Source: Candidatus Polarisedimenticola svalbardensis
Lineage (GTDB): Bacteria; Acidobacteriota; Polarisedimenticolia; Polarisedimenticolales; Polarisedimenticolaceae
Assembly: GCA_014764515.1 (NCBI GenBank)
Contig: JACXWD010000030.1
Coordinates: 1-36,054 of the forward strand
Direction of reading: 5' to 3'
Length of the DNA stretch: 36,054 nucleotides
The notes below the pieces were generated by a model. That model saw nothing but the letters and a program-made list of their open reading frames with translations, searched no databases and was not told the origin of the DNA. This document shows, piece after piece, positions 1-36,054 of the stretch (position 1 is its first letter; every line of letters begins with the position of its first letter). Position numbers and translations under genes: made by a program.

Positions 1-2
1 GT

Positions 3-1157
3 AGGGACGGGGTCGGGGGCAAGGCCTGGCTGTTCGGCGGTGCTTTCGTTTTGTTGATTGCGGGCTGTCTCAGTAAGGAGATTGCCTTCGCTCTGCCCCT
101 GGTCATCGTCGCCTATGAGATCTGCTTCTTCAGGGAGTCATGGAGCCAACGACTGAAAAGCGGCATTGCATCGAATGCCGGGAAAGTCATCATCATCTCA
201 GTATGCATCCTGCTTGTGTTTGCCGGTGGGTTAGTCTGGTCTTACATGGATCTCTCGGAGATGTTGCACCTCAGGGAGCCATGGTCGAATCGGGATTTCA
301 ACGGGATAGAGCGTGTCTTGACCCAGCCACGGGTTCAGATGTTTTACTTGAGCCTGCTGGTCTGGCCTGCACCGTCTCGCCTGAACCTGGACCATGAATT
401 CGAATTATCGAGGTCGTGGCTTCATCCCTGGAGTACTCTCCCGAGTTGGTTGTTTTGGGCTGTAATCTGCATCCTGGCGATCCAGTTGGCCCGGAAGCGA
501 CCTCCCCTGGGGTTCCCGGTATTGGCATACCTGGTGCTGCACCTCATCGAATCCGGTCCGATCAACCTCGAAATCATTTTTGAGCATCGCATGTACCTTC
601 CGATGTGTGCGCTGGTCTTGGCGCTGGCCACTGCTCTGGCCTGCTTGCCTCAGCGACTCAACCGCAGGTTGCTTATCGGGCTTCTTTGTTTATGGGCACC
701 GCTGGCATGGGGAACGCATGAGCGGAATGTCACTTGGGGGGAACTGCTGCGCTTCCATGAAGATTGCGCTTTGAAATCTCCCAACAAATACAGACCCCAG
801 TTCAATTATGGAACCTACATGGGAACCCGTGGGCGTTATGCCGAGGCACAAATCGCTCTGGAAAACGCTCTCAGGATTGAGCCGGAGAAATCTGAAGCCC
901 ATAATCAGTTGGGTAATGTCTACATGATGACTGGACAGTTGCAGAAGGCAGAGCTTGCCTACCGTGAGGCGGTTCACCTTGAACCTGCCAATGCGGAGGC
1001 CGTGTTTAATATTGGCCTCGTCCTGGAGCAGCAGGGAGACCACAGGGGTGCCGTTCTTTGGTACATGAAATTCTTGCGGGAAGTGCCTCCCCGATTGCAG
1101 TGGATGGTGCCGGAAGCCCGAAAAAAGGTGATAGCCCTGGGCGGCGATCCCGGCTAA
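3..1157 (+). CDS. Membrane TPR protein, TMTC/mannosyltransferase-like (5' end outside window)
   Basis: The frame is open from the first bases, so the N-terminus lies upstream of the window. The visible part has several hydrophobic membrane segments over about the first 235 residues. It is followed by a soluble C-terminus with about three TPR units, recognisable by repeats such as RYAEAQIALENALRIEP and QLQKAELAYREAVHLEP. Polytopic membrane domain plus C-terminal TPRs is the layout of TMTC-type O-mannosyltransferase-like proteins and of many uncharacterised membrane TPR proteins in Acidobacteriota and Deltaproteobacteria. The catalytic N-terminal loop is not in the window, so glycosyltransferase activity is only inferred. 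The TAA stop at 1155-1157 overlaps the stop codon of the convergent hydrogenase protease gene by 4 bp. Confidence 0.75.
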   Translation, partial: RDGVGGKAWLFGGAFVLLIAGCLSKEIAFALPLVIVAYEICFFRESWSQRLKSGIASNAGKVIIISVCILLVFAGGLVWSYMDLSEMLHLREPWSNRDFNGIERVLTQPRVQMFYLSLLVWPAPSRLNLDHEFELSRSWLHPWSTLPSWLFWAVICILAIQLARKRPPLGFPVLAYLVLHLIESGPINLEIIFEHRMYLPMCALVLALATALACLPQRLNRRLLIGLLCLWAPLAWGTHERNVTWGELLRFHEDCALKSPNKYRPQFNYGTYMGTRGRYAEAQIALENALRIEPEKSEAHNQLGNVYMMTGQLQKAELAYREAVHLEPANAEAVFNIGLVLEQQGDHRGAVLWYMKFLREVPPRLQWMVPEARKKVIALGGDPG

Positions 1158-1615
1158 TCGACCTCCTCCAGGACCTGGCGGGCGATTTCCGGGACGATCG
1201 CGTCGATTTCTTTCGACAGATCGAGGGTCAGGCCGGACGGTTCGGGGATCGTCACGGCGAACAGGGTGACTTCCGGCGGATCGCTGCCGGTGAGATAGAA
1301 GGCGTCCAGGACATCCTTGAGGCCGATGTCGTGAGCTGTCAGGGTCCGGGGGTAATCGCTGGAGAATTTCGGCCGCAATTTCGTGATGGTACCGGTGGGT
1401 TGATCGTCCAGTGTGGCGTCGATCAACACCACACGCCCGGCCTCCTGCATGGGACCCAACAACAGGAAACCGCCGGTGCCACCGTCCAGGAGTTCCAGGC
1501 CGGCGGGCAGGTCCATACCTTCCATGTGGCGGATGACGTGGACACCGACGCCTTCGTCTCCCAGGAGTGTGTTGCCGACGCCGACCACCAGGGTGCCGGC
1601 CACCGGTTTACTCAA
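1154..1615 (-). CDS. hyaD: [NiFe] hydrogenase maturation protease
   Basis: This is the endopeptidase that removes the C-terminal tail of the hydrogenase large subunit after nickel insertion (peptidase family M52, HyaD/HybD/HupD). Visible family features are the N-terminal GVGNTLLGDEGVG motif, LIDAT with the second acidic metal-binding position, and the HDIGLKDVL histidine motif, all of which bind the nickel of the precursor. It is the last gene of the hydrogenase operon. I place the start at the TTG at 1615, which overlaps the cytochrome b stop and has a GGAAGG Shine-Dalgarno just upstream, giving about 153 residues. A GTG at 1645 would add ten residues that do not look like family sequence. 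Its stop codon overlaps that of the convergent upstream gene by 4 bp. Confidence 0.93.
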   Translation of the reverse strand: MSKPVAGTLVVGVGNTLLGDEGVGVHVIRHMEGMDLPAGLELLDGGTGGFLLLGPMQEAGRVVLIDATLDDQPTGTITKLRPKFSSDYPRTLTAHDIGLKDVLDAFYLTGSDPPEVTLFAVTIPEPSGLTLDLSKEIDAIVPEIARQVLEEVD

Positions 1616-2294
1616 GAATGTCCTTCCGCTCGAACTTCCAGCCACCGATCATGGAGGAAGTGGTTCCTCTCCCCTCCACGTAGTCGTGGTAGAACACCAG
1701 GTAGACGTGGACTATGGTGAACAGGATAAAAAACCACATCCCGGCATGGTGCCACTGCCGGACGCCGAAATCGCCTCCCATGATCGGCTTGATGAACGTG
1801 AACATCCGCGGCAGCATCGCCGTGGTGTTGGCGGCGTACATGGCGAATCCGGTGATTGACTGGAATGCGAACATCAGGAATGACAGGAAGTAGACGAGCG
1901 CGGCCAGGGAGTTGTGGCCGATCTTGTGGTGCATGCGCGGGTCGGCCTGGGCGATGTCCACCCGCAGGATATCCCACATCTCCTTCCATTGGGCTTTTCT
2001 GAAGGTGATGAAGTTGGTCCAGCGCGAAAATCGGTTTCCTACAAAACCCCAGTAGATCCGAACCAGGAAATTGAAGAAGAAGATGAACGCGCAGACGAAG
2101 TGCACGAACCGGATGGTACCGAAGAAATACATCTGGTACGCCTCGGCGGCATAGAAAGTGTTCTGGGGGTTGCCGATCATGTACCCGGTACCAATCAGGA
2201 GGATCACCGCGATGGCGTTGATCCAGTGATACATCCTCACCGGCCACTCCCACACATAGATCCTGCGGTACCTTCCCACTTGTTCATGGTCCAT
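1608..2294 (-). CDS. hyaC: Ni/Fe-hydrogenase b-type cytochrome subunit
   Basis: This 228-residue integral membrane dihaem cytochrome b anchors the hydrogenase dimer and passes electrons from H2 to quinone (HyaC/HupC/HoxZ family). The first segment begins with YVWEWPVRMYHWINA, typical of the family. Four hydrophobic segments follow, with candidate haem histidines in MYHW, RFVHF, QWHHAGM and IVHVYLVFYHDY. The ATG at 2294 has a GAGGAG ribosome site about seven bases upstream. It lies 10 bp after the large subunit gene and overlaps the maturation protease gene, so it is co-transcribed with both. Its presence shows that the enzyme is membrane-bound and respiratory rather than cytoplasmic. Confidence 0.95.
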   Translation of the reverse strand: MDHEQVGRYRRIYVWEWPVRMYHWINAIAVILLIGTGYMIGNPQNTFYAAEAYQMYFFGTIRFVHFVCAFIFFFNFLVRIYWGFVGNRFSRWTNFITFRKAQWKEMWDILRVDIAQADPRMHHKIGHNSLAALVYFLSFLMFAFQSITGFAMYAANTTAMLPRMFTFIKPIMGGDFGVRQWHHAGMWFFILFTIVHVYLVFYHDYVEGRGTTSSMIGGWKFERKDILE

Positions 2295-2304
2295 GGTGGT
2301 CTCC

Positions 2305-4019
2305 TCACCCTATCTGGAATGCCTGGATATGTTTGCCTTCCGGGTCATACAGGTGCACCGCGCAGGCCAGACACGGGTCGAAGGAATGGATCGTCCTGAT
2401 GATCTCCAGCGGCTGCTCTTCGTCGGCCACCGGGGTCCCGATAAGGGCGGCTTCGTATGATGAGCGCTGCCCCGAGGGATCCCGCGGTGACGCATTCCAT
2501 GTGGTCGGTACCACCAGCTGATAGTTGGCGATCTTCTGGTTCTCGATCCGGATATAGTGGGCCAGGGCGCCCCGGGGCGCTTCGGTCAGCCCCAGGCCTT
2601 GAGCCGAGTCGGGCCACGTGGACGGCTCCCAGCCTTCCTGGGTGAAGGTCGAGGTCAATCCGGTGCGGACGTTCTGAACCAGGTGGTCGAAGTAATCCTT
2701 CATCCAGTGCACGATCAAGAGGGTTTCGAGGCCCCGGGCGGCGGTGCGCCCCAAGGTTGAGAACAGGGCGGTCACAGGAACCTGCAGCTTGCCCAGAGTG
2801 TCGTTGACCACATCCTGGACCTCGGTGTTCCCGCTGGCGTACGCCACCAGCATGCGGGATAGCGGACCGACTTCCATGGCGTGGTCTTTCCATCTTGGCG
2901 TCTTGACCCATGAGTACTTGCCGTCCACGTCCAGTTGCTCGAACGGTGGCTTCGGGCCGGTGTAGTTGAATTCCGTTTCACCTTCCCATGGGTGTAGGCT
3001 GGCGTCGTCGCCGGCTCCATAGCTGTACCAGGAGTGTTTGATGTACTCCCGGATCTCCTCCTGGTCCCGTCCGTTGACCTCGTGGACTTCGCTCAGGTTG
3101 CGATCCAGGATCGCTCCCCTGGGGAACTTGAAGTACTCGGGATTGTTGTATCCCTTGGTGGGGAATTCGCCGTAGGACAGGTAATTCGGAAGGCCGCCGC
3201 CGATCGCCCCCCAGTCCTTGTAGTACCCTGCGATGGCCAGCAGGTCCGGGATGTAGACCTGTTCCACAAACTCGATCGCTGCCTTGATCAGGCTTCCGAC
3301 GTGGTTCAGGCGTTCGGAGTTGATGGCGTTGACCTCGTTCAGGTTGAGGGAGCAGGGCACGCCGCCAACAAGGTAGTTCGGGTGAGGGTTCTTTCCACCG
3401 AAGATGGCGTGGATCTTCACCAGTTCCTTCTGCCATTCCAGTGCTTCAAGGTAATGCGTTACCGCCAGCAGGTTGATCTCCGGCGGTAGTTTGAACTGCT
3501 TGTGGCCCCAGTAGCCATTGGCGAATATACCCAGTTGACCGCTTTCCACGAACCGTCTGAGCCGGTTCTGGACGTCGGCGAAGTATTTCGGTGACGATTT
3601 GGGCCACCGCGAGATCGACTGTGCGATGCGGGAAGTTTCTTTCGGGTCGGCGGACAGGGCGCTGACCACGTCAACCCAGTCCAGGGCGTGCAGGTGGTAG
3701 AAATGCACTACATGGTCCTGGACGTACAGGGCGGTGTTCATGATGTTCCGGATCAGTTCGGCGTTCTCGGGAACTACGATCCCCAGGGCATCCTCCACAC
3801 ATCGCACGCTGGTCAGGGCATGGGTGGTGGTGCAGACGCCGCAGGCCCGCTGGGTAAAGGCCCAGGCGTCCCGGGGATCCCGCCCCTTCAGGATCAGTTC
3901 CAGCCCCCGGACCATCATCCCGGCGCTGTATGCCTCGGTGATGACCCCGTTCTCGACCACCGCTTCGATACGCAAATGCCCTTCAATACGGGTAACCGGA
4001 TCCACGACGATTCTTTTCA

Positions 4020-4020
<1 letters not shown>
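2305..4020 (-). CDS. hyaB: [NiFe] hydrogenase large subunit
   Basis: This 571-residue catalytic subunit carries the NiFe(CN)2CO active site. The N-terminal motif RIEGHLR and the L1 motif RACGVCTTTH supply the first cysteine pair (about C60 and C63). The C-terminal L5 motif DPCLACAVH supplies the second pair (about C550 and C553). The 15 residues after that histidine (LYDPEGKHIQAFQIG) are the expected removable tail, matching the protease encoded at the end of the operon. All four ligand cysteines are present, so the enzyme should be functional. The ATG at 4020 overlaps the small-subunit stop codon (TGATG arrangement), which implies translational coupling. By homology it exports through Tat with the small subunit. 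Family: group 1 uptake hydrogenases of the HyaB/HupL type. Confidence 0.97.
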
Positions 4021-5138
<1,118 letters not shown>

Positions 5139-5442
5139 AACGTGTCCCCTTACTGGATCGGTGCACGAATATGCGTAGACTCTATCGGGTTGGTAGGAAT
5201 TTAAGAATTGGTAAAAAGTCGTGACGGTTGTCCACAATCCCGTTTCGAGTGCGACTAAAGCGCGGATTGACGTCATCATGTACGCCGTTCCAACTCTTTT
5301 TTGAGCGGTTTTGGATGAAGCCAGTTTTCGTAACCGAGGGTGTCAATGACGGACTGAAACGGTGCATAATTCCCGTATGAGAGGTTTCCACGGGTCGCCG
5401 TCCACGTTGACCGGGTCGATTGCAGGCTTGTAGGATGCCTCG
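5139..5442. other. Divergent intergenic region, hydrogenase operon / kinase
   Basis: This 304-bp gap separates two divergently transcribed units and is visibly more AT-rich than its surroundings. No credible coding sequence lies in it; the frame open upstream of the hydrogenase small subunit lacks family similarity before the Tat signal. A kinase promoter candidate sits at its right end. I found no sigma-54 site (TGGCAC-N5-TTGC) and no convincing sigma-70 promoter for the hydrogenase on the minus strand, so hydrogenase regulation cannot be read from the sequence. Confidence 0.6.
5407..5436 (+). promoter_or_regulatory. Candidate sigma-70-type promoter, leaderless, for the kinase gene
   Basis: TTGACC (5407-5412), an 18-bp spacer and TAGGAT (5431-5436) resemble -35 and -10 elements. 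The -10 ends only six bases before the ATG at 5443, so the transcript would start at or within a base or two of the start codon. No strong Shine-Dalgarno precedes the ATG, which fits leaderless translation. An alternative -10 (TGCATAAT at 5363-5370) lacks a good -35. Confidence 0.4.
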
Positions 5443-6807
5443 ATGATCGGTTCCATGCTCAAACACTACGAGGTGAGGGACGTCCTGGGGAAGGGCGGCA
5501 TGGGTGTGGTCTATCGCGCCAGGGATACCCGCCTCGACCGCATGGTGGCCCTGAAGCTGCTGTCCGAGCGGTACGTCACCAACCAGGACCTGAAGCAGCG
5601 CTTCCTGCGTGAAGCCCGCGCCGCCAGCGCGGTGAACCATCCTGCCATCGCCCAGGTCTATGACGTGGACGAGGTGGACGGCAAAACGTTCATCGCCATG
5701 GAACTGGTCGAGGGCAAAACCGTTCGGGAGCTCATCGAGACGCGGGAACTTGATTTGCAGGGCGCACTGGAGATTTCCATCCAGGTGGCGGACGGTCTGG
5801 CCAAGGCCCACGAGTCGGGCATCGTGCACCGGGACATCAAGGCGGAAAACCTGATGATCACCCGGGACGGTCACGCCAAGATCCTGGATTTCGGCCTGGC
5901 CAAACTTCTGGATGCGCCGCCGGGCGATGCCGTGGCAGACCTTTCGGAAATGGAGACGGTCGTTAATCCGACGGTCCTCGGTGCGGTGATGGGAACAGTG
6001 TCGTACATGAGCCCGGAACAGGCCCGGGGCCGCAACGTGGACCACCGCAGCGACGTTTTTTCCATGGGGATCGTTCTGTACGAGATGGTGACCGGGGAAC
6101 TGCCGTTCCATGGAGACACACCCCTGGACACCATGCACGCCATCGCCTATGAAGAGACCCGGCCGGTCACGACGATCCGGATGAACCTTCCACCAAGCCT
6201 GCAGCGCGTGGTCGGGCGCTGTCTGCGGAAGAAACCGGAAGACCGTTACGCCGATACCCGCCAGCTGGTCCAGGACCTGAAAGTGGTCCAGAAAGAAGTG
6301 GAAAGCGGAATTTCCACGAATGTGCCCCTGGCGCAGCGACTGCAGGAGCAGTGGAGTTCCATCAAGGAGATGACACCGGGGGAGAAGAGCTGGCCAGTGA
6401 TCGCAGCGGTGGCGGTGGTCGTTGTGATCTGGTTGCTGTTTAGAGGCGGGAGTATTTCCGGTCCCGGCCTGTTCCTCTTCGCGATCCTCGGCCTGATCGT
6501 GTACCGCCGGGTTCGCAACCGCTCACTGCGGCTGGGCAAACAGTTCACCGCCCGGGTGAAAAAGCTGCCGGAAGCGAAGGTGGTAGTGCTGCGGGGGCGG
6601 GAGGTCACGGTGCTTGTGGATCGTGCCGTGGCGAAAACGTACGTCCGGATCAACGCCTGGATGGATCGCATCAACCGCAAGATGTTCTTCGGGGAGCCGT
6701 TCACCGTTTCGATTCGGGACGACTTCTCGGTGGAGCAGGAGAAAGAACTGCTGAACGGGCCAGGGGTTCTCTACGTGCGGGAAGAGAAGGATCCGGACGA
6801 AGGCTAG
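5443..6807 (+). CDS. Membrane-associated Ser/Thr protein kinase (PknB/Pkn-type)
   Basis: This 454-residue protein has a complete Hanks-type kinase domain over about residues 9-280. The glycine loop is GKGGMGVVY (16-24), the ATP-anchoring lysine is K38, the catalytic loop HRDIKAEN has Asp131, and the DFG aspartate is Asp149. The activation segment ends SYMSPEQARG, and the subdomain IX and XI motifs (HRSDVFSMG; RCLRKKPEDRY) are present, so it should be active. After a linker, two hydrophobic segments at about residues 313-350 (one ending in LIVYRRV) look like a membrane hairpin. A roughly 100-residue C-terminal domain that I do not recognise follows. Unlike PknB it has no extracellular PASTA repeats; both long domains may be cytoplasmic. 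The stop overlaps that of convergent lepA by 4 bp. Substrate unknown. Confidence 0.93.
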   Translation: MIGSMLKHYEVRDVLGKGGMGVVYRARDTRLDRMVALKLLSERYVTNQDLKQRFLREARAASAVNHPAIAQVYDVDEVDGKTFIAMELVEGKTVRELIETRELDLQGALEISIQVADGLAKAHESGIVHRDIKAENLMITRDGHAKILDFGLAKLLDAPPGDAVADLSEMETVVNPTVLGAVMGTVSYMSPEQARGRNVDHRSDVFSMGIVLYEMVTGELPFHGDTPLDTMHAIAYEETRPVTTIRMNLPPSLQRVVGRCLRKKPEDRYADTRQLVQDLKVVQKEVESGISTNVPLAQRLQEQWSSIKEMTPGEKSWPVIAAVAVVVVIWLLFRGGSISGPGLFLFAILGLIVYRRVRNRSLRLGKQFTARVKKLPEAKVVVLRGREVTVLVDRAVAKTYVRINAWMDRINRKMFFGEPFTVSIRDDFSVEQEKELLNGPGVLYVREEKDPDEG

Positions 6808-8603
6808 GTTTCGGTATCGGTTTTGAGAACCGACACGAACGCCTCCTGGGGGATCTGGACGGCGCCGACGGTCTTCATCTTCTTCTTGCCCTCTTTCTGT
6901 TTCTCCAGCAGTTTGCGCTTCCGGGTGATGTCGCCGCCGTAGCATTTGGCGGTGACGTCCTTGCGCAGGGCGCTGATGTTGCTGCGGGCGATGATGTTGC
7001 CGCCGATGGTGCCTTGAATCGCGATCTTGAACTGGTGTTTCGGGATCGTCTCGGCCAGGCGATCGCAATAGTGCAGCGCCCGGGGCCGGGCCTTGTCCCT
7101 GTGAACCAGCTGGGAGAGGGCGTCCACCTGCTCGTGGTTCACCAGGATGTCCACTTTCACCAGGTCGGTAGGGCGGTAGTCGAGGATCTCGTAGTCGAAC
7201 GAGCCGTACCCCTGGGTCAGGGATTTCAGCCGGTCGTAGAAATCGAACAGCACTTCAGCCAGCGGAAGCTCGGAAGTCAGGTCTACCCGTCCCACCGACA
7301 GGTAGGTGAACTGGGTGTTCACTCCCCGTCGCTCGCGGCACAGTTCCATGACGGTGCCGACATACTTCTCCGGCATGATGATCGAGCCTTTGATGTACGG
7401 TTCTTCGGCATGTGAGATGTGCCCCGGGTCCGGGAAGTAGCTCGGGTTGTCCACCGCTACCATTTCACCGGAGTGCAGGGTGACGTGGTACCTCACCGAA
7501 GGGGCCGACAGCAGCAGGGACAGGCTGTATTCCCGCTTCAGGCGCTCCTGTACAACCTCGAGGTGCAGAAGGCCCAGGAAACCGCAACGGTAGCCGTAGC
7601 CCAGCGCTGCGGAGGAATCCTTCTCGAAGGTCAGGGAGGCGTCGTTGATCACCAGCTTGTCCAGCGCCTTGGTCAGGTCGCCGTAGTCGTCGGTAGACAT
7701 CGGATAGATGGAGGAGAACACAACCGGCTTGGCCTCTTTGTACCCCGGGAGCGGTTCCGCGGCCGGGTTCTCGAGGCTGGTGACGGTATCGCCGACTGCG
7801 ATATCCCGGACGGTTTTGATCCCGGCGATGCAGTAGCCGACGGCGCCGGCGGACAGCTCCTTCGTTTTGACCCGCTTCAACTGGGAGAGGCCGACCTCCT
7901 CCACGGTGTACTCGTTGCCGGAATGCATGAACCGAACCTTCTGCCCCGCCTTCATGACCCCTTGACGGATCCGCATCATGAGGACCACACCGCGGTAGAT
8001 GTCGTAGTAGGCGTCGAACACCAGCGCCTGCAGAGGAGCATCCGGGTCACCCTCCGGTGCCGGCAAGCGCTCCACGATCGCCTCCAGGATGTCGGCTATG
8101 CCGGTTCCTTTCTTGGCGGAGCACAGGAGGGCGTCGTCCGGCTCAAGGCCGAGGTCCGATTCGATTTCCTCACGGATCCGGTCCGGCTCCGCCGAAGGCA
8201 GGTCGATCTTGTTGATCACCGGGAGTATCTCGAGGTCGTATTCCATGGCCAGGTACAGATTGGCTACCGTCTGTGCCTCCACGCCCTGGGAAGCGTCCAC
8301 CAGGAGCAGGGCGCCTTCGCACGACATCAGCGAACGCCGGACTTCGTGGGAGAAGTCCACATGGCCGGGAGTGTCGATCAGGTTCAGAAGGTAGGTCTCT
8401 CCATCTTTGGCCTTGTACGCCAGCGTGACCGTGTTGCTCTTGATGGTGATGCCACGTTCCCGCTCGATATCCATGGAGTCCAGTATCTGGTCGCGGAAGT
8501 CCCGCAACTCCACCGCGCCGCATTCCTGTATCAGGCGGTCGGCCAGGGTTGACTTGCCGTGATCGATGTGGGCGATGATGCAGAAGTTGCGGAACTTGTC
8601 CAA
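6804..8603 (-). CDS. lepA: Elongation factor 4 (LepA), ribosome back-translocase GTPase
   Basis: This translational GTPase acts on stalled or mistranslocated ribosomes and in 30S assembly. The G domain is at the N-terminus with P-loop AHIDHGKSTLADR, switch II DTPGHVDFSHEV and NKIDLP. EF-G-like domains II, III and V follow, and then the LepA-specific C-terminal domain (RPTDLVKVDILVN; TIGGNIIARSNISALRKDV). The start is best placed at the TTG at 8603, preceded by GGGAGAGGA and giving MDKFRNFCIIAHIDHGKS. That makes 599 residues, the same length as the E. coli protein. An upstream start at 8681 would add 26 unrelated residues. It is convergent with the kinase gene with a 4-bp stop overlap. Confidence 0.97.
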   Translation of the reverse strand: MDKFRNFCIIAHIDHGKSTLADRLIQECGAVELRDFRDQILDSMDIERERGITIKSNTVTLAYKAKDGETYLLNLIDTPGHVDFSHEVRRSLMSCEGALLLVDASQGVEAQTVANLYLAMEYDLEILPVINKIDLPSAEPDRIREEIESDLGLEPDDALLCSAKKGTGIADILEAIVERLPAPEGDPDAPLQALVFDAYYDIYRGVVLMMRIRQGVMKAGQKVRFMHSGNEYTVEEVGLSQLKRVKTKELSAGAVGYCIAGIKTVRDIAVGDTVTSLENPAAEPLPGYKEAKPVVFSSIYPMSTDDYGDLTKALDKLVINDASLTFEKDSSAALGYGYRCGFLGLLHLEVVQERLKREYSLSLLLSAPSVRYHVTLHSGEMVAVDNPSYFPDPGHISHAEEPYIKGSIIMPEKYVGTVMELCRERRGVNTQFTYLSVGRVDLTSELPLAEVLFDFYDRLKSLTQGYGSFDYEILDYRPTDLVKVDILVNHEQVDALSQLVHRDKARPRALHYCDRLAETIPKHQFKIAIQGTIGGNIIARSNISALRKDVTAKCYGGDITRKRKLLEKQKEGKKKMKTVGAVQIPQEAFVSVLKTDTET

Positions 8604-8752
8604 TGCAGGATCCTCTCCCGGATGCGGCTTGCGGGCCACATCGTAACGGGTTCGAACGATCCGGGCCAGCGGCGGAACCACGCTTTTGCGGAATAGTTAC
8701 AATTACTGGGCTTCAACCGACTGAGAAAACTCCTCCGCCCCTGTGGGGGGCG

Positions 8753-8780
8753 TTGAACAGCCTGATAATCAGGGTACATT
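8753..8780 (+). promoter_or_regulatory. Candidate sigma-70-type promoter for the PKD lipoprotein
   Basis: TTGAAC (8753-8758), a 16-bp spacer and TACATT (8775-8780) form a plausible promoter in the 252-bp divergent gap with lepA. The predicted start at about 8787 would give a leader of about 69 nucleotides that begins just before the paired structure annotated at 8796-8846. The element is inferred from sequence only. Confidence 0.4.
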
Positions 8781-8795
8781 GAGAGGGTCATTCTA

Positions 8796-8846
8796 CTCCG
8801 GTCCCGCTGGCGCGGGGGCCGTTCTGCTCGGGGTGTGTCCCCGGAG
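8796..8846 (+). promoter_or_regulatory. Structured 5' leader that could mask the ribosome site
   Basis: CTCCGG (8796-8801) is complementary to CCGGAG (8841-8846), which contains the start of the GGAGG ribosome site of the lipoprotein gene. Between them are a CCCGC/GCGGG hairpin (8803-8807 with 8812-8816) and a CGGGG/CCCCG hairpin (8829-8833 with 8839-8843). The latter competes with the outer pairing. Mutually exclusive pairing around a Shine-Dalgarno suggests translational control, but high GC makes chance pairing easy. Confidence 0.3.
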
Positions 8847-8855
8847 GATATCGTC

Positions 8856-10010
8856 ATGAAAAATCGACTCAATATGCTGCCCATCCTGGGCGTGCTGGCC
8901 CTGGCTCTGGCCGTAGGCCTGTTGGCCTCCTGCGGCGGCTCGAACAACTCGGTATCAGACAACGTCCTCGGCGCGAACGAGGAGGACGGTTTCACCCTGG
9001 TGGCCGATCCTGCCGAGATCATTATTGACACCACCGATCCTGCCGCCATGGTGGATCCGGGCTCCGGCCTGGTGTTCGTGGAAATCGGACTGACCGCCAA
9101 TGCGCTGGATGAGGTGGAAGTTCCCCAGGCAAACCTGGAAGTGGTCTTCGCCACCGACTCGGGTACGGTGCTTTCCGACGGCAATCCTGTCCTCACCGAT
9201 GCCGAAGGCAATGCGATGGACACGCTGACCGTGTTCGAGGATGCGCCGGCCCAGGTCGAGGTCACCGCCTCCGACGGCACCCGCATCGAGAGCATCCTGC
9301 TGGACGTCACCCTGATCCTGCCGAACCGGCCTCCGGTAGCCGACGCCGGCGCCGACGTCTCCGGCGAGTGTGGGTCTGCCGAGGGCACGCCGGTGACCCT
9401 GGACGGTTCCGGCTCCACCGATCCGGACTCCACCGAAGGGACCAACGATGACATCGTGACGTTTGAGTGGTTCGAGTATTTCGGTGCACCGGAGCAGGTT
9501 TCCCTGGGCGAAGGGATGATGCTGGACGTTTCCCTGCTTCTCGGGACCCATGTCATTACCCTGCAGGTAACCGACTCGGAAGGTGAGACCGCTACCGACG
9601 AAGTGACGGTGGAAATTGTGGACACCACGCCGCCGACCCTCTCGTTCGTGCTGGATCCGGACCTGCTGTGGCCCCCGAATCACACCCTGCACGAGGTCTA
9701 CGCCGACGTCCAGGCGTCGGACACCTGCGGCGACGTCACCATAGCCCTGGTATCCGTGACCAGCAGCCAGCCGGACAACGGTCTGGGTGACGGCGATACC
9801 GTCGACGACATCCAGGGAGTGGATGCCGGCACCGCCGACTTCTGGTTCATGCTCCGGGCCGAGCGCCAGGGTCCGTATCCGGTGGAACATCCGGACATGT
9901 ACCCCGGCCGGACCTACTCGGTGGTCTACAGCGCCATGGACGGCTCCGGCAACATGGCGGAAGCAGGCGGCATAGTCCGCGTGCCCCACGACATGGGCCA
10001 CGACGAGTAG
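8856..10010 (+). CDS. Exported lipoprotein with a PKD-like domain
   Basis: The 384-residue product starts at the ATG at 8856, eight bases after GGAGG. It has a lipoprotein signal peptide ending in LLASCGGS, with the cysteine as lipidation site. A first beta-rich domain of about 90 residues resembles bacterial Ig-like folds. A PKD-type domain follows, opening PPVADAGADV and containing LDGSGSTDPDS and THVITLQVTDSEGE. A C-terminal domain begins around LWPPNHTLHEV with a cysteine in SDTCGD. Such proteins are surface or periplasmic adhesion or scaffold modules in Acidobacteriota, Myxococcota and relatives. No enzymatic motif is seen. Composition is strongly acidic. It is monocistronic as far as can be seen, flanked by a divergent promoter region and a 3' palindrome. 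Confidence 0.85.
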   Translation: MKNRLNMLPILGVLALALAVGLLASCGGSNNSVSDNVLGANEEDGFTLVADPAEIIIDTTDPAAMVDPGSGLVFVEIGLTANALDEVEVPQANLEVVFATDSGTVLSDGNPVLTDAEGNAMDTLTVFEDAPAQVEVTASDGTRIESILLDVTLILPNRPPVADAGADVSGECGSAEGTPVTLDGSGSTDPDSTEGTNDDIVTFEWFEYFGAPEQVSLGEGMMLDVSLLLGTHVITLQVTDSEGETATDEVTVEIVDTTPPTLSFVLDPDLLWPPNHTLHEVYADVQASDTCGDVTIALVSVTSSQPDNGLGDGDTVDDIQGVDAGTADFWFMLRAERQGPYPVEHPDMYPGRTYSVVYSAMDGSGNMAEAGGIVRVPHDMGHDE

Positions 10011-10031
10011 CCCACGACCTGTTTCTCTTTC

Positions 10032-10071
10032 GGGGACAGGCACCATAACTTTGGTTTTGGTGCCTGTCCCC
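10032..10071. repeat. Perfect palindrome, 14-bp arms (REP-like hairpin)
   Basis: GGGGACAGGCACCA at 10032-10045 and its exact reverse complement TGGTGCCTGTCCCC at 10058-10071 enclose a 12-base loop. It lies 22 bp after the PKD lipoprotein stop. No T-tract follows in either direction, so it is not a standard intrinsic terminator, though such a stem could still protect the mRNA end. Arms of this kind recur in many genomes as REP-like extragenic elements moved by IS200-type (RAYT) transposases. No transposase gene and no second copy are visible in this window. Confidence 0.7.
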
Positions 10072-10115
10072 TCTCCCGCTTGCCGCCGATACGCTGATAG
10101 GGTACATCTAGGGTG

Positions 10116-11021
10116 ATGATCTACCACAGGATTGTACCGGCTGTGCTCCTCCTTCTGGCGATCACCGCGCCTGTGGCCGCAGGCCCGGGGACCCTCGACA
10201 AAGGGGTGTTCCTGGTGGCCACCGACCAGATCCAGGAAGGCAATTTCTACCGCACCGTGATCCTGCTGTTGACCTACGGCGAAGAGGGAGCGGTAGGGGT
10301 GATTGTGAACCGGCCCAGCAGCCTGCCGCTGCAGCGGTTGCTGCCGGACGCCCGCATCCCTGCCGGGAACGACATCAGCGTCTGGCAGGGCGGCCCGGTG
10401 GATCCGGGGAGGATGCTGTACCTCGTGCATTCCGAGGAGGATCTGAAAGGAGCCGCCCGGGCGTTCGGGAATATCCACATGTCTCACGATCCTACGTTGC
10501 TGGACAAGGTTCTCCGCAAGAAGAAGTTCCAAGGCAAGGTTCGGATCATCGCCGGGTACGCCGGCTGGGCGCCTGGCCAACTGGAAGGGGAGATCCGCCG
10601 CGGAGGATGGCTGGTGGTTCCCGCCACTGCCGCCGACGTGTTCACCGACGATCCTCTCGGATTGTGGGAACGGTTCGGACCGGATCGTGGCGTTTACAGG
10701 AAAACCGGCCTCGAACCGTCGTTCCGCCTGCGGTACTCCTCAACCACGGGGTCGGCCAGTTCTTCCCGGCCTCCCTCAGAGAGCCCGAGACGGATGGCGT
10801 CTTCGATGATGCGCTCCAGGTCGCCGCGGAGTCTGACGATCACCAGTTCATCGTCCGAGTCCACAACCACAAGCAGCCTGCGGATCGTCTCATCTTCTTC
10901 ACGGGCCAGCACCAGCACCGTTTCGCCGTCCTCTCGCACCTGGACCAGGGGGTCGTACAGCCCGAAGTCGGAGGCCCGTGCCGACCGGCCTGTCCCGTTG
11001 CCCTGGTCTACCACTTCGTAA
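10116..11021 (+). CDS. YqgE/AlgH (UPF0301) family protein with signal peptide and long antisense tail
   Basis: Residues from about 28 to 195 match the UPF0301/DUF179 family: GVFLVATDQIQEGNFYRTVI, GAVGVIVNRPS, WQGGPVDPGRMLYLVH, IIAGYAGWAPGQLEGEI and GGWLVVPA. The family is widespread and poorly understood, and is usually about 187 residues and cytoplasmic. Here two things are odd. First, the N-terminus is a clear signal peptide (PAVLLLLAITAPVAAG), implying export. Second, the frame does not stop after the family domain at about 10705. It runs on for about 100 Ser/Arg/Thr-rich residues that lie wholly antisense to the neighbouring lipoprotein gene, which makes the tail look non-functional. The start could be the GTG at 10113 or the ATG at 10116. 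Gene identity is good; the true C-terminus is uncertain. Confidence 0.8.
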   Translation: MIYHRIVPAVLLLLAITAPVAAGPGTLDKGVFLVATDQIQEGNFYRTVILLLTYGEEGAVGVIVNRPSSLPLQRLLPDARIPAGNDISVWQGGPVDPGRMLYLVHSEEDLKGAARAFGNIHMSHDPTLLDKVLRKKKFQGKVRIIAGYAGWAPGQLEGEIRRGGWLVVPATAADVFTDDPLGLWERFGPDRGVYRKTGLEPSFRLRYSSTTGSASSSRPPSESPRRMASSMMRSRSPRSLTITSSSSESTTTSSLRIVSSSSRASTSTVSPSSRTWTRGSYSPKSEARADRPVPLPWSTTS

Positions 11022-11269
11022 ACACCGACCTGGACCTTGTTGACGCCGCGAAGCATGTGGACGGCCTCGCCCTCGTCGCCGATCCGCATCGCCATCCGGG
11101 CTATGCCGAGACCGGTGCGCCCGACGGTGATGCCGAACTCCCTCTGGTAGGTCCGGCCATTGGACCTTTCCAACTGGTCCTTGATCCCCGACGGACCTCT
11201 CAGGACACAACCGGTGGACAGGACGACTCCGGCCAGGGTCAGAAAGACGACCGCTCCGCGCTTTAGCAT
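10694..11269 (-). CDS. Exported lipoprotein, DUF4252-like
   Basis: The 191-residue product begins at 11269 after a GGAGGAG ribosome site. It has a lipoprotein signal (VVLSTGC, lipidated Cys). The mature part resembles DUF4252. It has a short beta-strand MLRGVNKVQVGVYEV, a middle stretch LVQVREDGETVLVLAREE, and the characteristic ending LLVVVDSDDELVIVRLRGDL followed by a helix. The function of the family is unknown; members are small envelope proteins of Bacteroidota, Acidobacteriota and relatives. Its last 328 coding bases are overlapped head-on by the YqgE-family frame on the other strand. Of the two readings this one has the natural amino-acid composition there, so I trust it over the antisense tail. 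Confidence 0.8.
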   Translation of the reverse strand: MLKRGAVVFLTLAGVVLSTGCVLRGPSGIKDQLERSNGRTYQREFGITVGRTGLGIARMAMRIGDEGEAVHMLRGVNKVQVGVYEVVDQGNGTGRSARASDFGLYDPLVQVREDGETVLVLAREEDETIRRLLVVVDSDDELVIVRLRGDLERIIEDAIRLGLSEGGREELADPVVEEYRRRNDGSRPVFL

Positions 11270-11392
11270 TTTGAACTCCTCCCAGGAGAGTACAAACGCC
11301 GCAGAGTTGTGAAAGGTTGCCGGCCGGCTGAAAAAAACCGGTCCGATGGTATCCTGATCCGTGACTGGGACAGCAGATGGAGAGGAGCGGTT

Positions 11393-13045
11393 TTGAGCTT
11401 GAAACTACGCCCCGGGAGCCGGATATCGCCTTCGACCGGACCGGTTCTACTGGTGGTCATGGACGGAGTCGGTATCGGTTGCGGTGACCGCTGGGACGCG
11501 GTCGCCCTGGCCCGCACGCCCACACTGGACAGGCTGTCCGCAGGGTCGCCGTACCGCACCCTCCTGGCCCACGGCACAGCCGTCGGCCTTCCCAGCGATG
11601 CCGACATGGGGAACTCGGAGGTCGGTCACAACGCCCTGGGAGCCGGAAGGGTTTTCGACCAGGGCGCCAAGCTGGTGAACCGGGCCATTGCCGACCGATC
11701 GATTTTTGAAGGCCCAGTCTGGGAGGACCTGAGGAAACGATGTGCCGGGGCCGGCGGTGCGCTGCACCTTATCGGGTTGCTTTCAGACGGCAACGTTCAC
11801 AGCCACCAGGATCATCTCCACGCCATTGTGGAACAGGCGGCGACGGAAAATTTCAAAACCGTCTACGTCCACACCTTGCTGGACGGCAGGGATGTGCCTG
11901 AAACCTCTGCCCTTGTTTACCTGGACCGCCTGGAAGAACTCCTTGGAAGGTTGGACGGCGAAAAAGGCCGTCGCTACCGGATCGCTTCAGGCGGCGGCCG
12001 CATGGTTACGACCATGGACCGCTACGAAGCGGACTGGCCGGTTGTGGAGCGTGGCTGGAACGCCCATGTTCACGGCAACGGCCGCATGTTCGCTTCCGCC
12101 CGGGAGGCGGTGGAGACTTTCCGTTCGGAAGATGGCGGGGCGATCGATCAGTTCCTGCCTCCGTTCGTGGTGGCCGAGAACGGCGAGCCTGCAGGTCCGA
12201 TGCAGGATGGCGACGCGGTGGTGTTCTGCAATTTCCGGGGTGATCGCGGTCTCGAGATCAGTCGCGCCTTCGAAGAAGGGGACGACTTCGACAAGTTCGA
12301 CCGGGGAAAGGTTCCCGACCTGCTCTACACCGGCATGACCCTTTATGACGGCGACCTGAACATCCCGAAGACCTACCTGGTTTCGCCGCCGGCCATCGAC
12401 CGCACCATGGGGGAGTATCTCGCCGGCAGCGGCGTATCCCAGTTCGCCCTGTCGGAGACCCAGAAGTACGGCCACGTAACGTACTTCTGGAACGGCAACC
12501 GAGGCGGCCAGTTCGACCCGGATCTTGAATCCTACGTGGAGGTCCCGTCGGACCTTGTGCCTTTCGAACAAAGGCCCTGGATGAAGGCGGCGGAAATTAC
12601 CGACGCTACCCTTAAGGCGCTGTCCTCCGGGAACCACCGGTTCATGCGGATCAACTATGCCAACGGTGACATGGTGGGCCATACCGGTGACCTGGAGGCG
12701 ACCATCCTTGCGGTGCAGGCGGTGGACCTGGGTCTGGCGCGGTTGCTGCCTACCCTTGAAGCGGTGGGTGGAACCCTGGTGCTTCTGGCAGACCATGGCA
12801 ACGCCGACGAAATGGTGGAGCGGGACAAGTCCGGCAAGCCGAAGTTCGACAGCCGGGGGAAGCCCCGCCGGAAAACCAGCCACAGCCTCAATACGGTCCC
12901 GTTCATCGTCCACAGGGCCGGCGACCATGGCCTGGCCTTCCGCGAAGATCTTCCGGACGCCGGTCTGGCCAACGTCGCCGCCACGGTGCTGGAACTGCTG
13001 GGGTTCATCCCGCCGGACGATTACGAGCCGTCGATCCTGGCCTGA
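11393..13045 (+). CDS. gpmI: 2,3-bisphosphoglycerate-independent phosphoglycerate mutase
   Basis: This glycolytic/gluconeogenic enzyme interconverts 3- and 2-phosphoglycerate using two Mn2+ ions in an alkaline-phosphatase fold. Visible family motifs are the first metal ligand in LLVVMDGVGIG, the phosphoserine nucleophile in ADMGNSEVGHNALGAGR (Ser75), SDGNVHSHQDH, HTLLDGRDVPE and RYEADWP. Also present are CNFRGDRGLEISRAF, the metal ligands in MVGHTGD and ADHGNADEM, and the final HSLNTVPFI. The best start is the TTG at 11393, preceded by GAGAGGAG, giving 550 residues, slightly longer than the usual 510-515. A GTG at 11309 would add 28 atypical residues. It is followed by a terminator serving the opposite strand. 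Confidence 0.96.
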   Translation: MSLKLRPGSRISPSTGPVLLVVMDGVGIGCGDRWDAVALARTPTLDRLSAGSPYRTLLAHGTAVGLPSDADMGNSEVGHNALGAGRVFDQGAKLVNRAIADRSIFEGPVWEDLRKRCAGAGGALHLIGLLSDGNVHSHQDHLHAIVEQAATENFKTVYVHTLLDGRDVPETSALVYLDRLEELLGRLDGEKGRRYRIASGGGRMVTTMDRYEADWPVVERGWNAHVHGNGRMFASAREAVETFRSEDGGAIDQFLPPFVVAENGEPAGPMQDGDAVVFCNFRGDRGLEISRAFEEGDDFDKFDRGKVPDLLYTGMTLYDGDLNIPKTYLVSPPAIDRTMGEYLAGSGVSQFALSETQKYGHVTYFWNGNRGGQFDPDLESYVEVPSDLVPFEQRPWMKAAEITDATLKALSSGNHRFMRINYANGDMVGHTGDLEATILAVQAVDLGLARLLPTLEAVGGTLVLLADHGNADEMVERDKSGKPKFDSRGKPRRKTSHSLNTVPFIVHRAGDHGLAFREDLPDAGLANVAATVLELLGFIPPDDYEPSILA

Positions 13046-13050
13046 TCCTC

Positions 13051-13094
13051 AAAAAACGAGGGACGTGATGCGGGGGGTTAACACCACGTCCCTC
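13051..13094 (-). terminator. Intrinsic terminator for the DUF2202 gene
   Basis: Read on the minus strand, GAGGGACGTG (13094-13085) pairs perfectly with CACGTCCCTC (13067-13058) around a 17-base loop. One G is followed by six T (13056-13051). This is a textbook Rho-independent terminator 28 bp downstream of the minus-strand gene ending at 13122. It directly abuts the gpmI stop on the other strand, where the T-tract polarity is wrong for gpmI. Confidence 0.85.
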
Positions 13095-13121
13095 CTGGCC
13101 GCAACCGGAGCTGGGTTGCGG

Positions 13122-13541
13122 CTAGCGGTGCCGGCGGCGTTCCCGTCCGTTCCAGCCGGCATTCCGATACTGTGTGCATGCAGGGTTTGTGCTCAGTGTT
13201 CCTTCTGCGTCCAGGAGCCCCCTTTCCCTGGCGGAAAGGACGATCTGATCAAAGAGAACCTGATCGATGGCGACGGCGGTGTACTCAACACCGTTGGATT
13301 CCAGAAGGGCGAAGAACGATCGCAGATGGTTGCGCGACCCCTTCATTAAGTTCTGGAAAACGGTGCGCACGTCCTCCCCGGTGGCGGTTTCAGTGGCGCT
13401 TGGTGCAAAGTAGGGTAGGTCCGCCACGATGGTTGCGAGGTTGCAGTTCTGTTTTGCCCGTCTTTCAGGTGTCGCGCCCTGCCCCAGGGCGATCGGCACG
13501 GCCAGTCCAAAGATCACGATCAGAATACATAGACGTCTCAT
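13122..13541 (-). CDS. Minimal secreted DUF2202-type protein
   Basis: The 139-residue product begins at the ATG at 13541 after GGAGGAAAG and has a Sec signal peptide (LCILIVIFGLAVPIALGQG). The mature core contains VRTVFQNLMKGSRNHLRSF and ALLESNGVEYTA. These match the C-terminal helix segment of DUF2202, a ferritin-like family that usually carries further N-terminal helices with acidic and His residues. Those helices are absent, and nothing upstream in frame resembles them, so this is a short natural variant or a domain remnant given a signal peptide. Two cysteines (QNCNLA; NPACTQ) could form a disulfide. A sigma-54 promoter lies upstream and an intrinsic terminator downstream, so it is a single-gene unit controlled in parallel with the divergent two-component cluster. 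Metal binding is inferred from the family only. Confidence 0.8.
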   Translation of the reverse strand: MRRLCILIVIFGLAVPIALGQGATPERRAKQNCNLATIVADLPYFAPSATETATGEDVRTVFQNLMKGSRNHLRSFFALLESNGVEYTAVAIDQVLFDQIVLSARERGLLDAEGTLSTNPACTQYRNAGWNGRERRRHR

Positions 13542-13596
13542 CAATCTTTCCTCCACGTCCAGCAGTTGAGCACCGCAGAAACCACACAACTCCAGA

Positions 13597-13612
13597 GCAG
13601 GTCCCGTGCCAA
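13597..13612 (-). promoter_or_regulatory. Sigma-54 promoter for the DUF2202 gene
   Basis: On the minus strand the sequence reads TTGGCAC-GGGAC-CTGCT. The -24 element TGGCAC is perfect (13611-13606), the spacer is five bases, and the -12 element is CTGC (13600-13597), with the essential GC retained. The predicted start is at about 13585, leaving a 44-base leader before the ATG at 13541. It diverges from a second sigma-54 promoter 140 bp away. Confidence 0.75.
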
Positions 13613-13673
13613 TGTGGAAAGAATGCCGATCCCGCTGCTCTTCTCCGGAGCAAGGCGATGGGCCGGCTGCAAA

Positions 13674-13722
13674 CCGACGATTTGTGCAGGCTCGAGAGGG
13701 GCTGTTTCGTCGAAATCGTCGG
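13674..13722. promoter_or_regulatory. Inverted repeat, candidate enhancer site for the response regulator
   Basis: CCGACGATTT (13674-13683) and AAATCGTCGG (13713-13722) are perfect 10-bp inverted arms separated by 29 bp. A tighter 5-bp-arm palindrome (TTTCG-T-CGAAA, 13705-13715) overlaps the right arm. The repeat lies between the two divergent sigma-54 promoters. Its centre is about 80 bp upstream of one predicted start and about 112 bp upstream of the other, within normal range for an NtrC-type activator. Binding by the adjacent regulator is inferred. Confidence 0.5.
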
Positions 13723-13751
13723 ATTCGGGCCAGTCTGTCCCTTGATTTGCT

Positions 13752-13767
13752 TGGCACACCGCTTGCA
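13752..13767 (+). promoter_or_regulatory. Consensus-perfect sigma-54 promoter for the two-component cluster
   Basis: TGGCAC (13752-13757), ACCGC and TTGCA (13763-13767) match the sigma-54 consensus TGGCACRN4TTGCW at every defined position. The predicted start at about 13778 gives a 66-base leader before the gene at 13844. The cluster it drives encodes its own sigma-54 activator at 16032-17399, which points to positive autoregulation. Confidence 0.88.
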
Positions 13768-13843
13768 ACTTCGGCCGGTGACAGGTCCGGCACCGGAAAC
13801 GACGGGACGGCTTCTGGAACACGGACCGGAAAGGAACAAGGAG

Positions 13844-14371
13844 ATGACCATGAAGAAACAGCTAATGATCGCAGCGGTCCTCCTGTTGGTGTTTTCCCTG
13901 GCGCCGGCAATGGCCCAGGAAGGGGAGCCGACGGAAGTGAAGGGAGAGGTAATCCAGGTTCAACTCCAGCAGCGCTTGCAGACCGGGAACCAGGGTGAGT
14001 TCGACCACCTCATGATCCAGACCCGGGAAGGGGTCCAGATGAGGGTGCGTCTCGGTGAAGGCGGGAGTTGCGAAGGGATGGTTGCCGAAGGGGATCAGGT
14101 TCGCCTTCGGTTGATGGCCGGCGGGCCGGTGGACGGCGCCTACCAGGCTCGCACCATGAAAGTACGCAGGACCGGAGAGTCCTACCAGTTCAGGAATGAG
14201 GCCGGGGATATGGTCCAGATCAGGGCCCAAACCCGCGCCCAGGACGGTACCGGTGACGGGGTCCAGGTTCGAACCCGGTCCCAGACCCGGCATCAGTCCG
14301 GTTCCTCTTCTGGCCGCGGGTCCTCCGGCGGTGGGCAAGGCGGCGGCCGCCAGGGTGGCGGAGGTCGTTGA
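13844..14371 (+). CDS. Small exported OB-fold-like protein with Gly-rich tail
   Basis: The 175-residue product starts MTMKKQL with AAGGAG close upstream; the ATG at 13850 is equally possible. A Sec signal peptide ends APAMAQE. The mature domain (about 25-120) is a run of short beta-strands (VKGEVIQVQLQ, EFDHLMIQTREG, QMRVRLG, GDQVRLRLM, AYQARTMKVRR). This order resembles small periplasmic OB-folds of the YgiW/BOF kind, but I cannot assign it to a named family. The tail is low-complexity: first Gln/Arg/Thr-rich (RAQTRAQDG; QVRTRSQTRHQ), then Ser/Gly-rich with no hydrophobic residues. It is the first gene after the sigma-54 promoter, so probably the most strongly induced product of the cluster. 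It has similar architecture to the gene at 18314. Confidence 0.8.
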   Translation: MTMKKQLMIAAVLLLVFSLAPAMAQEGEPTEVKGEVIQVQLQQRLQTGNQGEFDHLMIQTREGVQMRVRLGEGGSCEGMVAEGDQVRLRLMAGGPVDGAYQARTMKVRRTGESYQFRNEAGDMVQIRAQTRAQDGTGDGVQVRTRSQTRHQSGSSSGRGSSGGGQGGGRQGGGGR

Positions 14372-14394
14372 TTCATCCCGGGCGGCGGTAGAAT
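14368..14394 (+). promoter_or_regulatory. Candidate leaderless promoter for the histidine kinase
   Basis: TTGATT (14368-14373), a 15-bp spacer and TAGAAT (14389-14394) stand six bases before the GTG at 14401. No Shine-Dalgarno is present. It could supply basal sensor and regulator independently of the sigma-54 promoter. Confidence 0.35.
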
Positions 14395-14400
14395 GGTTGA

Positions 14401-16032
14401 GTGATGAAACGCCCTGCATCGCCATTGACCATGTTTCTTCTGCTCATCATCGCCGCCGCCCTGGCTTTTTGGGCGATTGTCGAGGGGCGCCGACAGCGAA
14501 GCGAGACCGCCGAGGTGCTGGCGTCCCAGGCCGCCGTTCTGGCGCGGGCCCTCGCTCCCGGACTGGCTGCCGCATCCAGCGCCGCCAGGGAGATCGATGA
14601 AGAGGCTGCCGCAAGGGTCCTGGTGAGCGCCCGCATCCTCGCCACCCTCGAACCGGTTGGAGAGATCTCCCATTCACAGGCGCAGGTGATCGCCGAGCAA
14701 AATGATATGGATTCCATCGTATACATCGAGCCGAACGGAAGGCCGGTGCTCCTGGCGGGAGAGCCGGTTCCTGGACCGGTGCTGGAACAGGTCGCCGATG
14801 TGGTCATCGGCGAAGCCGATGAACTGGTGCTCGGTTCGGACAGGGAAGATGGTGTGGAGCATGTTGCGGCGGTGGTCCGGACCGCTGCCGGCGGCGCCGT
14901 GGTTGTACGTGCCCATCTTCCTGCAGTGCTGTCTTATACCGAAAGCGTCGGTGTGGACAATCTGTTGCGGCGCCTTGCCGGTTCAGGCGGGCTGCTCTAC
15001 CTGGAATATTCTGAATCGCCCGGCGATGTTCTTCTGGGAGCGACCTGGGACGGCGGACCGGTCCCCGAGCCGCTGGACAACGGCGACCGGCTCCGGATTG
15101 TGCGACAGCGCGACGTATTCGAGATCGGGGTGCCGGTTTCTACGCCGGCGGGACTTCAGGCCGAACTGCGGGTCGGCCTGGACGGCGCCCCGCTGGCGCA
15201 GGCATCCGCGTCCGCCGTACGACGCACCACACTGGTAGGGCTGGTGCTGGTGGTGTTCAGCCTGGCGCTGGTCAGTATCGCCATGCTGACCCGAAGCCGG
15301 ACGATGGAACGGGAACAGGCCAGCCGGCGCATGGCTGATCTTGAAAACGCCCGCAGGCAGAGCGAGCGTTTGGCGGCGGCAGGAGCGCTAACCGCAGGCC
15401 TGGCCCACGAGGTGCGGTCGCCGCTGAACGCTATCGGTCTGTCGGCCCAGCGCATCGGCAGGAACGCATCCGACTCCCGGGAGTGCGGCCGGCTCGCAGT
15501 CAAGATCCGCTCTGAGATCGGGCGGCTGGAAACGGTCCTGCGGGATTTCCTGGTGCTGGCGAGTCCGGTGGGAGTGGCCAGGGAGATTACGGACCTCAGG
15601 CGCCTGGTAGACGGGGTCCTGGAACTGCTTGCAGCGGAAGCGGAAGAGGCCGGGATCTCGCTCGCCTGCGCCGGGCCGGGGGCTGTGGCCCGAGTGGACC
15701 CGGAGTCGATCCGGCGGGCTGTGATCAACCTGGTGCGCAACGCCATTCAGGCCAGCGGGCCAGGCGGGGAGGTCCGCATCGATATCGCCGCCCATAACGG
15801 TGAGAGCATGATCTCGGTTCGTGACCGCGGGCGGGGTCTGGACGACAGCCTGGGGGACAGGGTGTTCGACGCGTTCGTCACCACGTCCGCCGATGGAACG
15901 GGGCTGGGCCTGGCCCTTGTTAAAAGGGTGGCGGAAGAGCATGGCGGGCAGGTCACCCTGGCGAACCTGGATGACGGCGGCGCCGTAGCCGAGTTGCGAT
16001 TGCCGGCATGCGCTGCTGTGGAGAGTTCGTGA
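14401..16032 (+). CDS. Membrane sensor histidine kinase
   Basis: The 543-residue protein begins at the GTG at 14401 or the ATG at 14404. A first membrane helix (MFLLLIIAAALAFWAIVEG), an extracytoplasmic sensor region of about 240 residues without recognisable domain, and a second helix (TTLVGLVLVVFSLALVSIAML) precede a coiled linker. The phosphoacceptor is His336 in GLAHEVRSPLN. The ATPase domain has the N box (RRAVINLVRNAIQASG), G1 (VRDRGRGLDDS) and G2 (SADGTGLGLALVKRV). This is the NtrB/ZraS-like layout usual for partners of sigma-54 regulators. Its stop codon overlaps the regulator start (TGATG), which indicates a cognate pair. The ligand is unknown; the periplasmic sensor and exported neighbours suggest an envelope or metal signal. 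Confidence 0.95.
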   Translation: MMKRPASPLTMFLLLIIAAALAFWAIVEGRRQRSETAEVLASQAAVLARALAPGLAAASSAAREIDEEAAARVLVSARILATLEPVGEISHSQAQVIAEQNDMDSIVYIEPNGRPVLLAGEPVPGPVLEQVADVVIGEADELVLGSDREDGVEHVAAVVRTAAGGAVVVRAHLPAVLSYTESVGVDNLLRRLAGSGGLLYLEYSESPGDVLLGATWDGGPVPEPLDNGDRLRIVRQRDVFEIGVPVSTPAGLQAELRVGLDGAPLAQASASAVRRTTLVGLVLVVFSLALVSIAMLTRSRTMEREQASRRMADLENARRQSERLAAAGALTAGLAHEVRSPLNAIGLSAQRIGRNASDSRECGRLAVKIRSEIGRLETVLRDFLVLASPVGVAREITDLRRLVDGVLELLAAEAEEAGISLACAGPGAVARVDPESIRRAVINLVRNAIQASGPGGEVRIDIAAHNGESMISVRDRGRGLDDSLGDRVFDAFVTTSADGTGLGLALVKRVAEEHGGQVTLANLDDGGAVAELRLPACAAVESS

Positions 16033-17399
16033 TGAAACTGGATGCACACATCCTGGTGGTTGACGATGATGCGTCCCAGCGTGAAGAACTGGCCGGGTTC
16101 CTGGCGGATCTGGGCGCCGAAGTCCGGGAGGCGTCCGATGGCCGGGAGGCGCTGGAATCGATCCTGCGCCACGCGCCGGACCTCTGCATAACCGATTTTC
16201 GCATGCCCCGCATGGACGGCGGCGAGCTGCTTCATGAGATTCGGCAGGTCAACCCGGACATCGGCGTGATTCTGGTGACGGCGTACGGCAACGTGGAAGG
16301 CGCGGTGGCCTGTCTCAAGGACGGTGCGGCCGAATACCTTCTCAAGCCACTGGACCTGGACGAAGTGGAACACATCGTCCGCAAGCTGCTGGATGCCCGC
16401 CAGCTGCGTCGGGAGAACCGGGACCTGAAGGAGCGGCTGTCCCGGGTCGAGTCGGTGCCCGGGATCGTCACCGCCGGAGGGGCGATGACCCCGGTGTTGT
16501 CCATGGTGGCGCGGGTGGCCAGGTCCACCGCCTCGGTGCTGCTCCAGGGAGAGAGCGGCACAGGCAAGGAACTGGTGGCCCGGGCGATCCACAGTGCCGG
16601 CGCCCGGTCCGACGCCCCGTTCGTTGCGGTCAATGCCGGAGCGCTCTCAAGGCACCTTCTGGAGAGTGAACTTTTCGGCCATGAAAAAGGCGCCTTCACC
16701 GGAGCGGACCGTCCCCGTGAAGGCCGTTTCCAGGCGGCGGAGGGGGGCACGCTGTTTCTGGACGAGATCGGGGATCTGCCCCAGGAACTGCAGGTCAAAC
16801 TTCTGCGGGCCCTGCAGGAGCGGACCATCGAGCGGGTCGGCTCCAACCGTCCGGTGCCTGTTGACGTCCGGGTTGTTGCCGCCACCCACCGGGATCTGGC
16901 CCTTGAGATCCGGGAAGGGCGTTTCCGGGAGGACCTGTACTACCGGCTGGCGGTTGTGAGCGTCGATCTCCCGCCACTTCGAAGCAGGAAGGCGGACATC
17001 CCGCTGCTGGTGGACCATTTCCTGCACAAGCACCGCGCCGATCTGGACGGATCGCCGGCGGCTTTATCCAGGGAGGCGATGGATCTGCTGATCGCATACG
17101 ACTTCCCGGGAAACGTCAGGGAGCTGGAGAACATCGTGCGTCGCGGCATGGTCCTGGCCCGTGGAGACCAGATCACGGTGGACGACCTGCCGGCGTCGGT
17201 TCTCGTGTCTCGGAATGAGACCGGTGCAGAGAGCGCTGCCGGGGAGACCCTTCCCGGCCGAATGGCCGCATTGGAGAAAGAGGCGATTCAGGAGGCGCTG
17301 GCGCAGGAAAAGGGCGTGATTGTACGGGCCGCGCACAGGCTGGGGATTTCCGAACGCGCCCTGCGCTACAAGGCGGAAAAATACGAACTGAAGTCATGA
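16032..17399 (+). CDS. Sigma-54-dependent response regulator (NtrC/ZraR type)
   Basis: The 455-residue activator has three domains. The receiver (about 1-120) has the acidic pair DDD at 11-13, phosphoacceptor Asp55 in CITDFRMPRMDGG, the Thr of LVTAYG, and Lys in LLKPLDL. The AAA+ domain (about 140-370) has Walker A GESGTGKE, the sigma-54-contacting GAFTGA loop, Walker B GGTLFLDEIGDLP and the arginine-finger region. The C-terminal Fis-type helix-turn-helix ends RAAHRLGISERALRYKAEKY. All parts needed to activate sigma-54 promoters are intact. Start: the ATG at 16032, overlapping the kinase stop. The two sigma-54 promoters in the 13542-13843 gap are the obvious targets. Confidence 0.97.
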   Translation: MKLDAHILVVDDDASQREELAGFLADLGAEVREASDGREALESILRHAPDLCITDFRMPRMDGGELLHEIRQVNPDIGVILVTAYGNVEGAVACLKDGAAEYLLKPLDLDEVEHIVRKLLDARQLRRENRDLKERLSRVESVPGIVTAGGAMTPVLSMVARVARSTASVLLQGESGTGKELVARAIHSAGARSDAPFVAVNAGALSRHLLESELFGHEKGAFTGADRPREGRFQAAEGGTLFLDEIGDLPQELQVKLLRALQERTIERVGSNRPVPVDVRVVAATHRDLALEIREGRFREDLYYRLAVVSVDLPPLRSRKADIPLLVDHFLHKHRADLDGSPAALSREAMDLLIAYDFPGNVRELENIVRRGMVLARGDQITVDDLPASVLVSRNETGAESAAGETLPGRMAALEKEAIQEALAQEKGVIVRAAHRLGISERALRYKAEKYELKS

Positions 17400-17423
17400 C
17401 CGGCGAACAAGGCAGGTGACATC

Positions 17424-18317
17424 ATGAATCAACAACAGATCGGGTGCCTGATAATCGCAATTCTATTTCTATCCGTTGGCGCCGCAGGCGCCGGGGATCG
17501 GCCCGGGGAGTGGACCCTGTTGACCACCTACAGTTCGGGCGACTTTGGAACCGACACGGTGGTGGACAGCTCATCCATGATTGTCCGTTACGCCATCGGC
17601 AATCGCTGGCGGCTGCAGGTCGATCTGCCGATGATCCGATCCGAGTTTGCCTACGGAGTCGTGAACACCGGAGCCGGTCCGGCGCCGATCGGTCCGGAGG
17701 AGGAAATGCGCCGGCGTGGGAGCGGACCGGGCAGCGGACAAGGCAGCGGCGGATCACTGCCGGTCATGGCGGCGGTTTACGAATCGGACACCGGCTGGAA
17801 TCAGGGTGTCGGGGATGTCCGTATTGGGCTTTCCAGGCGCTTGGCCGGCGGCGGGGTGCGGCTGTTCCGGTTCGACGCCGAACTGAACACCAAGCTTCCT
17901 ACTGCAGAGGAGGCTGACGGACTGGGCACCGGCGAAACCGATGTCCGCCTCGGTCTGGCGGGAGACTACAAGTTCTGGTCGGCCACCATGTTCGCCGGCG
18001 CCGGGTTCAACCGGCTGGGTGATCCGTGGTGGGGCGAGCTCAACGATGTCGTCGATCTGTATGCCGGGATTGAAAGCGATCCGATCGCCGGCGGCCGGCT
18101 GATCCTGTCCGGGTGGGTCTCGGCGCTGCAGGAGGTCGTGGACGGGGCCGGAGACCTGGCCAGCGTCGGCGCAGGTCTGCGGACCACCGGGAAATACCGT
18201 TGGTATGCGCAGGTGGCCACCGGAGTGCGGGACGCTTCGCCGGATACGGCGGTACTGGTCGGCCTGGCGTTCGGTACCGACGGCGGTGAACGGTTTCGCC
18301 GGGGAGGTTTGAAATGA
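17424..18317 (+). CDS. Outer-membrane barrel protein, MetA-pathway/transporter-like
   Basis: The 297-residue protein has a signal peptide (CLIIAILFLSVGAAGAG). The mature part is made of alternating amphipathic strands (WTLLTTYSSGDFG, RWRLQVDLPMI, GVGDVRIGLSRRLAGG, VRLFRFDAELNTKLPT, TDVRLGLAGDYKFW). This fits the Phenol_MetA_deg group of outer-membrane beta-barrels. The members' role is unclear, often hydrophobic-compound uptake or a structural porin-like function. A Gly/Ser/Arg-rich insertion (RRRGSGPGSGQGSGG) lies at about residues 96-110, probably a surface or periplasmic loop. It sits 24 bp after the regulator gene and overlaps the next start by 4 bp, so it belongs to the same cluster. Confidence 0.82.
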   Translation: MNQQQIGCLIIAILFLSVGAAGAGDRPGEWTLLTTYSSGDFGTDTVVDSSSMIVRYAIGNRWRLQVDLPMIRSEFAYGVVNTGAGPAPIGPEEEMRRRGSGPGSGQGSGGSLPVMAAVYESDTGWNQGVGDVRIGLSRRLAGGGVRLFRFDAELNTKLPTAEEADGLGTGETDVRLGLAGDYKFWSATMFAGAGFNRLGDPWWGELNDVVDLYAGIESDPIAGGRLILSGWVSALQEVVDGAGDLASVGAGLRTTGKYRWYAQVATGVRDASPDTAVLVGLAFGTDGGERFRRGGLK

Positions 18318-18796
18318 ACAGGACGGTCTGTGGTCGCCTCGCGGCGGCGCTGATTGTTCTGCTGGCCACCACCGGTTTCGCTTCCGCTGCCGGGGACGGC
18401 GCCGGGCCGGTACGAACCTCAATGAAAACCGTCACCGGCGTAGTGGAGAGCTTGGCCGTCGTGCCGGCAGAAGGCGGAATCGATGTTGTCCGTGTGACCC
18501 TGATCCTCGACGAGAAAACCGGAGCATCGCTGGATGTGCTACTGGCTCCCGAAGGGCTGATGGACGAGATCGGCTTCACCGTTCAGGAAGGTGACCGGCT
18601 CAAGGTCAAGTACTTCCTGGACGAGGAGGGTCCGGCCAGGGCACACAAGGTCCTGAATACCACTCGCGGCTCCATGGTGCGCTTCAGGACCTTGAGGCAG
18701 ATCCCGTTATGGAGCAACCAGGGTGCGTGGCAGGGCGGCGCCGCACGGTCCCAACCGGGTAACGGCGGCGACCCCACCCGCGGCGGACGAAACTAA
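18314..18796 (+). CDS. Small exported beta-rich protein with Gly-rich tail
   Basis: The 160-residue product has a signal peptide (AAALIVLLATTGFASAAG) and a compact beta-rich core. The core runs VTGVVESLAVVPAEGG, DVVRVTLILDEKTG, LDVLLAPEG, GDRLKVKYFLDEEGP and ends MVRFRTLRQIPLW. A Gly/Asn/Gln-rich disordered tail follows. The order of strands (a VxGxV opening, a GDxxxV/LK strand near the middle, a hydrophobic end) mirrors the protein at 13844, so both may be OB-fold-like members of one functional class. I do not recognise a named family. The start overlaps the preceding stop (ATGA), showing coupling. Its stop overlaps the convergent metallohydrolase stop by 4 bp. Confidence 0.78.
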   Translation: MNRTVCGRLAAALIVLLATTGFASAAGDGAGPVRTSMKTVTGVVESLAVVPAEGGIDVVRVTLILDEKTGASLDVLLAPEGLMDEIGFTVQEGDRLKVKYFLDEEGPARAHKVLNTTRGSMVRFRTLRQIPLWSNQGAWQGGAARSQPGNGGDPTRGGRN

Positions 18797-19671
18797 AGCG
18801 ACATGTAAACGAACTCCACGAACTGGTCGCCCTTTATCCAGCCCTGGCCCCAGGTTTCGTCCAGGTCGGCAGTCGGTTTGGCGGCTACCGTTTCTTCCAG
18901 GGTCTTGCCGGCTGTCTTGAGCTCGGCCACCCGGTCCCGCACGCTGCGGATCATTTTGAGATAACCTTCAAGCCCTTCCCGGCCGCTGCCCGGGCCGTGG
19001 CCTGCGATGAACCGGGTGTCGGCCCCTGACATGGCCAGCGCCTTCTCGATGCCGGCGACCAGTCCACCGACGGAACCGCCGGACCCCAGGTCGATGAACG
19101 GGTACATGCCGCTGAAATAAAGATCACCCATGTGGATTACGTCGGCTTTGTCGAATTGAACCAGGGCGTCACCGTCGGTGTGGGCGTGGGGAACATGCAC
19201 GACCCGCAGTGTGTCGCCGTTGATGTGGAAGGTCACCGTTTCGGAGAAGGTCACCACCGGCAGGGCGCCCTTGGGCGACGCAGGCACGTCCTTCTGCAGG
19301 AACTCCAGGAACTGGTCGGTGCTCATCCGGGCCCGGACATTGTCGTGGGCCACGATCAGGCTGCCGGTCTTGCCCATGTTTTCATTGCCGCCGACGTGAT
19401 CACCGTGCCAGTGGGTGTTCAGGACGAACTCCACCGGTCCTTTCCGGATTGCGGCGATGGCTTCCAGGATCTTGGGGGTGAGGGGGGCGTACTGATCGTC
19501 GATCAGGAAAATGCCGTCCTCGCCTGCAGAGACGCCCAGGGTGCCGCCGGCGCCCTCCAGCATCCAGACATGCCCGGATACCTGGGACGCCTTGATTTCC
19601 ACCGCATCAAAATCCTGGGCCGCCGCCGGCAGGACCAGAAGCATCGCTACAAGGCCGATCAGTACTTTCAT
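18793..19671 (-). CDS. Periplasmic metallo-beta-lactamase-fold hydrolase
   Basis: The 292-residue product has a signal peptide (VLIGLVAMLLVLPAAAQ) and a complete MBL-fold metal site. It has HWHGDHVGG (first zinc cluster), the His of VPHAHTDGDALV, the Asp of VIHMGDLYF, and the final His in FIAGHGPGSG. The region after the first strand, GTLGVSAGEDGIFLIDDQYAPL, is typical of the subgroup annotated as MBL fold metallo-hydrolase or cyclase. Close relatives include quinoprotein-associated and B3-like hydrolases; there is no evidence that it degrades beta-lactams. A GGGAGGG ribosome site precedes the ATG. It is a single-gene unit divergent from the PRC-barrel gene. Confidence 0.92.
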   Translation of the reverse strand: MKVLIGLVAMLLVLPAAAQDFDAVEIKASQVSGHVWMLEGAGGTLGVSAGEDGIFLIDDQYAPLTPKILEAIAAIRKGPVEFVLNTHWHGDHVGGNENMGKTGSLIVAHDNVRARMSTDQFLEFLQKDVPASPKGALPVVTFSETVTFHINGDTLRVVHVPHAHTDGDALVQFDKADVIHMGDLYFSGMYPFIDLGSGGSVGGLVAGIEKALAMSGADTRFIAGHGPGSGREGLEGYLKMIRSVRDRVAELKTAGKTLEETVAAKPTADLDETWGQGWIKGDQFVEFVYMSL

Positions 19672-19711
19672 TACAACCCTCCCTCGGGTATCCCGGTTCG
19701 AATAAGTCCCC

Positions 19712-19740
19712 AGTATAGTCGCGAATCCAAAAACGTGAAA
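19712..19740 (-). promoter_or_regulatory. Candidate sigma-70-type promoter for the metallohydrolase
   Basis: On the minus strand TTTCAC (19740-19735), a 17-bp spacer and TATACT (19717-19712) form a good promoter about 41 bp upstream of the start codon. Confidence 0.5.
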
Positions 19741-19759
19741 TTTGTGCGCATGCCGACCG

Positions 19760-19788
19760 TGGACAACAACTCCGGCAGTTCCTACACT
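19760..19788 (+). promoter_or_regulatory. Candidate sigma-70-type promoter for the PRC-barrel gene
   Basis: TGGACA (19760-19765), a 17-bp spacer and TACACT (19783-19788) match -35 and -10 elements with standard spacing. The predicted start at about 19795 gives a leader of about 105 bases, which contains the 11-bp direct repeats at 19805 and 19847. Confidence 0.5.
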
Positions 19789-19804
19789 GGAATAGAGTTA
19801 TTGC

Positions 19805-19857
19805 GTTCGTTACCTTTTCCGACGGACGCCCGGCGCGTGCCGTCTTGTTCGTTACCT
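19805..19857 (+). repeat. 11-bp direct repeat spaced 42 bp, candidate operator
   Basis: GTTCGTTACCT occurs at 19805-19815 and again at 19847-19857. The start-to-start distance is 42 bp, four turns of B-DNA, so both copies face the same side of the helix. They lie just downstream of the predicted PRC-barrel promoter. Such placement is typical of cooperative repressor sites, but no regulator can be named. Confidence 0.45.
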
Positions 19858-19900
19858 GTGGGCTTGCGGGGCTAGGTGCGGGCAGAGAGGAGGACGGGCG

Positions 19901-20653
19901 ATGTTGCGATGCATGACCGGTTTGCGGGGGTATGTGCTTTCCGCCAGAGACGGTGAGATCGGACGATGCCGGGACTTTCTTTTTGACGACCAGCACTGGA
20001 CCCTGCGGTTCATGGTGGCGGACACCGGCAAATGGTTGCCTGGGCGGAAGGTGCTGGTGTCTCCCATGCACCTGGGCGAGCCGGACTGGTCCTGGAACCG
20101 GTTCCCGGTGGACCTGACACGCCAACAGATCGAGGACAGCCCTTCACTTGAGGAGCATATGCCGGTGTCCCGCCGGTACGAGCGCCGGTACTACGATCAT
20201 TACGACATCCCGATCTACTGGGGCGGCGCCGCCGCGTGGGGAGCGTATCCCACACCCCTCGGACTGCGATCCGACCTGGACAGGCCGGAAGAGACGCAGG
20301 AGGAAAATGAAGACGCCCACCTGCAGTCGGTGGACGACGTCATCGGCTACCACATCTCGGCCAAGGACGGAGAGATCGGCCACCTGGACGACATGATCGT
20401 GGAGGCCGGGCCATGGACGGTCCGGCAGATCGTCGTGGATACGCGGAACTGGCTCCCGGGAAGGCGTGTACTGTTATCACCGGAGTGGGTGGAGAAGGTC
20501 GACTGGTCCGACCGGAAACTGGCAGTGGACCGTTACGCCCAGGAGATACGGAACTGTCCGGACTACGATCCGGCGGCGCCTGTCAACAAGGAACACGAAG
20601 AGAGATTCTACGATTACTACGGTCGCCCGCGGCAATGGGAAGTCCACAAATAA
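19901..20653 (+). CDS. Tandem PRC-barrel protein
   Basis: The 250-residue soluble protein starts after GAGAGGAGG. It contains two copies of a PRC-barrel-like domain, at about residues 5-75 and 145-212. Each has the same pattern: a G-Y-x-x-S/A-x-D-G-E-I-G opening (GYVLSARDGEIGRCRD; GYHISAKDGEIGHLDD), a W-T-V/L-R strand, V-D/A-D-T-x-x-W-L-P-G-R, and V-L-L/V-S-P. Internal duplication is thus directly visible. The linker holds a Tyr/Arg-rich stretch (RRYERRYYDHYD) that is echoed at the C-terminus (EERFYDYYGRP). PRC-barrels occur in photosystem H subunits and RNA-binding factors; members of this bacterial stand-alone group are stress-associated and uncharacterised. No signal peptide. Confidence 0.9.
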   Translation: MLRCMTGLRGYVLSARDGEIGRCRDFLFDDQHWTLRFMVADTGKWLPGRKVLVSPMHLGEPDWSWNRFPVDLTRQQIEDSPSLEEHMPVSRRYERRYYDHYDIPIYWGGAAAWGAYPTPLGLRSDLDRPEETQEENEDAHLQSVDDVIGYHISAKDGEIGHLDDMIVEAGPWTVRQIVVDTRNWLPGRRVLLSPEWVEKVDWSDRKLAVDRYAQEIRNCPDYDPAAPVNKEHEERFYDYYGRPRQWEVHK

Positions 20654-20663
20654 CCCATAAATC

Positions 20664-20692
20664 TTGACTTTACCGCCGCTTCCGCGTACCTA
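20664..20692 (+). promoter_or_regulatory. Candidate promoter for the secreted hydrolase
   Basis: TTGACT (20664-20669), a 17-bp spacer and TACCTA (20687-20692) lie in the 75-bp gap before the GTG at 20729. The -35 is good and the -10 is weak. Confidence 0.35.
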
Positions 20693-20728
20693 ACAGATTG
20701 CGCCCCGGCCGGGCGCAAGGGGGTATGC

Positions 20729-23242
20729 GTGCGGCCACAATCCCTGATCCCAAAGCGCTGGATCCTGATCGTAATCTTCCTGACCGGGATGATCTCCTCC
20801 GCCGCCTGGGGCCAGATCGCCACCGACAGCCTGCGGGCCGAACTCACAGGAGATGCGGTCCGGCTGACATGGGGAGCAGGCACCGGTCCGTACGGGATCT
20901 ACCGAGCCGCAGACCCGTCCGGTCTGGACTCCGCCGACAACTATGTCGGGGTGACCGGTGAGACCTTCTTCCTCGATGCCCTGGACCTTGAGCCTGGGGA
21001 TCCGGTGTTGTACTTCCTGGTGGCAGACCCACCGCGCTGCAACCAGCACTTCATCTGCTCCAACGGCAACCCGTGCGATGGCGTGGAAACCTGTTTCGAT
21101 CGGCGCTGTATCGCCGGCGAGCCGGTGAATTGCAACGACGGGGATTCCTGCACCGAAGACAGTTGTTCCCTTTCCACCGGTGCCTGTTCCTCGACGGCGC
21201 TGGATTGTGAGGATGGAGATCCGTGCACTCTGGATTACTGCACACAGGGACTGGGATGCGAATCGTCGGTGGATCCTGCGGCCGGGGTCGGTGTTGCGGC
21301 CGAACTGGCCGGCAATCCGCTGGGCGCCTACCCTCATTTTGAATTCGTGCGCTCGTTCAATGAAGACGCCCCGGTGAGCCTGGCGGTAGACCCCGGACGA
21401 ACACCGGACCTGGTAGGGGAGACCTGCGACGTCTACGTGGTGGAGGCCAGGTCCGCTGCCGGCTGGTGCTCCGACAGAACCTTGTCCGATGCCCGGGGGG
21501 CGCCGGATACACGGACATTCGTGGCCGGCCAGGTTCAGGACAACACATTCCCACTGGTGCCTCCGCTGGCACTGGATTCGTCGGCCGGTCACGGGATCGG
21601 TCATGGATACGACGTCGTCCTGGACTGCGACCAGGACGGCCAGTTGGACGGAGCCGAGCTGGTCGATGGGCTGGAGGACCGTTCCGGCCTATACCTGGTC
21701 CATGACCTGACCCAGCCGGGACCGTTGGCCACGGTGCAGTTCGACTCCATCGGACCGGAACCGGATCACTGTGACTCGTTCATCAATCCGGGGAACGACG
21801 ACATGCGAATCTATCACCCGGCGGAGCTGCAGAACCCCGGGTTCGGCGGCCGCTTCCCCCTGGTGGTGATCAGCCATGGCAACGGACATTGCTTCGACTG
21901 GTACGACTTCCTGGGCAACCATCTGGCTTCGTACGGCTACATCGTCATGAGCCACGACAACAACACCGGACCGGGGATCGAAACCGCTTCGGTAACCACC
22001 CTGACCTTCACCGACCGGATCCTGCTGGAGCAGGACAGTCTGGGTGGTGGCGTGCTGCTGGGCCATATCGATTCGTCACGGATCGCATGGCTGGGCCACA
22101 GCAGAGGCGGCGAGGGAATCGTCCGGGCCTACGACCGGATCGTGGATGACGGCTACGTGCCTCAGGCCTACACTGCCGACGACATCGTAGTGCTGTCGTC
22201 CATTGCGCCAACCGACTTCCTGGAACGGGCGGGGGCCGATCCCCACGACGCTAATTTCCACCTGCTGTACGGAGCCGCCGACGGTGACGTCTGCGGATGT
22301 CCCAATTCGCTGTACCCGTTTGCTCTCCTGGAGCGAGCCACCGGGAACCGGCACAGCACCTACCTTCATGGCGCCGACCACAATGATTTCAACTGCTGCG
22401 GCTTCAACGATTTTGAAGGACCGGCCGGCACCGCCATCGGCCGGGCCGAAGCGCAGCAGGTGCAGAAGGCGATCCAGCTGGCCACGGTGGAACGTTACGC
22501 AGAGGGTAGCCTGGCGGCGGAAGACTTTTTCTGGCGCCAGTGGGAATCGTTCCGGCCGATCGGCGTTGATCCGTCCACAGTGGTTGTGAGCGAGTACCGC
22601 AAGGAGCCGGCGCAGAGGTCATTCGTCCTTGAGGATTACCAGACCGAACCGTCCACTACGGTGAGCAGTTCAGGCGGCGGGGTAAATTTCAGCGTCCTGG
22701 GCCTGACCGAAGCCCAGTTGAACGATACCAACGGCAGCTTCTCCTGGACCGGAACCGAGCCGATGAACGGCATGACCCGAGGGGAGGTCAGCGACGACAC
22801 CCGGGGGGCGGTGTTCGATTACGCAGCAGGCGGGGACTCCTTCTACGAACTGGAGGTCGTTCCGGTGGAGCAGGATTTCAGCGACGACCGGTTCCTGTCG
22901 TTCCGGTTCGTCCAGGGTACGCGTCACCCGTTGACCGCCGCCGAACTGGGTGATCTGAACCTGACGGTCAGCCTGGTGGACGGTGTAGGCGGAGCCAGCG
23001 CTATCCGGATCGATACCTACGGCGGTGGGGTCGAAGAGCCGTATCAGCGTGGCAACTATGGCAGCGGAGCAGGCTGGCAGAACGAGTTCGAGACCGTCCG
23101 GATCCGGATCACCGATTTCCTGGCCAACGGTTCGGACCTGGACCTGTCCAACATCCGTTTCGTGCGTTTTGACTTTGGCAGCAGTTACGGGTCGGCCCAG
23201 GGTCGTCTTGGTCTGGACGACGTGGAACTGACGGAGGAGTGA
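20729..23242 (+). CDS. Large secreted alpha/beta hydrolase with Cys-rich and C-terminal accessory domains
   Basis: The 837-residue product starts at a GTG with AAGGGGG upstream. A signal peptide (WILIVIFLTGMISSAAWGQ) leads to a fibronectin-like segment. A Cys-rich stretch follows at about 103-185 with CTDC-type repeats (NGNPCDGVETC, GDSCTEDSC, GDPCTLDYC), known from Dictyostelium and bacterial surface proteins. The hydrolase domain (about 340-590) has FPLVVISHGNGH (oxyanion region), nucleophile Ser458 in GHSRGGEG, a candidate acid Asp518 or Asp520 in GAADGDV, and candidate His551 in GADHNDFNCCGF. It most resembles the PAF-acetylhydrolase/polyester-hydrolase branch of the fold. The C-terminal 200 residues look like a beta-sandwich. 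The natural substrate is unknown; an extracellular ester or lipid is likely. Confidence 0.85.
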   Translation: MRPQSLIPKRWILIVIFLTGMISSAAWGQIATDSLRAELTGDAVRLTWGAGTGPYGIYRAADPSGLDSADNYVGVTGETFFLDALDLEPGDPVLYFLVADPPRCNQHFICSNGNPCDGVETCFDRRCIAGEPVNCNDGDSCTEDSCSLSTGACSSTALDCEDGDPCTLDYCTQGLGCESSVDPAAGVGVAAELAGNPLGAYPHFEFVRSFNEDAPVSLAVDPGRTPDLVGETCDVYVVEARSAAGWCSDRTLSDARGAPDTRTFVAGQVQDNTFPLVPPLALDSSAGHGIGHGYDVVLDCDQDGQLDGAELVDGLEDRSGLYLVHDLTQPGPLATVQFDSIGPEPDHCDSFINPGNDDMRIYHPAELQNPGFGGRFPLVVISHGNGHCFDWYDFLGNHLASYGYIVMSHDNNTGPGIETASVTTLTFTDRILLEQDSLGGGVLLGHIDSSRIAWLGHSRGGEGIVRAYDRIVDDGYVPQAYTADDIVVLSSIAPTDFLERAGADPHDANFHLLYGAADGDVCGCPNSLYPFALLERATGNRHSTYLHGADHNDFNCCGFNDFEGPAGTAIGRAEAQQVQKAIQLATVERYAEGSLAAEDFFWRQWESFRPIGVDPSTVVVSEYRKEPAQRSFVLEDYQTEPSTTVSSSGGGVNFSVLGLTEAQLNDTNGSFSWTGTEPMNGMTRGEVSDDTRGAVFDYAAGGDSFYELEVVPVEQDFSDDRFLSFRFVQGTRHPLTAAELGDLNLTVSLVDGVGGASAIRIDTYGGGVEEPYQRGNYGSGAGWQNEFETVRIRITDFLANGSDLDLSNIRFVRFDFGSSYGSAQGRLGLDDVELTEE

Positions 23243-23246
23243 GACG

Positions 23247-23825
23247 ATGATCCTGCGAGCAGCCCTCTGTGGACTGGTGGTCGTTCTTGTGACGGCGTTG
23301 GGAGCCGTTGCAGCGCCTCCCGCTCTTCCGGAAACTCCCCTTGCACCGTTCGAGCTGCTGTACGCACGGCCGTTTACCCTGGCCGAGCCGATGGAGTACC
23401 TGTGGTCGAAGGAACGACCGATGGTGACATCCGGCTGGCTCCTGGTTCTGGAGGTCGATCCTGCCGTGGCCTACCCGCGGCAAACGGCGCTGCCGGTGCT
23501 GTACGCCGGCGACCAGGTCGCCCACTATGCCATGAAGGGGTACCCGTCAGGTCGGATCGTAGCCGTTGTTCCGGCCCGGATCGATCTGCAGTCGGCGCCG
23601 ATCTGGTTCGGTACTCCCACGCTGCCGGAACAGGTGGACCAGGCGATTATCCAGGCGGAAGAGGTACTGGCCCGGGAGGCAGGAATCGGACCGTTTCCTT
23701 CCGGGGTGGTAGAAGCGGCACTGGCTGCCGGAGGTCCGGAGCTGGTCCTGAACTCATCCCTGGACCTGGAAGCACTTGGCAGAGAGCTGCATGTTCGTTA
23801 CCTGGAGCCGGCCGCCCTGAAATGA
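23247..23825 (+). CDS. Small exported protein of unknown function
   Basis: The 192-residue product begins 4 bp after the hydrolase stop with GGAGTGAG upstream, so it is probably co-transcribed. A signal peptide (LCGLVVVLVTALGAVAAP) is clear. The mature part is mixed alpha/beta: LLYARPFTLAEPMEYLW, WLLVLEVDP, LPVLYAGDQVAHYAMKG, RIVAVVPARIDLQSAPIWFG, then a helix EQVDQAIIQAEEVLAREAG and a final strand LHVRYLEP. I recognise no family, no metal-binding motif and no cysteine except the one in the signal peptide. Coding quality (third-position GC, ribosome site, signal peptide) supports a real gene. Its place after the secreted hydrolase may mean an accessory or inhibitor role, but that is speculation. 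Confidence 0.75.
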   Translation: MILRAALCGLVVVLVTALGAVAAPPALPETPLAPFELLYARPFTLAEPMEYLWSKERPMVTSGWLLVLEVDPAVAYPRQTALPVLYAGDQVAHYAMKGYPSGRIVAVVPARIDLQSAPIWFGTPTLPEQVDQAIIQAEEVLAREAGIGPFPSGVVEAALAAGGPELVLNSSLDLEALGRELHVRYLEPAALK

Positions 23826-23841
23826 TCTGTCGATCCCGGGT

Positions 23842-23847
23842 TAGAAT
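23842..23847 (+). promoter_or_regulatory. Candidate leaderless -10 element for the DUF1570 gene
   Basis: TAGAAT ends six bases before the ATG at 23854, and no Shine-Dalgarno intervenes. The -35 region is weak. The spacing matches that at the kinase and histidine kinase genes. Confidence 0.3.
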
Positions 23848-23853
23848 GTCACC

Positions 23854-25203
23854 ATGAAAACAGGCCTGCTCCTATTCCTGACCGCTGGGTTGCTGGTCAC
23901 GCCCTCGTTCGCGGGTCCTCCGGAGGATCCGACAGAAGAAGGCGAGTTCATCCCGGCTGTCGTTCTCCGCAAGCCGTATCTCAAAACGCCTATCGAAGCG
24001 GCGGGGACCGGACTTTCACCGGAAGTGTCGGTGGTGGTGCAGGTAGACGCCCGGGGGATCGTGACCGACGTCCAGGTCGTGAAGATCGACCCGTCCTCGG
24101 ACTACGATGAACATTTTCAGCGAACGGTTATTGATACCATCAGTCAATGGCGGTACGCGCCGGCCAGGCGGAACGGCGTCGACGTACCGACCGAGCTGCG
24201 CTGGACGGTGCAGTTCATGGCCAGGGGGAAGGAAAAGGAGAACCAGGGCCAGGGAGCCGGTTGGCGCCTCACCAGCATAAATGTCGATGAAGTCGAGGAC
24301 AATCGGCGCAGGATCCTGATGTTGCCTGCACCGCAACGGATCACCATGCTGCGGGCCGAAACGGCAGCAGCGGTCTCCTTCATGCAGGAGTCCTCGCGAA
24401 GGAAGGTGGAGTCGGTACGGTTCATCGTGTATTCCGATGCTGCCGACGACGGTCCGGCGGAAACGGTGGCCGGCAACATGGAGGCACTGTTCAAGGCTCT
24501 CGATGATCTTCTGGGCGATTCCATCGATGCCCAGCTGGAGCGCTACAAGCTGGTCGTCATCATGTATGAGGACAAGAAGACCTTCATGGATTACAAGCGG
24601 GCCACCCGGATGTCGGCGTGGGCGTCGGGGTTCTATCAGCACGTCGGCATGCTTGCTTTATCGAGAGACATGTTCACCAACGAGAGTCTGCAAAGCACGC
24701 TGCTGCACGAAGGCACCCACGCGTTCCTGGACAAGCATGTCATCAAGCCGGGGGGCGGCATACCACGCTGGCTGAACGAGGGCTTTGCCGAGTACATCGG
24801 GAACTCCAGGATCAAGAAAGGCGTCTTGATACCGGGGAAAACGATGCCGGGGCAGATTTACCAATCGGCCTGGGGCATGGTTCTCGGCGCGTCCTTTCAG
24901 ACTATCAGCGTGGAGGTGGTTCGGGAGGCGATCCGGCAGGACCGGGCGCTTTCGATCCCGGAGATCCTGGACGCCGACGCCGGCACGTTCTATGGCGAGA
25001 AACGCCATCTGTTCTACCCGATGTCCTGGTTGCTGGTCCATTATCTGCAGCACGGCCGGGAGTCCTGGGGCGCACGGCAATTCGCCGATTTCCTGCTGTA
25101 CGTATCGGAAGGGTATCCTTTGGTGGAGTCATTCGAGGCGGTGTACGGAGTCCATCCGACCAGCCTTGAAAAGGAGTTTCAGCGCTACATCCGGAAATTC
25201 TGA
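23854..25203 (+). CDS. Exported TonB-C / DUF1570 metallopeptidase fusion
   Basis: The 449-residue product has a signal peptide (LLLFLTAGLLVTPSFAGPP). Residues of about 45-125 form a TonB C-terminal-like domain (GLSPEVSVVVQVDARGIVTDVQV; TISQWRYAPARRNGVDV), here without the membrane anchor or proline-rich linker of real TonB. The rest matches DUF1570, a gluzincin-like peptidase family, with zinc motif HEGTH in STLLHEGTHAFLD and the downstream Glu in WLNEGFAEYIG. All expected zinc ligands are present. Activity and substrate are unknown; the periplasm or cell surface is the expected site. The stop codon at 25201-25203 directly abuts the stop of the convergent TPR gene, with no bases between. Confidence 0.87.
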   Translation: MKTGLLLFLTAGLLVTPSFAGPPEDPTEEGEFIPAVVLRKPYLKTPIEAAGTGLSPEVSVVVQVDARGIVTDVQVVKIDPSSDYDEHFQRTVIDTISQWRYAPARRNGVDVPTELRWTVQFMARGKEKENQGQGAGWRLTSINVDEVEDNRRRILMLPAPQRITMLRAETAAAVSFMQESSRRKVESVRFIVYSDAADDGPAETVAGNMEALFKALDDLLGDSIDAQLERYKLVVIMYEDKKTFMDYKRATRMSAWASGFYQHVGMLALSRDMFTNESLQSTLLHEGTHAFLDKHVIKPGGGIPRWLNEGFAEYIGNSRIKKGVLIPGKTMPGQIYQSAWGMVLGASFQTISVEVVREAIRQDRALSIPEILDADAGTFYGEKRHLFYPMSWLLVHYLQHGRESWGARQFADFLLYVSEGYPLVESFEAVYGVHPTSLEKEFQRYIRKF

Positions 25204-26568
25204 TTACTCCCGACGGGACTCGTTGTATAAGGTCAGTTCCCGGGCTGCCGCCTGGGCATTCTGGAGGCCCCGGTAACAACGGTACAGGTAGAAATGTACT
25301 TCCGGGATGTCCGTATCGGGATTCATCTCCTGGACGTTGTTCAACTGGACGATCGCTTCTTCAAAGCGGCCCAGTTCCTGAAGTGCTGCGCCGTAATACA
25401 GTACCGATTCCATGCGGGACCGGTTCAACCGGGATGCGTTGACGAAAGCCCGTTCCGCCGTTTCCCACCGTTTCAACTGCATGGCGGCCAGGCCCAGGTT
25501 GTACCACACCGCCTCTTCCCTCGGCTTGCGGGCGGCGGCCCGTTCCAGGAGGTCGTAACCTCCTTCGTAATCCCCGGCTGCCACCCGGTTCACGCCCTCG
25601 CCCAGCAGCATGCTGTAGTTGGTTTCATTTTCCCAGCGGACGTTCAGCTGCTCCTGCCTCGTAGACTTTTCCTCCTCGGAACTGTAGAGGTGCAGCAGGG
25701 TCGTTCTGGCTTCGCGGTGCCCCGGGTTTCCTGCGAGAATGCGGCGGAACAGCTCGCCGGCCTCGGCGTCCTTGCCGGCATCCCGCAGATCCCAGGCGAC
25801 TCGGAGCAGCAGGCGGTCGAGCCAGCCCCGTATGACCTTCAGATCGCCTGGTTCTCCGGATTCCATGATCTCGGTCTGGCGCAGGATCTCGTCGTAGTTC
25901 CCCATTTTGCCCAGGAGGTAGATGTAGACGCCTCGGTAGTAGGGTGTGTCATCGGTCTCGAGGATCGTCTTCATGGTCGCGGCGGCGCCGTCCCACTGCT
26001 CGAGATGCATGTCCAGAGAAAGGCAGTCCATGCGTAACGCCCGGCTTGGATCGATCTGCAGCAGCCGGCCGAGGGTCACCCGCGCCTCTTCAAGAAGTTC
26101 GAGCCGGGTCTCGAGAACGGCGATGTGACGGAGGATCATCGGATCCGGATCAACTCCGGCGGTCCGTTTCCGGAGTGCGTCCAGGATCTCGGTCGACTCT
26201 TCCTCTGAAGCGTCGGGGTTGCGCGCCAGAAAGCCCAGGGTGCCGGGTGGGAGTGTTTTCTCCCGGTTGGAGAGCCGCTCCAAGAGCATCTGCCGCCACT
26301 TGAGGGTGTCTTCATCCGAGACATTGTTGCGACGATGGAACGACATCATGGCGGTCAGCACCGTGATCTCTTCCGGGTACAGGCTGAGCGCCTCTCGGAG
26401 TATCAGGAGGGCGGCCTCCGGCTGCTCCAGGTCTTCGGCGATCCGGGCCTGGCGCATCAGCCGGACATATTCAAGAGGCGGCACCGATGGCGGTTCCTCC
26501 GGAGGTTCCGCCACGGCAAAGGTCGGAACGATCAGGCATGCCAACAGGATGAACCGCGAAATCCTCAT
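25204..26568 (-). CDS. Exported TPR protein, last gene of the ABC export operon
   Basis: The 454-residue product has a signal peptide (FILLACLIVPTFAVAEPP) and is almost all helical repeats of TPR type. Examples are ALLILREALSLYPEEITVLTA, GELFRRILAGNPGHREARTT, YDLLERAAARKPREEAVWYN, ERAFVNASRLNRSRMESVLY and EAIVQLNNVQEMNPDTDIPE. It should be a periplasmic scaffold for protein-protein contacts. It starts 36 bp after the outer-membrane protein gene in the same direction, so it is likely the sixth gene of the LolA-like/FtsX/ABC operon, and may connect inner-membrane transporter and outer-membrane barrel. The start at 26568 is fixed by the signal peptide. Confidence 0.85.
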   Translation of the reverse strand: MRISRFILLACLIVPTFAVAEPPEEPPSVPPLEYVRLMRQARIAEDLEQPEAALLILREALSLYPEEITVLTAMMSFHRRNNVSDEDTLKWRQMLLERLSNREKTLPPGTLGFLARNPDASEEESTEILDALRKRTAGVDPDPMILRHIAVLETRLELLEEARVTLGRLLQIDPSRALRMDCLSLDMHLEQWDGAAATMKTILETDDTPYYRGVYIYLLGKMGNYDEILRQTEIMESGEPGDLKVIRGWLDRLLLRVAWDLRDAGKDAEAGELFRRILAGNPGHREARTTLLHLYSSEEEKSTRQEQLNVRWENETNYSMLLGEGVNRVAAGDYEGGYDLLERAAARKPREEAVWYNLGLAAMQLKRWETAERAFVNASRLNRSRMESVLYYGAALQELGRFEEAIVQLNNVQEMNPDTDIPEVHFYLYRCYRGLQNAQAAARELTLYNESRRE

Positions 26569-26604
26569 GGCTCAGAACGTACCATGGGGCTCAGTGCCGG
26601 CCAA

Positions 26605-27828
26605 TCAGAAATAGTGCCGGTACTGCACCCAGGCGCTCAATGGGTAGGTGCCGTATTCCGACGGTAGGCCGGTGAGGGTCGGCCTGTCGCCCCAGGGCAG
26701 GATCGCTCCGGTGACCAGGCTGGATTCGTCCCCCAGGGAGATGGAGAGGGTCGGGCTCAGGATTCCGGAGCGGTCGTGAATGTTGAGAAGTGCCGCAGCC
26801 GTTCCGGTGATCAACGGTTTGAACTCGTACGTCAATGACGAGGCCAGGTAGTCCCGCCCTACGTTCTGCACCTGCCCGGTCAGAACGCGAGGGTTCAGGA
26901 ACAGGGCAGGGTAGTCATCGGAGTCGGTGGAGCCGAACCCGTTGTAGTGCAGTTCGGTGGTCAGGTACAGGGAGTTCTCCCAGCGGTAATCGACTTCCAG
27001 GGTTGCGCTGGTGAAGTCCGGGTCCGGACCGCTCCTCGGTGCATTGCGGCTGACCTCCCCTCGAACACCGGCGCCCAGGAGATCGCCGCTGAAGGCGAAG
27101 CCGAATCGATTGTCGATCCAGACCGAGCCGGCCAGCAGTTCCAGGTCCCAGTCGTTCAGGTTGCCGAACCATCGTGCGATGGTGGCCGAACTGTCCCCGT
27201 CGCCACCGTCTCCGTAGGCGTACACCAGTTCCAGGCCGCTGAACCGGCCCAGGGACCGGGTCACACGCAGGGCGTCCACGCCGGTCTTGTACTCGCGGTC
27301 GATTTCGGTGGGGGAGAAGGTGGAGAGCCAGTCGATCGGATTCCAGAAGAATGACCGGCCGAGAGTGACCGCCTGCCGGCCCAGGGCGACGTCGGTCCTG
27401 CCGTTGCTCCATTGCAGGTTGGCGTAGGCCACATCCGCCGCCAGTGTGTGGCGGTTGCCGTCCACCCAGGTGGAGCCGTCGCCCAGGCCGCGGAACAGCG
27501 GATTGCGGGCCTCTACGGCAGCTCCCAGCGATGCGACCACCGGATCGGTTACCAGCTCGTCCCGGAACTGCAGATGCAGCTCGTACCCGATCCGTTCGGT
27601 AGGATCGCCGGTGAGTGTCAGGCGGAGGGAGGTTGCCAGACCGGCTTCCGTGTCGAACAGCCCGAACGAAACGTCGGAGAGGTCGTAGCCCAGGAGCAAC
27701 GCCTTGACGCTGCCTCCCAGCCGGAACGGCGCCGGCTGAAACTCGTCCAGGCTCCAGTCCGCAGGATCGTCCTGGGCGAATCCGGGCAATGTCAGCAGCA
27801 GCATCGCCGCCAGGATCAGCCGGCGCAC
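26605..27828 (-). CDS. Outer-membrane beta-barrel protein of the ABC export operon
   Basis: The 407-residue protein has a signal peptide (LILAAMLLLTLPGFAQ). A series of amphipathic strands follows (RLGGSVKALLLGYDLS, ATSLRLTLTGDPTERIGYELHLQFRD split by turns, TDVALGRQAVTLGRSFFWNP, LYLTTELHYNGFG) and it ends in aromatic YRHYF, the C-terminal aromatic signature for outer-membrane insertion. The pattern WSNGRTDVALGRQAVTLGRS resembles alginate-export and DUF1302-like barrels. In other bacteria such barrels are found with LolA-like proteins and RND or ABC exporters. The start overlaps the end of the ATPase gene by 13 bp, so translation is probably coupled. Confidence 0.82.
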   Translation of the reverse strand: MRRLILAAMLLLTLPGFAQDDPADWSLDEFQPAPFRLGGSVKALLLGYDLSDVSFGLFDTEAGLATSLRLTLTGDPTERIGYELHLQFRDELVTDPVVASLGAAVEARNPLFRGLGDGSTWVDGNRHTLAADVAYANLQWSNGRTDVALGRQAVTLGRSFFWNPIDWLSTFSPTEIDREYKTGVDALRVTRSLGRFSGLELVYAYGDGGDGDSSATIARWFGNLNDWDLELLAGSVWIDNRFGFAFSGDLLGAGVRGEVSRNAPRSGPDPDFTSATLEVDYRWENSLYLTTELHYNGFGSTDSDDYPALFLNPRVLTGQVQNVGRDYLASSLTYEFKPLITGTAAALLNIHDRSGILSPTLSISLGDESSLVTGAILPWGDRPTLTGLPSEYGTYPLSAWVQYRHYF

Positions 27829-28514
27829 GCTGCGTTCTCTACGCTTTCGATCATGCCGTCCCGCAACCGGACCAGGGTCTTCGCCCTCTGCATCACCGCC
27901 GGGTCGTGGGTCGAGAAGATGAACGTCGCCTGTTTTTCCCGGTTGAGCATCTCCATGGTGTCCAGGAGCTGTGCCGCCGTGGCGCTGTCCAGGTTGGCGG
28001 TCGGCTCGTCGGCCAGGACTATGGCCGGTTCGCCGACGATCGCCCTGGCGATTGCGACCCGTTGTTGCTGGCCGCCGGACAGCTCCCTGGGGTAGCGGTT
28101 CTCCATGCCTTCAAGACCGACGGTCTTGAGCAGGCCCATGCATTTTTCCCGGCGCACCGTTTCATCCACCTTCTGCAGCATCATGACGAACTCGGTGTTT
28201 TCATACGCGGTGAGAACCGGGATCAGGTTGTAGGCCTGGAAAATGAATCCGATCCGCCGCAGGCGAAGATCCGACAGGGCGGACGGGGACAGTTCGGCCA
28301 GGTCCTGTCCTTCGATCAGAACTCGGCCCTCCGTAGGCGACATCAGGCCGCCGACCAGGTTCAGGAGGGTGGTCTTGCCGCTCCCCGATGGCCCGGCAAA
28401 CGCCAGAAAATCACCCTTCCGGATTTTCAGGTCGATGCCCTGCAGCGCAGGCACCTCCAGCATCCCCTGGCGGTAGGTCTTCTTCAGCCCTTCAATTTTC
28501 ACCAGCGGTTCCAC
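27816..28514 (-). CDS. ABC transporter ATP-binding protein (LolD/MacB type)
   Basis: The 232-residue nucleotide-binding subunit has Walker A GPSGSGKTT, Q-loop in FIFQAYNLIPVLTAYEN, signature LSGGQQQRVAIARA, Walker B AIVLADEPTANLDS and H-loop STHDP. The tail after the H-loop (QRAKTLVRLRDGMI) is usual for the LolD/MacB/FtsE group. These ATPases drive mechanotransmission by FtsX-fold permeases rather than transport through a membrane pore. Two such permeases are encoded just upstream, the nearer ending 9 bp before this start. Confidence 0.96.
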   Translation of the reverse strand: MEPLVKIEGLKKTYRQGMLEVPALQGIDLKIRKGDFLAFAGPSGSGKTTLLNLVGGLMSPTEGRVLIEGQDLAELSPSALSDLRLRRIGFIFQAYNLIPVLTAYENTEFVMMLQKVDETVRREKCMGLLKTVGLEGMENRYPRELSGGQQQRVAIARAIVGEPAIVLADEPTANLDSATAAQLLDTMEMLNREKQATFIFSTHDPAVMQRAKTLVRLRDGMIESVENAACAG

Positions 28515-28523
28515 GGTCTTCTC

Positions 28524-29750
28524 CTACAGGCTGTGCAGGGCGTCCACCGGTTCGATCCGGGCCGCCTTGAAGGCCGGGTAGACGCCGACGATCAGGATCA
28601 TGACGAATACCAGGGCCAGTGTGGTGATGAAGTGGGGCAGCGTCAGGTTCATCTGCAGCGCCATGTCCATGAAGTATCCGCCGACGGTGGCGTCAGGCAA
28701 GTACGAGCTCAGGTCGATCGGGTAGCGGTACAACAGGGCGTTCTCGGCCCATCCCAGGGCCGCCCCGCAAACGGTGCCGATGGCGGCCAGCATGGCGCAT
28801 TCCACCACCACCATGAGCAGCAGCCGCATCCGGCTCATGCCGATGGACAGCATGACGCCGAACTCGTAGGTCCGCTCCATGACACTCATGAGCACGGTGT
28901 TCAGCACGCCGGCCAGGATCACCAGGAACAGCAGGATCTGGAAAATGTAGTTGGAGGCGGTGTCGACCTCGATATAGTTCGCAAGGTCCGACAGTACTTC
29001 CTGCCACGGCACCACGGCGGCGCCGGAAGCCTTGACAGGCTCGCACCGTTCCAGGTAATCGCGGGCTTCGTCCTGCAGGTGGCGGTCTTCCAGGTAGACG
29101 CCGACCTGGGTCAGGTCGTCCGGTCCAAGACCGAGCATCTCTCTTGCCTGGTCCAGGGTGATCTGGAAGTAGAAGCCGTCCATCATGTCGGATCGGGTCC
29201 GGAAGGTGCCGACCACACGGAAGAGGTCCTGTACCGTTTCTCCATCCCGGTCCTGGGCGGTCAGCACCACCTTGCTGCCGATGTTGACTTTCAGCTTCCG
29301 GGCCAGTTCGGTGCCGATAATCATGTCCCGGCCCGATTCCAGGTAGCGACCCTCCACCAGGTTGCGGTTCAGGAGTGAGAACTCCTTGTCCAGGTCCGGT
29401 CTCACGGCGTCGAATCCGCCGCCCACGGTGCCGTAGGAAGTGGAGACCATCCCCGGCGCCGAGATGCGCAGGGAGTAACCTTCCAGGCCTTCCACAGCCT
29501 TCACGGATCGGATCAGCTCATCCGACGCCTGGATCGTATGTTTCAGGACCTGGTCGTCCCGGTACGACCGGTTCTCCAGGACCAGGTGTCCGCTGCCGCT
29601 GCGCACTGCCATGGAAATGACCTGTCCGTACATGCCGTCGCCCAGACCGGTGTAGAACAGGCAAAGCCCGACACCGATGGTGATGGACAGAACGGTGATC
29701 GCCGTTCTCCGCTTTCTTCGCCACAGGTTCCGCCATGCAAGTTTGAACAT
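28524..29750 (-). CDS. FtsX/MacB-fold ABC permease (second)
   Basis: The 408-residue protein has an N-terminal membrane helix (RTAITVLSITIGVGLCLFYTG), a periplasmic MacB_PCD-type domain (about 45-240) and three C-terminal helices of the FtsX domain (YIFQILLFLVILAGVLNTVLM; RLLLMVVVECAMLAAIGTVC; ITTLALVFVMILIVGVYPA). This is the LolC/E and MacB layout. The mature conserved ending AARIEPVDALHSL is typical. The start overlaps the stop of the other permease gene by one base (TGATG). The pair probably forms a heterodimer like LolC/LolE. Confidence 0.94.
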   Translation of the reverse strand: MFKLAWRNLWRRKRRTAITVLSITIGVGLCLFYTGLGDGMYGQVISMAVRSGSGHLVLENRSYRDDQVLKHTIQASDELIRSVKAVEGLEGYSLRISAPGMVSTSYGTVGGGFDAVRPDLDKEFSLLNRNLVEGRYLESGRDMIIGTELARKLKVNIGSKVVLTAQDRDGETVQDLFRVVGTFRTRSDMMDGFYFQITLDQAREMLGLGPDDLTQVGVYLEDRHLQDEARDYLERCEPVKASGAAVVPWQEVLSDLANYIEVDTASNYIFQILLFLVILAGVLNTVLMSVMERTYEFGVMLSIGMSRMRLLLMVVVECAMLAAIGTVCGAALGWAENALLYRYPIDLSSYLPDATVGGYFMDMALQMNLTLPHFITTLALVFVMILIVGVYPAFKAARIEPVDALHSL

Positions 29751-31108
29751 CAGATGTGATAGATCGCCTTCACAGGCTCGATAACGGCGGCCTTGATCGC
29801 CGGGTAGAGAACGGAAACGAACGCTGTCGCGAACAACATCAGGAACGGCAGGAGAACCGAATCGGTTGTCACCCGGGCGTACATCACCGGGTCGAACACG
29901 GTGCCGGACAGGGCGAAGCCGTCGGGGGCCATTGAGGTCAGGTCAATGCCGACCTTTCCGACCCACAGCGTCAGGGGAACCCCGGCGGCGATGCCGGCGA
30001 TGCCGGCCACCAGGCACATCCAGAAGGTTTCGAACAGCACCAGGATCAGGATCTTCAGCGGTCGCAGGCCGATCGCCTTCATGACGCCGAACTCGTGAAT
30101 CCTTTCGAACACCATCATCAGGGTGGAATTCATGATCAGAAGTCCGGCTCCGATGTACATCAGGAAGCCGAACAGGACCATGATGGTGCGCTGGAAGGTG
30201 ACCATTTCGGCGATGGCCGGGAGAATATCCTGCCAGGTCCTGGCCTCGCCCCGGTCGCCGGCAACCGCTGCGACAACCTCCCTGGACTCCTGCAGACCGG
30301 ATCCTTCCGGACGGCGGATTGCGATTTCGTGGACCTGGTCTTCAGGCAGGCGGAACAGACGCTGGTAATCGGCCCGGGTGACCAGCGCCAGGGAACGGTC
30401 CTCCAGCTCGCTGAAATTCTTGAACACGCCGACCACGTCGAACAGTTCGTTCCCCATGGTGCCGTCCGCCGACATGGTGACGACGTTGACCGTGTCGCCG
30501 GGACCGACGGAAAGGGTCGTTGCCAGCTTCTTTCCGAGGACGACCTGGCCGACCACCAGCGGCTCAGCCTTGGCGCCGTAACCGTTATTGTCCCCCAGTG
30601 GATCGTCGAAGCCGGCCAGAGGGTCGTCGTAGGCGCCGTCGGTATCCACGGTTTCCGGCAGTTCCAGCCTGGTTTCGCCGGTGAGAAAGTGGCCGTCCCG
30701 CAGATTGCGATCCCTGTGCAGAAGGGTCACCGTCGGCTCATGCTGAAGGGAGATCCCCTTGAACTGGGCCCCGGCCGATTTCCCCGATTCGTCGCTGGCC
30801 ATGAGCCCGTATCCGTAAACCCTGGCCGCAGCGGCATAGCCGTCTCTGTGAAGGTCTTTTAGAAGCTCTTCGGCATCGGGAACCAGCTGGTACAGGTTCT
30901 GGTCCGCCAGGTACTGTGGATGGTGGATCTGGATATCACCCACCGACATGCCGATGACGTTTTCCTCCATCTGGTCCATCCAGCTGGCCATGAACCCGAA
31001 GAAGAAAACCAGCAGCGTTACTGAAAACGCCATGGCGCCGATGGTGATGGCGGAGCGGCGCCTGTTGCGCCAGATGTTCCGCCAACCCATGAGCCAGTAC
31101 ATCTTCAC
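29750..31108 (-). CDS. FtsX/MacB-fold ABC permease (first), with acidic insertion
   Basis: The 452-residue protein has the same plan as its neighbour: N-terminal helix (SAITIGAMAFSVTLLVFFFG), periplasmic domain (about 45-285), then three helices and the ending AAVIEPVKAIYHI. It is about 45 residues longer. Much of the difference is an Asp/Gly-rich insertion at about residues 150-180 (DTDGAYDDPLAGFDDPLGD), within the periplasmic domain. Such a loop could bind Ca2+ or a partner, but nothing in the sequence proves this. It starts 3 bp after the LolA-like gene stop. The two permeases are clearly related but diverged. Confidence 0.94.
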   Translation of the reverse strand: MKMYWLMGWRNIWRNRRRSAITIGAMAFSVTLLVFFFGFMASWMDQMEENVIGMSVGDIQIHHPQYLADQNLYQLVPDAEELLKDLHRDGYAAAARVYGYGLMASDESGKSAGAQFKGISLQHEPTVTLLHRDRNLRDGHFLTGETRLELPETVDTDGAYDDPLAGFDDPLGDNNGYGAKAEPLVVGQVVLGKKLATTLSVGPGDTVNVVTMSADGTMGNELFDVVGVFKNFSELEDRSLALVTRADYQRLFRLPEDQVHEIAIRRPEGSGLQESREVVAAVAGDRGEARTWQDILPAIAEMVTFQRTIMVLFGFLMYIGAGLLIMNSTLMMVFERIHEFGVMKAIGLRPLKILILVLFETFWMCLVAGIAGIAAGVPLTLWVGKVGIDLTSMAPDGFALSGTVFDPVMYARVTTDSVLLPFLMLFATAFVSVLYPAIKAAVIEPVKAIYHI

Positions 31109-31111
31109 CGG

Positions 31112-31867
31112 CTATCTCCGTTTGAGGTTCTGGAGACTGAAGAAACCGTCCTCGATCGGTATATCGAATAGAAGTTTGTCGTAGATGATCTCGGTGTACT
31201 CTTCCGGCTTGTCCACCGGCACTATCCTGAGGGAGAGAGGGACGGTACGGTCATTCAGCACCGTCAGGTTCCCGAAGGTCATCCGCCGAACCAGCTTCTC
31301 GTCCTCGTCGTAAAACTCCTCAAGGATCGGTACGAAGTTTTCAGCCAGGACCGTGATTACGATTTTGCCCCATACCACGGCGGCTTCCGGTTTGGGTAGC
31401 AGTGTGATCTCGTACAGCAGGGCGTCGTCCTCTGCTTTCTTCTGCACCAGTTCGAAGTCGTAGTCGTCCTCCAGCCGGGACTCCTTCACAAGATCGTCGT
31501 TGGTGAAATGGGATCCCATCCAGGAACCCATCATCATGGAAGAGGGGACCTTCATGACCCGCCGGGTCTTGGGCAGGTAGTTCCAGATGTTCTCGGCCAC
31601 TTTCAGGGTTCCCGTGCCGGCCTCGCTTTTGGGGTAGACGATCCGCATCAGGCTCAGGTCCTTGCCTTTGCTGTACCCCTTCATCTTCAGGGTCCGTTCC
31701 CAGTGCGCCGTCTTGATCTGCATGGTCATGAGGCCGGCGGAAGAGTTGCCCCGCCACATGTCGTCCACCCGGCGCAGGATTTCCCGGCCATCGGGGATGG
31801 CGGGCTCGGCGCCTATGATGACCGCCGGCAGAATAAGGGCGAGAACGATGGTCCTGAACGGTCGCAT
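31112..31867 (-). CDS. LolA-like outer-membrane lipoprotein-sorting protein (first gene of operon)
   Basis: The product has 251 residues from the ATG at 31867, which follows GGAGG. A signal peptide (IVLALILPAVIIGAEPA) precedes a LolA/LolB-fold domain of the PF17131/COG2834 kind. Diagnostic strings are MRIVYPKSEAGTGTL, NIWNYLPKTRRVMKVP, MMMGSWMGSHFTNDDLVKES and MTFGNLTVLNDRTVPLSL. The fold is a hydrophobic half-barrel that carries acyl chains across the periplasm. Members of this subgroup are usually coupled to RND or ABC exporters rather than to the housekeeping Lol pathway. It leads the six-gene operon, so it probably receives a lipidated substrate from the FtsX-type transporter. Confidence 0.92.
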   Translation of the reverse strand: MRPFRTIVLALILPAVIIGAEPAIPDGREILRRVDDMWRGNSSAGLMTMQIKTAHWERTLKMKGYSKGKDLSLMRIVYPKSEAGTGTLKVAENIWNYLPKTRRVMKVPSSMMMGSWMGSHFTNDDLVKESRLEDDYDFELVQKKAEDDALLYEITLLPKPEAAVVWGKIVITVLAENFVPILEEFYDEDEKLVRRMTFGNLTVLNDRTVPLSLRIVPVDKPEEYTEIIYDKLLFDIPIEDGFFSLQNLKRR

Positions 31868-31888
31868 CGGGTGCCTCCTTGTCCTGCC

Positions 31889-31917
31889 AGTGTATCGTTT
31901 CATGCATCGGCTGCCCA
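31889..31917 (-). promoter_or_regulatory. Candidate promoter for the LolA-like/ABC operon
   Basis: On the minus strand TGGGCA (31917-31912), a 17-bp spacer and TACACT (31894-31889) lie about 20 bp upstream of the start codon, in the 87-bp divergent gap with the molybdoenzyme gene. Confidence 0.4.
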
Positions 31918-31941
31918 CAGTTCCGCCGAGGCCATCTGCGT

Positions 31942-31947
31942 TACAAT
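31942..31947 (+). promoter_or_regulatory. Candidate leaderless -10 element for the molybdoenzyme gene
   Basis: TACAAT ends seven bases before the ATG at 31955, and no Shine-Dalgarno is visible. The -35 region is poor. Confidence 0.35.
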
Positions 31948-31954
31948 CCGGACC

Positions 31955-34003
31955 ATGCCGGTCATCACTACATCCTGCCCACGGAACTGTTACAGCACCT
32001 GCAGCATGAAGGTTGAAGTGCAGGACGGCCAGGTTCGCCGCATCGAGGCCCACCCGGACAACCGGGCTGCGCCGGAAGGTGTCTGCCTGAAAGGTCTGAG
32101 CTACGTCGAACGGGTGGTATCGCCGGATCGGATCCTGCGGCCTCTTCGGAAACTGCCCGGTTCGGACCGCTTCGAGCCTGTCTCCTGGGACGACGCCCTG
32201 GAGCTGATCGCCGCCAACCTGATCCGGTTCCGGGACGAGTCCGGGCCCCGATCGGTGCTGTACTACACCGCCAGCGGCACCAAAGGTCTGATGAACAGCC
32301 TCGGCATGGAGTTCTGGAAGCTGTACGGAGGTTGCACAACCACCTACGGTGATCTGTGCTGGCCGGCTGGTCTCGAGGCGACCCGTCTGACACTGGGCGC
32401 CAACATCCACAATGCACCCTGGGACCTGGTGAACGCCAAGCTGATCGTACTGTGGGGCAAGAACCCGGCGGAGACCAACGTCCACCAGATGCCGCTTATC
32501 GATACCGCCCTGGATCGGGGAGCCCGCCTGGTAGTGATAGATCCGCGTCGGACCCAGTCGTCGGAACGGGCCGAACTCCTGGTCCAGCCCAGGCCGGGGA
32601 CCGATGGCGCCCTGGCCATGGGGATCGCCAATCAGCTGATCGAGAACGGTACGGTGGATCACGAATTCATCGCCCGGCACGTCCACGGCTACCAACCGTT
32701 CAGGACCGCCGCCGCCGCGTACACACCGGAGCGGGTTGAAGCGGTGTGCGACGTGCCGCCGGCGTATCTAGGGAAGCTGGCGGATCTGTTCGAGTCGGTA
32801 CGGCCTGCGACGATCTGCGCCGGATTCGGTATGCAGCGTTACACCAACAGCGGCCAGGGCATGCGGGCGTTGATCGCCCTGGCGGCGCTCACCGGGAACC
32901 TGGGGATTCCAGGAGGCGGCTGGCAGTTCGCCAACCTCCAGTCCCACATCTTCGACCCGGTCCGGGACCCGGTTGCTTCCTTCCCGCCGGATGAAACGGG
33001 CGGTCCGGTGCGGGTCTCCGTCAGCACGGCCCGCCTGGGCCGGGATATGGCGGCGCAGGCGAATCCGAAACTGCGGATGGCCTGGGTGGAGCGGGGTAAT
33101 CCGATCCCTCAGAACCCGGAAACCGGGAAGGTTCTGGAGGCGTTCCGGGCGCTGGAGTTCCGGGTGGTGGTGGACCAGTTCATGACCGATACCGCCCGGG
33201 AGGCCGACCTGATCCTGCCGGCGAAGATGTTCCTGGAGCAGTCCGACGTCATCAACGCGTACTGGCACCCTTACATCCAGTTCAAGCAGAAAGTGGTGGA
33301 CCCTCCAGGCGAAGTGAAGCCGGAGTCGGAGATCTACCGTCTCCTGGCACACCGGGTGGGGATCCCCCGGGACGAGATCGACCGCAGGTTTCCGGGAGCA
33401 TCCGACGGGGGAGTCGAAGCATGGTTGGAAGAGCGGTTGGCGCCGTTTCCTGAACTGACCCTGGACCGGCTGCGACAGGGGCCGGTGATCGCGCCGGGTC
33501 ACCAGGAGATCGCTTTTTCCGACGGCGTCTTTCCCACACCCTCCGGGAAGGTCGAGCTGGAGTCGGAAGAGGCGTCGGCCCGATGGGAGGTGGAAAGCCT
33601 CCCCGGTTACACCGAGCCTGAAGAGTTCCAGGATCCGGAGGCACAACAGTACCCGTTGACGTTCATGACGCCGAACACCAAGAACCGGATCCACTCCCAG
33701 TTCAATAACCTGAAAATGATCCGGGAGGTCAGCCCTGAACCGGTGGCGGTGCTGCACCCGCTGGATGCAACGGAGCGTAAGATCGGCGACGGCGACAGGG
33801 TTCGGATCTACAACACCCGAGGCGAGCTGACGGTCCGGGCCGAACTGGACCGGGGGATGCGGCCGGGCTGCGTTTCGGTGACCAACGGCTGGTGGATGTC
33901 TGAAGGTGGAGCGGTGAACCTCACATCCCGGGGCCGGGAAACCGACATGGGCCACGGCGCCGCCTTCCACGACAACCGTGTCCAGGTGGAGAAGGCCGGG
34001 TGA
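31955..34003 (+). CDS. Molybdopterin-dependent oxidoreductase (DMSO reductase family), cytoplasmic
   Basis: This 682-residue catalytic subunit carries a bis-MGD molybdenum or tungsten cofactor. The N-terminal [4Fe-4S] motif is CPRNCYSTC (C8, C12, C16) plus Cys in EGVCLKG. Cofactor-binding strings follow: TASGTKGLMNSLGMEF, KLIVLWGKNPAETN, RLVVIDPRRTQSSE and GFGMQRYTNSGQGMRA. The C-terminal dinucleotide-binding domain contains FMTPNTKNRIHSQFNN and GDRVRIYNTRGE. A Cys in GDLCWPAG is a candidate metal ligand, as in polysulfide/thiosulfate reductases or formate dehydrogenases. There is no Tat signal, so unlike DmsA or PsrA it should face the cytoplasm. The substrate cannot be read from sequence. 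It overlaps the next gene by one base and forms a complex with it. Confidence 0.93.
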   Translation: MPVITTSCPRNCYSTCSMKVEVQDGQVRRIEAHPDNRAAPEGVCLKGLSYVERVVSPDRILRPLRKLPGSDRFEPVSWDDALELIAANLIRFRDESGPRSVLYYTASGTKGLMNSLGMEFWKLYGGCTTTYGDLCWPAGLEATRLTLGANIHNAPWDLVNAKLIVLWGKNPAETNVHQMPLIDTALDRGARLVVIDPRRTQSSERAELLVQPRPGTDGALAMGIANQLIENGTVDHEFIARHVHGYQPFRTAAAAYTPERVEAVCDVPPAYLGKLADLFESVRPATICAGFGMQRYTNSGQGMRALIALAALTGNLGIPGGGWQFANLQSHIFDPVRDPVASFPPDETGGPVRVSVSTARLGRDMAAQANPKLRMAWVERGNPIPQNPETGKVLEAFRALEFRVVVDQFMTDTAREADLILPAKMFLEQSDVINAYWHPYIQFKQKVVDPPGEVKPESEIYRLLAHRVGIPRDEIDRRFPGASDGGVEAWLEERLAPFPELTLDRLRQGPVIAPGHQEIAFSDGVFPTPSGKVELESEEASARWEVESLPGYTEPEEFQDPEAQQYPLTFMTPNTKNRIHSQFNNLKMIREVSPEPVAVLHPLDATERKIGDGDRVRIYNTRGELTVRAELDRGMRPGCVSVTNGWWMSEGGAVNLTSRGRETDMGHGAAFHDNRVQVEKAG

Positions 34004-35271
34004 TGGAGCAGGGTTTCCTTTTCGACCCGAACCGCTGCACCGGCTGCCAGGCCTGCGAGCTGGCCTGCACCATCGAAAACGAGCTGCCCTGGGGCGCCAG
34101 CTGGCGAAAAGTATCGACCCTGGATCAGGTCCATCTGTCTCTGGCCTGCAACCATTGCGGCGACGCCCCCTGCATGGAGCAGTGCCCGGCCCTGGCCATC
34201 ACCCGGAACGATGCCACCGCCGCCGTTCTGATACACGAGGACCGCTGCATCGGTTGCGGTTACTGCAGCTGGGTCTGTCCCTATGACGCGCCGGTGTACA
34301 ACGATGCGGCCGGCGTCATGTCCAAATGCACGTCCTGCGATCATCGCCTGGTGGAGGAGCTTGATCCTGCCTGCGTCACCGCCTGTCCCACCGGTTGCCT
34401 CACATGGGGTGGTCTTGATTCCGAAGGTTATGTCGAAGAGATTCAGGGCTTCCCTCAGCAGGGTATCGATCCCGCCGTCCGGTTCCGGCCGTTGCGGGAT
34501 GATCGCACCGTTCCGGAAATGCGGAGCTGGCCCGGTGAGGACGAACTGCTGGCATCGTGGGTGCAGTCAGCGCCGGATACCCGCACGCCGCGACAAAACC
34601 GCCGGCCGATCACGCCGGGCAGCGAGTGGCCCCTCCTGGTGTTCACCCTTGGGTTTGCCGGTCTCCTCGCGGTCCATGCCAGGCTGGTGGTGGAAGGGGG
34701 AGTCCGGTTCACCATCCCGTTCCTGGCCGCAGGAGTGCTGGCCATGGGACTGAGTTCGTTGCATCTGGGACGCAAGCTGCGATCCTGGCGCGCCGTTCTC
34801 AACTTCAGGAGATCGTGGCTCAGCCGGGAGATTGTGTTCTACTCCGCGTTCATCTTCCTTGCGGCGATCTGGCACCTGGCATGGCCCGGCTCTCCGGCCC
34901 TGGGTTGGGCGACCCTGCTGGCCGGACTCCTGGGCCTGTACTCGGTGGACCGGGTCTACGACACCCGGTCCCGCCGGCCGGCCGCCGGACCTGACAGCGC
35001 CTCCATACTGTTCACCGGTGGACTGTTCATCGCCCTGGCCCTGGGGCAGCCGGTGCCGGCCATCGGAATCTTGCTCATGAAACTGATCCTCTATTTCCGA
35101 AACAAAAAGCCCGGATTCTTCAGGCCGGTGCTATCGATCTTGGGAATCCTGGCGTGGGCGATGGGTGCCGGCACCCTGGCCGGTGCGGGGATCGTGCTGG
35201 TCATCACTGCAGAAATCCTGGATCGGGTCGTTTTCTACCGGAATCTGGCGTTTATTCACCCTGGAGCATGA
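34003..35271 (+). CDS. Fused DmsB-like ferredoxin / DmsC-like membrane anchor
   Basis: The protein has 422 residues from the ATG at 34003. Residues of about 1-180 are a four-cluster ferredoxin of DmsB/NrfC type: CTGCQACELAC, CNHCGDAPCMEQCP, CIGCGYCSWVCP and CTSCDHRLVEELDPACVTACPTGC (split across the third and fourth cysteine groups). After a linker, residues from about 205 contain eight or so hydrophobic helices matching the DmsC/NrfD-like quinone-reactive anchor. In most operons these are two genes; here they are one chain. The protein should pass electrons between the membrane quinol pool and the molybdoenzyme encoded just upstream. The start overlaps the upstream stop (TGATG). Confidence 0.92.
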   Translation: MEQGFLFDPNRCTGCQACELACTIENELPWGASWRKVSTLDQVHLSLACNHCGDAPCMEQCPALAITRNDATAAVLIHEDRCIGCGYCSWVCPYDAPVYNDAAGVMSKCTSCDHRLVEELDPACVTACPTGCLTWGGLDSEGYVEEIQGFPQQGIDPAVRFRPLRDDRTVPEMRSWPGEDELLASWVQSAPDTRTPRQNRRPITPGSEWPLLVFTLGFAGLLAVHARLVVEGGVRFTIPFLAAGVLAMGLSSLHLGRKLRSWRAVLNFRRSWLSREIVFYSAFIFLAAIWHLAWPGSPALGWATLLAGLLGLYSVDRVYDTRSRRPAAGPDSASILFTGGLFIALALGQPVPAIGILLMKLILYFRNKKPGFFRPVLSILGILAWAMGAGTLAGAGIVLVITAEILDRVVFYRNLAFIHPGA

Positions 35272-35341
35272 TGTGACTTTCTACCCGGCGCCATGTCTGG
35301 TTCAATAGTGCAGGGACGAACCCTGTAACAAGGAGGAACTC

Positions 35342-35584
35342 ATGGATCTGCTCTGGTTTCTGATTATCGGCGGGGTGGCCGGCTGGCTGGCCGGGCAGCT
35401 TATGAAGGGCAAAGGATTCGGTCTTGTCGGCAACATCATCGTCGGCATCATCGGCGCCGTCATCGGCGGGTTCGCCCTCGGTCTCCTGGGGATGGGCGGC
35501 GACGGTATCATCGGTTCCCTGGTGACTGCGCTTGCTGGTGCCGTCATACTGTTGTTTATCGTCGGACTGATCAAAAAGGGATGA
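35342..35584 (+). CDS. GlsB/YeaQ/YmgE-family small membrane protein
   Basis: The 80-residue protein starts after AAGGAGG. It is very Gly-rich and has three hydrophobic segments with the family patterns IIGGVAGWLAGQLMKGKGFG, VGNIIVGIIGAVIGGFALG and AGAVILLFIVGLI. Pfam calls this family transglycosylase-associated; members are stress-induced inner-membrane proteins of unknown mechanism. It overlaps or closely precedes the next gene, so the two are probably co-transcribed. A short hairpin (CAGGG-ACGAA-CCCTG, 35311-35325) lies in its leader. Confidence 0.92.
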   Translation: MDLLWFLIIGGVAGWLAGQLMKGKGFGLVGNIIVGIIGAVIGGFALGLLGMGGDGIIGSLVTALAGAVILLFIVGLIKKG

Positions 35585-35586
35585 CC

Positions 35587-36054
35587 ATGAAAAAAATATT
35601 CGTACTGCTGGTGGTGCTTGTGCTGGCCGTTCCGGCTTTAGCCCAGATCACCGAAACGAGAAATTCGGAAGAGACCGCCGCGAAGGCGGAGGCGACAAGC
35701 CCGAGAGAGCCGTCACCCCTGGAGAAGCTGAAGGAGAGGATCCGGAGGGCGTCCCGCCTGCCGGAGGCCGCAGGGGAAGCCCGTGAAGCCGGCATCCCGG
35801 AAGAAGATGTCGTGACGGTCATCACCGAGGCCAGACGGCGCCGCATGCCGCCTGCGGAAGTGGAAACGATTCTGGTGGAGAGCGCCGCCTCGGCCCGGGA
35901 AAACGGTCCGGTGGACAACTTCGGTGCTTTCGTTCAGTCCCAGTTGGACCAGGGACTCCGAGGCCGGGAGCTGGCCGAAGCGATCCATCGTGAACACGCC
36001 GCCCGTGGCAAAGGCAAGATGAAGAAGGACAAGGACAAGGACAAGGACAAGGAC
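35587..36054 (+). CDS. Exported protein with Lys-Asp repeat tail (3' end outside window)
   Basis: An open frame starts at the ATG at 35587, or at the in-frame ATG at 35581 overlapping the previous stop. It runs off the window after 156 codons. A signal peptide (IFVLLVVLVLAVPALAQ) precedes a charged, helical, Glu/Arg/Ala-rich region. Within it are two possible related motifs of the form A-x-E-A-G-I/A-x-x-x-x (REAGIPEEDVVTVITEA; VLSAA-type segment around VETILVESAASARENG). The visible end is a Lys/Asp repeat. I do not recognise a family. The function is unknown; the pairing with a GlsB-like gene suggests envelope stress. Confidence 0.7.
   Translation, partial: MKKIFVLLVVLVLAVPALAQITETRNSEETAAKAEATSPREPSPLEKLKERIRRASRLPEAAGEAREAGIPEEDVVTVITEARRRRMPPAEVETILVESAASARENGPVDNFGAFVQSQLDQGLRGRELAEAIHREHAARGKGKMKKDKDKDKDKD
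36019..36054 (+). repeat. Hexanucleotide tandem repeat (AAGGAC)n coding Lys-Asp
   Basis: About five consecutive AAGGAC units are visible, cut off by the window end. They encode alternating Lys and Asp within the exported protein. Such in-frame 6-bp repeats can change length by slippage without shifting the frame. Confidence 0.8.

Follow-up and report, generated by a model that had tools for sequence, protein, structure and literature searches.

Predicted divergent sigma-54 promoters and a candidate shared enhancer beside a two-component regulator in Candidatus Polarisedimenticola svalbardensis

The window analyzed here (the whole stretch of 36,054 nucleotides from contig JACXWD010000030.1) contains a 302-bp non-coding gap, positions 13542-13843, that is flanked by two divergent start codons: the ATG of a DUF2202 gene at 13541 on the minus strand, and that of a gene for a small secreted protein at 13844 on the plus strand. 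The initial annotation had placed a sigma-54 promoter on each strand of this gap, and had proposed that a sigma-54 activator encoded about 2.2 kb downstream switches on both its own operon and the DUF2202 gene. This raises two questions, namely whether both promoters are genuine, and which of the sigma-54 activators of this genome acts on them. The genes of the locus are as follows:

13122 to 13541, minus strand: secreted DUF2202 protein of 139 aa (Pfam PF09968, E 5.8e-12, profile positions 107-161 of 162)
13844 to 14371, plus strand: small secreted protein with a basic, glycine-rich tail and no known family
14401 to 16032, plus strand: membrane histidine kinase (HisKA and HATPase_c), its C-terminal part ZraS-like
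16032 to 17399, plus strand: sigma-54-activating response regulator with the GAFTGA motif and the helix LGISERALRYK (longest open reading frame from 16008)
17424 to 18317, plus strand: barrel-like secreted protein, late in the operon, with no family match
18314 to 18796, plus strand: second small secreted protein, with weak secondary profile matches to the first at the corresponding genes of relatives

The start codon of the regulator gene overlaps the stop codon of the kinase gene, and its ATG at 16032 is ~2.27 kb downstream. The protein combines a receiver (PF00072), a sigma-54 AAA+ domain (PF00158) and a Fis-type helix-turn-helix (PF02954), which is the domain content of an NtrC-class bacterial enhancer-binding protein, and its GAFTGA loop, read directly, is intact. 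Neither the small proteins nor the barrel-like protein could be placed reliably in a family by searches of Pfam and NCBIfam; a match to ExtJ in these searches was weak, confined to the N-terminal 44 residues and below the cut-off, and was rejected. The first small secreted protein, folded alone, gave a mean pLDDT of 45, a structure of no use, while the product of 17424 to 18317 is probably an outer-membrane protein. On the opposite strand, a gene at 18793-19671 for a secreted metallo-beta-lactamase-fold protein converges on the end of the operon; its resemblance to the SoxH-related quinoprotein relay type scored below the cut-off.

As sigma-54 (-24/-12) promoters we considered sites with GG and GC dinucleotides ten bases apart within TGGCAC-N5-TTGCW. 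The gap holds two such sites, 141 bp apart:

13752 to 13767, plus strand: putative sigma-54 promoter TGGCACACCGCTTGCA of the small-protein/kinase/regulator operon, exact consensus
13597 to 13611, minus strand: putative sigma-54 promoter TGGCACGGGACCTGC of the DUF2202 gene, one mismatch

The plus site (TGGCAC-ACCGC-TTGCA) has zero mismatches over 11/11 defined positions. The minus site (TGGCAC-GGGAC-CTGC, read from 13611 to 13597) has a single mismatch, in the -12 box, and both sites carry the GG and GC dinucleotides; their sequences and coordinates are exactly those of the initial annotation. The predicted transcription starts are ~13778 for the plus promoter and ~13585 for the minus promoter. 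The gap region yielded no sigma-70-like site, which we counted in favor of the sigma-54 reading, and rpoN is present in the genome in one copy (PF04552, E 5.7e-64). An identical 16-mer to TGGCACACCGCTTGCA, spacer included, occurs a second time in the genome (L005 1501-1516; G000:C137:8179-8194), ~100 bp upstream of a gene for a ComEA-like helix-hairpin-helix protein.

Promoters were compared across 41 genomes of the class, nine of which, the window's included, have the small secreted protein. The comparison yielded a palindrome whose consensus is close to TCGWCGAAATCGWCGA, and two features of the gap relate to it:

13707 to 13722, strandless: candidate shared enhancer (upstream activating sequence) TCGTCGAAATCGTCGG, a conserved palindrome and the best matrix site in 36 kb
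13671 to 13683, strandless: possible second, weaker half-site AAACCGACGATTT, a weak inverted match to 13713-13725

The candidate enhancer is situated between both promoters, 29 nt from the -24 box of the plus site and 95 nt from that of the minus site. The half-site is partly kept in the same-genus relative G001, as CCCGACAATCGTT. The motif was first derived from these promoters themselves, and the sets of related genomes used to discover and to test it overlap, which we counted against it; to lessen circularity, the scoring matrix was trained with the tested locus or lineage withheld. A matrix trained without the window's genus still ranked 13707 first in the 36-kb window, and with leave-out matrices the promoter site was also the top site in the loci of G001, G025, G037, G035, G021 (barrel-like gene) and G018 (DUF2202). 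At 16/20 promoters tested, the expected count was ~0.003-0.03 for each 250 nt of upstream sequence (72 nt in G035). Weak hits, which we also counted against the motif, came from the small-protein promoters of G018, G021 and G029, and the matrix scan upstream of the small-protein gene of G006, whose regulator has a different recognition helix (SERTLRYK), returned no convincing site. The relaxed pattern TCGWCGARRNYGWCG was rejected as a genome scan for want of specificity, since high-G+C relatives contain it often, probably within coding sequence; a tighter core and the leave-lineage-out matrix were therefore used.

Spacing within the control region is conserved as well. The distance from the palindrome to the DUF2202 promoter is 95 nt in the window and 94 nt in both G001 and G025 (three genomes, two families), and the distance to the small-protein promoter is 29 nt in the window and in G001. 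The centre of the palindrome falls at ~-130 of the minus promoter and at ~-64 of the plus promoter; the latter is unusually near, which we counted against the shared-enhancer reading. The palindrome recurs upstream of most members of the regulon, unlinked ones included. In G021, G035, G018, G029 and G037, it is found together with a sigma-54-like site just 3' of the regulator gene, and there it precedes the barrel-like gene wherever that gene was read, such that counterparts of the barrel-like gene in relatives have an enhancer and a sigma-54-like site of their own.

We consider it highly probable that the gap is a divergent sigma-54 control region in which the local regulator acts on both promoters from one shared enhancer. 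We infer that sigma-54 RNA polymerase would occupy the two promoters, facing apart, and that the membrane kinase would sense an envelope or periplasmic signal, which is likely because the products are secreted, and phosphorylate the response regulator. The regulator would then assemble on the single palindrome at 13707-13722, with its GAFTGA loop remodeling both polymerases. From the plus promoter, the small secreted protein, the kinase, the regulator, the barrel-like protein and the second small protein would be expressed, and activation of the regulator's own operon would constitute a positive feedback loop; the minus promoter would serve the secreted DUF2202 protein. Zinc, copper and redox signals cannot be told apart from sequence.

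Nearness is insufficient to name the activator of the gap, because the genome encodes ~25 sigma-54 activators, and proximity was rejected as proof of identity. Exact copies of the palindrome core CGWCGAAATYGTCG number only two in the window's genome, one in this gap and one immediately 3' of the gene for a paralogous regulator, on contig C6, and the recognition helix LGISERALRYK was seen in only these two activators among the 20 of 32 domain matches that were read. It is conceivable, albeit rather unlikely in our estimation, that both promoters are real but that their activator is mainly the C6 paralogue, or that the enhancer serves the two regulators jointly. With 64% identity to the local one and the same recognition helix, the C6 regulator also adjoins a copy of the enhancer of its own, and a sigma-54-like site lies 59 nt from that copy. 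Moreover, the local regulator of G001 (L150 2558-3928) has GSITGA in place of GAFTGA, though both promoters and the enhancer are conserved in that genome; such a loop should make a weaker sigma-54 contact, and the paralogue on contig C8 of G001 may have taken over from it. However, the local regulator of the window retains an intact loop, and most relatives have a single such regulator and still keep the enhancer and promoters.

Regulator and targets co-occur within the class. Regulators at least 59% identical to it were found in 8 genomes of the class, all of which have the small protein, and in the ninth small-protein genome, G025, the contig ends inside the kinase gene. In G037, the small protein neighbors an activator of a different type, yet the palindrome there is perfect; the matching regulator is encoded elsewhere. 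This neighboring activator (helix LGLNIRTFYRK; L152 3058-4389) is located directly upstream of the small protein. Judged by sequence comparison, this tracking of the regulator by the palindrome across genomes supports the choice made among the ~25 activators, and the proposal of the initial annotation that the resident regulator controls both the operon and the DUF2202 gene appears well founded in view of promoter conservation and of the enhancer-like palindrome that follows the regulator. The idea that the gap might be the sole target did not hold, since the regulator family has other motif-bearing targets in the group: the unlinked DUF2202 gene, the separate promoters of the barrel-like gene and, in the same genome, the second locus by the paralogous regulator.

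Less likely again, and in our view distinctly improbable, is that the plus promoter alone works, the minus match having arisen by chance and DUF2202 being transcribed in some other way. Exact sigma-54 sites numbered 6 genome-wide versus 2 in the control, while one-mismatch sites, to which the minus site belongs, numbered 40 versus 64 and were thus not commoner than in the control. Consensus alone is therefore insufficient for the minus site, which is convincing only because relatives conserve it; the shortened state of the window's DUF2202 protein (see below) would also fit a promoter match without function. In contrast, all 9/9 small-protein genes have a site matching at least 9/11 positions 71-102 bp before the start codon, and all 4/4 DUF2202 genes whose upstream region could be read (those of the window, G001, G025 and G018) have one 62-71 bp before it, compared to a background, in the same genomes and on the correct strand, of ~0.005 sites per 60-nt target. 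As the lineages are related, per-genome odds were not multiplied into a single probability.

In G001, both sites are kept, 140 bp apart. The motif bases are identical at 34/36 positions between the window and this relative, compared to 113/266 for the rest of the gap; for the minus site, 10/10 scored bases are unchanged, versus 42% identity elsewhere in the gap. G025, which belongs to another family of the class, shows this divergent layout too, and its DUF2202 gene is full-length. A minus-type site is kept at similar spacing from start codon and enhancer in G001, in G025 and in G018, whose unlinked DUF2202 gene is on a different contig and carries an enhancer and a promoter of its own. The initial annotation had named loss of the motif in close relatives that keep the gene order as evidence against its reading; the opposite was seen, in that both sites persist in G001 and in the more distant family. 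DUF2202 was found in 6/41 genomes of the class, and all six are among the 9 with the small protein. As for the notion that chance alone produced both matches in non-coding DNA rich in G+C, imperfect sigma-54 matches are frequent in this genome, but when the gap was shuffled 20,000 times with its dinucleotides preserved, just 20 shuffles had a site of at least 9/11 on each strand (and 5 a full plus-strand match), in line with the earlier judgment that two sites were unlikely by chance, and with conservation across families this leaves the notion next to no probability.

The DUF2202 protein of the window is shortened in frame. It retains the last third of the domain together with an N-terminal CxLxxIVxDLPY segment, and is without ~90 central residues that bear the EEEKLA, EQxH and TIEDxDI segments, all three of which are present in the full-length, ferritin-like copies of G018 and G025. 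The window copy is thus not a full DUF2202 domain with the three earlier conserved helices. The G001 protein appears to retain at least the third segment (TIEDxDI), across a contig break. The shortening represents either an in-frame deletion or an assembly error. In the literature searched, no mention of DUF2202 was found.

Among known systems, ZraPSR is the closest in logic. In Salmonella, ZraR drives the divergent sigma-54 promoters of zraSR and zraP (PMC4987338). Like ZraP/ZraSR of Escherichia coli and Salmonella (PMC4987338), the locus described here would form a self-activating two-component system with divergent sigma-54 promoters and periplasmic products, and its kinase and regulator match the ZraS and ZraR models. 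Membership in ZraPSR nonetheless fails, because the scores are far below the cut-offs (kinase versus the ZraS model 168.7 bits, cut-off 479; regulator versus the ZraR model 438.1, cut-off 760) and there is no ZraP homologue, neither small secreted protein giving a match in Pfam or NCBIfam. The two also differ in their genes, since the operon here opens with that of a small secreted protein while DUF2202 is encoded on the divergent side, and in that the enhancer palindrome of this locus was found by comparison in the present analysis. The regulator scored higher against AtoC (489.4, cut-off 714) and NtrC (440.8, cut-off 558.6) than against ZraR. It has the receiver, GAFTGA-bearing AAA+ sigma-54 domain and Fis-type helix-turn-helix in common with AtoC/NtrC-type regulators, but falls under both cut-offs, and its predicted targets encode secreted proteins, not catabolic or nitrogen functions. 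The orp operons of Desulfovibrio vulgaris are reportedly also divergent and sigma-54-dependent, in a study concerned with the requirement for IHF; their genes are unrelated to those of this locus. The predicted logic is the same as that of ZraPSR while the target genes differ, and no new principle is involved.

We tentatively suggest that the locus belongs to an undescribed envelope or redox-stress regulon of an uncultured class, in which one two-component sigma-54 regulator, acting via TCGWCGAAATCGWCGA, controls secreted proteins of unknown fold, DUF2202, a barrel-like protein and, at the locus of the paralogue, a structured small RNA that depends on sigma-54. For bacteria known mostly from draft genomes, the locus describes a two-component system by its regulator, a candidate motif for DNA binding and a set of predicted targets. 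It also links DUF2202, an uncharacterised family, to a predicted sigma-54 response in this group, and an unlinked DUF2202 gene that bears these control elements is part of that link. With one predicted enhancer for two divergent promoters, at ~-64 and ~-130 and with conserved spacing, it offers a clean case for the sharing of an activator complex.

At the second locus, on contig C6, the sigma-54-like site near the enhancer copy is AGGCATGGATGTTGCT, and it marks the start of a conserved block:

G000:C6:62699-62920 (about L242 2200-2421), minus strand: 222-nt block, with a counterpart in G001 at G001:C8:12741-12962

The block was absent from the 39 other genomes of the class, and it shows no conserved reading frame and no Rfam match. 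It is 91% identical in G001 and has a 13-bp closing stem, with a fold z of -2.98 and few covarying pairs between the two copies. We regard it as a candidate sigma-54-dependent small RNA.
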